Positions 1-64,000 of a stretch of 64,000 bases of DNA are shown piece by piece. The stretch's first letter is position 1; each line of letters starts with the position of its first letter. Origin of the DNA: Gemmatimonadota bacterium (GTDB lineage Bacteria > GCA-2686955); contig NYZA01000120.1 of assembly GCA_002686955.1 (NCBI GenBank), forward strand, positions 1-64,000. The letters are read 5' to 3'. The notes under the pieces are model-generated. The model was not told the origin of the DNA. It worked only from the letters and a program-made list of their open reading frames with translations, and did no database searches. The position numbers were made by a program, and so were the translations under genes.

Positions 1-38
1 CTCGGCCGGGGGGATCGGTTGGGCGTCACGCGCTCACT

Positions 39-755
39 CTAGTAGGCCGCGCGACGCCGAAGGACGGCCGGAATCGTGGCGGCCAAGATTCGCAGGTCGG
101 TTCCGAGGTCGCGAATGGCGATGTAGCGCAGATCGTGTGCAACTCGGGCATCGAATCCCTCTTCGCGCGCGCGAGCTATCTGCCACGCCCCGGTCACCCC
201 GGGCGGAACCCGCAGCCGCGCTCGTTGCCACGGCGCGTAACTGCTGGCGGGGAATGAGGTGGGTCGCGGACCGACCACTTTCATGTCGCCCATCAGCACA
301 TTGACGAAGTTTGGGATCTCATCGATCGCGAAGCGCCGTAGGATCCGCCCGACGCCGGTGATGCGCGGATCGTCCGGCACCTTGAAGTCGGGCCAGGCCA
401 CGAGGCTCAGATGGGCGAGCGCGGGTTTCGTCCTTTCCGCCTCGGGAACCATCGTTCTGAATTTCCACAACTTGAAGCGCCGGCCACCGAGGCCGGTCCG
501 CCATTGCCGGAAGAGGATCGGCGCTCTAGGGGCCTCCGCCTTGATCGCCAACGCGATGGCAAGCAAAAGGGGCGCAGTGGAGATCAGGACCGTCACGGCG
601 AAAACCCGATCCAGCCAGAATGAGCGGCGGTCCAGGTCTTCGGCTCGAGGGCTCCAATCCTTCGCAGCCGACACCACCTGCAGAACGTCGCCGATCTTCC
701 GCGCAGAGTCTTGTCGCGTTTCGTCCGAGGGCAGAACCGAAAACTGCATGCCCAA
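39..755 (-). CDS. Bacterial sugar transferase (undecaprenyl-phosphate glycosyl-1-phosphate transferase family)
   Basis: ILFRQWRTGLGGRRFKLWKFRTM, RRFAIDEIPNFVNVLMGDMKVVGPRP and GVTGAWQI motifs of the family. Confidence 0.9.
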   Translation of the reverse strand: MGMQFSVLPSDETRQDSARKIGDVLQVVSAAKDWSPRAEDLDRRSFWLDRVFAVTVLISTAPLLLAIALAIKAEAPRAPILFRQWRTGLGGRRFKLWKFRTMVPEAERTKPALAHLSLVAWPDFKVPDDPRITGVGRILRRFAIDEIPNFVNVLMGDMKVVGPRPTSFPASSYAPWQRARLRVPPGVTGAWQIARAREEGFDARVAHDLRYIAIRDLGTDLRILAATIPAVLRRRAAY

Positions 756-773
756 TCCTAACTAGGTCTGAGG

Positions 774-1859
774 CTATCCATGCTTGCGCTCGAATTCTTG
801 CATGAACGCGACCAAGGTCTCGACCCCAGAACGCGGCATCGCATTGTAGATCGAGGCGCGAATTCCTCCTACCGATCGATGTCCTTTGAGGTTCGTCATT
901 CCTTCGGCTGATGCTTCGGCAACGAACCGCCGCTCCAGTTCCTCGGTCGGCAGGCGGAAAGGAATGTTCATCAGAGAGCGACTCTCCCTCCGCGCGGTTC
1001 CTCGATAGAAAGCCTCTTGGTCGAGAATGTCGTAAATGAACCCGGCCTTCTCCTCATTGGCCCTCTGCATCGAATCGAGTCCACCTTGGCCTTCCACCCA
1101 GCGGGCGACGAGTCCCACGATATAGATCGCCCAGCAGGCCGGAGTATTGTACAGGGAGCCCTTTTCGGCATGGGTTCGATACCGGAGCATCGAGCCGATC
1201 GTCTTGGGGGCTCTGTCCTGCACGTCCTTCCTTATGACCACAAGCGATACTCCCGCCGGTCCCAAGTTCTTCTGCGCACCAGCGTAGATCAGTCCGAATC
1301 TGGTCATGTCAATCGGCTTCGACATGATATCGGACGAGACATCGGCGACCAACGGAACAGAGCCGGTCTCCGGAATGTAGTCCCATTCCGTTCCGTAAAT
1401 AGTGTTGTTCGTGGTGATATGTATGTAGTCGGCTGAGGGATCGAGATCGAGCTCGTTCTGGCGAGGAATTCGAGTATAGGATTCCTCTCGGGAGCTGCCC
1501 GCGATACGAACCTCCCCGACCTTACCGGCCTCCGCGATTGCCTTGGCCGACCAGGCGCCGGTGTCGACATAGTCCGCCCGTCGAGCCTGGAACATCAGAT
1601 TCATCGGCACCATCGAGAATTGTAGGCTCGCACCTCCTTGTAAGAAGAGAATGTCGTGCTCGTCCTCTGCTTGGAGCAAGCGCCGAAGTGTCGCTACAGC
1701 TCCCAGGTGAATCTCGTCGTATGCTGGTGAGCGGTGGCTCATTTCCATGACACTCATTCCGGTGCCCTGGTAGTCCACGAGATCTCGCCGGGCCTCCTCG
1801 AGAACAGATAGAGGCAGAATCGCGGGGCCGGCGCTGAAATTGATGGCGCGCTTTGTCAT
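774..1859 (-). CDS. serC: Phosphoserine aminotransferase
   Basis: NFSAGPAILPLSVLEEA, GAQKNLGPAGVSLVVIRKD, GGIRASIYNAMP; adjacent to serA. Confidence 0.95.
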   Translation of the reverse strand: MTKRAINFSAGPAILPLSVLEEARRDLVDYQGTGMSVMEMSHRSPAYDEIHLGAVATLRRLLQAEDEHDILFLQGGASLQFSMVPMNLMFQARRADYVDTGAWSAKAIAEAGKVGEVRIAGSSREESYTRIPRQNELDLDPSADYIHITTNNTIYGTEWDYIPETGSVPLVADVSSDIMSKPIDMTRFGLIYAGAQKNLGPAGVSLVVIRKDVQDRAPKTIGSMLRYRTHAEKGSLYNTPACWAIYIVGLVARWVEGQGGLDSMQRANEEKAGFIYDILDQEAFYRGTARRESRSLMNIPFRLPTEELERRFVAEASAEGMTNLKGHRSVGGIRASIYNAMPRSGVETLVAFMQEFERKHG

Positions 1860-1878
1860 TGCTTGTTTCTCCAGTCAC

Positions 1879-3087
1879 TCAGTTATCGAGTGCGTGCACT
1901 TCGACCGCGAGCACATGCTCACTCGCGCGGATCTCCTTCAAGGTTTCGGTCTCGGGATCGCGATCGAGCTCGATGCGCGCTACCGCCGCCTCGCCGCCCA
2001 AGAAGACGACGTTTTCCATCTGCTGAACGTTGATCCGCGCGGCACGGAGCCGATCGAGCACATTTGCCAGAACACCGACTCGATCACGGTGACGAATCAC
2101 GATCACATGTGAAGCCGCTGTTCGGCTGGCGAGATTCACGCAGTTGGGTACATCGCTCTCTTCGATCATAGTCTTCACGATTCGCACCGTTTCGGCAGCG
2201 ACGGCATCCTGGGCCTGGATGGTGGAGGCCCCAATGTGGTGACTCCCCTGCACGCCGGGAAGACGAAAGAGAGAGGAGTCGATTTCGCCGGTCTTGGCGG
2301 ACGGCTCACCCGTGAAAACATCGAGCGCGGCCCGCAGGCGCCCAGATCGCAGATGGCGCTCCAGTGAGGGTTGATCCAGAAGCTCTGCACGTGCCGTGTT
2401 GATAACGAGGGCGCCGTGCGGGAGCGCGCCGAGAACCCTGTCGTCGATCAGGCCGCGCGTCTCATCGTTCAATGCGAGATGGATGCTCATGATATCGCAT
2501 TGTCCAGCAACCTCTTCGGGCGAGCTCGCTCTCATCACACCGCACCTCTCGGCCTCCTCCGACGTCAGGGACCGGCTCCATGCTACGACGTTCATTTCGA
2601 AAGCCTTGGCGCGGGGGATCATCTCGCTCCCGATATTGCCGAGCCCGACGAGACCCAAGGTTTTGCCTTTGATCCCCGCTGCCTTCGCGAACTCCTTCTT
2701 GTTCCAGCGCCCTTTGCGGAGCTCGAGCGCACCATCAACCAATCGTCGATCGGTCGACAACAGGTGGGCGAAGGCTAGCTCGGCGACCGCGACCGCATTC
2801 CTCCCCGGGCAGTTCGCCACATAGATTCCTCGGGCGGAGGCCGCCGAGACATCGATGTTGTTGAAGCCCGCACCGGCCCGGATGATCAGGCCAAGTTTCG
2901 GCGCGCAGTCCAAATGGGCTTCCTCCACGCGCGTGCTGCGCACGATGAGCACCTCGGGATTCTCGCCCGCCAGCGCTTCTTTGAGAGGTTCGCCGTTGAG
3001 CTCCGGATCACAGGTCAGGTCGCAGCCGAGCGCGCGCATTGCTTCGAGCCCGGTCTCGGGAAACTTGTCCGCCAAGAGGATTCTCAT
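1879..3087 (-). CDS. serA: D-3-phosphoglycerate dehydrogenase with C-terminal ACT-like domain
   Basis: LIIRAGAGFNNIDVSAASARGIYVANCPG, GLVGLGNIG, C-terminal ACT-like segment. Confidence 0.95.
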   Translation of the reverse strand: MRILLADKFPETGLEAMRALGCDLTCDPELNGEPLKEALAGENPEVLIVRSTRVEEAHLDCAPKLGLIIRAGAGFNNIDVSAASARGIYVANCPGRNAVAVAELAFAHLLSTDRRLVDGALELRKGRWNKKEFAKAAGIKGKTLGLVGLGNIGSEMIPRAKAFEMNVVAWSRSLTSEEAERCGVMRASSPEEVAGQCDIMSIHLALNDETRGLIDDRVLGALPHGALVINTARAELLDQPSLERHLRSGRLRAALDVFTGEPSAKTGEIDSSLFRLPGVQGSHHIGASTIQAQDAVAAETVRIVKTMIEESDVPNCVNLASRTAASHVIVIRHRDRVGVLANVLDRLRAARINVQQMENVVFLGGEAAVARIELDRDPETETLKEIRASEHVLAVEVHALDN

Positions 3088-3131
3088 GCTCGTCCTTTCA
3101 GGCCGTCTCGGCCCGACTCATGTCTTTTCTT

Positions 3132-4361
3132 TCAAAACAGGTGGATGACCAATCCCGATCGGAGCTTGGGTTCGAACCACGTCGATTTCGGGGGAAGGAC
3201 CCTGCCCGCGTCGGCGACCGCCATCAGTTGGTCGACGCTGAGTGGATGGAGCGAGAATGCAATCCCCGACCCACGGCGGTCCACCCTTCTCTGAAGCTCG
3301 GTCGTTCCCCGAATCCCTCCGACGAATTCGATCCGTTTCGATGTGCGAGGGTCGGAGATGCCCAGCAGAGGCCCCAGTACGGTGGATTGGAGGATCGCGG
3401 CATCGAGCGAGGCGACAGGGTCGGGGTCGGCCAATGCGGACCTTGGCGCGCGCAGACCGTACCAACGGCCCCCCAAATAGGCGGAGAAGTGTCCGCGTCG
3501 GGGTGGGATCGACGCCGCGTCTTCGACGATCTCGAACACTGCGTCCAGATTCGAAAGCAGTTCGTCGGTGGTGTGCTCGGCCAGGTCGTGAACGATTCGA
3601 TTGTAGGCCAGGATTCGCAGCTGATCCGCCGGGAAGAGAACGGCAAGAAAGCGATCGTACTCGCCGCCCTTTCCGCCGGCCTCCTGGACATCACGAAGCA
3701 CAGCTCTCGCGCGGCTCGCCGAGGCCGCACGATGGTGGCCATCCGCCACGTACAGAGAGGGGACCAGCTCGAACGCCCGCTCGAATGGACTGGAGTCGAC
3801 GACCCGCCAGACCGCATGGGCGATGCCGTCGGGGGCCATGAAATCGTAGACCGGCTCGGTGGACTCGATCACTTCTCTCACCATTCGGTCGACCGTGGGC
3901 TCACCGCGGTAGGTGAGGAATACCGGCCCCGCATGCGCGCGTAGCGAGAGTAGGTGCTTGGTGCGATCGTTTTCTTTCTCGGGTCGCGTCGTCTCATGCT
4001 TCTTGATCGTATCGGCGTCGTACTCGTCCACCGAGCAGCAGCCGACCACACCGACCTGGGTGTGCGCGCCCATCTTCTGGCGATAGAGGTAGAGCGCCGG
4101 TTCATCGTCCTGGACGAGTACTCGCGAGGCGATCAATCGATCCAGGTTCGTGCGCCCTTGTTGGTAGACGGACTCGTCGTACGGATCGGTTCCTTCCTCG
4201 AGGTCTATTTCGGGGCGAACGACGCGGAGGAAGCTCCGATCGTTCCCCGCGGCCAGGGCGCGAGCCTCTTCTGTGTCAACGACATCGTAGGGAACGCTCG
4301 CCACGCTCGCCGCTTGCGCGGGATCGGGGCGGACGGCTGCGAAGGGGCGAAGGATGGCCAT
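3132..4361 (-). CDS. DUF1015 family protein
   Basis: Start at MAILRPFAAVRP (internal Met of the 509-aa ORF); VPYDVV, YVADGHHRAASA and serA/serC linkage typical of DUF1015. Confidence 0.85.
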   Translation of the reverse strand: MAILRPFAAVRPDPAQAASVASVPYDVVDTEEARALAAGNDRSFLRVVRPEIDLEEGTDPYDESVYQQGRTNLDRLIASRVLVQDDEPALYLYRQKMGAHTQVGVVGCCSVDEYDADTIKKHETTRPEKENDRTKHLLSLRAHAGPVFLTYRGEPTVDRMVREVIESTEPVYDFMAPDGIAHAVWRVVDSSPFERAFELVPSLYVADGHHRAASASRARAVLRDVQEAGGKGGEYDRFLAVLFPADQLRILAYNRIVHDLAEHTTDELLSNLDAVFEIVEDAASIPPRRGHFSAYLGGRWYGLRAPRSALADPDPVASLDAAILQSTVLGPLLGISDPRTSKRIEFVGGIRGTTELQRRVDRRGSGIAFSLHPLSVDQLMAVADAGRVLPPKSTWFEPKLRSGLVIHLF

Positions 4362-4459
4362 GGGCGAATACTCCTGTCGTCGCGACGATCTGGGTTGGAG
4401 GAGCCTTCTCGGGGATCGTATCCCCAGGGAACTCGAATCGACCGTACACAACAAAGAGC

Positions 4460-4481
4460 CCGCGAAGAAACAACTTCGCGG
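4460..4481 (-). terminator. Candidate intrinsic terminator of the downstream-facing lipoprotein gene
   Basis: 8-bp perfect stem CCGCGAAG/CTTCGCGG, 6-nt loop; on the minus strand followed by GCTCTTTGTTGTG. Confidence 0.55.
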
Positions 4482-4509
4482 ACCCTCGGCTCGGTCTTCC
4501 TCGCGAGCT

Positions 4510-5340
4510 TTATGGCTCGACGTGGTACGGCATGCCCCATGCGGCAGCGGAGTACGGGGACGTTTCGTCCGTGATCGCTTCGTGGTCGAAGAGATCGACA
4601 TAGGTGAAATAGCGCCCTGCTTCGTCGGGCGCGTTGTAGACGTTTCGGAGCTCGGTCGCATTGACCGGATCGAGCAGTCTTTGCGAGAGCGGTGTCACAT
4701 CTGCGGTGAGCTGGTGGATCACTCCGACTACGTCGGAATCGTTGGCCTCGACCGTGACCGTGATCTCCTCGCCGGGGGCGAAAGTAAGGACCCCGACATC
4801 ATGGAGCGCATCCAGATCGTCGAAGACCACAGTGTGGTCGCCCCACATGACCGTCACCCGAACGATCTCGGTCTCCCCATCTTCCGATCGCCCCTCGTAG
4901 ATCGAAACTTGATCCAGGTTCCACTTGCCGCCGGCGTTTTCTCTGGCGACGACATTGCGCGACGCGACGTCGTTCGAAATCGATTTGTTGTAGGTCGATC
5001 CATCATCGAGGACGACCTCGAGCTCGCCCGAGGCGGTCCTGAGCACCTCGGCATCGGCGCGATCCCCCTCCCTTTGAATGGAATAGTCCGTATCGACATC
5101 ATCGTAGTTTCGCCCGAAAGACGCGATGCCCTCGGTTGAAATTGCGAGGTCCGGGCTCTGCTCCGCGTCCCAGCTCAGCGCGACACCGGACCCACCGTCG
5201 TCGTTGATGCCGTTGCGAACCAGGTCGTCGATCGAATCGCCCAGCAGGCCCTCCCCGCAGCCCGCGAGAATCAGGCCCGCGGCCAAGGTTGTGCTCGTTG
5301 CTCCGGTAGCTCGTCTCATGTTCTTCCTCGATTCAGTCAT
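4510..5340 (-). CDS. Putative lipoprotein of unknown function
   Basis: N-terminal signal with lipobox LILAGC; no recognised domain. Confidence 0.7.
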   Translation of the reverse strand: MTESRKNMRRATGATSTTLAAGLILAGCGEGLLGDSIDDLVRNGINDDGGSGVALSWDAEQSPDLAISTEGIASFGRNYDDVDTDYSIQREGDRADAEVLRTASGELEVVLDDGSTYNKSISNDVASRNVVARENAGGKWNLDQVSIYEGRSEDGETEIVRVTVMWGDHTVVFDDLDALHDVGVLTFAPGEEITVTVEANDSDVVGVIHQLTADVTPLSQRLLDPVNATELRNVYNAPDEAGRYFTYVDLFDHEAITDETSPYSAAAWGMPYHVEP

Positions 5341-5580
5341 GCGTTTCGCGCCACCGTCGATCGCCGGCTGATGGGCGGTGGCGAGAACTGCGCGTTGATG
5401 TTAAGCCGACTTGGGCCGACCGAGGGTCCACCTTGTGCAGGGAATGTGCCAACATGCTACTCGTTGATAGACAACGGCTAAAGGTCTGCAACCCGGCGTG
5501 CCTGCCCTCTCTGAAGGACGCCGGTGCTCTGTTTTCGGTCGCTGTTTTCCGGATCAACCGGATGGCGATCAAGGAAAGGG

Positions 5581-5609
5581 TTGACTTGGGTAGAGGCCCT
5601 GCTTATGAT
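5581..5609 (+). promoter_or_regulatory. Sigma70-type promoter of the cytochrome oxidase operon
   Basis: TTGACT (5581-5586), 17-nt spacer, TATGAT (5604-5609). Confidence 0.7.
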
Positions 5610-5616
5610 GCTGGTC

Positions 5617-5645
5617 ATTGATTCGCATCATTGATCATCATCAAT
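5617..5645. promoter_or_regulatory. Two abutting FNR/CRP-family palindromes
   Basis: TTGATTCGCATCAT (5618-5631) and TTGATCATCATCAA (5631-5644); the second is an exact TTGAT-N4-ATCAA. Confidence 0.7.
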
Positions 5646-5701
5646 CCTATCGGCTCGCCGGTGCTCACTGACGGCTCGTGACGAGCCTCCAGGAAGGTCA
5701 G

Positions 5702-6379
5702 ATGCTCGACTTCTTGCCTGAGAACATCTCCAGCTTTGGTGGAGAGATCGATGGAGTGATCACCTACATCTGGCGGATCATCCTCGCCTGGCTCGTCGCC
5801 ACCGAGGCGGTCTTGGTCTACCTGCTCGTCCGGTATCGTCGGCGAGAGGGGAGGCGCGCCGCATGGCTGCCGGCGACCACCTGGCGAGCCAAAGCATGGA
5901 TATTGGTTCCCGCCGTGTTCGTGACGATCTGTGACATCGGGATCGAGGCGCGGAGTGCTCCAGTGTGGGATGAAGTGAAGCTGGAGCTGCCGGAACCAGA
6001 TCTGCTCATTCGCGTCACTGGTCGCCAGTTCGTCTGGACCTTCACCTACGCCGGTCCTGATGGAGAGCTCGATACGGCCGACGACTTCGAAGCGATCACC
6101 GATCTCTATGTTCCGCGCGACCGAGTCGTTCGGTTTCAACTCGAGTCGGCCGATGTATTGCACTCCTTCTGGGTACCGGTCTTGCGTCTGAAGCAAGATG
6201 CAGTGCCGGGGCGCAGCATACCGGGCTGGTTCGAGGCGACCGCCGACGGTCGATACGAGATCGCTTGCGCCGAGCTTTGCGGAGCATCTCATACGGCGAT
6301 GCGGGGACGACTCACGGTTCAACCGCCTGAAATCTTCGATGCATGGTCTTCGACGATGGCCGAGCAACAGTCCCTTTAG
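5702..6379 (+). CDS. coxB: Cytochrome c oxidase subunit II
   Basis: CuA motif CAELCGASHTAM, ADVLHSFWVP; AGGAAGG SD 5691-5697 before ATG 5702 (alternative GTG 5678). Confidence 0.9.
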   Translation: MLDFLPENISSFGGEIDGVITYIWRIILAWLVATEAVLVYLLVRYRRREGRRAAWLPATTWRAKAWILVPAVFVTICDIGIEARSAPVWDEVKLELPEPDLLIRVTGRQFVWTFTYAGPDGELDTADDFEAITDLYVPRDRVVRFQLESADVLHSFWVPVLRLKQDAVPGRSIPGWFEATADGRYEIACAELCGASHTAMRGRLTVQPPEIFDAWSSTMAEQQSL

Positions 6380-6392
6380 GAGACGCGAGACG

Positions 6393-8099
6393 ATGAGCCA
6401 CGGCGAACCCGAGAGCTTCGTTCGAAAATACATATTCAGCGTCGATCACAAGGTGATCGCAAAGCAGTATATGATCACGGGGCTGTTCATGGCACTGCTC
6501 GGCGGCTTTCTGGCATATGCGCTTCGAAGCCAGCTCGCCTGGCCGGGGGACTCGATCGTTGGGCTGGGAGTGATCGCCCCCCATGCGTACAATTCAGTAG
6601 TCACCTTGCACGGCACCATCATGGTCTTTTGGGTGGCGATGCCGATTCTTGTCGCCGGGTTCGGAAATCTCTTGGTGCCCTTGATGGTGGGTGCGGAAGA
6701 TATGGCCTTCCCCCGCCTCAACATGCTCTCCTACTGGGTCTTTTTTCTCAGCACAATTGTAATCATCGCGTCGTTCTTCGTGCCTGGGGGCGCCGCAGGC
6801 GGAGGTTGGACCGCCTATCCGCCTCTGAGCGGAACGGTACACGCATCAGGCGTCAACTGGGGCATGAACCTGTGGATTCTCGCGGTCGCGCTCGAATTCG
6901 TCGCTTTTCTCATCGGCGGAATCAACATCATTACCACCGGGATCAACATGCGGGTGCCCGGCATGTCGATGTGGGACCTGCCGCTCTTTGTATGGGAAGA
7001 GCTCATAGCAAGCATCGTTTTTTTGCTGGCGGTGGGACCGTTGATCGCAGGTGCGGTTATGTTGTTGCTGGATCGATCCTTCGGCACAGGCTTCTACGCG
7101 CCCTCGGCAGGCGGAGATCCGCTGCTATTCCAGCACCTATTCTGGTTCTTTGGACATCCCGAAGTTTACGTACTGCTGCTTCCCGCGCTCGGCATAATGG
7201 GTGAGGTGCTGTGTGCATTCTCGCGAAAAACGATCTTCGGCTATCGCACGATCGTATGGTCGGTGATCAGTGCGGGCCTGCTCAGCTTCGTCGTATGGGC
7301 GCATCACCAGTTCGTCAGCGGTCTCGATCCACGTCTAGCGTTCCCTTTCAGTGTGACGACGATTCTGATCTCTGTGCCCTTTGCTGTTCACCTCTTCGCT
7401 TTCATAGCAACACTGTACAAGGCATCCATCCGGTTTACCGTCGCGATGGCGTTCACGCTGGCGATGATTGCACTGTTCATGATCGGCGGCGTGACCGGAG
7501 TCATCAATGGATCCGCCGCCGCGGATATCTTCATTCACGACACATATTTCGTCGTCGCTCATTTCCACTACACCCTGGTGCCGATCGTCTTTTTCGCGAC
7601 CTTCTCCGGCATCTACTTCTGGTATCCGAAGCTCTTTGGGCGACTCATGAACGAGGGATTGGGCTGGGTCCATTTTGCCGGCACCTTCTTCTTTTTCAAT
7701 TTGACCTTCATTCCGCAATTCGCGCTCGGCTTGATGGGGCATCACAGGAGGATCGCCAATCCACAGATCTTCGAGTTCCTGCGGGACGGGCAAGGGCTGC
7801 AAGTTCTCTCGACCATTGGAGTGATCGGCTTGCTGGCTGCACAGGTGCCCTTTGTCTACAATTTCTTCGCCAGCATGGTTCGGGGGAAACCGGCCGGCCG
7901 GAATCCCTGGGAGGCGACTACCCTGGAGTGGGCAACCGCGTCTCCGCCGCCGCATGGGAATTTTGACGAGCCGCAAACCGCATACCGCGGGCCCTACGTC
8001 TACAGTCCGCCAGGCGAGGGGCCTGATTGGATTCCGCAATTCGAGCCACCGGCCGAAGCGCTCGAGCCCGACACCGCAATCTCCGAAACCGCGAGCTGA
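6393..8099 (+). CDS. coxA: Cytochrome c oxidase subunit I
   Basis: HPEVYVLLLPALGI, HHQFVSGL, HDTYFVVAHFHYTL; start MSHGEPESFVRKYIFSVDHK. Confidence 0.97.
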   Translation: MSHGEPESFVRKYIFSVDHKVIAKQYMITGLFMALLGGFLAYALRSQLAWPGDSIVGLGVIAPHAYNSVVTLHGTIMVFWVAMPILVAGFGNLLVPLMVGAEDMAFPRLNMLSYWVFFLSTIVIIASFFVPGGAAGGGWTAYPPLSGTVHASGVNWGMNLWILAVALEFVAFLIGGINIITTGINMRVPGMSMWDLPLFVWEELIASIVFLLAVGPLIAGAVMLLLDRSFGTGFYAPSAGGDPLLFQHLFWFFGHPEVYVLLLPALGIMGEVLCAFSRKTIFGYRTIVWSVISAGLLSFVVWAHHQFVSGLDPRLAFPFSVTTILISVPFAVHLFAFIATLYKASIRFTVAMAFTLAMIALFMIGGVTGVINGSAAADIFIHDTYFVVAHFHYTLVPIVFFATFSGIYFWYPKLFGRLMNEGLGWVHFAGTFFFFNLTFIPQFALGLMGHHRRIANPQIFEFLRDGQGLQVLSTIGVIGLLAAQVPFVYNFFASMVRGKPAGRNPWEATTLEWATASPPPHGNFDEPQTAYRGPYVYSPPGEGPDWIPQFEPPAEALEPDTAISETAS

Positions 8100-8102
8100 A
8101 CC

Positions 8103-8684
8103 GTGACCAATTCAGCGATCATCGAGCAGCCGATGGAAACCGCTACGGAATTGCCGAATTCGCGCATGGCGATCTGGTGGTTTCTCGCCTCGGAAGTCGC
8201 CATCTTTGGTGGACTCATCGTGGCCTATGTTCTCGTGCGCTTGCACCACCCGGAGTGGGGGGAGTACGCGTCGCACACGATCAACGCGGCGGGCGCGATC
8301 AATACGATGGTCTTGCTCACGAGCAGCCTGGCCGTCGTGCTCGCCCACCAAGCCGTGGAAGAGGGGAAATTGGAGAAGGCGTCGAAGCTGCTCCTGACAA
8401 CCGTTGCTTTCGGTTTGGTGTTTCTGGCAATCAAGGCCTACGAGTACACCCACGAGCTTCATGCGGGCTTCACCCCGGTGACCAACCTCTTCTGGTCGTT
8501 CTACTACTTGATGACCGGATTGCACGGCTTGCATGTCGTCGGAGGGATGATTGCCATGATCGCCGTATCTCGGAGTGTGCGGCGAGGAGAGCATAGTGCG
8601 CGGGTCGAATGCGTCGGCATGTATTGGCATCTGGTCGACATCGTCTGGATCTTCCTCTTTCCACTCCTCTATCTGGCCTCGTGA
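8103..8684 (+). CDS. coxC: Cytochrome c oxidase subunit III
   Basis: Multi-TM protein with MTGLHGLHVVGGM and YWHLVDIVWIFLFPLLYL. Confidence 0.9.
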   Translation: MTNSAIIEQPMETATELPNSRMAIWWFLASEVAIFGGLIVAYVLVRLHHPEWGEYASHTINAAGAINTMVLLTSSLAVVLAHQAVEEGKLEKASKLLLTTVAFGLVFLAIKAYEYTHELHAGFTPVTNLFWSFYYLMTGLHGLHVVGGMIAMIAVSRSVRRGEHSARVECVGMYWHLVDIVWIFLFPLLYLAS

Positions 8685-8690
8685 GGACAC

Positions 8691-8987
8691 ATGAGTGAGA
8701 CTACCGAACATCGCTCGAACTACTTCATGGTCTTTGGCATTCTGGTCGCTGCATTGGCGATCTCCTTGGCGCTGGCTGCAGTCTCGACTGGACCGATCGT
8801 GGTCGCGGCGATCTTCGCCATCGCTACAGTGAAAGCCTACTTGGTGCTCACTCACTTCATCCACCTCAATGTCGAACCCCGTTTCATCAAGGTGTTGGTC
8901 ATTGGGCTTCTGGCTGTTCTCACGGTGCTCTACATTGGGCTCGTCCCTGACATAGTATGGGTCTTCGGGCGAATGGAAGGGGCGTGA
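8691..8987 (+). CDS. coxD: Prokaryotic cytochrome c oxidase subunit IV family protein
   Basis: About 98 aa, three hydrophobic segments, VKAYLVLTHFIHL, position after subunit III. Confidence 0.8.
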   Translation: MSETTEHRSNYFMVFGILVAALAISLALAAVSTGPIVVAAIFAIATVKAYLVLTHFIHLNVEPRFIKVLVIGLLAVLTVLYIGLVPDIVWVFGRMEGA

Positions 8988-9580
8988 TGTCCGCGATGGC
9001 TCAGGCAGAGATTTGCTCATCGAGCCGACGGATCGTTTCCAGCGCCGTGCTGGGCACCGTTGTCTTCTTGATATCCGAAGTGATGCTATTCTGCGCGTTG
9101 ATCAGCGCCTATATCGTCCTCCGTGGGCAAAGCGGGATCTGGCCTCCGCTCGATCAGCCACGATTGCCGGCGGTAGCCACTGGGGCCAATACCTGTGTAT
9201 TGATTGCGAGCGGCCTCTTCATGTGGAGGAGTCTTGCCGCAATCGAGAACGCGGACCGCATTCGCTTTCGTCGCGAACTCGTGACCGCGTTCGTGTTGGG
9301 CGCCCTCTTTCTGGTGGGGCAAGGAACCGAGTGGATCTTTCTCGTGCGCTACGGGCTCACAACCACTTCTAGTGTATACGGCGCCTTGTTTTACACAATC
9401 GTCGGCTGCCACGGACTTCATGTCGCCGCTGCGCTGGCCGTACTGGGATTCGTTTTGATCAGGGCAGTCCAAGGGTACTATGAATATGGGCGCCGTGATG
9501 GATTGAGGGCCCTGCGACTCTATTGGACCTTTGTCGTCGGCATCTGGCCACCGCTCTATGGATTGGTGTACTTGTGGTGA
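8987..9580 (+). CDS. Second heme-copper oxidase subunit III-like protein
   Basis: SEVMLFCALISAYIVLR, GCHGLHVAAALAVLGF; ATG overlaps the stop of the previous gene. Confidence 0.8.
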   Translation: MSAMAQAEICSSSRRIVSSAVLGTVVFLISEVMLFCALISAYIVLRGQSGIWPPLDQPRLPAVATGANTCVLIASGLFMWRSLAAIENADRIRFRRELVTAFVLGALFLVGQGTEWIFLVRYGLTTTSSVYGALFYTIVGCHGLHVAAALAVLGFVLIRAVQGYYEYGRRDGLRALRLYWTFVVGIWPPLYGLVYLW

Positions 9581-9837
9581 GATACGCATTCCTTTCGTTG
9601 ATGCTGGCTCTAGTGACTTTTCCTGCGCGGGCTTGTCCGAGCTGCGCGGGAGCGAGCACCGACAATGGTGCCGCCTATCTCATGGCGACCGGCCTGCTGC
9701 TCCTCATGCCGCCGGCGTTGATTGCGGGTCTGGCGGCGTGGTTGCTGCGGGCGGGGCGCAACTCCAAGAGAAGCACTGAACACTGCCTCACCGTGGTGTC
9801 GCTGATCGCCTTTTCGGGAGTTCACGGATGGATATGA
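9577..9837 (+). CDS. Small membrane protein with CPSC motif, oxidase-locus associated
   Basis: GTG start overlapping upstream stop; signal/TM, ACPSCAG, second TM. Confidence 0.6.
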   Translation: MRYAFLSLMLALVTFPARACPSCAGASTDNGAAYLMATGLLLLMPPALIAGLAAWLLRAGRNSKRSTEHCLTVVSLIAFSGVHGWI

Positions 9838-10886
9838 CGGTTGCCTTAACGAGAATGTTGGTCCTGCTGACTCCGCTCGCGGTTTTCGGCGTTGGATGCG
9901 CCTATGAGGCGCCGGAGCCCTTCGTTCAATCGCAGTGGTTGGGGGGGCGCGAGGTAGATGCGGCGACCTTGAACGCTGGGCGGGAGGCCTACAGCTTCTA
10001 CTGCTATCCTTGTCATGGAGAAAAGGGAGACGGCCGGGGGCCATCGGCGACTGGCCTGCGCACTCCCCCGCGCGATCTCCGCGCGGCGACCTTCAAGTTC
10101 GCGGGCGTGATCGACGGATTGCCGCACGACGAGGATCTGGCGAGAATCGTCAAGAACGGGCTCTCAGGAACCGCCATGCTTCCCTGGCCTGTTCCGGAGG
10201 AGGAGCTGAACGACATCATCCAGTACATCAAGACCTTTTCGCCTGAGGGCGAGGGATGGCGCGACGAGGATTTCGAACTTGGTGAGCAGGTGCTCCCCGG
10301 TGCCGATCCATGGCAGGGGAAGAGCGAAGAAGCAGCCGTCGAGCAGGGACGGACGCTCTATCACAGTATGGTGATGTGTTACCAGTGTCACCCGGCGTAC
10401 GAGACGCCGGCGCGAATCAACGAGTATCGAGCGGAGCTAGGCATGGCTCCGGTGGCCGGCTTCAGGGAATCCCTCTGGCGTCCCGCTCCGAAAGCGAGCG
10501 CGACTTTTACGCGGCCGATGCCGGGAGACCCTCCATGCTCGGAAGACGACGAGTGCGGGGGGGATGACCAAATCTGTCGTTTCGGGCGATGTGAACAGGC
10601 CATGATGGTCTTACCCCCTGATTTCACTTTCAATGAGCTACGAGACGGTACCTCTCTTCCCGACCTGTACCGAACCATCGCTGTCGGCATTCCTGGAACG
10701 GCCATGCCCTCGTGGATCGACGGACTATCCGAAGAGGACATCTGGTCGTTGGCGCACTATGTTCAATACCTCACCGGGCTGCGCGGGTCAGCCGAGCGCG
10801 AGAGAATAGCGGAGAGGCTCCAAATCGATACCATCTCTATCGCCATGCGTGACAAGACGGGCGACGAGGCTCGTTCTTCCCCATGA
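9828..10886 (+). CDS. Diheme cytochrome c
   Basis: Two CxxCH motifs (CYPCH, CYQCH) and two GTAM candidate Met-ligand loops; lipoprotein-like N-terminus. Confidence 0.85.
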   Translation: MDMTVALTRMLVLLTPLAVFGVGCAYEAPEPFVQSQWLGGREVDAATLNAGREAYSFYCYPCHGEKGDGRGPSATGLRTPPRDLRAATFKFAGVIDGLPHDEDLARIVKNGLSGTAMLPWPVPEEELNDIIQYIKTFSPEGEGWRDEDFELGEQVLPGADPWQGKSEEAAVEQGRTLYHSMVMCYQCHPAYETPARINEYRAELGMAPVAGFRESLWRPAPKASATFTRPMPGDPPCSEDDECGGDDQICRFGRCEQAMMVLPPDFTFNELRDGTSLPDLYRTIAVGIPGTAMPSWIDGLSEEDIWSLAHYVQYLTGLRGSAERERIAERLQIDTISIAMRDKTGDEARSSP

Positions 10887-11608
10887 GCGCGCGCGATCCG
10901 AACCTTGCCGCGGGCGTCGACGAAGCGACAGGCAGTTGCCTCACATGCGCCAAGAGAACCCATCTCTTTCTCGGACCCTTGGGTGAGAGTCGATTGCGGG
11001 ATCTGGACGGCAAACGAGAGAGTCGCTTGCGCAGCGCCGGTACTTGTCTCTTCAGGCAGGGTGAGGAGGTCTCGAATGTGCACTGCATAGACAGTGCCGT
11101 GCTCAAGTTCTCGCGAAGATCTCCCGGTGGACGAGACACGATCGTCGATACCGCCGGGCAGGGCCGACTCGCCGGGCTCGTGTCGATCTTCGGCAGAGGA
11201 GATCACGCCTACTCCGCGGAAGTCGTGAGAGCGGGCAATGTCTGCACCTTCGACCGGGCCACAATCGAGGTACTTGCGCTCGAATGCTCTCAATTCGCAC
11301 GGGCGCTCTACAGAGAGCTTGCGCTGGAGCTGCACAGGGCCGCGAGCCGAATTGGACTGCTGTCCTGTTCCAAGCTGGAACCGAAGCTCGCGCTCCTTCT
11401 GCTCGATTTGGCCGAGACCAGGGATCCGTCGGAGCCGGTCATAGAAGACTTCTCTCGGCGCGACTTGGCGCAGATGTGTGGAGTCTCCACCGAGGCTCTG
11501 GTGCGTTGCCTCAGCCGGTGGAAATCCGCGGGAGTGATCGACACCGATTCCGGCGCCATCATGATCAGAGACGGCGATCATCTCAAGGAGCTCGGACGCC
11601 AAGTCTGA
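10883..11608 (+). CDS. Crp/Fnr family transcriptional regulator
   Basis: N-terminal CLTCAKR, cyclic-nucleotide-binding-like fold region, C-terminal HTH RRDLAQMCGVSTEALVRCLSRWKSAGVI. Confidence 0.85.
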   Translation: MSARDPNLAAGVDEATGSCLTCAKRTHLFLGPLGESRLRDLDGKRESRLRSAGTCLFRQGEEVSNVHCIDSAVLKFSRRSPGGRDTIVDTAGQGRLAGLVSIFGRGDHAYSAEVVRAGNVCTFDRATIEVLALECSQFARALYRELALELHRAASRIGLLSCSKLEPKLALLLLDLAETRDPSEPVIEDFSRRDLAQMCGVSTEALVRCLSRWKSAGVIDTDSGAIMIRDGDHLKELGRQV

Positions 11609-11614
11609 GCGGAT

Positions 11615-12619
11615 ATGTCGATGAACGAACGCACGATCGGCCCAACCGACACAATCGCCGACTTTGGGACGGAGCCAACTCTACATCGGTACGCCTGGGT
11701 TTGCGTAATCACGACCTTCTGCCTTCTGGTGTGGGGTGGCCTGGTACACGCGACAGGCTCGTCGCTCGCCTGCCCGGATTGGCCCCTCTGCTACGGCCAG
11801 GTTTTCCCCGAGATGCAGGGAGGAGTAGCAATCGAGCACGGCCACCGTCTGCTGGCCTCTCTCGTCGGCGTCTTGAGCATCGGTCTTCTCGTGCTGGTCC
11901 GGAGATCCCGTCGAGTGAAGACGATGGCCGCGACGGCAGTCTTGCTTGTGGTGGTTCAGGGCGCCCTTGGCGGGCTTACGGTGATCTTCCGCCTGCCACC
12001 GCTGGTCTCGACCGCCCATCTGGCCCTGGGGAGTGCTTTCTTCTGCCTCCTGATTGCAATCGCTCTGCGAATCCAAGACGGGAATCGGTCGCAAACGAGG
12101 CAAAGTCCGTCCCGGGGCATTGTCCGGTTGGCGTCGATCGGGACCATTCTCGTGTACGTTCAGCTGGTTGTCGGAGCGCTCGTGCGGCATACCAGCGCGG
12201 GGCTTGCGTGCAACAACCAGGTTGTTCTCTGCAACGGAGCATGGTGGCCGACGGAACCGGGCAGCGGGCCGGCGATGTTGCACATGGGACACCGTGCGCT
12301 CGGACTTCTGGTCGCTCTGTATGTGACTTGGTCGGCGGTGCGTGCGATTCGAAGTGCCAGGAGCGCCGGAAGAATCGATCTCGCGCGTCACGCCGTGGCT
12401 GGTCCGTTCCTGGTGATCGCCCAGATCGCATTGGGCATGTGGACGGTCCATTCGTTTATTGATGCTTCATTCGTAACCGCGCATCTGGCCGGCGCCGAGC
12501 TTCTTCTCGCGCAGCAGTGGACCCTGAAACTTTTGGCTCAGCGGCCGCCGCGGATTCGCGAACGGCACTCCGAGCGAGCTCATCCGGGACTCGGCGCGCC
12601 ACTGGAGTCATGCGGATGA
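11615..12619 (+). CDS. ctaA: Heme A synthase
   Basis: VWGGLVHATGSSLACPDWPLCYGQ, EHGHRLLASLVG, GALVRHTSAGLAC. Confidence 0.93.
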   Translation: MSMNERTIGPTDTIADFGTEPTLHRYAWVCVITTFCLLVWGGLVHATGSSLACPDWPLCYGQVFPEMQGGVAIEHGHRLLASLVGVLSIGLLVLVRRSRRVKTMAATAVLLVVVQGALGGLTVIFRLPPLVSTAHLALGSAFFCLLIAIALRIQDGNRSQTRQSPSRGIVRLASIGTILVYVQLVVGALVRHTSAGLACNNQVVLCNGAWWPTEPGSGPAMLHMGHRALGLLVALYVTWSAVRAIRSARSAGRIDLARHAVAGPFLVIAQIALGMWTVHSFIDASFVTAHLAGAELLLAQQWTLKLLAQRPPRIRERHSERAHPGLGAPLESCG

Positions 12620-13497
12620 CTGTCACGGCTACTGGAACATCGAGAATCGATCTCGGGCGAGATATCGCGGGGCTGGGAAAGCCGAGGATCACGGTTTTCG
12701 TGCTGATCACGACCGCGATCGGGATCTTCGTCGCTCCTCAATCGATGCCCTGGATCGCCGGCATGCTCTCGATCTGCGCTACGGGGCTCCTCGTTGCGGC
12801 CGCGAATACTCTGAATTGCTATATCGAGCGAGATACCGACGCCCGCATGGAGAGAACGCGCAAGCGCCCACTTCCCGATGGTCGAATCCCCGCGAATTGG
12901 GCTTTGGGCGTGGGCCTCATGTCGGCAGCGATCGCCGTGCCGACACTCGTTCTGGCCGCCAATCGCCTGACGGCGACCTTGGGACTGGCCGCGTTGCTGA
13001 TCTATGTGCTCGCCTACACACCACTCAAGCGTGTTGGTCCTTTTGCTCTTCAGGTGGGGGCGTTCGCGGGTGCGATGCCGCCCTTGATGGGATGGGCTGC
13101 CGCCACCGGAAGGATCGGCGGCCTAGGTGCGGTTCTCTTCGCCATCCTCTTCCTCTGGCAAATGCCCCACTTCTTGGCCCTCTCTTTGCTCTACGAAGAG
13201 GATTACCGGCGAGGGGGCATAGCAACGCTCTCGGTTCGCCGCGGACCGGAGGTCGCACGGCGGAGACTCCCGATTTGGGCGGGAGCTCTCACCATCACGA
13301 GCCTTCTTGCCCTTCCCGTCGGAGCCGCGGGACTTCTCTACGCAGTTCCCGCGTCCCTCGCGGGACTGGGGTTCGTGGCGGTCGCGTGGGCCGCTGGACG
13401 GGAATCGAGTGCTTCCCTTTGGGCGCGGCGAGCGTTTCTGTACTCATTGGCATACTTGCCGATCGTGCTCGGCGCCCTGCTCCTGGATGCCCGGTGA
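12610..13497 (+). CDS. ctaB: Protoheme IX farnesyltransferase
   Basis: NTLNCYIERDTDARMERTRKRPLPDGRI, LFLWQMPHFLALSLLYEEDYRRGGI. Confidence 0.93.
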   Translation: MRMTVTATGTSRIDLGRDIAGLGKPRITVFVLITTAIGIFVAPQSMPWIAGMLSICATGLLVAAANTLNCYIERDTDARMERTRKRPLPDGRIPANWALGVGLMSAAIAVPTLVLAANRLTATLGLAALLIYVLAYTPLKRVGPFALQVGAFAGAMPPLMGWAAATGRIGGLGAVLFAILFLWQMPHFLALSLLYEEDYRRGGIATLSVRRGPEVARRRLPIWAGALTITSLLALPVGAAGLLYAVPASLAGLGFVAVAWAAGRESSASLWARRAFLYSLAYLPIVLGALLLDAR

Positions 13498-13919
13498 TGG
13501 CGCAGGCCCCGAGTCTCCTATCTCAGGCCGAGGCCTTCTGGAACGCCGCTGCGCTCTGCCAGGTCGTCGGCGCCCTCTACGCGATCAACCAAGGAAAGCA
13601 GCGCCTGCATCGGGGACTCATGATGGGAGCGATCGCCGCTTCATTCCTCTTCCTCGTCTTCTATGTGATCCGACACTACGTGGAAGGTACCGTGCATTTC
13701 ACCGGACCCGATGCGATTCGGCCCTTCTATCTCTTCATCCTCTCGACTCACACCGTTCTGGCGGCAGTGGCGCTGCCGATTGTGTTGCGAACCGCCTATC
13801 TGGGTGTGAAGGGGAATCACCCCAAGCACCGCCGCATCGCCCGCATCACGGTTCCTGTATGGCTATACACCTCGATCACGGGAATAGCGATATTCGGGAT
13901 GATCTACGGGCTCGATTAG
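13497..13919 (+). CDS. DUF420 family membrane protein
   Basis: YVIRHYVEGTVHFTGPDAIRPFYLFILSTHTVLAAVALP; located after ctaB. Confidence 0.8.
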   Translation: MAQAPSLLSQAEAFWNAAALCQVVGALYAINQGKQRLHRGLMMGAIAASFLFLVFYVIRHYVEGTVHFTGPDAIRPFYLFILSTHTVLAAVALPIVLRTAYLGVKGNHPKHRRIARITVPVWLYTSITGIAIFGMIYGLD

Positions 13920-14059
13920 ACCCTTTCCCTTCCGGCCGCCACCACCCCCCTCGTGAAGCGCTATACTGAGCCGCTTCATTCTGATAGTGCCGAACCGACA
14001 GCAAGACCGAACTCGCCCGTGGGTCGGCAATCGGGCCGCAGGTCTGCAGGAGCATCCGC

Positions 14060-16321
14060 ATGAGCGCCGTCATGGCCGATATCTTCGGCCGAGCCCGCGA
14101 AGCTGGTAGGAGCTGTCTTTTCGAGCACGAGGTGTACGCTCTCCTCGCCGATCAGGGAATCGACACACCTGCTCACGTCTTCGTCCCGATCGGATCCAGC
14201 CCCTCATCCGAGGCGATCGAGTCGATTCCTTCGCCCGATGTCGTCCTGAAGATTGTCTCTCCCGTTCTCACCCACAAGAGCGATGTCGGTGGGGTGCGCT
14301 TCGTCGAGCGCGATTCGGTTGCGGTGATGTGGGCTCTAGAGGAAATGCTCGCCGATGTCGCGGAGAGAGCTCCCGACGCAGAGATTGCCGGCACTCTGAT
14401 AGCGCAACGGATTGGCTTCGACGCCGATCTTCCCGGTGCGGAGTATCTGCTGAGCTGTCGTCGTGACGAGGCATTCGGCCCAGTGGTCGTATTTGGGATC
14501 GGCGGCTTGCTCACGGAGTGGTACGGACGGGTAACCCGTGGTGAGTCGAAGACGATTCTCGCGGCCACGGATGAGGCGGTGCTCCAAGCGGTGAGCGACA
14601 TCGAGCGAACGCCGATCGGCGAAGTGGCGCTGCGGCCAGGCCGTCTGCATAGTGAGACCCCCGTATCGGCAGAAAACCTGTCGGCGGCTCTATCCGGTTT
14701 GGCCACACTTGCCCGACGTGAGATCGATGGCATCTGTCTGCTCGAATTAGAGATCAATCCGATGGCCGCCGTCGATGGTCGCCTTGTGGCCTTGGACGGA
14801 TTCGCACGCATCGGCGAGCCGGCCCAACCCGATCGTCCCCCTAGACCGATTGCTACGGTGCGGGACCTCCTGCACCCGAGAAGCGCCGCGGTGATCGGCG
14901 CCTCGACGCGCGGCCAGAATGCCGGGCGGATCATTCTGCAGAATCTCAAGAGATCGGACGGGATCGAATATGGTCACCTCTTCGCCGTTCACGAAAAGGC
15001 ACGTCGGATCGACGGAATCCACTGCTTCAAGTGCGTGGCGGATCTGCCGGAAAGAGTGGATTTGGCCGTTGTGGCACTTCCGGCCGAGGTGGCCGTCAGG
15101 GCGATCGCGGAGCTCGTCGATCTGGATAGAGCGCGCTCGATCATTCTGATTACCGGCGGGTTCGCAGAAACGGGAGACACTCGCCGCGCCAACGAGATCC
15201 GAGAGGGGATGAAGGCGGCCAGGATGCGAGATGATGGCGGGCCTGTCTTGGTGGGCGGCAATTGTCTGGGAATTGTCAGCAAGCGAGAATACAACACCTT
15301 TTTTCTCCCCTCGTACAAATTGCCTCTGAGTGACGCGCCGGGAAGCAATCTCGTCGCGATCAGCCAATCCGGCGCCTATCTCGTGTCGTTTACCAGCAAC
15401 CTCGACGGGATCATTCATCCCAGGGCATCGGTGAGCTACGGCAACGAGATGGACCTTACAGCGAGCGATTTTCTAGAGTACTACCTGGAAAATGAACCCG
15501 ATGTGACGGTCTTCGGTTTCTACATCGAGGGCTTTCCGCCGGGAGAGGGAGAGCGATTCGTTCGGCTGACCCGGCGAGCGACGAGGGCTGGAAAAGCAGT
15601 TGTCATCTACAAGGCCGGGCGCACGGAATACGGTGCGCGTGCCGCCGCAAGCCACACTGCCTCGATGGTGGGAAGTTACGAGGTCGCCCAAGCACTTCTC
15701 ACCGATGCAGGCGCCATCGTGACGCCGACACTGAATCGCTTCGAGGATTACACCAAGGCTCTCACGATGCTCGATGGCCGCGCGCCCAAAGGAAAACGGG
15801 TCGCGGTCGTCACCAACGCCGGATTCGAGGCGGGCGCCGTCGGCGACCATCTATACGGTCTCGAGCTCGCGGAGTTCGAAGACGAGACGCGACGGCGGCT
15901 TTCCGAAGTGTTGCCCACCATAGCCCATTCCGGCAACCCGGTGGACACAACGCCGATGGCCGATAGTGAGGCTTTCTCATCGAGCGTGGAGATCGTCGCG
16001 AGCGATCCGGGTGTCGACATGATTATCGTCTCGGCGATTCCGGCAACGCCGACTCTCGATATTCTTGCGCCGGATCTCAGCGGGGCGCATCGCGAAAATG
16101 TGTTTGCGATGGAATCAGTCCCCGCCCGCATCATTCGTACTTTTCAATCGATCGACAAACCGATGGTCGGGGCGGTCGATTCCGGACGCCTCTATGACCC
16201 GAGTGTGCTCATGCTTCAGCGTAACGGGATTCCCGTCTATCGAAAAATCGACCGGGCCAGCAGAGCATTGGCCGCTGTTTGGTGGGTTCGAGGGTCGCGA
16301 GATGTGGCGTCGGACAACTGA
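14060..16321 (+). CDS. ADP-forming acyl/acetyl-CoA synthetase, fused beta (ATP-grasp) then alpha (CoA-binding) domains
   Basis: DVVLKIVSPVLTHKSDVGGVRF (ATP-grasp) followed by RSAAVIGASTRGQNAGRIILQNL and GGFAETGD, ISQSGAYLVSF. Confidence 0.88.
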   Translation: MSAVMADIFGRAREAGRSCLFEHEVYALLADQGIDTPAHVFVPIGSSPSSEAIESIPSPDVVLKIVSPVLTHKSDVGGVRFVERDSVAVMWALEEMLADVAERAPDAEIAGTLIAQRIGFDADLPGAEYLLSCRRDEAFGPVVVFGIGGLLTEWYGRVTRGESKTILAATDEAVLQAVSDIERTPIGEVALRPGRLHSETPVSAENLSAALSGLATLARREIDGICLLELEINPMAAVDGRLVALDGFARIGEPAQPDRPPRPIATVRDLLHPRSAAVIGASTRGQNAGRIILQNLKRSDGIEYGHLFAVHEKARRIDGIHCFKCVADLPERVDLAVVALPAEVAVRAIAELVDLDRARSIILITGGFAETGDTRRANEIREGMKAARMRDDGGPVLVGGNCLGIVSKREYNTFFLPSYKLPLSDAPGSNLVAISQSGAYLVSFTSNLDGIIHPRASVSYGNEMDLTASDFLEYYLENEPDVTVFGFYIEGFPPGEGERFVRLTRRATRAGKAVVIYKAGRTEYGARAAASHTASMVGSYEVAQALLTDAGAIVTPTLNRFEDYTKALTMLDGRAPKGKRVAVVTNAGFEAGAVGDHLYGLELAEFEDETRRRLSEVLPTIAHSGNPVDTTPMADSEAFSSSVEIVASDPGVDMIIVSAIPATPTLDILAPDLSGAHRENVFAMESVPARIIRTFQSIDKPMVGAVDSGRLYDPSVLMLQRNGIPVYRKIDRASRALAAVWWVRGSRDVASDN

Positions 16322-18099
16322 GGACGCCGTTCGACGGCAGAAACAATCTTCCGAAAGCCCGCCAGAACATAGCCGTCTGGATCGGGCTCGACGTCGGTAA
16401 CCGTGCCGCTCACGTCGAATAGAAACTGTTGCACGCTCGAGCTGTCCACGATGGTCGTGAATATGTCTGGAGCCCCCGCTCGATCGAGGCGCAGGGTGAT
16501 CGGCATGCGGTAGGGATTGAACCCGGTCTGGGTTTGCGTGATCACCAATTCCACCCGCGTCGAATCGCCCGGCAGTGCCGTCAGATCGATTGCGTAGTCG
16601 TAGCGGGGTCTACCCGCCTCGTAAAGCCACGGATCGAAGAACCAATCCAGATCCTCACCTACGACGGCAGCCGCCAGCTCAGTGAACTGGGAGGTAACCG
16701 CGGAAGCGTGGGCGTAGGTCTCGCCCCACGTTCTCAGGATCTCGATGGTTCTTTCTCGTCCCACGATCCCCCGAAGCATATGGAGCACCCACGCGCCCTT
16801 GTCATAGACCGTGCTGTTGAAAGTGTAGTTAGGCGCATAGATCGGGCCGGAGAACGAGGGCCGAGCCGTCGCTTGCATGTAATCCAGATAGGCGGCTTCT
16901 CCCAGTAGGCCCTCGATCCAAATCGCCTCACCCCAGGTCGCGAAACCCTCGTTGAGCCAGATGTCGTCCCATGTGCCGCAAGTGACAAGATCCCCCCACC
17001 ACTGGTGCGCGAGCTCATGGGCGGCGATCCAGTCGTAGTAGTGAGTTCCGGTGTAGAGGCCGGATCCGTAACTCGTCAGCGTGGCGTGCTCCATGGCGCC
17101 ACCCCATGGGAACTCGATCTGACCGTACTTCTCCTCCGCGTAAGGGTAGTCGCCCCATTCGGTCTCGAAGATCGCCAACATTCCCGGAATCGCGCTCACA
17201 TCCTCTGTTGCCTCGGTGACCGTTTCCGGCCAAGTGTAGTAGGCCAGCGGCAGGGTTCCGCCGGACAGGAGCTCGTACGAGTCCTCGATGAGCACGAAAT
17301 CGGTGGCCGTGATCGCTACGAGATAAGGTGGGATCGGGTAGCCGATCGACCAGTTGTGTGTGGCGGTTCCGTTCTCGTTGTCGACGACTGATTGAAGCAG
17401 GCCGTTCGATCCAACCGTGAAGAGTGTGTCCATAGTGACCGAGATGTCGGCGGTTGCCTTGTCGTCGGGGCGGTCCTTGCACGGCCACCACGCCCGCGCC
17501 TCTTCCGGCTCCGAGAGCGTCCAGACCACCGGGGGGTTGCGATCCCAATAGATGCCGAATCCCCCGAAGCCGTCCGGGATCGGCGTTCCGTGATAGTCGA
17601 CCGCGATGGTGGCGATCTGACCGGCGTGAAGGGGTGGATCGAGGGCGATCGCAAGCTGGTCCCCCACATGATCGAAAGGCTGAGTCCCAGCGCCGTTTCT
17701 GTCCACCCCGTCCACGTTCATATTGGCGGCGAGGTCGAGCTCGATTTCGTATACCGTGGGGCCGACCGGCTCGAAGACCACTTCGATCGTGCCGGCGACG
17801 ACGCGATCGGCATCCCAGGGATCGATGTCGAGATCCAGGGCGTAGTGCAGCACATCGAAGCTTTCCTGCGAAGGGCTGGGCGGAGGACTCAGAATCGGAA
17901 GTTCGGGACGAGGAGTGAGCGGGGCGGATGCGGAACGATGCGCGTGCGCGGCGCGGACAACCCGATGATTGTGACGGATGCGGCGCGCCCAGTCAGAGTC
18001 TGCCGGGCGGCGCGGGGTGCTTTGGGCCAGGTTGCGTGCACCGGGAAAGGCGAGAGTCGCGGGGCCGAGCATGAACGCCAGGAAGCGGTAGAATCGCAC
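16237..18099 (-). CDS. M1 family metallopeptidase
   Basis: HELAHQWWGD...NEGFATW zinc site and WGGAMEHATLTSYG. Confidence 0.93.
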   Translation of the reverse strand: MRFYRFLAFMLGPATLAFPGARNLAQSTPRRPADSDWARRIRHNHRVVRAAHAHRSASAPLTPRPELPILSPPPSPSQESFDVLHYALDLDIDPWDADRVVAGTIEVVFEPVGPTVYEIELDLAANMNVDGVDRNGAGTQPFDHVGDQLAIALDPPLHAGQIATIAVDYHGTPIPDGFGGFGIYWDRNPPVVWTLSEPEEARAWWPCKDRPDDKATADISVTMDTLFTVGSNGLLQSVVDNENGTATHNWSIGYPIPPYLVAITATDFVLIEDSYELLSGGTLPLAYYTWPETVTEATEDVSAIPGMLAIFETEWGDYPYAEEKYGQIEFPWGGAMEHATLTSYGSGLYTGTHYYDWIAAHELAHQWWGDLVTCGTWDDIWLNEGFATWGEAIWIEGLLGEAAYLDYMQATARPSFSGPIYAPNYTFNSTVYDKGAWVLHMLRGIVGRERTIEILRTWGETYAHASAVTSQFTELAAAVVGEDLDWFFDPWLYEAGRPRYDYAIDLTALPGDSTRVELVITQTQTGFNPYRMPITLRLDRAGAPDIFTTIVDSSSVQQFLFDVSGTVTDVEPDPDGYVLAGFRKIVSAVERRPQLSDATSRDPRTHQTAANALLARSIFR

Positions 18100-18207
18100 G
18101 GGATGACTCCGGGTCGGTGTGGATCAGAGCTGACCACCCCCAGGTCAGACCCTTCCATAGTAGTCTCAAGAACTCGAGAGGGATCCCTCGACGCCGCAGG
18201 ACCCCTT

Positions 18208-18253
18208 TTGACAACCCCCCCGGGCGCTGCTATATGTACCACCATAAGGGTGG
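18208..18253 (+). promoter_or_regulatory. Sigma70-type promoter of the phoH cluster with adjacent CCACC-N5-GGTGG palindrome
   Basis: TTGACA 18208-18213, 17-nt spacer, TATATG 18231-18236; inverted repeat 18239-18253. Confidence 0.5.
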
Positions 18254-18359
18254 ATCGACAGAGCCGCGGAGGGGGGATCGAAGGCCGAGATTCGACCGGA
18301 ACGAAATGGGATCCAAGAGAACACCAGAGGGGAGCCACCCCTGACCCAGGACTACTTCT

Positions 18360-19406
18360 GTGGGTAGGAATCAGAACGCGCCGGAGCTGCAAGACGCCGC
18401 CGATTCGACGCCGCGAATCGCCCGCATACGACTGGACACCGTGCCGCCGATCGAGCTGCTCGGCAGTCGTGATATCTACCTGAAGCAGATCGATGCGGAG
18501 TTCGAGGCTCATATCTCCGCACGGGGTAACGAGATACTGGTTCAGGGCGAAGATGACGAGGTGGCGGAGGTCCATGCCGTCGTCGAACACCTCGTCGAGC
18601 TGATTTCGGCCGGGACCCCCCTTTCCCGCCAACGAGTGCGCTATGCCATCGAGATGATTCGCGATCGCAGGGCGCCCGAGCTTTCGCGGCTAGTAGACCG
18701 CTCGGAACCTCTGCGTCCCACCGCGGGCACACGCACCGTCGTTCCCAAGACGGTGACGCAGCAGGCCTACGTCGAGGCGATCCGCTCCCATGACGTCTCT
18801 CTCGGCATCGGTCCCGCCGGCACCGGAAAGACATATTTGGCAGTGGCTTGCGCGGTCGAGGCGTTGACCCGTGGGGAAGTGGAGAGGATCATTTTGACGC
18901 GCCCGGCGGTCGAGGCCGGAGAGTCGCTGGGCTATTTGCCGGGTGATCTTCGGGACAAGGTCGACCCCTATTTGCGCCCCCTTTACGATGCGCTGGGCGA
19001 TATGATGCAGACCGATCGGGTCAATCGCCTGATGGAGAACGGAACGATCGAGGTGGTTCCCTTGGCCTACATGAGGGGGCGCACGCTCAATCGCTGCTTT
19101 ATCATCCTGGACGAGGGGCAAAACGCCACGCGCTTGCAGATCAAGATGTTCCTCACGCGCCTGGGCAACCGAGCGAAGGCCGTGCTCACGGGCGACGTGA
19201 CTCAGGTCGATCTCGACGATCGCAGCAAATCGGGCCTGGTTCACGCGCGCAAGATCCTCTCCGATATCCCTGGTATCGCCGTTGTCGAGTTCGGCGAAGC
19301 CGATGTTGTTCGTCATGCTCTGGTGCGCAAGATCCTCGGGGCGTACGATCGTGACGGACAAGGCGAGAACGCCGAGCTCTCGGGACTGACCGAGTTCGAT
19401 GTTTGA
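18360..19406 (+). CDS. phoH: PhoH family protein
   Basis: GPAGTGKTYLAVACAVEAL, LTRPAVEAGESLGYLPGDL, IILDEGQNAT. Confidence 0.93.
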   Translation: MGRNQNAPELQDAADSTPRIARIRLDTVPPIELLGSRDIYLKQIDAEFEAHISARGNEILVQGEDDEVAEVHAVVEHLVELISAGTPLSRQRVRYAIEMIRDRRAPELSRLVDRSEPLRPTAGTRTVVPKTVTQQAYVEAIRSHDVSLGIGPAGTGKTYLAVACAVEALTRGEVERIILTRPAVEAGESLGYLPGDLRDKVDPYLRPLYDALGDMMQTDRVNRLMENGTIEVVPLAYMRGRTLNRCFIILDEGQNATRLQIKMFLTRLGNRAKAVLTGDVTQVDLDDRSKSGLVHARKILSDIPGIAVVEFGEADVVRHALVRKILGAYDRDGQGENAELSGLTEFDV

Positions 19407-19436
19407 TAGATCCGGACCGGGCATGAGATACCCCGC

Positions 19437-21716
19437 ATGACAAGCCGCTCGAAGCCGCCAAAACCCGGGCGGCGGGCGAGAGGTGCCGCGCGCGCCGAGT
19501 CGACCGTCGCGACGCGGACTGTCTGGGCGTCTTTTGGAATCGCCCTCGTGGTCGTTGCCCTCTTGGTGGCGGCGCATCCCCACAGCGGGGCCGTTCAGAT
19601 ACACCCGCTCTTCGCCGCGGGTGAGGTCGCCGATAGAGAGGTGATCGCGACCCTGGACTTCGTTGTCGAGCGAGACGCTCAGACCATGGCCGCGGAGCGA
19701 CGGGCAGCGAGATCCGCCGCGCCGATCGTTCTCGCGCACCGCGAGAGCGTTGAAATTGAACGTCGAGCCGTTCTCGACGCTTTCTACGATGATCTGGACG
19801 GCGGGCAATCCGACGCCTCGGAGTTGTCCCGTAGGTGGAGCTTCGGGCTTTCCGGCGAGGAGCTCGTGAGATTCTCCGGTCCCTCGTCCGGCGCCAAACG
19901 TCTTCGCCGCTACGTTGATCGACTCGTCGAGAGACTCTTCGATCACGGCGTTGCCGATGCGAATTTCGATAGGGCGGATCGTCCGGTGGTGGTCCAGCGC
20001 GCCGGCAGAGAGATGGCGGTCGATGGAGCCGAGGTCGTACGAGCGGATCGCTGGGTCGAAGAGGTCGCGAATCGGGTCGCCCAGTTGACATCCGATCCCG
20101 ATGAGAGGCACCTGGTCGCCACGCTGGTCGGCGCGATCGTCGAGCCTAATCTGATACTGGATGAGGAAGAATCGGGCCGGAGGGCTCGCGCGGCGGAAGC
20201 AGAGGTATCGAGAACCATCGCAAGAGTGCGGCGAGGCGAGCGGATCGTCCGGGCCCACGAAGTCGTGACACCTTTGCAGGCGAGGAAACTGATCGCGTTT
20301 CGAAACGCGACAACGGGACCCTCCGCATCCGCGGCGCTGCTGGAACGCCTGCACGGAGTTTTGATCCATGCCGGTGTCTTCGCACTGCTCATCTCATGTG
20401 TCGGAGCGTACCTCTGGCGCTACCGGCCCGATATCGCGGGAGATCCCAAGAAAGAGATCCTGGTTGGCGTCTTGATACTCATAGCGGCGCTGCCGTCCGC
20501 CCCGGTGGTCGCCGCGGGATTCCTCGAGGACGTAGCTGCACCGGTGATGATCGGTGCGGTATTAGCGACCATTCTCCTGGATGCCCATGTCGCGATCGTG
20601 TTGGCCGTCGTCACTGTCTTTGTCGTGGCGTCCTACAGCGCCGGCTCAGCGCTATTCTCTCTCACGGCACTCATCGTTTCTCTTACTACGGTGTTCGCTC
20701 TCGAAAACATCCGAAAGCGCTCCTCTTACTATCGATCGATCCTCGCCGTGATCGGTGTTGGTATCGTGACAGTCTTTTTTGCGGATCAGGTCTACGGCGT
20801 GGCTCTCGAGCGGACCTTGGAGCGTGTCATTGGTCAGAGCGGCGCGGTTCTGATCTCCTTCATGGTCGCGCTTTTTCTGCTTCCCGCTTTCGAACGTTTC
20901 TCCGGTCTGACCACCGATTTGACGCTGAACGAGTACTCCGATCTCAATCACCCCCTCTTGAGACAGCTCGCCGTTCGCGCCCCCGGCTCGTTCCACCACT
21001 CGATGATGATGGCCAATCTGGCGGAGGCCGCCGCAACGAGCATCGACGCGAACCCTCTTCTAGCGCGGGTCGGTGCCTACTATCACGATGTCGGCAAGAT
21101 GTCGAAATCGGAGTACTTCATCGAGAATCAGTTCGGTTCGACAAACAAGCACGATCAACTCGCCCCCTCGATGTCGGTTCTAGTGATACAGAATCACATC
21201 AAAGAAGGGATCGAGATGGCCAGGCAGAATCGGCTACCCCAGGCGATCATCGACTTCATTCCGGAACACCACGGAACAAGTGTGATTTCATATTTCTACA
21301 ACAAAGCGGTTTCCGCGACATCTCTGGGTGAGGTTCGAATGGATGACTATCGCTACCCTGGACCCAAGCCTCACAGTCGGGAAACCGCGATCGTGATGAT
21401 TGCGGATACCGTTGAAGCAGCCTCCCGCTCTCTCGATGATCCGACCCCACTGAAGTTGGAGCAGATGGTTCAGAAGAGCATTCGCGACAAATTCCTGAAT
21501 GGGCAGCTCGACAACTCCGGACTGACACTAGACGACCTTCGCAGGATCGGCGAGGCATTCTCACCGATCCTCAATGGCGCATTCCACCAGCGGGTCGCCT
21601 ATCCCGAAACGGATGAGGAGAAGATGAAAGAGCCGAGCCGCGGGCCTTCGAAGCGTACCCAGGACCGCCGCGGGAGCGAGTATGACTCCAAAACGACGGA
21701 GCGAGGGGCGTCCTGA
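19437..21716 (+). CDS. 7TM-HD domain phosphodiesterase (PgpH-like)
   Basis: Extracellular 7TMR-HDED-like region, seven TM segments, HD domain with HHSMMMANLAE and YYHDVGK. Confidence 0.88.
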   Translation: MTSRSKPPKPGRRARGAARAESTVATRTVWASFGIALVVVALLVAAHPHSGAVQIHPLFAAGEVADREVIATLDFVVERDAQTMAAERRAARSAAPIVLAHRESVEIERRAVLDAFYDDLDGGQSDASELSRRWSFGLSGEELVRFSGPSSGAKRLRRYVDRLVERLFDHGVADANFDRADRPVVVQRAGREMAVDGAEVVRADRWVEEVANRVAQLTSDPDERHLVATLVGAIVEPNLILDEEESGRRARAAEAEVSRTIARVRRGERIVRAHEVVTPLQARKLIAFRNATTGPSASAALLERLHGVLIHAGVFALLISCVGAYLWRYRPDIAGDPKKEILVGVLILIAALPSAPVVAAGFLEDVAAPVMIGAVLATILLDAHVAIVLAVVTVFVVASYSAGSALFSLTALIVSLTTVFALENIRKRSSYYRSILAVIGVGIVTVFFADQVYGVALERTLERVIGQSGAVLISFMVALFLLPAFERFSGLTTDLTLNEYSDLNHPLLRQLAVRAPGSFHHSMMMANLAEAAATSIDANPLLARVGAYYHDVGKMSKSEYFIENQFGSTNKHDQLAPSMSVLVIQNHIKEGIEMARQNRLPQAIIDFIPEHHGTSVISYFYNKAVSATSLGEVRMDDYRYPGPKPHSRETAIVMIADTVEAASRSLDDPTPLKLEQMVQKSIRDKFLNGQLDNSGLTLDDLRRIGEAFSPILNGAFHQRVAYPETDEEKMKEPSRGPSKRTQDRRGSEYDSKTTERGAS

Positions 21717-22165
21717 TGGCGATCCACCTGGCGTCAGATGCAGGTGTTTCCGACTATGAGATCAACACGAGCGATGTTGAGCGAGCGCTGAATCTCGTGC
21801 TGGAGGGAGAGAGACGGGATTCAGAGCCCACGATCGACGTCGTTCTGGGAAGCGACGATCTGCTGGCCAGGCTTAACGAAACCTATCGAGGAAAAGCCGG
21901 CTCGACGGACGTTCTCTCATTTCCACTGATGGATGGAGTGAAGGCACCCAATGATCTCTTGCTCGGCGAAATATATATATCGCTGCAGATGGCGTCCGAG
22001 CAGGCACGAGATACCGACACTTCGCTCGAAGTGGAACTCGCACGATTGGTAATCCACGGTGCGTTGCATCTCTTCGGCTATGATCATGTTAGTGACGAAG
22101 ACGCTCAGATCATGGAGCCGCTCGGGGACCGATACCATACCGCTTGGAGGAACGGAGCGCCGTGA
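21716..22165 (+). CDS. ybeY: Endoribonuclease YbeY
   Basis: HGALHLFGYDH motif; ATG overlaps preceding stop. Confidence 0.93.
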   Translation: MAIHLASDAGVSDYEINTSDVERALNLVLEGERRDSEPTIDVVLGSDDLLARLNETYRGKAGSTDVLSFPLMDGVKAPNDLLLGEIYISLQMASEQARDTDTSLEVELARLVIHGALHLFGYDHVSDEDAQIMEPLGDRYHTAWRNGAP

Positions 22166-23466
22166 CGGAGATGACCTCAATTCTGTTCGGCGCAGGCTCC
22201 GTTGTCGTTCTGCTCGGACTGAGCGCGGTCTTCAGCGGCTCCGAAACGGCGATCATCTCATTGTCGTCAAACGACGTGGATCGCCTTCCCGACGAAGAGG
22301 GGGCGAGTGGGAAGGCGATCGCCGAGCTGCGAGAGGATCCTACACGTTTCTTGGTGGGGGTGCTTTTGGGCAACACACTCGTAAACGTTGCGGCCTCGTC
22401 GGCGGCTGTTGGGCTTGCGCTGGCCGCCTGTGAGCTGGGAAACCTGCCTCCTTGGACCGGCGTCGTGGGCACGGTCGTGGTGATGCCACTTGTGCTGCTG
22501 GTGTTCGGTGAAGTGACTCCGAAGTCGATGGCGTTTTCGAATGCGCGCCGATTTGCTCTAAAGACCGCGGTCCCCGTTCATATATTCTTCCGCCTCTGTT
22601 CGCCACTGATCGGCGCTCTCCACCGACTTACGCGCCTCGGAAGACTCGTGGGGGGCCCAGGCGCGATCTCGTCGCCGGAAGAGATTCGCACTCTCTTGAG
22701 GGTCAGCGATGAAGAGGGGCTCATCGATTCCGACGAGCGTGAGTTGATCGACTCGGCGGTCGAGCTATCCGAGACACTCACGCGGGAGATCATGGTGCCT
22801 CGGCCCGATATGAAGGCAATCGAAGTGACCGCTTCCCACGCCGAGGCGCTCGACATGATCGATTCCTCTCGCCTTTCGCGCTTGCCGGTTTACCGGGAGA
22901 GCGTCGATCAGATCATCGGCGTACTGCATGCCAAAGACCTGCTTCAATTCATCAACCGAGAAGACGAGTTCGTGCTGGAGGGAACGATTCGTCGCGCCCA
23001 TTTCGTGCCGGAAGCGATGAGCATCATCGATTTGCTGCAAGCCATGAAGGGCTGGAGCTCCCAGATGGCGGTTGTCGTGGACGAATACGGCGGCACATCG
23101 GGGCTGGTGACGCTCGAAGATGTACTTGAGGAGCTCGTCGGCGAGATATGGGATGAACATGACGAGGAAGAGGTTCTCCACGAATTGTTGGGCGATGGAT
23201 CGATCGTGGCCGATGGGCGGATGAGCGTGGACGATCTCTCGGAGTTGGTCGGCGTCGACCTCGAGGGGGAAGGGTACGACACTGTCGGCGGGTTGATTCT
23301 CGATCGGATCGGAGATATTCCGAAAGCTGGGCGGATTCTGAACGAGCGAGGCGTCACATTTCTAGTTGAAAAGGTAGTGCGAAACAGAATCAGGCGAGTG
23401 CGCGTCACATTGCCTGAAGCCGACGCGGTCGTTGATTCGGAGAAGGGCGAAAGGGGGGCGCCGTGA
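22162..23466 (+). CDS. CNNM/CorC family protein with CBS domains (HlyC/CorC-like)
   Basis: FSGSETAIISL, EVTPKSMAFSNA, VVVDEYGGTSGLVTLEDVLEELVGEI. Confidence 0.9.
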   Translation: MTEMTSILFGAGSVVVLLGLSAVFSGSETAIISLSSNDVDRLPDEEGASGKAIAELREDPTRFLVGVLLGNTLVNVAASSAAVGLALAACELGNLPPWTGVVGTVVVMPLVLLVFGEVTPKSMAFSNARRFALKTAVPVHIFFRLCSPLIGALHRLTRLGRLVGGPGAISSPEEIRTLLRVSDEEGLIDSDERELIDSAVELSETLTREIMVPRPDMKAIEVTASHAEALDMIDSSRLSRLPVYRESVDQIIGVLHAKDLLQFINREDEFVLEGTIRRAHFVPEAMSIIDLLQAMKGWSSQMAVVVDEYGGTSGLVTLEDVLEELVGEIWDEHDEEEVLHELLGDGSIVADGRMSVDDLSELVGVDLEGEGYDTVGGLILDRIGDIPKAGRILNERGVTFLVEKVVRNRIRRVRVTLPEADAVVDSEKGERGAP

Positions 23467-24716
23467 TTGTAGGGGCATTGATCGCTTGGGCCTTCGCCTG
23501 CTCGTTCTTCTTTGCGGGCACGGAGACGGCATTCACGACGCTAAATCGCCTGCGGATCCGTACCTGGTCAGAGGGAGAAGGGAACCGCGCAGAGGCAGCC
23601 CGATCGGTCGAGGGGTTCACGGCGGAGCCCGATCGATTCCTCACTACGACATTGGTCGGCAACAATATCGCGATAGTCGCGGTGACCGCTCTCGTGGGCT
23701 TCTTGTTGGAGCGAAAGCTCGCGGATGGAGATCTCGCGGGAGCGATCGACGCGCTAAATGTGTTGTTGGTGACACCGGCGCTGCTCGTTTTCGGCGAGAT
23801 CATCCCGAAGTCGCTGGCTCGGCGCTACCCGAACCGGACAGCGCTGATCTCGATCCGACCTCTACGAGCCGCCCATTGGGTGTTGCGACCGATCGCGTGG
23901 CTCGTGGGGCGTATTGCCGGGCGCGTTCAAGCCACATTTCGTCTCCCGAGTGGTACGGCGCGCTTCGCGTTGCGTCGCGAAGATGTACTCGATCTCTTGA
24001 GAGGACAGGAAGAGGATGGGGCACCGGACGAAGAGGACAAGATCATCTCGGGGATCCTCGATTTTGGCAGTACGACGGTGCGCGAAGCCTGGACGCCGCG
24101 AACGCGCATGGTCTGTCTCGACGTCGATGCGGGGGAGGAAGAGATACTAGAGGTAATCTCAGACGGTCGCTTCTCGCGCTTGCCGGTCTTCAAAGAGGAT
24201 GTCGACCATATTGTCGGGGTCGTGCATGCGCGCGATCTCCTGCTCGCTTCGAGAAAAGGCCCGATTCGGCTGGAATCCCATCTTCGTTCCGTTCTCTATG
24301 TTCCGGAGCAGAAGAAGGCGGATGAGCTGCTCGAAGCGCTCAAAGGGCGAAAAGAGCATCTCGCCGTCGTGCTCGACGAGCACGGAGGCACCGAGGGTAT
24401 CGTGACGCTGGAAGATCTGCTGGAGCTTATCGTCGGCGATATTCGAGACGAGCACGATGCGCCGGACGACCTTCTGCGCCCAATCGACGATCGGGCGTGG
24501 ACCGCAAGCGGGCAGATCGAGCTCGATGATCTGGAAGAACGAGTGGGGTTGGAGCTGCCGGAAGGGCAGTACGAGACCCTCGGCGGCTACGTCATCGACA
24601 CGATGGGCCGCATCCCTCGCAAGGGAGAGGTGGCGTTGGCTCCGGGAGCGCGCATCACCGTGCTGAAGGCTTCCGATCGAGCGGTTCAGCTCTTGAGGGT
24701 CGATCTGCTGGACTGA
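23463..24716 (+). CDS. Second CNNM/CorC family protein with CBS domains
   Basis: FAGTETAFTTLN, GEIIPKSLARRYP, VVLDEHGGTEGIVTLEDLLELIVGDI. Confidence 0.9.
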   Translation: MIVGALIAWAFACSFFFAGTETAFTTLNRLRIRTWSEGEGNRAEAARSVEGFTAEPDRFLTTTLVGNNIAIVAVTALVGFLLERKLADGDLAGAIDALNVLLVTPALLVFGEIIPKSLARRYPNRTALISIRPLRAAHWVLRPIAWLVGRIAGRVQATFRLPSGTARFALRREDVLDLLRGQEEDGAPDEEDKIISGILDFGSTTVREAWTPRTRMVCLDVDAGEEEILEVISDGRFSRLPVFKEDVDHIVGVVHARDLLLASRKGPIRLESHLRSVLYVPEQKKADELLEALKGRKEHLAVVLDEHGGTEGIVTLEDLLELIVGDIRDEHDAPDDLLRPIDDRAWTASGQIELDDLEERVGLELPEGQYETLGGYVIDTMGRIPRKGEVALAPGARITVLKASDRAVQLLRVDLLD

Positions 24717-24740
24717 TCGCCTGTCGGCCGAGGAACCTGT

Positions 24741-24863
24741 TGCGCTAGCCCGGATATCTCACGAGATTCCGTAGCGAGACCGTGCAGGTTCTTGTCCTGC
24801 CGGTGCTTCGCACCGTTTCGCGCGGAGGCGTGCTGGTTGCACGTCGCACAAAGCGAAACGGTG
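24741..24863 (+). other. Structured non-coding leader-like region before mgtE
   Basis: Stems CGG/CCG plus ATCTC/GAGAT (24751-24771), GCAGG/CCTGC (24784-24800), CGGTGC/GCACCG (24801-24815), CACCGTTTCGC/GCGAAACGGTG (24811-24863) with nested CGTGC/GCACG. Confidence 0.5.
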
Positions 24864-24919
24864 GGGGAAGCGCCGCCAGGGTGCGGAGATGCGTCGCCAC
24901 AGCAGAAAGTTGGTGAGAT

Positions 24920-26341
24920 ATGTGGGCTAGGCTCATGGGCGTCATTCCGGTCGAGATCCGGCGTAAGCTCTCACCCATGGACGGCCGCACCCCCGATCTG
25001 CCTTCGCGCGACGAAATCATCGACCTCCTCAATCTGGGTGCCAAACCAGCGCTGAGAGAGGCGATTGCGCCGCTGCACGCCGAAGACGTGGCCGAGCTGG
25101 TGGAATCGCTCGGACCCGAAGTTGGGTCCCGACTTTTGGCGGCTCTGGAGAGTGAGGCCGCCGGAGAAGCGCTGGCCGAAATGCCGGACCAGGCCCGCGA
25201 GCACGTGCTCGAGGAGATGAGCTACGAAGCGATCGCCGACGCGGTCGACACACTTCCCGCCGACGACGCGGCCGACGTCATCGGAGATCTCCACGGCGAT
25301 CAGCGCATGCAGGTTCTGGGCGATCTCGACGTCCAGGAACCGAAGATGGTCGCCGAGCTCCTCTCCTACCCCGAGGATTCAGCCGGCGGGATCATGACGC
25401 CGGAAGTGCTGGCCGTGCCCTACGACAGCTCGGCGGCGGACGTGATCGAGCGCTTGCGCGGGGCGCCGACCGCCCACGACGACGTGTTCACGGTCTATGT
25501 CGTGGATGCGGACGGGCGGCTCGCGGGCCGGCTGCCGCTCCAGAATCTCGTGACCGCCGCTCTCGCGACACCCGTCGAGGCGATGATGGAAAGACCGCTC
25601 GTCTCCTGCCGGGTCGACGAGGATCAGGAGCAGGTCGCCCAGATCATGGCCAAGTACAATCTGGTCACGATCCCGATCGTCGACGATTCCGAGCGTTTGG
25701 TGGGCAGGGTCACCTTCGATGATGTCATCGATGTCATTGCCGAAGAGGCGACCGAGGACATCTTGCGGATGGCCGGCTCGAACGAACGCGAAGTCGCGGA
25801 GCGTTCGTCGATTCGGATCGCACGCGTTCGCCTACCATGGGTCGTGGTTGGACTCCTCGGGGGACTCTTCTCGGGAGTGCTGATGTCTCGTTTCGAGTCG
25901 GTCCTTCAACAGGTGCTCGGCCTCGCCTTTTTCGTCCCAGCCGTCGCGGCATTGGGCGGCAACGTGGGGATTCAATCGTCGACGATCGTGATACGCGGCA
26001 TGACCGTCGGGGACTACACCTTCACGGGTGTTTGGACCCCGATCCTGCGCGAGATCAGGGTGGGGCTGGCGATCGGTGCCGTTTGTGGCGTTGTCGCGGC
26101 GGTCTTTGCGCAGTCGTGGCTCGGTGACCCGGGAATCGGGCTGATCGTGGGACTGGCGATGTGGGGGACGGCGCTTTGCGCGGCGATCGTGGGAGCCGGG
26201 CTCCCCTTCCTTCTCTCGCGTTTCGACGTCGACCCCGCCGTGGCGACCGGTCCTTTCATCACCACGGCGAACGATGTGTTGGGCGTCTTGCTCTACTTCT
26301 TGCTGGCAGCCGCGCTCTTCGGGCTGATCGGGCAGCCGTGA
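24920..26341 (+). CDS. mgtE: Magnesium transporter MgtE
   Basis: MgtE_N repeats, SAGGIMTPE, CBS pair, C-terminal TM domain with GGNVGIQSSTI. Confidence 0.95.
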   Translation: MWARLMGVIPVEIRRKLSPMDGRTPDLPSRDEIIDLLNLGAKPALREAIAPLHAEDVAELVESLGPEVGSRLLAALESEAAGEALAEMPDQAREHVLEEMSYEAIADAVDTLPADDAADVIGDLHGDQRMQVLGDLDVQEPKMVAELLSYPEDSAGGIMTPEVLAVPYDSSAADVIERLRGAPTAHDDVFTVYVVDADGRLAGRLPLQNLVTAALATPVEAMMERPLVSCRVDEDQEQVAQIMAKYNLVTIPIVDDSERLVGRVTFDDVIDVIAEEATEDILRMAGSNEREVAERSSIRIARVRLPWVVVGLLGGLFSGVLMSRFESVLQQVLGLAFFVPAVAALGGNVGIQSSTIVIRGMTVGDYTFTGVWTPILREIRVGLAIGAVCGVVAAVFAQSWLGDPGIGLIVGLAMWGTALCAAIVGAGLPFLLSRFDVDPAVATGPFITTANDVLGVLLYFLLAAALFGLIGQP

Positions 26342-27108
26342 GCTCATATCTGGTCGAATTGGAAGGGATCGTCTGTGGCGGCCGACCCACAGGCGAGACG
26401 AGTCTTCTGATCACCATCTTGACCGAGAACCGCGGCAAGCTCACCGTCTACGCTCGTGGTGCACTTCGCGACCACCGTCGGATCGGCGGCGCCCTCGACA
26501 CCTGTTCGCGGAGTGCGTGGAGTCTTCTCCCGCGTGGCGGCGGCGAGGACCGAATCCCCCTCGTCGACCAAGCCGATCTGATCGATGCGCACCCTTCGCT
26601 ACGCCGCGACCTGGGTCGGTTGTTGCGGGCACTTTTCATGATCGAAACCGTGAGGCTCCACTACGGAGGAGGCGGGGCCCTCTACGATCACCTGGCGGCG
26701 GGGTTGGCCGCCGTCGATCGGCGTCCACACACCGGCAGGGGATTTCTCTGGTGGTTCGTCTCGAGACTTCTGGAGCTCTCGGGCCATGCGCCGGAGCTCG
26801 CGCGCTGCGTCGTCTGCGCGAAGGGAGAGACGATCGTGGGCCTCGACCCTTCTGCGGGAGGAGCGATCTGTGGGGCGTGTGCTCCAGGCCGCGCCCGGAC
26901 CATGGCTCTCGGGCCACAGGGTCTGAGGGTTCTGCGGGGCTTGGCCTCCGCGGGCGGCGTCGATCCGAGCGCAACGCGGGATCTGTCCCCCAAAACGTCC
27001 CGTGAAATAGGCTCGATACTGAGGGCATGGATCGAATGGCCGGTCGGGGGCGACGTGCCTTTGCCCGCCCTTGACGCCCTTCAGCTGTTGGGATCGACCT
27101 CCAGATGA
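26338..27108 (+). CDS. recO: DNA repair protein RecO
   Basis: GIVCGGRPTGETSLLITILTENRGKLTVYARGA; CxxC pairs CVVC and CGAC; GTG overlaps mgtE stop. Confidence 0.88.
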   Translation: MSSYLVELEGIVCGGRPTGETSLLITILTENRGKLTVYARGALRDHRRIGGALDTCSRSAWSLLPRGGGEDRIPLVDQADLIDAHPSLRRDLGRLLRALFMIETVRLHYGGGGALYDHLAAGLAAVDRRPHTGRGFLWWFVSRLLELSGHAPELARCVVCAKGETIVGLDPSAGGAICGACAPGRARTMALGPQGLRVLRGLASAGGVDPSATRDLSPKTSREIGSILRAWIEWPVGGDVPLPALDALQLLGSTSR

Positions 27109-29171
27109 TGGCTCCCCTTCTCATCGCGTCGATCGTGGCCGTGCAGCCGATCGCGCGCCACGGCGGCGCGGTGCATCCCAGCGAGACCGACTGCACCCCC
27201 TGCGACGCACGTTGGGATGTCGACCTATTCGGCACCACTCTCAGGAGTGGATCCGACCCCGGCGGCAGCCCCGTCGACAGTGTTCAGTGGGCGCTAGACC
27301 CGCTTCACGATGACGCGGTGGTCCGGCGCCTGGCCCTCGGCTTCGAGATGCCCTTCTACTACGATCGCTACGACAGCATCGCCGTTGGAGTGAACGGATT
27401 CCTGAGCTTTCTCGGCAACGATCTACCTTCGATCGCGGGCGATCGGCCGGCCCCGCTCCCCTGCCCCGTGCAGCCTCACGCGAGCATTGCGCCCTTCTGG
27501 GCCGATCTCGCGCTCGGGAGTGTCGGCGCCCTCTTCTTCCGCACTACACCGGACTCGGCGCTCGTGGAGTGGCGGGGGCTCGAAGATGATTCGGGGGCGG
27601 GACCGTACACCTTCCAAACCCGCATTTTCCCCAGCGGAGAGATTCGCTTGATCTGGATGGAGCTTCCGGCGCAGCTCACGGAGCATGTCGTTGGTGCAAC
27701 GGACGCCCGCGGCGTCGACGGACTGAGCGTCTCCGCAACGCCGGTCGCGGGCACCGCACTCACGATGACGCGTCCCGGCGATTTCGACGGGCTGGCGCTG
27801 CTCGAAATTGTGTTGCCGAAGCATTCCATTCCAGCCGGCACCATCGATCGCCCGACCATCCTCGTGGCGAACCCAGGGGATGACGCGATCGAGGGAGATC
27901 TTCTGGTTACGGTGACACGCGTCGAGGATTCCCAGCTGGTCGCCACGCTTGCTCCCGATCCCGCGGTCCTTTCCTTCCCCGCCCGCTCGCAGACCGAAGT
28001 TCGCATGGAGTCGTGGACCCCGGGTCCTCCGGGGCGATATCGCTTCGACGCGGCGGTGACACCGGGGCTCGCGATGTACGAATTGCGGGACGAGGTGCTG
28101 GCGGCGGCCACCCGCGACACGAGCGCGGTCCTCGGCGGATTCAAAGCGAGCGAGCTATCCGACGCGTACGCACTCCGCGATCCCGGCGAGTGGGCGATTC
28201 GCTTCCTGGCCGACTCCTTGGCGGGAGCCGAGGCATCACTCGTTCGGGTGTCGTTTTGGGAGGGGTGGCCCGACACCGAGGCGCAGGAATTCGAGATCGA
28301 GATCTTCGGAACGGGACCGGGTGGCGGTCCCTCCGACGAGGGGCTGCACTCCCCGGTCAGTGCGTCAGGTTCGGCCGGCTTCGTCGACGTCCCCCTCCCG
28401 CTCGGAGTAGCAATCAGCGACACTTTTTTCGTGATCATCCGCCAACCCCTTCCCTTTCCTGATTGCGACGCAGTTTCATCCGACGCGAGCCAAGATGTCA
28501 CGCTCTATCCGCGTCATTGGGCGCGCAGCTGTGGCACGGACAACTGGGAGAAGCTCGAGTCTCCGGGCCTTGGCGGTGATCTCTTCGTGGAGCTCTATCT
28601 CAGCAGCCCCGTGGGTGTCGCGGGGGGAGCACCACCGGCCCCGCATTGGAAGATGGTCGAGGGGCGTCGAATACAGATCGATTGGGAGTATATCGAGGGA
28701 GCCCGGTCGTACCGTCTCTTGCGTGCCATGCCACCATCGGCGGACTGGACCGTCGTGGCGGAGCTGGGACCCCACGAGACTTCGTATGCCGATCGTCCGC
28801 CGCGCTCGCGCGGTGTTGTTCGCTATGCCGTCGCCGCCATCGACAAGAAGGGGCTTGCCCTGATCTCCGAATCGATCGACGTCCCGATCGGGCGTGGTCG
28901 TCTGCTTGCTCCGGCTCCGGTGCCGGCCAATCCGCGCGTCGAGATCGGGGTCGAGCTGCCGGAGGGCGCCGCCGGCGTGTCGGTCCGAGTGTACGATGTC
29001 GCGGGCGCTCTCGTGCGAACGCTGCACGAGGGTGCGCTTCGCCCCGGCGTGCATAGATTCGTGTGGCAAGGCGAGAACGAGCGAGGCGGGGCCGCCCCCT
29101 CGGGTGTCTACCTCTTGCAACTCGATGCCGGTGGGGAGATCGACACCAGGCGGATCGTCCTTCTGCGCTGA
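27105..29171 (+). CDS. Secreted protein with C-terminal FlgD-like/sorting-like domain
   Basis: Signal-like N-terminus; C-terminal VRVYDVAGALVRTLHEGALRPGVHRFVWQGENERGGAAPSGVYLLQL. Confidence 0.7.
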   Translation: MMAPLLIASIVAVQPIARHGGAVHPSETDCTPCDARWDVDLFGTTLRSGSDPGGSPVDSVQWALDPLHDDAVVRRLALGFEMPFYYDRYDSIAVGVNGFLSFLGNDLPSIAGDRPAPLPCPVQPHASIAPFWADLALGSVGALFFRTTPDSALVEWRGLEDDSGAGPYTFQTRIFPSGEIRLIWMELPAQLTEHVVGATDARGVDGLSVSATPVAGTALTMTRPGDFDGLALLEIVLPKHSIPAGTIDRPTILVANPGDDAIEGDLLVTVTRVEDSQLVATLAPDPAVLSFPARSQTEVRMESWTPGPPGRYRFDAAVTPGLAMYELRDEVLAAATRDTSAVLGGFKASELSDAYALRDPGEWAIRFLADSLAGAEASLVRVSFWEGWPDTEAQEFEIEIFGTGPGGGPSDEGLHSPVSASGSAGFVDVPLPLGVAISDTFFVIIRQPLPFPDCDAVSSDASQDVTLYPRHWARSCGTDNWEKLESPGLGGDLFVELYLSSPVGVAGGAPPAPHWKMVEGRRIQIDWEYIEGARSYRLLRAMPPSADWTVVAELGPHETSYADRPPRSRGVVRYAVAAIDKKGLALISESIDVPIGRGRLLAPAPVPANPRVEIGVELPEGAAGVSVRVYDVAGALVRTLHEGALRPGVHRFVWQGENERGGAAPSGVYLLQLDAGGEIDTRRIVLLR

Positions 29172-29196
29172 AACGGATCCGCGCCGGACCGACGGG

Positions 29197-29973
29197 TCAA
29201 TCGTCGCCGAGCATCGACTCGATCAGCTCGATCGCCTCCACGGCCTGCCCCTGGAAATGGTTGTTGGCATAGACAAAAACGTCTTCCGCTTCTTGTAGCA
29301 TGCGACGGATTCGTGGCACCCACTCCTTGAGCTCGTCGGATCGATAGCGGTAATCGTAGCGCTGCCAGGCATTGTCGTGCTCCCACCAACGTTCGGTGTT
29401 CCGTCCGTGCAGGCGCAGATATCCGGGATTCGCGGTCACGATGGCCTCACGCGGCGGCAAGCCGGGGAGCGCGGGCAGATCCACACTCGCTAGAGCAACG
29501 CCGCGCCGACTCAGGCCCTCGGTGACAGAAGCGCGCACCCACGAGTCGTGACGCACTTCGACGACAGCAGCGCGCGTGTCAAAGGCCTCGAGCGATCGAG
29601 AGAGGTATCGCCGGTTGGTCGCCGTGTAGTGAAACGAGAATGGGAATTGAAGCAGGACCGGCCCACGCCCGAGCGGGGCGATCGCGTTGAAGAACTCGCT
29701 CAGGATCGGCACGGGATCTTCCCGCCGGACGTGGGTCACATCTCCGGGTGCCTTCACGCTGAATACGAATTCGTCACCGACCTTGGCTCGCATCGCGGCG
29801 TACGAGGACTTCGGCCCTACGCGGTAGTAGGTCGAGTTGATCTCGACCGTGTCGAAGCGTTGCGCGTAGAAAGAAAGCCACTCCCCTTGTGGAACCCCGG
29901 GTGGATAGAAGGGACCGACCCAGTCTTTGTATGCGTACCCGGAGGTTCCGAGTCGCAGGCGAGCGGGAAGCAT
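29197..29973 (-). CDS. DUF72 domain protein
   Basis: GTSGYAYKDWVGPFYPPG, FDTVEINSTYYR, YVYANNH-like FVYANNHFQGQAVEAI. Confidence 0.9.
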   Translation of the reverse strand: MLPARLRLGTSGYAYKDWVGPFYPPGVPQGEWLSFYAQRFDTVEINSTYYRVGPKSSYAAMRAKVGDEFVFSVKAPGDVTHVRREDPVPILSEFFNAIAPLGRGPVLLQFPFSFHYTATNRRYLSRSLEAFDTRAAVVEVRHDSWVRASVTEGLSRRGVALASVDLPALPGLPPREAIVTANPGYLRLHGRNTERWWEHDNAWQRYDYRYRSDELKEWVPRIRRMLQEAEDVFVYANNHFQGQAVEAIELIESMLGDD

Positions 29974-30041
29974 GGAGCGATTCTACCCTTGGAGGATATG
30001 GTACACTGCGCAATTCTCTTCCCCTCACGAGATTGAGAACA

Positions 30042-31097
30042 TTGAGCTCCAAAAAGACAAAGCGTCGTCCAAAGGCCGTTGCCCTTCTATCGGGCGGACT
30101 CGACTCGACCTTGGCCCTTCGCATGATGAAAGACCAAGGGGTCGAGGTGCATGCGGTGAATTTCTACACCGGCTTCTGCGTTGTCGAGTCGAAACGGGGC
30201 CAGGGGCGTAAGAACAGCAAGGGGGAGCCGTACCGGAACGAGGCGCTACGCGCCGCGGCTGATGTTGGGGTCGAGGTAGAGCTCGTCGACATCTCGAAAG
30301 AGTATATGGACATGGTCGTGAGCCCCCGCTTCGGCTATGGGGCCAACGCCAATCCGTGCATCGACTGTCGCATCTTCATGCTGAAGAAAGCGCGAGAGAT
30401 CATGGAAGAGGTTGAGGCAGATTTCATCGTGACGGGCGAGGTGCTGGGACAAAGGCCGATGTCGCAACGACGGCATCCGATGCAGGTGATCGAAAGGGCA
30501 TCGGGACTCGAAGGCAAGATCGTGCGTCCGCTCACGGCGCGCTCCTGCGCTCCTTCCGACGCCGAAAAGGAGGCGCTGCTCGATCGAGAGAAGCTCGGCA
30601 AGATAACCGGCCGCTCTCGCAAGCCGCAGATGCAGCTCGCGCGCGAGCTGGGCATCGAGGACTACCCATCGCCCGCGGGGGGGTGTTGCTACCTAGCGGA
30701 CGAGTCCTACGCGAGAAAGTTCTACGACTATCTCGATCATCTGGACGAGCGCCACTTGACCGCACGCGATGCGATCGTTCTGGCCACAGGTCGCCATTTT
30801 CGAATCGGGAATCGCACTAAGGTGATCGTTGGCCGCGACGAAGAGGAAAACCGCGTACTCGAGACACATATCGGGTCGGAGACAAGGCTCTTTGCAAGAG
30901 ACTTCCGCGGCCCGCTCACTTTGCTCCAGGGTGAAACGAACGAAGGCAACTTGCGCATCGCGGCCTCTCTCGCCGCGCGCTACGGCGATGGCAAGCGGGA
31001 GTCCCAGGTACGCATCGGCCTCGAGACCGCTGACTCGGAGCGCACCCTGACCATCGCCCCATGCTTCGACGAGGATCTGGATCGGTGGAGAATCTGA
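30042..31097 (+). CDS. PP-loop tRNA thiolase-like protein (MnmA/ThiI-like)
   Basis: PP-loop LLSGGLDSTLA, ANPCIDCRIFML, SPAGGCCYL; probable TTG start; followed by tusA-like gene. Confidence 0.75.
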   Translation: MSSKKTKRRPKAVALLSGGLDSTLALRMMKDQGVEVHAVNFYTGFCVVESKRGQGRKNSKGEPYRNEALRAAADVGVEVELVDISKEYMDMVVSPRFGYGANANPCIDCRIFMLKKAREIMEEVEADFIVTGEVLGQRPMSQRRHPMQVIERASGLEGKIVRPLTARSCAPSDAEKEALLDREKLGKITGRSRKPQMQLARELGIEDYPSPAGGCCYLADESYARKFYDYLDHLDERHLTARDAIVLATGRHFRIGNRTKVIVGRDEEENRVLETHIGSETRLFARDFRGPLTLLQGETNEGNLRIAASLAARYGDGKRESQVRIGLETADSERTLTIAPCFDEDLDRWRI

Positions 31098-31333
31098 ATT
31101 CGGAGGCCCCGGTCGTCGACGCTCTCGGCGAGCTCTGTCCGGTGCCGATCATCGAGATCGCCAAGGCGATCAAGGCGGTCAAGCCGGGTGGGTTGGTAAG
31201 GCTTCTGGCCGATGATCCCGGGGCCGAAAGAGACATGCTGGACTGGGCCAAGGCAACGCGTCACGAGATCGTCGAGCTTCTTCATGGTCCGGGCCAGCGG
31301 CTCGAAGTGCTCGTTCGTCATCGACACGATTAG
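31085..31333 (+). CDS. TusA family sulfurtransferase
   Basis: VVDALGELCPVPIIEIAKAIK (CPxP motif), about 80 aa; alternative ATG 31061. Confidence 0.88.
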   Translation: MENLNSEAPVVDALGELCPVPIIEIAKAIKAVKPGGLVRLLADDPGAERDMLDWAKATRHEIVELLHGPGQRLEVLVRHRHD

Positions 31334-31336
31334 GGA

Positions 31337-31816
31337 GTGCGGACCTTGTCGGGACGAAGTTTCAAGCTGATTGCCCGGAATCGGAAGGCCCGGCACGACT
31401 ACGAAATCCTGGAGACCCTGGAAGCCGGAATCGCGCTCCTGGGAAGCGAAATCAAGTCGTTGCGCGCCGGAAAGATCAGCCTCCGGGAGGGGTACGTGCG
31501 CGTCGACGCCAACCAGGCGTGGCTGGTCGGAGGGCATATCAACCTCTACGAGGAGGCCTCCCGTTTCAACCACGACCCTCTTCGAGCACGGAAGCTGCTC
31601 CTCCATCGGCGAGAGATCGAGGGGCTCCGAGCCAAGATCGAAGAAAAAGGGCTCACGGTCGTGCCGCTCGCCGTATACATCAAGGGCGGTTGGGCCAAGG
31701 TCGAGATCGGCCTGGCGCGCGGCAAAAAGCACCACGATCGGCGGCACGAGGAGCGCCGGCGACAGGAAGAGCGCGACGCGGCGAGCGAGGCGGCGAGGAT
31801 GAGAGGAAGGTCATAG
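31337..31816 (+). CDS. smpB: SsrA-binding protein
   Basis: NRKARHDYEILETLEAGIALLGSEIKSLRAGK and basic C-terminal tail. Confidence 0.95.
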   Translation: MRTLSGRSFKLIARNRKARHDYEILETLEAGIALLGSEIKSLRAGKISLREGYVRVDANQAWLVGGHINLYEEASRFNHDPLRARKLLLHRREIEGLRAKIEEKGLTVVPLAVYIKGGWAKVEIGLARGKKHHDRRHEERRRQEERDAASEAARMRGRS

Positions 31817-31818
31817 TC

Positions 31819-32952
31819 GTGCGGATGCTTTTGGTGATCGCGGTCTTGCTCGCGTCTCAGGCCCGGGGGGCGAGCGTAGCGCTGGTCCAACCGATGGTCG
31901 CCGATTCTCTTCGCTTGCTCCAGCACCTCTCGACGACGCGCGTGGGCGATGTCGAGCTGGTGCGGATCTCCGATCTGGCGCGAATCGCGGGCGCCACGCG
32001 CTACTGGAGGGCGGATGTCCGAAAGGTCGTGCTCAAGAAGGATGCCCACAAGCTGCGGGTTGCGATGGACAATCGATACGCGGTCCTCGACGGGACGGCG
32101 ATGAACCTGCGCGCCCCCGCTCACGGGATCGATGGGGAGCCGGGGATTCCCCTCGTGGCGGTGGTACCGGTCCTCTCGGCACTCACGGATGATCGCTTCG
32201 CCTGGAATGCGGAGAGGCGCGAGGTCGAGGTTCCGGCTTCGGTCGCGCTGCAGATGCGCCCCCCTTCTGCCGGTGCTGCTCCGGCGCCTGCTCCATTCGA
32301 GGGGTTCGCGGCGACGATCCGGCCCATTCGGCTCGTTGTGCTCGATCCCGGTCACGGTGGGCTCGATGCCGGATCGATCGGTGCCAAGGGGGTGCGCGAA
32401 GCGACCGTAACGCTCGACATCGCGCGTCGCACGGCGAAGCTGCTGAGGGCAAGGAAGATCGAAGTCGTCTTGACACGAGACAGAGATCGAACACGTTCGA
32501 CGATCGAGCGGGCCCAGATCGCCAACGGCGCCGGGGCCGATCTTCTGGTCTCGATCCACGCCAACTCCTCCTGGGCGGCCGACGCGGAGGGATTCGAGAT
32601 CTACTGCCTCGGCGAGGGAAGGATCCCGGAGACGAAATCGAGCGCATCGATCGATTTCGTGTCCTGGGATGTTGCGCAGTCCTCCCACGTCGCTCGCTCT
32701 TGCGATGTCGCCCGAGCGGTCCAGCTCTCCCTCGCACGTGAGCTGGGGCTGCGAAATCGCGGGGTCAATCACGCGCCCTTGCCACTCTTGCGCTGCGCGA
32801 ACCTGCCCGCCATCGAGGTCGATGTCGGGTTCCTTTCACATCCCTCCGACGAAGCGCTCCTGGGAACAGCGGTATTCCGGGAGCAGGTCGCTCGTGCCGT
32901 CGCCGCCGGCATCGAGCACTATGGCGCAGCGGATCAGGAGGCGATCCGATGA
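31819..32952 (+). CDS. N-acetylmuramoyl-L-alanine amidase
   Basis: VVLDPGHGGLDAGSIG, LLVSIHANSS; signal peptide; GTG start. Confidence 0.92.
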   Translation: MRMLLVIAVLLASQARGASVALVQPMVADSLRLLQHLSTTRVGDVELVRISDLARIAGATRYWRADVRKVVLKKDAHKLRVAMDNRYAVLDGTAMNLRAPAHGIDGEPGIPLVAVVPVLSALTDDRFAWNAERREVEVPASVALQMRPPSAGAAPAPAPFEGFAATIRPIRLVVLDPGHGGLDAGSIGAKGVREATVTLDIARRTAKLLRARKIEVVLTRDRDRTRSTIERAQIANGAGADLLVSIHANSSWAADAEGFEIYCLGEGRIPETKSSASIDFVSWDVAQSSHVARSCDVARAVQLSLARELGLRNRGVNHAPLPLLRCANLPAIEVDVGFLSHPSDEALLGTAVFREQVARAVAAGIEHYGAADQEAIR

Positions 32953-33563
32953 CCCACGATCTCGATGTTCCGGGACGATCTAGATGGATCGCTCCATTCG
33001 TGTTGGTCGTCATCGGTCTGGCCCTACCAACCGGCTATTTGGCTTGGCGAGGGCTGCTGCCGGGGGGGGGTGAGACCCTGTCGGCGGCACGTGGCGCGGA
33101 CGATCCGGCGGCCGAGACCGGGGCGATGATGGAAGAGCTGCGACCGGTCGGCTCTGTCGTGCTCTACTTTTCGGATCGATCGGGGGAGAGGCTCATTTCG
33201 GAAATGCGCGATGTGGCCGGATCGGAAGATCCGAGCTCCAGGGCGGCATCGATCGTTCGGGAGCTGGCGGCGGGATCGCGCTCCGGCCTGGCCCGAACCG
33301 TGCCCGCGGATGTAGAAGTCCTCCATGTCTTCGTGGACGACGTGGGGGTCGTCTATCTCGATTTGAGCGGCGACCTGGTCGATCGGCATACCGGCGGCAC
33401 GCGGGGCGAAATACTGACTCTTCGCTCGATCGCCCGGTCGATCTCGGCGAACGACCCACGTGTGAGCGGGGTTCGGTTGCTCGTGGATGGGCGCGAGCTG
33501 GACTCGATCCACGGCCATGTCGATCTGTCGCGAGAGCTCCGCATCGGCGTGGAGAGCGGTTGA
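32949..33563 (+). CDS. GerMN domain protein
   Basis: N-terminal TM; VLYFSDRSGERL ... YLDLSGDLVDRHTGGTRGEILTLRSIARS. Confidence 0.8.
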   Translation: MTHDLDVPGRSRWIAPFVLVVIGLALPTGYLAWRGLLPGGGETLSAARGADDPAAETGAMMEELRPVGSVVLYFSDRSGERLISEMRDVAGSEDPSSRAASIVRELAAGSRSGLARTVPADVEVLHVFVDDVGVVYLDLSGDLVDRHTGGTRGEILTLRSIARSISANDPRVSGVRLLVDGRELDSIHGHVDLSRELRIGVESG

Positions 33564-33564
33564 A

Positions 33565-34365
33565 GTGGGCGCGATAGGGATCTTCGATTCGGGTGTCGGG
33601 GGATTGACCGTGGCACGCGCGATCATGGAAGAGCTTCCTGGCAGGCGGGTGATATACCTGGGCGATACGGCTCGCGTCCCTTACGGCCCGAAATCTCCTA
33701 GAACGATTCGGCGATTCAGCAAGGAGAACGGAGATTTCCTGGCCGACCATGGGATAGACGCTCTCGTCGTCGCGTGCAATACCGCGTCGGCGCTCGCCAT
33801 CGAGGAGCTCCATTCTCGATACCCCTTCCCGGTGTTAGGGGTCTTGGAGCCGGGTGTACGGGAAGGACTTCGGGCGGCGAAAGGTGGGCCCCTCGGCGTA
33901 ATCGGCACCGTGGGAACGATCAAGAGCGCTGCCTACCGGCTCGCCGCGGCACGGCTGGACTCCGCGGCGGTCGTCGAGTGCCGTGCCTGCCCACTCTTCG
34001 TGCCGCTGGCCGAAGAAGGGATGGTCGATCATCTTGCGACGGAGTTGATCGCCCGCGACTATTTGGAGCCGCTCACCACCGCCGGGATCCGAGCCCTTGT
34101 TCTTGGCTGCACGCACTACCCACTGCTCGCACCGATCATTCAGCGGGTCGTTGGAGCCGACGTCACACTGGTCGACTCGGCCGATGCGGTCGCCAGAGAG
34201 CTGGTCGCGCGTCTTCCGGACGCACAGGCCGGGTCTGAAGCCACGGTGCCCCCATCGCCCAATCGCTTTTTCGTAACCGACATCGCCACCCGTTTCAGCG
34301 AAGTGGGAGCCCGTTTTCTCGGATCGGAGCTTCCCGCGGTGGAGCTGGCCGACCTTGTAGAGTGA
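33565..34365 (+). CDS. murI: Glutamate racemase
   Basis: [42 protein letters not shown]. Confidence 0.95.
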
Positions 34366-34382
34366 ACCGCGCAGGAGACCCG

Positions 34383-35111
34383 ATGGAACAGACCCCGATT
34401 CGTCCCGATGGACGCAAGCCCGATCAGCTGCGGCCCCTTCGACTCACGACCGATTTCATCGATCATGCCGAAGGGTCGGTCTTGGTCGAGATGGGGCGAA
34501 CGAGGGTCGTCTGCACAGCGACCATCGAGAACAAGGTCCCGCCGTGGATGCGCAACGGTGACAGTGGTTGGCTGACGGCCGAGTACTCCATGCTCCCGCG
34601 GGCCGGCAAGGAACGGACGCCGAGGGAATCGGTGCGCGGCCGGATCAAAGGGCGGACGCACGAGATCCAGAGGTTGATCGGGCGGAGCATCCGGGCCGCG
34701 GTCGATCTCAAGGAGCTGAAGGGGAAGACGATCTGCCTCGACTGCGATGTCTTGCAGGCCGACGGCGGCACGCGCACGGCCTCCGTGACCGGCGCGTGGG
34801 TGGCGACCGCCCTTGCGATGCAAGGGGCCGCCGGCGCCAGAGGGGATTGGCGCGAAATCGTCCGCCACCCGGTGGCCGCGGTCAGCGTTGGCTCAGTACA
34901 GGGTCGGGTGCTTCTTGACCTCTGCTACGAAGAGGATGTGCGGGCCGATGTAGACATGAATGTGGTGATGACTGGGGACGGAAGATTCGTTGAGGTGCAG
35001 GGGACGGCGGAGGGTGCGCCCTTCGATCGGGCAGCCCACGATCAGCTATTGGACTACGCGGCGGCCGGGATCGAGGAGCTGATCGGCCGACAGCTCGAGG
35101 CCCTGGGCTGA
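34383..35111 (+). CDS. rph: Ribonuclease PH
   Basis: [55 protein letters not shown]; alternative start 34362. Confidence 0.95.
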
Positions 35112-35734
35112 TGAAGGGTCAAGGTGCGACCTTGGTGATCGCATCGCGAAACCGCGACAAGATCCGGGAGCTGGCGAATCTGCTCGAGGGACTGCCCCTG
35201 GCCGTTCGAGCGGCGGAGGAGTTCCCGGATGTGCCGGTGGTGATCGAGGAGACGGCACCCGATCTCCACGGCAACGCGCTGATCAAGGCTCGCACGGTGG
35301 CGAAGGCGAGCGGGCAATGGGCGCTGGCCGACGACACGGGACTCGAGGTCGACGCGCTCGGTGGGGCGCCCGGAGTGGAGACCGCCAGATTCGCTGGGCC
35401 GGACGCCACGTACGAAGAAAATGTCGCGATGCTCCTCGAGAGGATGGCGGGCGCTGGGCCGGGGCGGCGCGGAGCGCGATTCCGCACTGTGGTGGCTCTC
35501 TGTGATCCAGATGGGAGAGCCACGACGGTCGAGGGGGTTTGTGAGGGGAAGATCAGCCGGACACCGGTGGGCAAGTCGGGGTTCGGCTACGACCCGGTCT
35601 TCGCTCCGGAGGAGGCGGGCGGGAAGACCTTCGCGCAGATGTCGATGCAGAGCAAGGGCGCGATCAGCCATCGCGGCCGAGCCATGGTCGCGGCGCTGTC
35701 GGAGATCGAGAGGCGAATCTTGGGGCAAGGGTGA
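35111..35734 (+). CDS. rdgB: Non-canonical purine NTP pyrophosphatase (RdgB/HAM1)
   Basis: IASRNRDKIREL, ALADDTGLEVDALGGAPGVETARFAG, GFGYDPVF. Confidence 0.95.
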   Translation: MKGQGATLVIASRNRDKIRELANLLEGLPLAVRAAEEFPDVPVVIEETAPDLHGNALIKARTVAKASGQWALADDTGLEVDALGGAPGVETARFAGPDATYEENVAMLLERMAGAGPGRRGARFRTVVALCDPDGRATTVEGVCEGKISRTPVGKSGFGYDPVFAPEEAGGKTFAQMSMQSKGAISHRGRAMVAALSEIERRILGQG

Positions 35735-35809
35735 GACGGACTTGCATTCCCGCCGTCCAGCTCACAAGATACGAAGACACGAAGAATCGATCCGACCACG
35801 GGATTCGGT

Positions 35810-35884
35810 CGGGGCGTGGCGCAGTGGAAGCGCACCTGCTTTGGGAGCAGGGGGTCGCGAGTTCAAGTCTCGCCGCCCCGACCA
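35810..35884 (+). tRNA. tRNA-Pro (anticodon TGG)
   Basis: Acceptor CGGGGCG/CGCCCCG, anticodon arm CCTGC-TTTGGGA-GCAGG, T-loop GTTCAAGTC, encoded CCA. Confidence 0.93.
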
Positions 35885-35909
35885 GCCCTCGGGTCGATCG
35901 AACCTTCAC

Positions 35910-35985
35910 GCCGGAGTAGTTCAATGGATAGAACGGCGGCCTTCTAAGCCGCATGTTGGGGGTTCGATTCCCTCCTCCGGTGCCA
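35910..35985 (+). tRNA. tRNA-Arg (anticodon TCT)
   Basis: Acceptor GCCGGAG/CTCCGGT, anticodon arm GCGGC-CTTCTAA-GCCGC, T-loop GTTCGATTC, encoded CCA. Confidence 0.93.
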
Positions 35986-35992
35986 CTACGCA

Positions 35993-36025
35993 CGAGGGCC
36001 GCCGATTCGATCTCGGCGGCCCTCG
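35993..36025. terminator. GC-rich hairpin between tRNA-Arg and the convergent ferredoxin gene
   Basis: 13-bp stem CGAGGGCCGCCGA/TCGGCGGCCCTCG, 7-nt loop; no clear T-run, so termination is inferred. Confidence 0.5.
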
Positions 36026-36048
36026 GCCGGTCTCTGGCTACGGATCGG

Positions 36049-36393
36049 TCAACCCGCCAATCGGGCTCCCGGCTCTTCGCCTTCCGCCAACTGATGGTCG
36101 TCGTTGCGGAATCGTGAGGTCGACTCATCGAGCTCGCCGAAACCCTCGTCCGGGTGGATCTCCTTCGCGCGCTCGAAAAGCTCTGCTTCAGTCTCGATCT
36201 TGTTCGGGTCGGGGATGCAGCAGTCCACGGGACAGTTGGCCTGACAGGCCTCTTCGTCGTGGAAGCCGATGCACTCGGTGCATAGACTCGCGTCGATCAC
36301 ATAGATGTCATCGGCCTCTGAGATGGCCTCGTTCGGGCATTCCGGCTCGCACGCGCCGCAAGAGATGCAATCGTCGGTGATATAGGTCGCCAT
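36049..36393 (-). CDS. 2[4Fe-4S] ferredoxin
   Basis: CISCGACEPECPNEAI and CTECIGFHDEEACQANCPVDCC. Confidence 0.92.
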   Translation of the reverse strand: MATYITDDCISCGACEPECPNEAISEADDIYVIDASLCTECIGFHDEEACQANCPVDCCIPDPNKIETEAELFERAKEIHPDEGFGELDESTSRFRNDDHQLAEGEEPGARLAG

Positions 36394-36627
36394 TTCGACA
36401 GGTCTCCGTCAATGAAGGAACTAGGCCGTTTCTTCCCACGCCGCCGGGGCTTGAAACGTGGCCGGGGTTTGAGCCGACCATCAACTCCTAGAATCCCGTT
36501 TTCATAGCATTGTCTTGGGGTCCGAGGCAACAAGATCCAGCGCTCTGCCCGTATTGACCGGGTGGCATTGCGCACCTAGCCTCGTTTCTCGATACTCGAC
36601 TCGCAAGAAGCCGGAGTAGACCGATAG

Positions 36628-37854
36628 ATGAAACCTCCCGGCGACCCGGAGAGGGCGCGGAAGCATCTGGCCAAGACCGGGGCCCGGCTGACCTACGTGG
36701 ATCCCGAGGGGAGGATTCGCGTCTTCATCCCCGGTCGCTCCAACCGAATGCTCGCGCTACCGGGGCGGCCGCCCGGACTTCCCGCGATGGACGGCGTCGA
36801 GACGCCGAAGTGGCCGAGCTGGAGCCCAACCGGCGAATGGATCGCGGCGGCAGGGGTCGCAGACGACGGAAAGACCGGCGGCGTCTTCGTGTTCGACGCG
36901 CATAGATCGCGCCGCTCCCGTTGGATCCCGCTTCAATCCGCACCGATGTACAGCTGCTGGCTGCCGGGCCACAAGGCGATTGGCGCCCTGATCTCCGAGA
37001 AGGATCGGCTGCATCTCTTCGCCCTCGACGCGACTCGACGCGTCGTCGTACCCCGCAGCATCGCGAAAGGGATGCCCCTGTTCTTTCACGCCCGGCCCGA
37101 CGGGACGGAGATAGCGATCCATACCACCGAGATGGCGACGGGGCCGGGGCGCCACGTTCGGATCTGGGACACACGGGAGGCTCCCGAGAGCTCGCTGGTG
37201 CTCACCCAAAGGGCGGGTCGTTTGAGAAGTCCGGTCTTTTCGCCCCAAGGCGCCCTCTTGGCCTACGGCGAGAAATCGGAGAGGGGGCGCGAGTACACCG
37301 ACCTGTGCATCGTCGACCTGAAGGGCAAGAAGGTCCGCCCCCCGATCGCGTTCAAGGGGCCGGGCGCGGCCTCTTTCTCCCGGGACGGGCGGCACCTTGC
37401 CTTGGTGGCCGGTGAAGTCGGCAACATCCCGCTCTTCGGTCAGGCGGCGATCATCTCCGCTTGGGGCGGCGAGCCCTCGCCTCTGTACGAAGGCCCGATA
37501 GGCAGTATCGAGTGGGTGGACGACTCCCGGCTCATTGCGGTCGTGGCTGGGGAATCGGGAGTGCATTGGGTGCTATTCGATCGGCGGAGCGCTTCCTGTT
37601 CTCGGATCTCGCCACCGCTCAGCCCGACCCGCGACGCGCTCTTCTACGCCCATTTCTTCGATCAGTTCTCGCGGACCCACCCGCTCGTATCTGCCAACGG
37701 ACGCTATGTTTCCTATGCGGCTCAGTACGGCGGGGAGCGCGCGGGCGTTGAACCCCACATCTTCTTGCTCGATCTCGAGAGATCCTCTACTCCGGAGATC
37801 GTCGGTCCCGGAATGATGCCGGCGTGGGAGCTGCCGGCTCTCATGTCCGAATAG
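36628..37854 (+). CDS. TolB/WD40-like beta-propeller protein
   Basis: Repeated propeller-blade-like motifs (PKWPSWSPTGEWIAAAG, SPVFSPQGALLAYGE, ASFSRDGRHLALVAG). Confidence 0.65.
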   Translation: MKPPGDPERARKHLAKTGARLTYVDPEGRIRVFIPGRSNRMLALPGRPPGLPAMDGVETPKWPSWSPTGEWIAAAGVADDGKTGGVFVFDAHRSRRSRWIPLQSAPMYSCWLPGHKAIGALISEKDRLHLFALDATRRVVVPRSIAKGMPLFFHARPDGTEIAIHTTEMATGPGRHVRIWDTREAPESSLVLTQRAGRLRSPVFSPQGALLAYGEKSERGREYTDLCIVDLKGKKVRPPIAFKGPGAASFSRDGRHLALVAGEVGNIPLFGQAAIISAWGGEPSPLYEGPIGSIEWVDDSRLIAVVAGESGVHWVLFDRRSASCSRISPPLSPTRDALFYAHFFDQFSRTHPLVSANGRYVSYAAQYGGERAGVEPHIFLLDLERSSTPEIVGPGMMPAWELPALMSE

Positions 37855-37870
37855 CGCGCGCACACGTCTC

Positions 37871-38641
37871 TCACCCCGTCGCGACCAGCCTCCTCACTGC
37901 CTCCGCGGCGCATTGAATCGCTCGATCTTCGGTGTTGGCAACGACTTTCGAGTCTACTGCCTCGGAGGTCGTTCGGTTGACGATGACTCCAAGGACCGCT
38001 CCCGCGGCGAGTCCCATCGTTCGGGTTATTGTGAAGAGCGTGGCCGTCTCCATCTCGTACGACAAGCAGCCCAAGCGTTTCCATTCCTCGAGCGTTCCTT
38101 GGTGAGAGAGTGGTACGTAGCCCGTAAAGGAGTCGTAGCGCTCCTGACCCGGGTAGAAGGTGTCAGTCGATACGACCAGCCCCACGTGGTGGTCCTGTTT
38201 CCGCGACACCGCGGAGGCGATAAGCTCATTCACGAGACGGTGGTCGGCCACCGCGGGAAACGAAAGCGGTGCGTATTGCGAAGACGCACCGTCCAGTCGG
38301 ACCGCCCCCGCTGCCACGATTAGATCTCCAACTCCAACCGACGGCTGGATCGCACCGGTCGTCCCTATCCGCAGAAAGGTCCTGACCCCGAGACCCGCCA
38401 GCTCCTCGATTGCGATTGCCGCGGAGGCCCCTCCGATGCCGGTCGATGTCACTAGGACCGCAGTCCCTTGGAGATCGGCCAGAGCGCTCCTGAATTCGCG
38501 GTGGTGTGCAATCTCGATCGGATCGTTGTCGAGCGTAGCGGCTATTCGAGGCACCCTGAAAGGATCGCCCGGCAATAGTACAATCTCAGCCCCACGAAGA
38601 TCCTCACGCGAGAGCCCCAGGTGATAGGCGTTCATAACCAT
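37871..38641 (-). CDS. udp: Uridine phosphorylase-like nucleoside phosphorylase
   Basis: LPGDPFRVPRIAATLD, STGIGGASAAIAIEELAGLGVRTFLRIGTTGAIQP, SYEMETATLF closely follow the Udp pattern. Confidence 0.88.
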   Translation of the reverse strand: MVMNAYHLGLSREDLRGAEIVLLPGDPFRVPRIAATLDNDPIEIAHHREFRSALADLQGTAVLVTSTGIGGASAAIAIEELAGLGVRTFLRIGTTGAIQPSVGVGDLIVAAGAVRLDGASSQYAPLSFPAVADHRLVNELIASAVSRKQDHHVGLVVSTDTFYPGQERYDSFTGYVPLSHQGTLEEWKRLGCLSYEMETATLFTITRTMGLAAGAVLGVIVNRTTSEAVDSKVVANTEDRAIQCAAEAVRRLVATG

Positions 38642-38647
38642 TCATCC

Positions 38648-39232
38648 CTAACGAAAGAGGTCGAGCTGATCGTCGATCTTATCTGAGACGGGCATGGGTT
38701 CCCCCCGGATACAGGCGACGGTCGCCGCGCACGCGCTGGTGATCCACCGGTTACGTCCCAGTCCGGCCAATTCATGAACATCCACATGCATCTGCCTGAT
38801 CAACGCCTGAATCTGACGATCGATCGCCCGTTGAAAAGCGGGGTCGAGATCCCGCACGCCATCCATCGAGATGCGGCCGGTGGCCGGCACGCGGAAGAGC
38901 AGATCGTACGATCTGATCCAGCTTTCAACGAGTCGTTCGGTCGTCATCTGCCGGCCACTCGCCTGGCGCAGGTACGCGTAGTTGTCGAGCACGCTGCGAT
39001 CGCAGACAACTACTTCGGATCGCGCTCCCACTTCGATTTCGCGCGCGATCTGTGTGTGGAGGATCCAAAGCTGGGCGGAGAGGGTTGTGCTCTGATTGAT
39101 CGGCAGGGGCGAGGAGCGTGCGACTTCCTTGACGATATCCGCATCGAGGCCCACCTTCTTAAGACGGGCCGCGAGTTCATAGCAGAGCGTGGTCTTGCCG
39201 ACTCCGTGTGTTCCGATGAACGCCACTTTCAT
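38648..39232 (-). CDS. P-loop ATPase/kinase-like protein (AAA_28/NadR-like)
   Basis: Walker A GTHGVGKTT, CDRSVLDNYAYLR; start at MKVAFIGTHG. Confidence 0.75.
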   Translation of the reverse strand: MKVAFIGTHGVGKTTLCYELAARLKKVGLDADIVKEVARSSPLPINQSTTLSAQLWILHTQIAREIEVGARSEVVVCDRSVLDNYAYLRQASGRQMTTERLVESWIRSYDLLFRVPATGRISMDGVRDLDPAFQRAIDRQIQALIRQMHVDVHELAGLGRNRWITSACAATVACIRGEPMPVSDKIDDQLDLFR

Positions 39233-39342
39233 GCCCACGAGAGTACCAGAGGCTACCTCGGGTGGCCAATGCAAGACGGCGAGTGCCACGTCCGAGTGGG
39301 CTCGATAGGGCCGCGAATTCCACGCCGAGCAGGATGTAAGAT

Positions 39343-40584
39343 ATGAAGTCCACGCTGCCGTCGAGCCGCTCTGGACTGGGACGAATCGCTTTCATCGATT
39401 TCGCGAGGGCGACCGCGATCGTGTTGGCGTTGTTGTCGCACACGCTGGCCGATTTCGGCGTGTGGAAGCTGATGGGAGCGGATCTTGCGCTCTTGCCTCA
39501 TGCCTTCACGCGATCGGCCACGCCGACCTTCGTGCTGCTTTTCGGCATCATGCTGGAGCTCGTGTACTTCCCTCGCATCGATAAGTGGGGGATGGAGGGC
39601 GTCGCGGAACGATTGCGCCGGCGTAGTTTCCAGTGCTACGCGGCCTATCTCGCCACGGTAGCGGCCTGTGCGGTGGGCGGAACCCGTCAGCCGGTTCAGG
39701 CACTCATGGCCGCCTTTCTAGTGCGAGATGGTTACCTCGGCAACATACTGAAGTTCTATACCGTGGCCCTTTTGATGGCCATCCCCTTGGTGCGCTTCCG
39801 CCACAAGAAGGGGATGACCTGGACGATGCTGCTGGCGGTGGGGATCTGGGCACTGGCCCCCGTCCTGGAGTGGTTGCCTTGGAAGGGACTGGGAATGCGG
39901 ACCGATCCGCTGGCGGTGCGCTGCCTGGCCTCATTTTTCTTCGGCGTGGGAAGCGCGACTGGCCCGAGTGTTTTGAACGGGTTGACTCTGGTCATCCTGG
40001 GGATGGGTTTGGGAAACGTGCTTCGCAGGCACAGGCGCGGGGATCTGGCCAGTTTCTATGGGGTTTGCGTTCTCGTGGCGCTCTTCTGTGGGGCGATCGT
40101 GACCTACCTGATCGCGGGGTCCTCGGTGCTCGATGTGGCGCACAACTACGTCAATATTAAGGGGTACCGGAACAGCAACCATCCTGGCTACTACGCGATC
40201 GGAGCGATTTCGGCGATGGTCATTCTCGTGGCCTCCTCGCTTCTGTCTCCGATAGCCCGGAAGGTCCCATATCCACTGAGCGCACCCAGGTGCCTGGGTC
40301 AATCCTCGCTCTTGGCGTTCACCATGGGCAACATCATCCTCAATCTGAGGCCCCATTCGTGGAAGCCTTCCGGGGTTGGGGAGGGACTTCTCGCCTCCGC
40401 CTGCGTTCTCTTTGCGGTCACGGTCATCGTCCACATTCGACTGCAGGTCACCGCCTGGCTACACACGAGGCGCACCGTGCCCGTGGTCGAGCCCCCCGTC
40501 GCTCCGGCGGACGCAGCTATTCCCATGCTCGCCGAAGTATCCGTCGCGGATGTGGAGGCGCGGCCCGTTGGGCCCGCGGTCTGA
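39343..40584 (+). CDS. Multi-TM membrane protein, OpgC/acyltransferase-like
   Basis: About 10 hydrophobic segments; N-terminal RIAFIDFARATAIVLALLSH resembles acyltransferase families. Confidence 0.55.
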   Translation: MKSTLPSSRSGLGRIAFIDFARATAIVLALLSHTLADFGVWKLMGADLALLPHAFTRSATPTFVLLFGIMLELVYFPRIDKWGMEGVAERLRRRSFQCYAAYLATVAACAVGGTRQPVQALMAAFLVRDGYLGNILKFYTVALLMAIPLVRFRHKKGMTWTMLLAVGIWALAPVLEWLPWKGLGMRTDPLAVRCLASFFFGVGSATGPSVLNGLTLVILGMGLGNVLRRHRRGDLASFYGVCVLVALFCGAIVTYLIAGSSVLDVAHNYVNIKGYRNSNHPGYYAIGAISAMVILVASSLLSPIARKVPYPLSAPRCLGQSSLLAFTMGNIILNLRPHSWKPSGVGEGLLASACVLFAVTVIVHIRLQVTAWLHTRRTVPVVEPPVAPADAAIPMLAEVSVADVEARPVGPAV

Positions 40585-40635
40585 AGGTCGTTTCCGGCCG
40601 ATCGCCAGACCCTGAAGGCCTCGAAGTAGCGCTGG

Positions 40636-43600
40636 TCAGGTCCGTTTCACAGAGACTTCGAGGGTCTTCCCATCGATATCGAAGGCGGAGGGGGCGTCCA
40701 GGGGTGCATCGAGCCATCGCTCCACCAGCGCCTCTCCGGCTATGTAGTCATCGAAGCGCTCGGCCGCCCGCAGCAACGCGGGATCACCCCCGAGATGAAC
40801 CGCGATCCGTTCGACGTACCCAAGATCCAGCTCTTTGCGGAGATTCTGCATCCGATTCACGATCTCCCTAGCCAGCCCTTCCTCGCGCAAATCGTCATCG
40901 AGATCGGTGTGCAATGCCACGACGGCGACCGCCGACCCGGCGGCTTGAAAATGCTCCCGCGCCTGGACCTCTACGAGCACGTCATCGGGGCCCAGGTTGA
41001 CCGCGGAGCCATCCGGCAGCTGCAGCTCCAGCCCTCCACGGAGGGTTTTCGCCCGCACTTCCGACGCGGGCATCGCCGCCAGCGCCGCCGCGCATGCCTT
41101 CACGCCACCGCCCAGCCGGCTGCCCAACGATTTGTAGTTCGGCTTGACTCGAAACTCCACGAAACGATCAGCATCGGAGGCGAAGTGAACTCGGCGTACA
41201 TTCAGCTCTTCGGTGATCAAGCCCAGCATCGGCTCGAGTGAGGGCGCACGATCCCCGTCGGCCAGGACGACTTCGATCGCCGACAGCGGTTGACGCACCC
41301 GCACACCGACCTTCTTACGCGCAGCCAAGGCAAGGCTGGTGATGTCGCGAACGAGTGCCATGTCCTGCGCCAGTGTCTCGTCGAGCAAGGCGCGATTCGG
41401 CTCGGGATAGGGCGTGTGGTGCACGGACTCGGGCGAATCGGGCTTCGGTCCTCTCACTAGATCGAGATAGAGCGCCTCCGCCAGGAAGGGCACGAATGGG
41501 GCGACGATCGCGGCGAGATCGGTCAGCACTTCGTAAAGGGTCCACAGCGCATCGTCGGACTCCTTCCCCTCGGTCCAGAAGCGGCGTCTCGAACGCCGTA
41601 CATACCAATTCGCCAACCCCTCGACGAAGCGTTGGATGTCCCGTGCCGCCTCGTAGAGTAGGAAAGCGTCCATTCGCTCCACTACGCGTTCGTTGAGCGC
41701 GGCGAGCTCGTGGTGAATCCAGCGATCGAGTAGCGATCTCTCGGCCACGGCTCGAGGTGGAGCTTTCGTAGGATCGAAGCCGGCAATGTCGGCGTAGATG
41801 CAGAAGAAGGTATGGACGTTTTTCAGCCTCATCAAGAACTCACGTTGCGCGTTGCGGACCGCTCGTAGCGACAATCGAGTTCCCGAGCCGGGCGGGTTCG
41901 CTGAGTAGAAGAGCCAGCGAAAAGCGTCCGCCCCTGGCGCATCGAAGGGCGCCTTGAGAGTGACAGTGTCGCTCAGCCCAAGGTCCTTGATATCGTCGGG
42001 ATGCAGGTGAACAGTGTCTTTCGTGGTAACTTCAGCCTGGACGACCTCGAGTGGACGTTCCGAGACGCCGTTCCTTCCGAGCGCGGTCATCCGCTCCTTC
42101 GAACCCAAGCTCAGCGACTTCACCTGCGCCTGCATGAATCCGACTTGCCCCGGTGCGAGCTTCTCATCGGCAGCGACATTGAGGCGTGTGCGACCAAGCA
42201 TCACCAAATCGGGACTGGTGTAGTTGCCCTTCGACTTCGATTCCTTTTTGCCGTCGGTGTCGGTGATATGCCCCAGCACGATGCAGGTCCTATAGGGGCG
42301 CGGGAAGCCGGGGGTCTCCAGTCCGAACTCCGAGCAGGTCTCTTCATCGAAGAGAAGCGTGGAGATCATTAGAAGGGAGTAGAACCATCCGCGTGTTTGG
42401 TCAACCGCCTCAGCTATGAAATCCGCGGGGAAGTTCGCCGCGAACGGCTCTTTTCCTTTATGGGGAAATCCCCATTGCGCGAAAGGCATGCAGCCGGCAT
42501 CGAACCAACAGTCGATGACCTCGGGCACGCGCGACATCTCTCCGCCGCAAGATCGGCAGGGCAGTTTCACGCCATCGATCCAGGGCCTATGCAGCTGCAG
42601 ATGCTTATCCACGGCCGAATCGAAGGCATCAGGATTCAGAGCCAGGATCTCCGCGGCGGAGGCCGGAGCGGTGCTTTCGCCGCATGCCCCGCATACCCAG
42701 ATATTCAGTGGCGTTCCCCAGAACCTCTCCCGCGACAATGCCCAATCAACGTTGTTTCGAAGGAAGTCCCCGAATCGACCGTCTCTGATGTGTTCGGGGA
42801 TCCAATTAACCGCGGCGTTGTTCTCGAGCGCCTCGCGATTGAGAGCTGTGGTGCGCACGAACCAAGCCGGCCGAGCGTACTGTATCAGCGGATCGTCCTC
42901 GGCTCTCCAGCAGAAGGGGTAGTCGTGACGCATGGTCTCTCGTTTGAAGAGCAGTCCCCGATTCTTTAGGTCGCGAATGATGTCTTTGTCGGTGTCCTTG
43001 CAGAAGCGTCCCTCGAGAAAGCCGGTTCCTTCGACGAAGTTCCCGTTGGGTGCGACGAGCTGGAGCATGCCCATGCCTTGCTCTTTTGCGATTCTGAAAT
43101 CGTCTTCACCGAAAGCGGGGGCAGTGTGGACAAGGCCGGTGCCTGCATCGAGCGTCACATGCATGCCCGCAATCACCTTCCATTTGTCTCCACCAGTCGG
43201 CTCGGCGAACTCGTAGAGCGGTTCATAGCGCAATCCCGTCAGTTCCGCGCCAAGCACTGTCTTTTCGACTTTGCCCTCAACTTGATCTTGTCGTTCAGAA
43301 GCGACGATCAGCAAGTCGTCACCACAGCGGACGTAGGCGTATTCAAGCTCTGGATGAACCGATATCGCCACGTTCGACGGCAGCGTCCAAGGTGTCGTAG
43401 TCCACGTCAAAAGGTAAGTGTTTGGTTCATCAGTGACACGAAAGCGAACCGTGATCGATGGATCGTCGACTTCTCGGTAGCCCTGGCCGACCTCACCCGC
43501 GGAGAGCGTCGTTCCGCCCTGGGGCCACCACCAGACCACTTTGTGCCCTCGATACAGCAGCCCCTTTTCGAATAGACGGGACAGCGCCCACCATACACTT

Positions 43601-44061
43601 TCGACGTACTCTCGATGGTAGGTGACGTACGCTTTGTCAAGGTCGACCCAGAAGCCGGAGCGCTCCGTGAGTTGCTCCCAGTCGCGTGTGTAGGAAAAGA
43701 CCGATTCGATGCATTTTCGCGCGAAAGCCTCGATTCCATACGCTTCGATCGCTTCGCGCCCATGGATTCCCAGCGTCTTTTCGACTTCTACTTCGACCGG
43801 TAGGCCGTGTGTATCCCAACCGGCCTTGCGGTCGACATGGTAGCCGCGCATCGTCTTGTATCGGGGAAAGAGATCCTTGATGACACGGGTGAGTACGTGC
43901 CCGTTGTGAGGTGTGCCGTTCGCGGTCGGTGGGCCTTCATAGAAGACGAAGGAGGGGCGCCCTTTGGTTAGTTCGAGACACTTGTGGAATATGTCGTGTG
44001 TTTTCCAGTAGTCCAGGACTTCCGACTCAAGTGCATGAGGAGGTTTCAGCTCACGGAACAT
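40636..44061 (-). CDS. ileS: Isoleucyl-tRNA synthetase
   Basis: FYEGPPTANGTPHNGHVL (HIGH region), KESKSKGNY (KMSKS region), WTTTPWTLPSN editing-domain motif. Confidence 0.95.
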   Translation of the reverse strand: MFRELKPPHALESEVLDYWKTHDIFHKCLELTKGRPSFVFYEGPPTANGTPHNGHVLTRVIKDLFPRYKTMRGYHVDRKAGWDTHGLPVEVEVEKTLGIHGREAIEAYGIEAFARKCIESVFSYTRDWEQLTERSGFWVDLDKAYVTYHREYVESVWWALSRLFEKGLLYRGHKVVWWWPQGGTTLSAGEVGQGYREVDDPSITVRFRVTDEPNTYLLTWTTTPWTLPSNVAISVHPELEYAYVRCGDDLLIVASERQDQVEGKVEKTVLGAELTGLRYEPLYEFAEPTGGDKWKVIAGMHVTLDAGTGLVHTAPAFGEDDFRIAKEQGMGMLQLVAPNGNFVEGTGFLEGRFCKDTDKDIIRDLKNRGLLFKRETMRHDYPFCWRAEDDPLIQYARPAWFVRTTALNREALENNAAVNWIPEHIRDGRFGDFLRNNVDWALSRERFWGTPLNIWVCGACGESTAPASAAEILALNPDAFDSAVDKHLQLHRPWIDGVKLPCRSCGGEMSRVPEVIDCWFDAGCMPFAQWGFPHKGKEPFAANFPADFIAEAVDQTRGWFYSLLMISTLLFDEETCSEFGLETPGFPRPYRTCIVLGHITDTDGKKESKSKGNYTSPDLVMLGRTRLNVAADEKLAPGQVGFMQAQVKSLSLGSKERMTALGRNGVSERPLEVVQAEVTTKDTVHLHPDDIKDLGLSDTVTLKAPFDAPGADAFRWLFYSANPPGSGTRLSLRAVRNAQREFLMRLKNVHTFFCIYADIAGFDPTKAPPRAVAERSLLDRWIHHELAALNERVVERMDAFLLYEAARDIQRFVEGLANWYVRRSRRRFWTEGKESDDALWTLYEVLTDLAAIVAPFVPFLAEALYLDLVRGPKPDSPESVHHTPYPEPNRALLDETLAQDMALVRDITSLALAARKKVGVRVRQPLSAIEVVLADGDRAPSLEPMLGLITEELNVRRVHFASDADRFVEFRVKPNYKSLGSRLGGGVKACAAALAAMPASEVRAKTLRGGLELQLPDGSAVNLGPDDVLVEVQAREHFQAAGSAVAVVALHTDLDDDLREEGLAREIVNRMQNLRKELDLGYVERIAVHLGGDPALLRAAERFDDYIAGEALVERWLDAPLDAPSAFDIDGKTLEVSVKRT

Positions 44062-44071
44062 GGTTGGCCCC

Positions 44072-45097
44072 TCAGTCCTCTTTGTTCAGATCCGGGTACT
44101 GCTCGGCATAGTAGCGTCGAAACTCCTCGGATTCTTCCTTGATGGCACGCCACCACGCCTCATTGGAACTGTACCACTCCACCGTTTGGGTGAGGCCTTC
44201 ATTGAATGAATGAGCGGGTTTCCAGCCGAAAACTTCCCTGAACTTCGAGGAGTCGACCGAGTGGGCGACAACATGGCCGGGCCGGTCGGTGACCATATGG
44301 ATCAGCTCTTTGCTCTTTCCGAGCAGTTTCAAGAGCGCGTCGGTAACATCGAGAATCGAGAGCTCGACGCCGCTGGATACATTGAAGACCTCACCGAGGT
44401 GACCGGTGTCGTGAAGCAATATATCGACCGCTTCACAATGATCTAGAACGTGAATCCAGTCTCTGGTGTTGCCACCCGATCCGTAGACTGGAACTGAACG
44501 GTCTTCCAGCAGATTGGTCGTGAAGAGGGGGATCAGCTTCTCGGGGTATTGGTAGGGGCCATAGTTGTTGGTGCAGCGGGTGATCACGACCGGCACCTCG
44601 AAAGTCTGATAGTAGGAGTAGGCCAATCGATCGGCTCCAGCCTTGGAGGCGGAGTAGGGAGATTTCGGATTGAGTGGAGAAGTCTCGAGTGAAGGGCCGT
44701 CGAGGGCGTCGCCATAAACTTCGTCCGTGGAGATGTGGACGAATCTCGTGCAGGCATGCTTGCGAGCGGCCTCGAGCAGTACGAATGTGCCGTTGACGTC
44801 GGTCGAGATGAAGCTCCCGGCCTCCATAATGGAGCGGTCGTTGTGGGTCTCGGCGGCGAAATGCACGACCCATTCGTGCTCGGCCACGAGATGATCGACG
44901 AGCTCGACATCTTGGATGTCGCCGTGCACGAAATCGATGTTGCCCGCGGACTCGAGATCGGCGAGGTTCTCGCGCCTGCCGGCGTAGGTTAGAGCGTCGA
45001 GCACAGTAATCTTGTAGTCGGGATGTCGTTCGCAGAGCATGCGGGTGTAGTTGGATCCGATGAAGCCGGCTCCCCCGGTGATCAGGACGCTGCGCAT
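44072..45097 (-). CDS. rfbB: dTDP-glucose 4,6-dehydratase
   Basis: VLITGGAGFIGSNYTR, STDEVYGD, PYSASKAGADRL, TRCTNNYGPYQYPEKLIP. Confidence 0.93.
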   Translation of the reverse strand: MRSVLITGGAGFIGSNYTRMLCERHPDYKITVLDALTYAGRRENLADLESAGNIDFVHGDIQDVELVDHLVAEHEWVVHFAAETHNDRSIMEAGSFISTDVNGTFVLLEAARKHACTRFVHISTDEVYGDALDGPSLETSPLNPKSPYSASKAGADRLAYSYYQTFEVPVVITRCTNNYGPYQYPEKLIPLFTTNLLEDRSVPVYGSGGNTRDWIHVLDHCEAVDILLHDTGHLGEVFNVSSGVELSILDVTDALLKLLGKSKELIHMVTDRPGHVVAHSVDSSKFREVFGWKPAHSFNEGLTQTVEWYSSNEAWWRAIKEESEEFRRYYAEQYPDLNKED

Positions 45098-45184
45098 GAT
45101 GGACTCCACATGGGATTGCGATAAGTGATGGGAAAAAGATGCTATGAGGGCGGGGGTACGGCGGTCAAGGAAGAGGGCAGCCGG

Positions 45185-46138
45185 TCAAGTCACATCCAGC
45201 ACCGCGGCCTCGAGCCCCCGCCCGCGCCGAACCTCCAGAACCGGCGCTCCGGCATCCAGCAAGATGCGTAGCAGCGAAGGGATCGTGCCGATGTCGTTGG
45301 GATCGAAGCTGACCACGAGGGCATCCGCGCCCTCGGTCCAGTCGATCGCCCGAACGCTCCCGTGGTCGCCGATTCCTTGTCGAAGAGTCTCCACTTTCTC
45401 GCGATCGGTGCCCTGCGTCCAGCCGCCGGCGAGCACGAAGCGGACCTCGGCGTGAGATCTCGTGAGCACGGCCATGTCGCCTTCGTCAACCACCGCACCA
45501 CCGCGCAGAATAGCGGCTCGGTCGCAGAGGGATTCCAGCTCGGCCAAGTTGTGACTCGAGACCAGTATCGTGGATCGGCCGCTGAGCGCGTCGATCGTTC
45601 GCCGTACGAGCGCGGCCGCTCTCGGGTCGAGGCCATCGGTCGGCTCGTCGAGAAGGACCAGCTCCGGCTCGCCCAGAAACGCCTGGGCGAGCCCCACTCG
45701 GCGCGCCTGGCCATGGCTCAGGGTCCCGATTCTGGCCCCTGCTTCATCTCTCATCCCGGTCTTTAGGAGTGCCTCGTGGGCAGCCTCTTTGGCGAGATCC
45801 GGCGTGAGGGCCAGGAGACGAGCACAGTCTACTAGAAAGCGCGACACACTCTCGTGCCCCGGCAGTCGTGCCCCTTGGGGGAGCACCCCGATGCGCCCGA
45901 GCAGATCCTTGCGGCGTTGCGGCAGCTGTCGGCCGAACACCCGCACGACCCCCGCTCCCGGGCGCAGGAACCCACTCAGGATGCCCAGGAGGGTTGTCTT
46001 GCCCGCTCCGTTCGGCCCGATGACGCCGTAGACCAAGCCCTCCGCGACCCTGAGATCGAGACCCGCGAGCGCACGCACGGCCCCGTAGCGTTTCTCTAGG
46101 GCGGTCGCCTCGACCGCCCAATCAACCCGCTCAGACAT
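45185..46138 (-). CDS. ABC transporter ATP-binding protein
   Basis: Walker A GPNGAGKTT, signature LSHGQARRVGLAQA, Walker B LVLLDEPTDGLD. Confidence 0.93.
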   Translation of the reverse strand: MSERVDWAVEATALEKRYGAVRALAGLDLRVAEGLVYGVIGPNGAGKTTLLGILSGFLRPGAGVVRVFGRQLPQRRKDLLGRIGVLPQGARLPGHESVSRFLVDCARLLALTPDLAKEAAHEALLKTGMRDEAGARIGTLSHGQARRVGLAQAFLGEPELVLLDEPTDGLDPRAAALVRRTIDALSGRSTILVSSHNLAELESLCDRAAILRGGAVVDEGDMAVLTRSHAEVRFVLAGGWTQGTDREKVETLRQGIGDHGSVRAIDWTEGADALVVSFDPNDIGTIPSLLRILLDAGAPVLEVRRGRGLEAAVLDVT

Positions 46139-46979
46139 CGCGCCGCTCGAGTGCCACCGCGGCCGCCCCCAGCAGACCGAGCGCGAAAGCAGCATGGATC
46201 GCGGTTCCGCCCACGACCTGGTCGGGGATCAAGAGTCGGCGCCAATGCGCATATGGAGCCAGGAGCGAGAAGTCGAACGAGACGGCTTCGGGTCCGGCGA
46301 TCCAGACAAGGAAACCGAAGACGAGTGAGAGCACGCCGAAGAGAAGGGCAGTTCCGGGGCTCGAAGCCACGGTCGAAATCAGGATCGCAGCGCCGACGAA
46401 GACTGATCCGAAGACAATACCGACAAACCAGTAACGGAAGATGTGTGGGAGTGTCGCGATCCACCCGGGCTCTACTTCCCGAATCGCACCAAGAGCCAGC
46501 ATGGCCATGGCGCACGCCCCCGTGAGCATCGAGAGCAGAGCGATCTGGCCCAGGGCCTTCCCTGCGAGATAGCTGGTGCGCCCGCAACGCGTCAATGTGT
46601 AGCGGATCGACCCCGACCGCAAATCATCCGCGATCGAGTCGTACGCCATAAGGGTTGCGAGGAGCGGTAGCGACAAATAAGAGGTCACCAAGAAAAAGAG
46701 TGCTGTCGCCGGCACGCCGGCCATCGCCCCCGCGAGCTCTCCCCCGGCTCCTTGGCCGAGCAGGTCGAACAATGAAGGCGCTTCGTTCCCACTCCCGAAT
46801 CCGAGGAACGAGACGGAGAGATGGAACGTATCCTGCGCTCCGCTCAGGATCTTGGCGAGTATGTTGCCCCAGAATAGATAGAAGCCCAGATAGAGCGCGG
46901 CCAGCACCAAGCCACGCTTGCCTCGCATGACGCGTTTCGATTCCGCCCGGCACACGATCAGGCAGTGAAGCGCGTTCAT
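46131..46979 (-). CDS. ABC transporter permease (ABC-2 type)
   Basis: Six or so TM segments; overlaps and precedes the ATPase gene. Confidence 0.8.
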   Translation of the reverse strand: MNALHCLIVCRAESKRVMRGKRGLVLAALYLGFYLFWGNILAKILSGAQDTFHLSVSFLGFGSGNEAPSLFDLLGQGAGGELAGAMAGVPATALFFLVTSYLSLPLLATLMAYDSIADDLRSGSIRYTLTRCGRTSYLAGKALGQIALLSMLTGACAMAMLALGAIREVEPGWIATLPHIFRYWFVGIVFGSVFVGAAILISTVASSPGTALLFGVLSLVFGFLVWIAGPEAVSFDFSLLAPYAHWRRLLIPDQVVGGTAIHAAFALGLLGAAAVALERRDV

Positions 46980-46993
46980 CTCGATCGCAACAC

Positions 46994-49963
46994 CTAAAGG
47001 ATCCCCGGCTTGCCCTGCGCGAAGCGGCGAAATCCCGTTGCCAACAGATCGATGTGTTCGATCTCCTCCGCCTCGAGCTCCTGGTAGAGCGTAAATGCGG
47101 GAGAGTCGGGGTCAAGCTTCTCGCGTTCTTGGGCGAAGAAGTCTCGTGCCCTCTCTTCCAGATGGATCGCCAGTTTCAGCACATCGATGCCGTCGTTCAG
47201 CGGCTCATCGAAACCGGAGTAGACGGCGACCTGAGCAGCTGTCATTCGTGCGCCTTCGACCCTCTCGGGCGGATCGACATGGTAGCGAAGCGCCAAGGTC
47301 TCCGCGTGCTCGCGCTCCATGACGGCCAGACGCCTGAACAGCTCTCCGAGCTCCGCGTCGTCGACCTCGTCGGCATGGCTCTCATAGAAGGCGGCCGCAC
47401 CCAGCTCGATCTCGAAGGCCTGCCGGATCGCCTTCATCGCGTCTGCGTCGGTCGCCTCGGCGCGCTCGTGCTCTTCTTCGACCGACATCGCGCCTCCGCA
47501 GACCGGGCAGAGACCGAAGGGGAATGCGAAGCCCTCATAGACTTTCTTGCAGCTCTCGCAGTGCCAGGTCAGCTCGGTCTCGGCGCAGCAGACATAGGTT
47601 TCGCGCCCCTCGAGTGGGCGGTGACACCGACTGCATACGAACGACATTTTGCTCTCATCGACCACATCGGCGTCTTCCAGCTCCGGAGCGTGCCATTCCC
47701 AGCGCTCGAGGTACTCGGCGATCGCCGCGGCTGCTCGGCGCCCGGCTCCCATCGCCAGAATTACCGTGGCTCCTCCGGTCACGATATCGCCGCCCGCGAA
47801 CACACCTTCGATATTGGTGGCCTGCGTTTCAGGATCGGCGACGATGTAGCCGTTGCCTCTTGTATTCAAGTTGGGCGTGGATTGGGCGATGATCGGATTG
47901 GCTCGCGTGCCGAGCGCATAGATCACCGTGTCGCACTCGATCGTCTCGATCTCGTCTTCGACCGCCCGCGGGCGCCGGCGGCCGGAATCGTCCGGCTCAC
48001 CGAGCTCCATTACCTGGCAACGCATGGCCCGTACATCTCCCCCGTCTTCCGTTACGATCTCGATCGGACTGCGCAGCCAATGGAAGTGGATCCCCTCTTC
48101 CTCTGCGTGGCGCAGCTCCTCCAGGCGCGCGGGTACCTCCGCCTCGGTTCGACGGTAGACGCAGTGAACCGACTTCGCCCCCAGGCGCCGCGCGACCCGC
48201 AGGCAGTCCATCGCCGTATTCCCGGCGCCGATCACCACCACGCGAGGCCCCATCGCCACCGGAGTGTCTTCCAGCGGGAACTGGTCGCCTCGCATCAGAT
48301 TGACGCGCGTCAGAAACTCGTTCGCGCTGTAGACCTGCCCCGCGAATTCGCCGGGGATGCCGAGGAATACCGGGAATCCGGCGCCGGTCGCGATGAACAC
48401 GGCGTCGTAGCCCATCTCGCCACGGAGCTGCGCGATGGAGAAGGTCTTGCCAACGATCTTGTTGAGCTCGATCTTCACGCCGGCTCGCTCCAGGCAGCCC
48501 AGCTCCTGCGCGATCACACGCCGGGGGAGCCGGAACGCCGGGATTCCGTACGAGAGCACCCCCCCCGCCACGTGGAGCGCTTCGAAAATCGTCACCTCCG
48601 CCCCTCTTCGCGTCAGATCGGCGGCGCAGGCGAGGCCACCCGGTCCCGATCCGACGATCGCCACCCGACCGGTCGATCTCCGGTGCTCCCCCGAGCATTT
48701 CAGGGGGCCCGCCGCATGGTCACCGACGAAACGCTCCAGCCGCCCGATCGCCACGGGCTCGACCTTCTTGCCGATGATGCACTGCGCCTCGCACTGGCTC
48801 TCCTGGGGGCAAACCCGCCCGCAGATCGACGGGAAGACATTCGCTTCTCGAATCACCGACAAGGCCCCGTCGATGTCTCGCACGACCACGTGGCGGATGA
48901 ACCTGGGGATGTCGATCGAAACCGGGCAGCCGGCGACGCAGAGGGGGCGCACGCACTGAATGCAACGCTCCGCCTCGGTCACGGCGTCGGCCATGCCGTA
49001 GCCGAGGTTCACCTCCTGAAAGCTGGAGACCCGTTCTGCGGCGGGCCGTTCGGGCATCGGAATCGCCTTGGGAGGCAGGTCCTTGATCTTCTTGTAGTTC
49101 CGTTTTTCATGCCGGAAGAGCTCGGTCTCGATATTGCAAATCCGCGCGTAGTCCTCCTCCGCGTGTTGCTCGTGTCGTTTGAAGCGCTGCTGCCGGAGCA
49201 TCAGCTCTTCGAAATCGACCACGTGGGCGTCGAACTCGGGGCCGTCGACACAGGCGAAACGCACTTCGTTATCGACGGTTACACGGCAGGAGCCGCACAT
49301 TCCGGTCCCATCGACCATGATCGCGTTGAGGCTCACGACCGTTCGTATGCCGCTCTCGCGCGTGACCTCGGCGCAGGCCCGCATCATTGGCAGGGGGCCG
49401 ACCGCCACCACCAGATCGGGTGGAGTTTCGGCGGAGATGACGTCGTGGAGCGCTTCGGTAACGAAGCCGGAGCGGCCGTACGATCCGTCGTCGGTGCAGA
49501 CGATCAGTTCATCGCTGTGCGGGCCGAATCGATCTTCCCAGAAAACCAGGTCCTTCGAGCGGAATCCGATTATTGAGGTCGTCCGATTCCCCGCTTCGTG
49601 GAACGCGCGGAGTTGGGGGAAGATCGGTGCCACGCCCAGTCCCCCACCCACCAGGACCACATGCCCGACCTTCTCGATCTCACTCGCAAGTCCCAAGGGT
49701 CCGGCGAAGTCGGCCACCGTGCTTCCGGCATTGTAGTCATTGAGCATCTTTCGCGTGCTCTTGCCCACGGCCTGAACGACGATCGTAATCGTGCCCGCCT
49801 GCTCGTCATAGTCGGCGATTGTGAGGGGAATCCGCTCGCCGCCCTCGTCGAGACGGACGATCACGAACTGCCCGGGCAGCGCCGATCGGGCGACATCGGG
49901 AGCATGCACGAGCCAGCGGAAAGTCGTGTCGGAGAATTGTTCTTTTTCGAGAATCTGGTACAT
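46994..49963 (-). CDS. Fused FNR-like NAD-binding module, GltD/NfnB-like flavoprotein, zinc ribbons and rubrerythrin-like domain
   Basis: ALPGQFVIVRLDEGGERIPLTIAD; CGSCRVTVDNEVRFACVDGPEFDAH; CVRPLCVAGCPVSIDIP; VAIVGSGPGGLACAADL; CSRCHRPL...CPVCGG; ExxH diiron motifs MEREHAE and EAEEIEH. Confidence 0.88.
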   Translation of the reverse strand: MYQILEKEQFSDTTFRWLVHAPDVARSALPGQFVIVRLDEGGERIPLTIADYDEQAGTITIVVQAVGKSTRKMLNDYNAGSTVADFAGPLGLASEIEKVGHVVLVGGGLGVAPIFPQLRAFHEAGNRTTSIIGFRSKDLVFWEDRFGPHSDELIVCTDDGSYGRSGFVTEALHDVISAETPPDLVVAVGPLPMMRACAEVTRESGIRTVVSLNAIMVDGTGMCGSCRVTVDNEVRFACVDGPEFDAHVVDFEELMLRQQRFKRHEQHAEEDYARICNIETELFRHEKRNYKKIKDLPPKAIPMPERPAAERVSSFQEVNLGYGMADAVTEAERCIQCVRPLCVAGCPVSIDIPRFIRHVVVRDIDGALSVIREANVFPSICGRVCPQESQCEAQCIIGKKVEPVAIGRLERFVGDHAAGPLKCSGEHRRSTGRVAIVGSGPGGLACAADLTRRGAEVTIFEALHVAGGVLSYGIPAFRLPRRVIAQELGCLERAGVKIELNKIVGKTFSIAQLRGEMGYDAVFIATGAGFPVFLGIPGEFAGQVYSANEFLTRVNLMRGDQFPLEDTPVAMGPRVVVIGAGNTAMDCLRVARRLGAKSVHCVYRRTEAEVPARLEELRHAEEEGIHFHWLRSPIEIVTEDGGDVRAMRCQVMELGEPDDSGRRRPRAVEDEIETIECDTVIYALGTRANPIIAQSTPNLNTRGNGYIVADPETQATNIEGVFAGGDIVTGGATVILAMGAGRRAAAAIAEYLERWEWHAPELEDADVVDESKMSFVCSRCHRPLEGRETYVCCAETELTWHCESCKKVYEGFAFPFGLCPVCGGAMSVEEEHERAEATDADAMKAIRQAFEIELGAAAFYESHADEVDDAELGELFRRLAVMEREHAETLALRYHVDPPERVEGARMTAAQVAVYSGFDEPLNDGIDVLKLAIHLEERARDFFAQEREKLDPDSPAFTLYQELEAEEIEHIDLLATGFRRFAQGKPGIL

Positions 49964-50422
49964 GGCGAATCGAGACCGCGTGCGTGGAATCTGCATGGGG
50001 GCCAGCTTCGTCTCGAAGCGTAGGAGCGAGCTCCAAAACCGCAAGCTAGCATGAGTCGACCCAGTCCCGAGGTCTCGATTCACCTCGCGTCCGTGGGCAA
50101 ATCCCCCGACGGGTCGGCCGATCTGAGCGATTCCGCCCGCATGGCCCCGCGCGCGGCCGCCGCTCGGCTCTCGCCGTGATGGCCCGCCATCCCTCTTAAT
50201 CGCTTGCTACGCGGTTGTTTCTGCTGTCAACGCCTCATCACCGATTCGATGGCATAGCGCTTGCCAGCAAACCGGTGTTGTCCCCCAAGAAGTACCTTCG
50301 CGCGAGTTTTCGGTCCCTCCCCTTCGAAATTGCGGCCGTTCCCCCAAGCCCCCAACGCAGTGGCGGTCGCGCCGAGTGCGCGATGCAAGTTGCGCCGCTT
50401 CGACGGCGAATAGGAGATCTCG

Positions 50423-50902
50423 ATGAGAAAGAAGACCGCACTAGCGGCGGCGGTGACCGGGCTTCTCGCCCTTTCGACCGCGTCGAACGCAACCGTGCTG
50501 ATCAAGAAGACGCTGGTGGATCTGGCCGGTGATGCCGATCTGATCCTCTCGGGAACGGTTACGGAGGTTTGGTCGGAGCAGGACGGAGCGTCGATAAGCA
50601 CCTACGCGGACGTCCAAGTCATCGACCTGCTCAAGGGTGCAAGCGAGTCCGAGATCGTCACCGTCAAAGTGCCGGGGGGCGCGGTCGGCGACCTCTCCAT
50701 GGCGGTCCCGGGAACGCCGGAGCTCAGCGAGAATCAAGAGGTCTATCTCTTCCTGAAAAATGAGATGGGCACGCTCACCAACGTCGTTGGGTGGGCTCAG
50801 GGCGCCTTCCACGTCGAAGACGGTGTCGTCCTCGAAGTGGGAGTTCCCCAGCGAGCCTTCGAGCGTCGAGTCGAAGCCATTCTCGGCAGTGCAGCCAACT
50901 AG
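50423..50902 (+). CDS. Small secreted protein paired with matrixin
   Basis: Signal peptide, DLILSGTVTEV, VIDLLKGASESEIVTVKVPGGAVGD. Confidence 0.65.
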   Translation: MRKKTALAAAVTGLLALSTASNATVLIKKTLVDLAGDADLILSGTVTEVWSEQDGASISTYADVQVIDLLKGASESEIVTVKVPGGAVGDLSMAVPGTPELSENQEVYLFLKNEMGTLTNVVGWAQGAFHVEDGVVLEVGVPQRAFERRVEAILGSAAN

Positions 50903-50927
50903 CACCTGAAATAGGAGGTTCGAAGCG

Positions 50928-51488
50928 ATGCGAAGCACCACGACAATCATGACTTTGGCCGCACTGGCGTTCTCGGCGTCCACAGCCACGGCGTATACGT
51001 TTTGGGGCACCAAGGACGGCAATGGGCGGATGGACTGCTCCGCCAACACCGGCTACCAGAGCGGCGAGTACTCTGCGATCGAGCGCGGAGCCATCTCCTG
51101 GATCAACGTCTCCTGCTCCTCATTCCAGTTTCGCAGGGATTCTCCCCTCTTGATCAACCGAACGGTCCCGAGGCGCGATGGAAGCAACCACATCATCTTC
51201 GGCGACGCCGACGGCGCGCTGGCCGTTACCTGGTTGATGAACAATTCCTCGAGTCGCGAATGCGACATGATCTTGGAGAACAACATCAACTGGAACAACG
51301 GGCCCGGACCCTCGGGCTGGAACCAGTACGACCTCGAAGGTGTTGCCTGCCACGAGTTCGGCCATTTCCTCGGGCTTGGTCACTCCAACACAGCCGCCGC
51401 GACGATGTACTACGCGATCGGTTCTGGCGACGACTCCAAGCGCTCGCTCCACAGCGACGATCAGAACGGAGTCTGCGCTCTGTACTAG
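50928..51488 (+). CDS. Matrixin-type (M10-like) zinc metalloprotease
   Basis: Signal peptide; HEFGHFLGLGH followed by Met-turn TMYYA. Confidence 0.88.
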   Translation: MRSTTTIMTLAALAFSASTATAYTFWGTKDGNGRMDCSANTGYQSGEYSAIERGAISWINVSCSSFQFRRDSPLLINRTVPRRDGSNHIIFGDADGALAVTWLMNNSSSRECDMILENNINWNNGPGPSGWNQYDLEGVACHEFGHFLGLGHSNTAAATMYYAIGSGDDSKRSLHSDDQNGVCALY

Positions 51489-51513
51489 ACTGGATCTCCG
51501 AAGCACCACCCCG

Positions 51514-51554
51514 ATCGGCCCGGTTCCCCTCACGAGAGACGGAACCGGGCCGAT
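51514..51554 (+). terminator. Intrinsic terminator-like hairpin after matrixin gene
   Basis: 14-bp perfect stem ATCGGCCCGGTTCC/GGAACCGGGCCGAT, 13-nt loop, followed by TCCATTTCCC. Confidence 0.6.
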
Positions 51555-51647
51555 TCCATTTCCCGCCGTTGCGTCGGTCGACATCGACTACGATTCGCTC
51601 TTCCCCGCGAACCCGAATCTCAGGCTTTCGACCAGGTAAGGTGATCG

Positions 51648-53591
51648 ATGTGGGGCAGGATTGCGGTCACGTTTTTTCTGGTGGCCGAGGTGCTGGTGTT
51701 CCTTCCCCAGCATTACAGCCCGGTGCATATCAAGTCGGTGCTCTTCCACATCGGTGCACTCGTCGTGGCCGGTGCTTTGGTGATTCGGCCCATGCGTTGG
51801 CCGGCATCGCTCGATCGTATCGGGCTCGCCGGCGCTTTGCTCGTGCTCTGGAGTGCGCTTTCGGTCGTATGGGCCTCTGATCATCGGATCGCGCTGGAGG
51901 CGACCGGCGATCTCGCGGCGCGGGCCACCTGGGCCGCCGGGGGTGCCATCCTTTTCGCGGCTTGGGGATCGAGAGTCGGCTCCCGCGTGTTCGACGGCCT
52001 GCTGGCCGCAACCGTGCTCGCCGCCGTCTACGGATTCGCTCAGCACCTCGGCTTCGACATCGTCGAGTATCGCGAACTGCCGTCCACACCGCGGGGGACA
52101 CTCGGCAATCCGAACTTCCTCGCGGGACTTCTCGTATTGGTGCTGCCCTTGGCGATCGTGCGTCTGATCGAGCTCCGAGAGGCATCCAGGTCAGGGGCGG
52201 ACGGGAACCTCGGCGTGTTCTTCGGGGTCGTGAGTGTGGTCGTGCTAGCGGCGGCACTGCTCACCAGTGGCACGACCGGGGCGATCCTCGCGGCGGGGCT
52301 CACCGCTCTCGCCTGGGCTGGCTGCTACCGCGCCGGCCGCGGCCTTCGGCTAGTGGGCGGCGTCCCGCTCGTGGCGATCTCAGCCTGGTTGCTCTTCGAG
52401 ATCGTGATGGCTCTGCAAACGGCTCCGAGCGAGTTGGAAGGCCTGGCTGGACGGATTCGAGCCGGGACCACCGAGACCCGGTTGGCGATCTGGGCGGGAT
52501 CGGTGTCGGCCTTTCTCTCAGCCCCGGTCCTGGGTGTGGGCGCCGGCGGGTTTCCGGTCGCATTCGCGCTCCATCGTCCATGGGATTATCCACTCCGGGC
52601 GGTCAGTCTGAATACTCGCCATGCACACGACGAGCCGCTGGAGTTGGCGGTCGAGCTGGGCGTCATCGGGCTCGTGCTCGCCGCCTTGCTCGTGGCGGCG
52701 GCGGCGCGGGTCGCCTGGCGCGCCGGCAGCGATGTCCGCTCTGACCGGGATGCGCGGATCGGCCTGGCGGCGATTTTTGGTGTCGGAGGGCTTCTTCTGC
52801 ACGGCTTGGTCGAAGTGGTCACACGGTGGACGGTGCCTGGTGCTTTGGCTTGGCTCGTTGGGGGGATGGGACTGGGGCTCATGCAGCGTTCGACCTCGCG
52901 CGAGGCGCGGACTTCCCCCGGGGCCTCAATGGAGTCGCTGGCGGCCGCGGGGCTCTTCCTGCTGATCATTCCCGCGGCCTGGGGAAGTGTGCGTGATCTC
53001 CGGATCCAGGCCGATCTCAACCGAGGCGAGCAGGCGCTCTACTCTCAGAGGCTAGATGCGGCACGCGCCTCGCTCGAGAGGGTAGTGGAGCATTCCCCTC
53101 GAGATCTGGAGGGTCTGTACAAGCTCGCTTTCGTGGAGCAGGAGGCCGGCCGATTCGCCGATGCACTCGATCTGTACGATCGGATCGGCTCGATCTCTCC
53201 CGAGTTCTCCGAGATCCATCTGAATCGCGGCGTCTCCCATCTGCGCCTCGGAAACCATGTAGCCGCGATGACCGAGCTCGAAAAGCACCACAATCGATCG
53301 TGTTCCGACATTGCCCTTTTCTATGCCGCGAGAATCGCACTGTCACTGGGGGATCCAACCCGAGCCCGCGCCCATCTCGAGGAGCTCCGCCGATTGCAGC
53401 GTATCTATCCAGCGGGCAGAATGCCGATCGGTTGGAAGCCATTCCTTCGCCGCATCGAGCCCACGCACCTCGACGCACTCGAGGACGCGTTGGATTACGC
53501 CCCGAGTATTCCGCAAGGCCGATCACTGGGAGTGCGGGGAGGGTCGAACACCGGGCCCCACCTGACCGTTCCCGGAAGCGGCGACCATTGA
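51648..53591 (+). CDS. O-antigen ligase-like polytopic protein with C-terminal TPRs
   Basis: Many TM segments, GTLGNPNFLAGLLVLVLPL, RHAHDEPLELAVELGVIGL, C-terminal TPR-like repeats. Confidence 0.8.
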   Translation: MWGRIAVTFFLVAEVLVFLPQHYSPVHIKSVLFHIGALVVAGALVIRPMRWPASLDRIGLAGALLVLWSALSVVWASDHRIALEATGDLAARATWAAGGAILFAAWGSRVGSRVFDGLLAATVLAAVYGFAQHLGFDIVEYRELPSTPRGTLGNPNFLAGLLVLVLPLAIVRLIELREASRSGADGNLGVFFGVVSVVVLAAALLTSGTTGAILAAGLTALAWAGCYRAGRGLRLVGGVPLVAISAWLLFEIVMALQTAPSELEGLAGRIRAGTTETRLAIWAGSVSAFLSAPVLGVGAGGFPVAFALHRPWDYPLRAVSLNTRHAHDEPLELAVELGVIGLVLAALLVAAAARVAWRAGSDVRSDRDARIGLAAIFGVGGLLLHGLVEVVTRWTVPGALAWLVGGMGLGLMQRSTSREARTSPGASMESLAAAGLFLLIIPAAWGSVRDLRIQADLNRGEQALYSQRLDAARASLERVVEHSPRDLEGLYKLAFVEQEAGRFADALDLYDRIGSISPEFSEIHLNRGVSHLRLGNHVAAMTELEKHHNRSCSDIALFYAARIALSLGDPTRARAHLEELRRLQRIYPAGRMPIGWKPFLRRIEPTHLDALEDALDYAPSIPQGRSLGVRGGSNTGPHLTVPGSGDH

Positions 53592-55250
53592 TCTGCCTTT
53601 CCCTTGCACGAGTGTCGCATACCGATCCGCTTTCAACTCGTCGAAGCGCTCACTCTCCCCGCCCGTCCACCTGACCTCCACCGACACGATCTCAGCGTCG
53701 TCGCCGAGGCCGAAGTGCATCCTTGGGTCGTTGCTCGATAGGTAGCTCGTTGCCCATTGGTTGACGGCGACTTGTGTCCGAGATTCGGATTGCACCGTGA
53801 CCTTGGCCCCGATCGCCGACCCGGGGCCCGATGTGCCGACGAGGCTGAATCCGATCCAGTGTCGCCGATTGCCGCCATCGTTCCTCAAAAGTGTGGCGGT
53901 CGCTTGTAGATCGACATGTGAAACTATGATGTCGAGATCGCCATCGTCATCATAGTCCCAAACCGCGGCGGATCGGCCGGATCGTTTCGACCTGAAGTAG
54001 TCGCTGACAGCGGGTCCGCTGTTCTCGAAATGACCCAGACCGTCGTTCTCCAGGAGCAACGGGGGCTGCAGAACGAGCTCCTCGGCTGTTCCATTGGTCG
54101 CGAAGAGATCGAGATCGCCGTCGTTGTCGTAGTCGAAGAGCGCGGCACCCCACTGCCCTTTGCCGCGAAACAGATCGGCTACACCGCTGCTCGCGGTGAT
54201 GTCTTCGAAGGTACCGTCGCCGAGGCTGCGGTAGAGAGCGCCGTATCGAAGATCGGTAACGAGCAGATCGATCAGGCCATCTCCGTCGATGTCGCCGACC
54301 GTTCCGTGCATCGAACCGGTCGGCTCCCCACGGTCGTTCGCGGCAACACCCGCGCTTTCCGCCACCTCGGAGAAATGGTCGTTGCCTTCGTTGCGGAACA
54401 AGAAGTTCGGCTGATGGTCGTTGCCCTGGAAAAGATCGAGATCGCCATCATCGTCGTAGTCGAAAAGCGTGAGCCCCATACACTTCGACCGCGGATAGTG
54501 GAATCCCAGCGCCTCGGTTGCATCTACGAAACGACCGTCTGGGCGCCGGCGGTAGAAGATCGAGGGTTGCCCATCGTACTCGTTTGGGTGAGGCATCATA
54601 TCGGGAGCCGTGGGGGAAAGGTACTCGGGGTCGAAGGCGAGGAAGTTCCCGAGCATGAGATCCAACAACCCGTCCCGGTTCTGATCCCAGAAAGAAACGC
54701 CGACACTCCACTTGGTGAACCCGTTCAGCCGGCTGGGGCCCCGGAGCCCGAGCTCGTCGGTCGCATCTCGAAACAGACCGGTTCCATCGTTTTCGTAGAA
54801 GATGTTGGGGCCGTAATTGAGCAGATAAAGATCGATGTCGCCATCAGCATCGTAATCGATCGCACCCGCAGCCATGCTCCAATGTCCGTCATCGACGCCG
54901 CAGGTCTCAGCGACTTCAGTGAAGGTGCCGTCACCATTGTTCCGGTATAGGGAGTTGGCCATATTCGAATTCAGTCGACCGTAGGCATCGCTAATCCCTT
55001 CGAGAAAGGTCCCATTCAGCATGTACAGATCCATATCTCCGTCGCCGTCATGGTCGAATACAGTGATTCCGGAACCGCTGCTTTCCAAGATGTTCTCGTA
55101 GGTCGTATCGCCGAATGTGTAACGGAAATCGATCCCCGCTTCGAGAGTTGCATCGTTGAAGGTGAGATGCGCGGACTCGCCGCACGCGGATACGAGAAAT
55201 GCCATCGGCGCCAGCGCGGGTCGGCGAAACCGGCCGAAATACCTACCCAT
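53523..55250 (-). CDS. FG-GAP/VCBS repeat protein with ASPIC/UnbV C-terminal domain (CRTAC1-like)
   Basis: Repeated DxDxDGxxDL motifs; GAKVTVQSESRTQVAVNQWATSYLSSNDPRMHFGLG; lipoprotein-like signal. Confidence 0.88.
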   Translation of the reverse strand: MGRYFGRFRRPALAPMAFLVSACGESAHLTFNDATLEAGIDFRYTFGDTTYENILESSGSGITVFDHDGDGDMDLYMLNGTFLEGISDAYGRLNSNMANSLYRNNGDGTFTEVAETCGVDDGHWSMAAGAIDYDADGDIDLYLLNYGPNIFYENDGTGLFRDATDELGLRGPSRLNGFTKWSVGVSFWDQNRDGLLDLMLGNFLAFDPEYLSPTAPDMMPHPNEYDGQPSIFYRRRPDGRFVDATEALGFHYPRSKCMGLTLFDYDDDGDLDLFQGNDHQPNFLFRNEGNDHFSEVAESAGVAANDRGEPTGSMHGTVGDIDGDGLIDLLVTDLRYGALYRSLGDGTFEDITASSGVADLFRGKGQWGAALFDYDNDGDLDLFATNGTAEELVLQPPLLLENDGLGHFENSGPAVSDYFRSKRSGRSAAVWDYDDDGDLDIIVSHVDLQATATLLRNDGGNRRHWIGFSLVGTSGPGSAIGAKVTVQSESRTQVAVNQWATSYLSSNDPRMHFGLGDDAEIVSVEVRWTGGESERFDELKADRYATLVQGKGRSMVAASGNGQVGPGVRPSPHSQ

Positions 55251-55254
55251 GATC

Positions 55255-55986
55255 TCAGCGCTCGAAAACGAGGAAGTGCTGGTAGGGAAGAACATCTACA
55301 TGGTCACTGACCAGGCGAAATCCCGCGCCGTTCATCAGTCGCAGGATCTCGGGTCGGGAGATCTTCATGGCTTCGGGAGGCCCCTGTGGAAGCTCTCCCT
55401 CGCGAAACTCGATCAGCGCGATCTTCGCGCCGGGCCGGAGCGCGCCCTGAAGTCGCTTCAGCCACGCGCTTTGTTCTTGCACGTGGTGCAAGACATCGCA
55501 GACGAAGACCAGATCGGTGCCCTCTGGGACGCTGGGATCGTCCAGAGCAGTGAGCACCGACTCGATATTCGAGACCTGGGTCGTAAGTGCTTTGTGGTGG
55601 ATATGCCGGATCATTTCGGGCTCGATATCGATCGCCCACACCTTGCCTTTGGGTACGGCCGCGGCTAGGCGGAAGGAGAAGTAGCCCGATCCAGCGCCCA
55701 GGTTGGCGATCGTCTCGTTCCCTGAAAGAGCCAGCGCTTCGACGACCGAATCCGGCTTCTGCCATTCCGCACGATCGGGCCGTTCCAGGAATTCGATGTA
55801 AGTCTCCACTTCGGCGAAGGGCCGAAGGGCGTGCGGATCGACTCCATGCTTTCGCAGAGGGCAATCGATCGCAGGTTTCGTCGCGTGTGGCGCCGCTTTT
55901 TCGTCGATCGCGAAGGCGTTCGCCCCGGTGAGACAGATCAGGATCGCCACAATCGATCCGAAACTGGAGATCTTAGGGGAGTTCAT
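55255..55986 (-). CDS. SAM-dependent methyltransferase with predicted signal peptide
   Basis: IANLGAGSGYFSFRLA, VWAIDIEPEM, DVLHHVQ; hydrophobic N-terminus ending ANAFA. Confidence 0.8.
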   Translation of the reverse strand: MNSPKISSFGSIVAILICLTGANAFAIDEKAAPHATKPAIDCPLRKHGVDPHALRPFAEVETYIEFLERPDRAEWQKPDSVVEALALSGNETIANLGAGSGYFSFRLAAAVPKGKVWAIDIEPEMIRHIHHKALTTQVSNIESVLTALDDPSVPEGTDLVFVCDVLHHVQEQSAWLKRLQGALRPGAKIALIEFREGELPQGPPEAMKISRPEILRLMNGAGFRLVSDHVDVLPYQHFLVFER

Positions 55987-56123
55987 TCAGGGAGGGTGCT
56001 CCGACTTTGGATTCGCTGACTATCAACCGCCGGTGGCTCGCGGCGGCGAGGTCCCGTCATCCTATCGCGAACCGGGCCTCGGTTCCGTGTGGATATCGGT
56101 TAGGGAGTGTGGGGCAAGAGCAC

Positions 56124-58283
56124 CTATGCAACCCAATGCTCGGCGCGCGGATCCCCTTCCGAGATCTCGATGCGAATGGTGTCATGCTCCGGAAATGAAA
56201 CGGGATCATCGCCTTTGTCGCGATGCAGTATTAGACGCAGTGCCAGTTCCATTCCCGGTCTTGCTCCCAGCAAATCCAGTGGACACGCAAGCTCGAGACA
56301 GTTCGCATAGGCTACTTCTATTCCGGTGCCGGCGATCGGCGTCCAGAGATCCTCTCTTCCGTCGCCGTCTTCGAAGCGGGCTGTGATCGGGTCGGATTGT
56401 GAGGACATCTCGATGCACAGGCGACGGCGGCACGGCTTCACGAACTCGATCGTTAGACGCGATCCAGGAGAGAGCACGCTGTCGAGCGAAGCGCCGTTTC
56501 CGCTGAGGAGCAGGTACAAGGTCGCGGGATCGAAGCCGAAACGAAGATGTCCAAATGGTGGCGCTTCATCGGAGCGATGCGCCGGCCCTTGCGGGGATCC
56601 GATCTCCGCCACTCCTCCCTCGAGCCACTCGAAATAGTGGGTGACCTCGCCGTCGATGATTGGGCGGAGATGCGCCCGCGGCATACGCACCCGGGGACCT
56701 TGTGCCGCAAGATTCGCGATCGGCGCCAGGAGCTCGGCGGGAACGGGTTGTCCCACGAGCTCGTACACCCGTTGAAGGTGAGCACGGTAGAGGCGATCGA
56801 AAAGATCGAGATCGGGCGTATGGTGGTCCGGGCCGTACCACCAGTTCCAATCCGAGCCCTCCGCGATGTGAATCTGCTTCCAGGCCGCCGCTCGCGTTTC
56901 TCCGTCCAGCCCCTTCTCGTGGCGCGTCAGGCATTCGCGCGCTCTGGCGAGAAGATCCCAAGCATGATTGTCTTCCGCGTGACCGATCCAAACCGAGAAA
57001 TCGGATCGAATCCATGAGCCGGCTCTTATTCGGCCGAGCTCCGCCACGGCACAGTCCCGCTCTTCCACCAGATCGCCGATCGTTCGGCATCGAATATCGG
57101 GAGCCGCCGCCAACGATTCGTAGAGCTGTCGAAGGAAGGGCGCCCCATCCTCGGGGAAATGCTCCCAGGCGTTCTCTCCGTCTAGAATGAGCGGAATGAC
57201 ACATTTGTCCGGATCGGAGCTTTGCGCCGCGCGCCGCCGTATTCGCGTCAACAGATCTTCGACCGCCTCGCTCGCGCCCCATTTCGAGTAGACGAATCCG
57301 ATCCGATCCGAGAGCGTATGGTCTCTGAAGACCATTGCGACATCTTCGAAGAGGTAGAGCTTCATGGGATCGGCGCGGGGATCGACCGATTGTTTCAGGA
57401 CCTCTTCATCCGAAGCGCACCACTTGAAGCCCTCCTCCCCTACAAGGCGCAGGGCTGATTCGCTGACAGAGCCTTCGGCCGGCCAGAGCCCAACGGGCTC
57501 GGTGCCGAAGTGTCGAAAATATGTCTCCTTGGCCGCCACGATCTGAGAACGTGCGTCCTCGATATGCGCGAACGGAATCCGAGGTAGATCGATCGCCGGA
57601 AGCGCTTCTCGCGCGGAGCGATGATCGATCAGCAAGGGCAGAATCGGGTGGTAGAAGGGGGTCGTGCTGATCTCGAGTCGGCCGGCTTCGGCGAGCGATC
57701 GATAGGTAGGCACGATTCTGCCCAGTAGCTCCCGATGCAGATCGAGCACGCCCCGCACATCGGCCATCGTGAAATCGCGGTCCTTCTCGAGCAGCTCCGC
57801 GGCACAGGTGCCCCTTCGCAGAGTCGGATCGACCCAGGCGAGGTTGAAATGAACCGCGAGGTCGATGTAGTCCTGGGTGGAAAAACGAGGGGCCGCGTCG
57901 GCGAGCGATCGACGATCGTCTCCACGCTCGAGCAGAAGCTCGTAGTAGCGGGGCGAAGGGCGGATCATCGTCGGGCCGTGGGCGCTGAAGAAGTGGCGGA
58001 GCATCTTCTCGGCTTCTTCGGCGCTGAGGGAGTCAGCCCGGAGCGACCACTGCTCGAACTCGTCAATCGCACCTCCGCCGACATAGTCCTCGACCTGCTC
58101 GAGCAGAGAAGGCACGAGGTTGAAGTTCACCGCGACCCCGTCCACCGCCGCGGAGACGAGCGGCATGTCCACATAGTCCTTGGCGGCGTGCAGGCGCACC
58201 CAGGGCAGCTCGTAGATACCGGTTTTCGGGTGCCGATAGTGTGGCTGGTGCATGTGCCAGAGAATGACGAGGTTGATCGGCAT
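56124..58283 (-). CDS. Glycoside hydrolase family 57 protein
   Basis: LVILWHMHQPHYRHPKTGIYELPWVRLHAAKDY, GLWPAEGSVSE, LILDGENAWEHF. Confidence 0.9.
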   Translation of the reverse strand: MPINLVILWHMHQPHYRHPKTGIYELPWVRLHAAKDYVDMPLVSAAVDGVAVNFNLVPSLLEQVEDYVGGGAIDEFEQWSLRADSLSAEEAEKMLRHFFSAHGPTMIRPSPRYYELLLERGDDRRSLADAAPRFSTQDYIDLAVHFNLAWVDPTLRRGTCAAELLEKDRDFTMADVRGVLDLHRELLGRIVPTYRSLAEAGRLEISTTPFYHPILPLLIDHRSAREALPAIDLPRIPFAHIEDARSQIVAAKETYFRHFGTEPVGLWPAEGSVSESALRLVGEEGFKWCASDEEVLKQSVDPRADPMKLYLFEDVAMVFRDHTLSDRIGFVYSKWGASEAVEDLLTRIRRRAAQSSDPDKCVIPLILDGENAWEHFPEDGAPFLRQLYESLAAAPDIRCRTIGDLVEERDCAVAELGRIRAGSWIRSDFSVWIGHAEDNHAWDLLARARECLTRHEKGLDGETRAAAWKQIHIAEGSDWNWWYGPDHHTPDLDLFDRLYRAHLQRVYELVGQPVPAELLAPIANLAAQGPRVRMPRAHLRPIIDGEVTHYFEWLEGGVAEIGSPQGPAHRSDEAPPFGHLRFGFDPATLYLLLSGNGASLDSVLSPGSRLTIEFVKPCRRRLCIEMSSQSDPITARFEDGDGREDLWTPIAGTGIEVAYANCLELACPLDLLGARPGMELALRLILHRDKGDDPVSFPEHDTIRIEISEGDPRAEHWVA

Positions 58284-58785
58284 ACTCGGTCCATCGGACC
58301 ATCATTGCTTTACTTCTCCTTCGACGGTGGCCGGTAAAGGGTTCGCGCAAGAATAGCTTGTCATTTTGGCGCCCAGATGTGCCGCGGATCTGGTCGATCG
58401 CCGATCTTCGAAACCGGAGGAATAGCAGAGCCATTTCGAGGATTTCGGAGGTCGGCGATCGGCCGGAGACGTCGTACAGATGGGATGCCAAATGACAAGT
58501 CATTCTTGCGCGGACCCAAAGCAGAAAGGTCCGTCCGATCTGGCCGGCGCACTCCGCCTCGACCGCGGCGGCGAGGGCCGTGGCGACCTTGGGCCGTTCG
58601 AGAGGGCATTCCCGCGCGAGCCTCACCTTGATCAGCTCGTTGGCGTCCAGACATTCTCGGACCGACTGAATCACAGCTTCGGTCGGTCCTGCCTTTCCGA
58701 GGGTCACCGCGGCGGTCAACCTCTGCCCGGCGCGGCGCAGCTCGGCCCGATCCCGACTCTGGAGCGGCAGCGGATAGACCCTCAC
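58063..58785 (-). CDS. yhbY: YhbY/CRM-domain RNA-binding protein with anomalous C-terminal extension
   Basis: AGQRLTAAVTLGKAGPTEAVIQSVRECLDANELIKVRLARE; domain ends about 58515, reading frame runs on through the palindrome into the GH57 gene. Confidence 0.65.
   Translation of the reverse strand: MRVYPLPLQSRDRAELRRAGQRLTAAVTLGKAGPTEAVIQSVRECLDANELIKVRLARECPLERPKVATALAAAVEAECAGQIGRTFLLWVRARMTCHLASHLYDVSGRSPTSEILEMALLFLRFRRSAIDQIRGTSGRQNDKLFLREPFTGHRRRRSKAMMVRWTEYADQPRHSLAHAPATLSAPENRYLRAALGAPARRQGLCGHAARLRGGGRGRGELQPRAFSARAGRGLCRRRCD
58345..58511. repeat. 167-bp gap-free imperfect palindrome (82-nt arms, 3-nt centre)
   Basis: Arm termini GCGCAAGAAT-NN-CTTGTCATTT on both strands; inner 10-bp match CGATCGCCGA; hand count 59/82 paired positions. 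Confidence 0.75.
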
Positions 58786-59952
58786 TCAGCCTCTCCGAGC
58801 ATCCAACAGCCCATCGTATTCCTCTCGATAGAAAGCGGCCATGCGGTCCGCCGCGAAGAGCTCACGGGCACGGCGACGGCCGCCCTCCGCCAGTCGCCGC
58901 GCTTCGTCGCGGTCGCGGAGCAGCCGGAGGATAGCGTCGGCCAGCTCCTTCGCTCGGCGAGGCGGCACCAGAAGCCCACTCCGCTCGTGTTCGATCACCT
59001 CGTTGTTCCCCTCGGTGTCGGATGCGACCACCGGCACGCCGAGGGCCATCGCCTCCATCAGCACCAGACTCGAGCCCTCGCCGAAGATCGACGGGAGAAC
59101 TTTGACGCTGAGCGAGGAAAGTAACTCGGGCACGTCCTCCCGGAAACCGATGGTTCGCACCCGTTCCGAAACGCCACGCTCCCGAACTCGTCGCCGCAGC
59201 ACTTCCAGGTAGTCCTCGCCCTCGACCCAATCCCCGTGGCCGGCCAGCACCAGCCGCGCCTCGGGGAGCTCCTCGAGCACATGGGCCATGGCGTCGATCA
59301 GATACTCAGCCCCTTTTCTCGGGCGGAAGCTCGCCACCATGCCCACGAGCGGAGCGTGCTCCGATAGCCCGAGCTCGGCGCGCAAAGCGGGGCGATAGGG
59401 CGCCGCATCGATGAGTGCCGGATCGAAGCTGTTGTAGACCACGCGGATCTTCCTCTTTGGAACCCCGAGAGATCGGAGGTCGTCGGCAACGGCACGGCTT
59501 ACCGCGATATATCGCGTCGTCAGAAACGATGTGATCCGCTCGACGATCGCGTTGACCCGCCCGGGCGATTGGGCGTTAGTGTCTCGGGAGATCGGTGCCT
59601 GCACGATCGTCAAGATCGGGACTCCACTGATCAGCCGGGCCAGGCGACCTATAAGGTTCGTTCGGGCCGTTTGGGTCACTATCAGATCGGGGTGGACCCG
59701 ATCGATCACCTTCGCCAGCCTGAGCGCGACGCCCAGATCGGCCTTGCCGCGCATCGACATGATTTCAACCGGGATTCCGAGCTCTTCCACCCGTTCGCGG
59801 AGCAGGCCGTCGGCCAGACAGACCAGTATGGGCTCGAAGCGGGAGCGATCGGTGTACTTGAGCAGCAGATAGAGCGACTGCTCGCCACCGCTCCAATGCT
59901 CGCCGTGAATCAGGTGAAGAACGCGCCGGGGAGGAGGAGCCGAAGAGCTCAA
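58786..59952 (-). CDS. Glycosyltransferase family 4 protein
   Basis: VLHLIHGEHWSGGEQSLYLLLKY, GMVASFRPRKGAEYLIDAM, GEGSSLVLMEAMALGVPVVASDTEGNNEVI; probable TTG start overlapping upstream stop. Confidence 0.9.
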   Translation of the reverse strand: MSSSAPPPRRVLHLIHGEHWSGGEQSLYLLLKYTDRSRFEPILVCLADGLLRERVEELGIPVEIMSMRGKADLGVALRLAKVIDRVHPDLIVTQTARTNLIGRLARLISGVPILTIVQAPISRDTNAQSPGRVNAIVERITSFLTTRYIAVSRAVADDLRSLGVPKRKIRVVYNSFDPALIDAAPYRPALRAELGLSEHAPLVGMVASFRPRKGAEYLIDAMAHVLEELPEARLVLAGHGDWVEGEDYLEVLRRRVRERGVSERVRTIGFREDVPELLSSLSVKVLPSIFGEGSSLVLMEAMALGVPVVASDTEGNNEVIEHERSGLLVPPRRAKELADAILRLLRDRDEARRLAEGGRRRARELFAADRMAAFYREEYDGLLDARRG

Positions 59953-61601
59953 ACCGAGAGAGAGCCCGCCCGGAGCTCGTTCGCCCCGATCGGAACGTTG
60001 ATCACGTAGGGACAATCCGCTTCGAGTCCGCGCCGGATCGCGGGACCGAGCTCGCCGGCGCTCTCGATCGCTTCGCCACCGCCGCCCATGGCGCGCGAGA
60101 TGAGCGAGTAGTCGGTCGGCGCCAGGCCGGTCGCCACGGCCCGTTCTTCTCCGTACATCTGCACCTGTCCGCGCCGGATCTGCGACCAGGCGGCATCGTT
60201 GCCGACCACCGCGACGAAGGGGATCCCCTGTCGAACGCAGCTTTCTATGTCGAAGCCGTTGAAGCCCACGGAGCCGTCGCCCCATGCGATCACGACCGCT
60301 GCCTCGGGATGCGCGAGCTTTGCCGCCATTGCATAGCCCGGGCCCACGCCCAAGGTCCCCAGCGGACCGGCATCGAGCCAGCGGCCCGCTCGGCTCGGCC
60401 GGATCATGCCGGCCACCGATGCAACGAAATCGCCACCGTCCCCGATGACGAAGGCGTCGTCGGGAATCGCTCGGGCGATCTCGGCTCCGACCCGGATCGG
60501 GTGCATCGGGAACTCGCCCCGCCCCGCCAACTCGTCCAGCTTCGATCGTTTCGCGGCGTCAGCGGCCCGAAGGCGCCCCAGCCATTCGCCCGACTCGTCG
60601 AGGGGCATTGCGTCGGTCGGCAGCGCCGCCAACATCCCTTCGAGCGCCAGTCCCACGTCCCCGGCGATCCCGACGCCGGCGGCCCGGTTCCTTCCGATCT
60701 CGGTCGGGTCGAGATCGACGCGGATCAGCTCGAGATCTTGGGGCCAGGCAGGAGCCAACCCGTACCCGATCCGGAAATCGAGCGGAGTGCCGATCACGAG
60801 CGCGAGATCGGCTTCCGCGATCGCTCTTGCCCGCCCGCCCGTCAAGTACGAAGGGTGGTCGGGCGGCAAACAACCGCGGCCCTGGCCGTTCAAGAAAGCC
60901 GGCAGGTTCAGCCGATCGCAGAGATCGCGCAATCGACCGGCCGCGTCACACCAGAACACCTGAGAGCCCGCGACAACGACGGGGCGTTCCGCCGCCGCCA
61001 GTTTGGCCGCCGCCTCCTCGATCTTGGCGGGGTCCACACCGGTCCTCGGCCGGTCCGAAAGCGGGTCGCCGTCCGGCGTGTTCGTGGCTTCGAAGGGGGT
61101 CATCATCGTATCGAGCGGAACCTCGAGAAAGACCGGCCCCGGAACGCCGGCGAGCGCCTCCCGAAACGCCGCCGCGACGTACTCCCCCGCCCGAGCGGCC
61201 TCTGGCACACGACGGGCCCATTTGGTAACCGGCCCGACCATGGCGATGTGGTCGCTTTCCTGGAGCCCGCCCCGGTCTCTCAGCGCATGGGGCGCCTGGC
61301 CGCCGATAACGACCATCGGCGTGTTCGATTGCATGGCGTTCGCCATGCAGGTGAGGCCGTTCGTCACACCCGGGCCGGCCGTGAGCAGCGCCACACCCGG
61401 GCGCCGCGTGACCCGCGCCCACCCTTCGGCCGCGAAGCCCGCGCTCTGCTCGTGGCGAAGGTCGACCACCCTCAGCCCATGATCGAGGCAGCCCTCGTAG
61501 ATCTCCATGATGTGTCCGCCACAGAGCGTGAAGACATGGGTGACACCTTCCGCCGCCAGGGCACGCGCGATCAGCTTGCCGCCGGAGAGCAGATCAGTCA
61601 T
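59949..61601 (-). CDS. Thiamine pyrophosphate-dependent enzyme (acetolactate synthase/2-hydroxyacyl-CoA lyase-like)
   Basis: HEQSAGFAAEGWARVTRRPGVALLTAGPGVTNGL; TPP motif WGDGSVGFNGFDIESCVRQGIPFVAVVGND. Confidence 0.88.
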   Translation of the reverse strand: MTDLLSGGKLIARALAAEGVTHVFTLCGGHIMEIYEGCLDHGLRVVDLRHEQSAGFAAEGWARVTRRPGVALLTAGPGVTNGLTCMANAMQSNTPMVVIGGQAPHALRDRGGLQESDHIAMVGPVTKWARRVPEAARAGEYVAAAFREALAGVPGPVFLEVPLDTMMTPFEATNTPDGDPLSDRPRTGVDPAKIEEAAAKLAAAERPVVVAGSQVFWCDAAGRLRDLCDRLNLPAFLNGQGRGCLPPDHPSYLTGGRARAIAEADLALVIGTPLDFRIGYGLAPAWPQDLELIRVDLDPTEIGRNRAAGVGIAGDVGLALEGMLAALPTDAMPLDESGEWLGRLRAADAAKRSKLDELAGRGEFPMHPIRVGAEIARAIPDDAFVIGDGGDFVASVAGMIRPSRAGRWLDAGPLGTLGVGPGYAMAAKLAHPEAAVVIAWGDGSVGFNGFDIESCVRQGIPFVAVVGNDAAWSQIRRGQVQMYGEERAVATGLAPTDYSLISRAMGGGGEAIESAGELGPAIRRGLEADCPYVINVPIGANELRAGSLSV

Positions 61602-63321
61602 TGCGGGTATCCCCATACCGGGGATCCATCATGCTCACACAACCCGAGTCCCCGACCGCGAGCCACAACAATCCCCCGGGGCCACCGTACGCCCCCAAAT
61701 CGGGCGTCGCGGAATTGAACGACCCGTAAGTACTGTCGACCGCCGACCAGGCGATTCCGTCCGGATCGCCCGTGCCTGCATCGATGCACGGAGAGTATGG
61801 ATGCAACACCGATTCGAAGGGGCCGAAGTCAAGCAGAAAGGGGTCCTCCTCGAAATTCCCTTCCCCTTGCCAGCCGCCCTCGACACAGGAATAGACGAGA
61901 TCCGGCGCGGTACCCAGGCTGTCCACCGCGGACGGGGAATTGTCCCAGAGGATGCAGTTTTCCGCGAAAGGAACGCCCGAACCGAAGATCGTAATGGCGC
62001 CGCTGGCAGAGTTGTCGGTCGAATTGTCGAGGATCGTGCAGTGGCGAATCGTCGGCGTACTCCAGAGCATCGCTCCGAACGCGCTGGACTTGAATGTGAA
62101 AGCTCCTCCCGTCGTTCTGGATACATTCTCTGTAACCACACAATTGCTCAACACGGGATCCGCATCGAAGGCATAGAGCGCGCCTCCACTTCCTCCGAAC
62201 GGTCCCCACGCCCGATTGCCCTTGATCGTGCAAGCGTCGAAGAAGGCGCGGGATCCGGTGCAGTAGATGCCGCCGCCTTCGGGAGAGGTATCCGCCATCA
62301 ACCAATTGTCTTGAATCGAGGATCGAACGAAGACAGGTGATGATGAAAGTATGTAGATGCCACCCCCTCGAGATTCAGCGACGTTTTCGGTGAATTCGCA
62401 CTCAACCCATCTCGCCTCGGCATCATCCGCGAAAAGAACGTACGCGCCACCGCCAAAGCTAGCGGTGGCCCTGTTCTCTGAAAAAGTGCTTCGTTCGAAT
62501 CGAGCCGCGGAGCGCCCGAGAACGAAAATACCTCCGCCGGCACGGGCCGTGTTGTTGTCGATCAGGCAGTCGGCGACCAGCGGCGCCGCACTCGAGAGGT
62601 AGACGCCGCCACCATCTATTCCCGCGGTGTTTTCGGTGATGTTGCACCGGGCGAACCAGTTGCCGGTCGACTCGGCGACGGCCGAGCCGTCTCCCAGGCC
62701 GTAGACCGCCCCCCCGTAGGTCGCTTGGTTCTTGTCGAGCGTGCAATCCAGCACCCGCACGACCGACTCTTCGTCGAAGAAGATCGCTCCCCCGAATCCA
62801 CCGTTCAGTGCGGCGTTGCTCGAGAAGGCGCATCTCTGAAACTCCGCCGTCGAGCTGCCCATGACAACGACTCCTCCCCCGCGACCACCGAAGGAATGGG
62901 CGGCGTTGTCCGAGATCACACATCGCCAGATCGAAGGCGCAGCATGGTCGATGTGAATGCCCCCTCCATCTTCCGCGAATCCTCCGGTGATCGTGAATCC
63001 GAAGAGGATGGCACTAGGAAAGGTCGTATCGGGGGAAGAGAAGCTCACGGCCGAGGCGATGTCAAAGCCGTCGATTACGGTTCCCGCCACCGTTTCGTCA
63101 TCCCAAGGATCGATCGAGGTCACGAACGGACCCTTCCCGGCGATGCTGATTCCGCCGCCGTAGGTACCCGGAGAGACGATGATCCGTTGGCGATCGACCG
63201 CCACGTCGACGGCCTCCTGCAGGGAGGGGAAGTCCGCCGGGACGTGAATGGGGGGCAGAGGTCCCGCCATCGCTCCGGTGGCTATCCATGGAAAGCTGAG
63301 AGTTTTTTTGATCGCGTTCAT
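61594..63321 (-). CDS. Secreted right-handed parallel beta-helix protein
   Basis: Signal-like N-terminus, IHVPADFPSLQEAVDVAVDRQRIIVSPGTYGGGI, repeated GGGIY/GGAI beta-helix rungs. Confidence 0.8.
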   Translation of the reverse strand: MNAIKKTLSFPWIATGAMAGPLPPIHVPADFPSLQEAVDVAVDRQRIIVSPGTYGGGISIAGKGPFVTSIDPWDDETVAGTVIDGFDIASAVSFSSPDTTFPSAILFGFTITGGFAEDGGGIHIDHAAPSIWRCVISDNAAHSFGGRGGGVVVMGSSTAEFQRCAFSSNAALNGGFGGAIFFDEESVVRVLDCTLDKNQATYGGAVYGLGDGSAVAESTGNWFARCNITENTAGIDGGGVYLSSAAPLVADCLIDNNTARAGGGIFVLGRSAARFERSTFSENRATASFGGGAYVLFADDAEARWVECEFTENVAESRGGGIYILSSSPVFVRSSIQDNWLMADTSPEGGGIYCTGSRAFFDACTIKGNRAWGPFGGSGGALYAFDADPVLSNCVVTENVSRTTGGAFTFKSSAFGAMLWSTPTIRHCTILDNSTDNSASGAITIFGSGVPFAENCILWDNSPSAVDSLGTAPDLVYSCVEGGWQGEGNFEEDPFLLDFGPFESVLHPYSPCIDAGTGDPDGIAWSAVDSTYGSFNSATPDLGAYGGPGGLLWLAVGDSGCVSMMDPRYGDTRND

Positions 63322-63387
63322 ATTCGTGGACCGGGTTTCCGCCTCAACTCCGAATCAAGGGAAAATACACCAACTTTCGCCGGGCGA

Positions 63388-64000
63388 TCAGAGCGTGTCG
63401 TGAAACGCTTCCGTCACATACCAGTTCGTCGGCTCGGCCAGAACCCGGCGACGCACCTGCTTCTCGTCGAAAACCCAGTAGACGAGCGGTTGCTCCCTCC
63501 CCTCCCAGTAGAACCCCGCATCGAGCAGTGCCGCATAGTGGGGTTCGCTTGCCGCGAGGTGGATTTCCAGCCACCCCACCCGGCCCAATGCCCATCTCGT
63601 GATACCCCTGGCCATGGCACGCAGGTCGTCCGGATCGGTCGTACCGAAGAGATCGACGACATGCCAGGTCCCGTCGCCGGGTTCAGGCGTCCGAATCAAC
63701 GCATAGCGTTGCACTCTCTCGCCCTCTTCCAACGCGAGAATCGTGTAGCTCCGTCCGGGCGCATCGTCGAATCGCCACCGAAGCCAGTCCAGGCCCCGCT
63801 CCTCGACGCATACATACTGATCCCGGCAGCGCTCCCAGAGATCCTCGAACCGCTCGTCGAAGCCTCGGACCTCCTTCACCTGCGCGCCACGCGGGTGAAC
63901 CCAGCCCGCTTTCCGTTCTCGCAAGCGGAAGCCGATGCGGTGCCGGCGAGACGACAGGTTCGCTCTAAGGGCTTTCATCCAGGCCAGATTCTCGTACCCG
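63388..64000 (-). CDS. GNAT-like N-acetyltransferase domain protein, partial (5' end outside window)
   Basis: Frame remains open to the window edge; C-terminal acyltransferase-like fold region FDERFEDLWERCRDQYVCVEERGLDWLRWRF. Confidence 0.55.
   Translation of the reverse strand, partial: GYENLAWMKALRANLSSRRHRIGFRLRERKAGWVHPRGAQVKEVRGFDERFEDLWERCRDQYVCVEERGLDWLRWRFDDAPGRSYTILALEEGERVQRYALIRTPEPGDGTWHVVDLFGTTDPDDLRAMARGITRWALGRVGWLEIHLAASEPHYAALLDAGFYWEGREQPLVYWVFDEKQVRRRVLAEPTNWYVTEAFHDTL

Follow-up and report, generated by a model that had tools for sequence, protein, structure and literature searches.

In Rhodobacter sphaeroides, the regulator FnrL represses coxII-X-XI-III, coxI, and fnrL via TTGAT-N4-ATCAA sites; the low-affinity cox operons are thereby transcribed less, and the site at fnrL itself is marked as negative (PMC2908626). 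In Escherichia coli, FNR-repressed promoters, e.g., ndh, have sites ranging from upstream of the -35 element to overlapping +1 (PMC3688515). The locus analyzed here lies in the window, i.e., the whole 64,000-nucleotide (64-kb) stretch of the Gemmatimonadota contig, and comprises a promoter, an operator array embedded in it, and the cytochrome c oxidase (cox) operon that follows.

5581 to 5586, plus strand: -35 element TTGACT (consensus scan)
5604 to 5609, plus strand: -10 element TATGAT, on which unit 1 of the operator array has its left half-site
5605 to 5618, no strand assigned: operator unit 1, ATGATGCTGGTCAT, ATGAT-gctg-GTCAT, weak, centre at about -4.5 to the predicted start
5606 to 5643, no strand assigned: whole array, TGA-N6-TCA three times with an exact 13-bp period
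5618 to 5631, no strand assigned: operator unit 2, TTGATTCGCATCAT, TTGAT-tcgc-ATCAT, one mismatch, centre at about +8.5
5631 to 5644, no strand assigned: operator unit 3, TTGATCATCATCAA, TTGAT-catc-ATCAA, exact FNR consensus, centre at about +21.5
5702 to 6379, plus strand: coxB, cytochrome c oxidase subunit II, first gene (PF00116 above cutoff; TIGR02866 145.2 bits, cutoff 147.7)
6393 to 8099, plus strand: coxA, subunit I (PF00115, TIGR02891)
8103 to 8684, plus strand: coxC, subunit III (PF00510)
8691 to 8987, plus strand: COX4-type subunit IV (PF03626)
8987 to 9580, plus strand: second subunit III-like protein (PF00510)
9828 to 10886, plus strand: c-type cytochrome (PF13442, PF00034)
10883 to 11608, plus strand: Crp/Fnr-family regulator, suggested to bind the array (PF00027 and PF13545 above cutoff)
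11615 to 12619, plus strand: ctaA, heme A synthase (PF02628)
12610 to 13497, plus strand: ctaB, heme O synthase (TIGR01473 above cutoff)
13497 to 13919, plus strand: DUF420 membrane protein, probable operon end (PF04238)

The coxB gene is preceded by a Shine-Dalgarno sequence, AGGAAGG, and a small unassigned frame lies between the second subunit III gene and the c-type cytochrome gene. The cox genes are tightly packed with several stop-start overlaps, among them one between the cytochrome stop codon and the regulator start codon, and on these grounds the regulator is very likely cotranscribed with the cox genes. Two different subunit III proteins (8103 to 9580) occur in this operon, as in many cox operons of other phyla. 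Directly 5' of the coxB Shine-Dalgarno sequence, folding of the leader revealed a strong 6-bp G+C hairpin, GGCTCG-TGA-CGAGCC (5673 to 5687), which might modulate coxB translation. On the other side of the intergenic region, an 18-nt inverted repeat (5345 to 5387, 83% complementary, 7 nt between the arms) was found just upstream of a divergent gene (4510 to 5340) encoding a lipoprotein-like product with no Pfam match.

The TTGACT-17-TATGAT promoter (5581 to 5609) matched the consensus at 10 of 12 positions, the best of five candidates within 9 kb, and its -35 element, 17-bp spacer, and -10 element lay where the original prediction had placed them; transcription is predicted to start near 5616 to 5617. 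The two TTGAT-N4-ATCAA-type sites proposed there, 13 bp apart with one base in common, were confirmed at 5618 to 5631 and 5631 to 5644. The array is real, embedded in the promoter, and one unit longer than first described, since an assembly-wide search with the combined 27-bp pattern returned an in-register match 13 bp upstream, a third and weaker unit at 5605 to 5618, with its left half-site on the -10 hexamer itself. The sites had been described as just downstream of the promoter, but the array in fact extends from the -10 box across the predicted start and some 27 bases into the transcribed region.

The TGA-N6-TCA spacing of the units is common to Crp- and FNR-type sites. Unit strength rises downstream, from ATGAT..GTCAT through TTGAT..ATCAT to TTGAT..ATCAA, and the half-sites alternate 9 and 4 bp apart along the array. 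Units 2 and 3 together form a palindrome with every half-site base matching, and they differ at three positions per 13-bp period, all confined to the unrecognized N4 spacer, which leaves the half-sites unchanged. Perfect abutting sites are impossible at 13 bp because one site requires A at the shared base and its neighbour requires T. The single mismatch of unit 2 to the FNR-type operator is thus an unavoidable result of sharing a base with unit 3, and units 2 and 3 are the best that this geometry permits. A search of the open-licence literature yielded no account of FNR/CRP units that overlap or stand in 13-bp tandem, and we know of no Crp/Fnr protein whose operators are packed, three in a row, with each overlapping its neighbour.

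The product of the gene at 10883 to 11608, for which a Crp/Fnr-family protein had been proposed, was assigned to the Crp/Fnr superfamily by PF00027 (39.6 bits, cutoff 27.5) and PF13545 (49.9 bits, cutoff 27). No other protein in the 84.5%-complete assembly passed the HTH_Crp_2 cutoff; two scored below it. The score against the FNR subfamily model NF008365 was 41.7 bits versus a cutoff of 228, and the NCBIfam models of FixK and FnrL gave 40.9 of 300 and 28.6 of 300, respectively. The 4Fe-4S cluster of E. coli FNR is held by Cys20, Cys23, Cys29, and Cys122. In the regulator, Cys19, Cys22, and Cys121 correspond to residues 20, 23, and 122, and no cysteine is present at position 29. The absence of any one cluster cysteine excludes a protein from the FNR group (PMC2908626), by which rule the regulator falls outside it. 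The recognition helix, T203-E204-A-L-V207-R208, keeps the equivalents of Glu209 (E204) and Arg213 (R208), which are conserved across FNR, FixK, and DNR (PMC2908626), and carries valine (V207) in place of Ser212. Because TTGAT-binding proteins carry Ser212 at this position, TTGAT specificity is not assured. The proposed Crp/Fnr family assignment stood; with one of the four cluster cysteines missing and Ser212 replaced, the regulator is FNR-like and not a canonical FNR. Alignment-free structure prediction was fair only for the C-terminal winged helix (residues ~161 to 240) and useless for the cysteine region.

The regulator and three other proteins (L005, L008, and L011) form a Crp/Fnr group with an N-terminal CxxC motif and an internal cysteine at the FNR 122 position, no third FNR cysteine, and Ile, Val, or Met at the Ser212 position. 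The three proteins resemble the regulator in the cysteine pattern and in the E-x-x-(I/V/M)-R helix with its hydrophobic residue at Ser212, but they share only 23 to 28% identity with it and have no cox genes in 1.5 kb on either side.

We read the 40-bp array as the operator of a local, autoregulated Crp/Fnr repressor of the cox operon, with a probability of about 0.5. Dimers of the embedded Crp/Fnr protein would bind the TGA-N6-TCA units and block RNA polymerase, with unit 1 covering the -10 box, unit 2 the start, and unit 3 the first transcribed bases. Repression is the natural reading because any occupied unit would stop polymerase binding, opening, or escape. The original prediction that FNR/Crp-type sites cover the cox operon start in a position that would repress was supported by the location of the array over the -10 box and the predicted start. 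As the regulator gene sits within the cox operon, binding would also amount to negative autoregulation. The embedded gene is a plausible source of the binder, since the assembly shows no second clear Crp/Fnr gene and the encoded protein retains E204 and R208, and a perfect site that is not repeated beyond chance fits a local target. The likely signal would be oxygen or redox state, sensed via the conserved cysteines 19, 22, and 121. Against the repressor reading, the start is only predicted, the 84.5%-complete assembly could miss another Crp/Fnr protein, and both the array and the embedded regulator are absent from 40 cox loci of other phyla and from the sister genome.

As to the order of occupancy, unit 3, the strongest, would be occupied first. 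Its distance of 26 bp from unit 1 could allow these two to be bound at once, with unit 2 as a competitor of each. Neighbouring units are probably not co-occupied because their recognition helices would come within ~4 bp. Mutual exclusion of neighbours and compatibility of units 1 and 3 are expected from this geometry, not from a computed model. The more specific version, a single-target repressor whose neighbouring units exclude each other (either unit 2 by itself or the pair of units 1 and 3), with a graded or switch-like shut-off of the aerobic oxidase from a self-contained, autoregulated operon, is rather unlikely.

Cytochrome bd oxidase was not detected in the assembly. The only other heme-copper protein was a divergent NorB-like protein of 461 amino acids (L043, 8550 to 10876 on contig C93; PF00115, 53.8 bits), adjoined by a NorC-like membrane cytochrome c; the Nor assignment was made by eye, with no NCBIfam match. 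The 18 kb of sequence retrieved with this gene contained no FNR-type site within one mismatch of the consensus. It would make sense for the cell to silence its only aa3-type oxidase when oxygen is absent or when NO or redox stress sets in.

The strongest competing explanation, doubtful in our estimate, is that the array is a genuine operator of another dimeric repressor and the embedded Crp/Fnr protein acts elsewhere. The binder could be the product of a Crp/Fnr gene missing from the assembly, which is 84.5% complete, or a member of another helix-turn-helix family that reads TGA/TCA with 9- or 4-bp spacing. The valine for Ser212 in the recognition helix of the embedded protein would agree with this, as would the 13-bp packing, which is unusual for Crp/Fnr dimers, and the ability of the half-sites to pair also as TCA-T-TGA. 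It is opposed by the spacing and letters of the array, which are those of the FNR consensus, and by the position of the only clear Crp/Fnr gene found, in the same operon.

That the array has no regulatory role, being a set of imperfect 13-bp tandem repeats or a chance arrangement picked for one FNR-like copy, is improbable. Markov models of the window predicted ~2 exact TTGAT-N4-ATCAA sites in the 4.28-Mb assembly by chance, and one, unit 3, was found, a number at which an isolated site would carry little weight; with at most one mismatch, 91 sites were counted versus 66 to 83 expected. A wide FNR regulon was rejected on these counts. The count of 12 for a reversed-pattern control was misleading, as it ignored dinucleotide bias. 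The 27-bp double unit is expected ~1e-5 times per genome, and the triple TGA-N6-TCA likewise, for a motif picked after being seen. The exact double unit was absent from all 385 other genomes; with one mismatch it occurred in one other genome (G290), and the reversed control pattern gave two such hits among the 386 genomes. A loose match to the array on contig C219 (three mismatches) was dropped as sequence without promoter-like context.

A second, agnostic shuffle search left motif, arm, gap, and period free. None of 1000 dinucleotide shuffles of the 361-bp intergenic region reached the three-unit score, but ~2 of 20 shuffles of the whole 64 kb equalled or beat it, and the window also holds arrays of other motifs with similar scores. 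As shuffles of the 64 kb reach the same score, the significance of the array rests on its promoter location and on the Crp/Fnr consensus, a reasonable prior in an operon encoding a Crp/Fnr protein. A chance origin is unlikely for the promoter itself and less clearly so for the unguided 64-kb search. The 64-kb shuffles, the expected number of exact sites, and the lack of demonstrated conservation favor an array without function; the promoter-region shuffles, consensus-fitting units where ~1e-5 such arrays are expected genome-wide, and the restriction of the divergence between units 2 and 3 to the spacer speak against it.

The phylum comparison comprised two genomes, and the sister genome has no orthologous cox operon; its oxidases are distant (40% and 34% identity in subunit I), and neither the array nor a clear Crp was found in it. 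Forty cox loci from other phyla were picked by subunit I similarity (about 45 to 64%, at most 64% identity). None of the 40 has the array or a Crp/Fnr gene inside the operon, nor does any carry, immediately 5' of coxB, a TTGAT-N4-ATCAA site within one mismatch of the consensus. A partial Crp/Fnr gene lay ~1.4 kb upstream of coxB in one locus (L057), and another lay ~9 kb downstream in a second (L075). Conservation upstream of coxB, set as the test beforehand, was thus negative in 40 loci that all lack the embedded regulator. This result is uninformative and not refuting, because the loci belong to other phyla, share at most 64% identity, and have no embedded Crp/Fnr gene. The joint absence of array and embedded regulator is compatible with their belonging together and proves nothing. 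The regulator was also absent from the single genome of the phylum with the closest oxidase (G058), and a scan of GTDB contigs returned only a relative of 23% identity.

Activation by the array is marginally less probable still than an array without function. The units would then lie near -41.5 of a later start (~5653 to 5679) or act on the divergent gene at 4510 to 5340. FNR-type proteins mostly activate from about -41.5 (PMC3688515), and the coxB start at 5702 leaves room for a later transcription start. However, no recognizable -10 element occurs at matching distances, and the 10-of-12 promoter lies exactly under the array. The divergent ATG is ~265 bp away, with no promoter predicted on that strand. 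Very improbable, and rejected on folding energy and the absence of an Rfam hit, is a role of the palindromes in the cox mRNA, where they would form a hairpin at the 5' end: ATTGAT-CATC-ATCAAT is able to pair and would be transcribed, but at -2.2 kcal/mol it folds less stably than the average shuffle (z +0.63), the leader taken as a whole does not stand out (z -0.48), no Rfam match was found at the array, and unit 1 would not be transcribed.

If a local Crp/Fnr repressor does act here, FNR-type control of the main oxidase has shrunk to a one-operon, self-regulated module with a reduced-cysteine Crp/Fnr protein, in a lineage whose relatives have hardly been sampled. The 13-bp overlapping triplet offers an easily tested case of overlapping palindromes sharing or excluding dimers.

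Control of this kind, in which a TTGAT-binding regulator represses an aa3 oxidase, has precedent; the dense packing of three sites is unusual and, together with a regulator encoded in the operon, makes the locus a variant. By analogy, the locus resembles E. coli FNR-repressed promoters such as ndh in the consensus and in the repressing position of the site. It differs in that E. coli FNR is the canonical 4Fe-4S protein, and no 13-bp overlapping triplets are described in the part of the source considered here (PMC3688515). The closer likeness is to R. sphaeroides FnrL, which combines a Crp/Fnr protein, TTGAT-N4-ATCAA at an aa3-type cox operon, a negative effect, and a negative-marked site at the regulator's own gene, fnrL. 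FnrL is global, acts on at least 27 operons with one listed site per cox promoter, and is encoded outside the cox operon (PMC2908626), whereas the array described here has three overlapping units, its putative regulator is encoded in the operon, and no wider regulon is visible.
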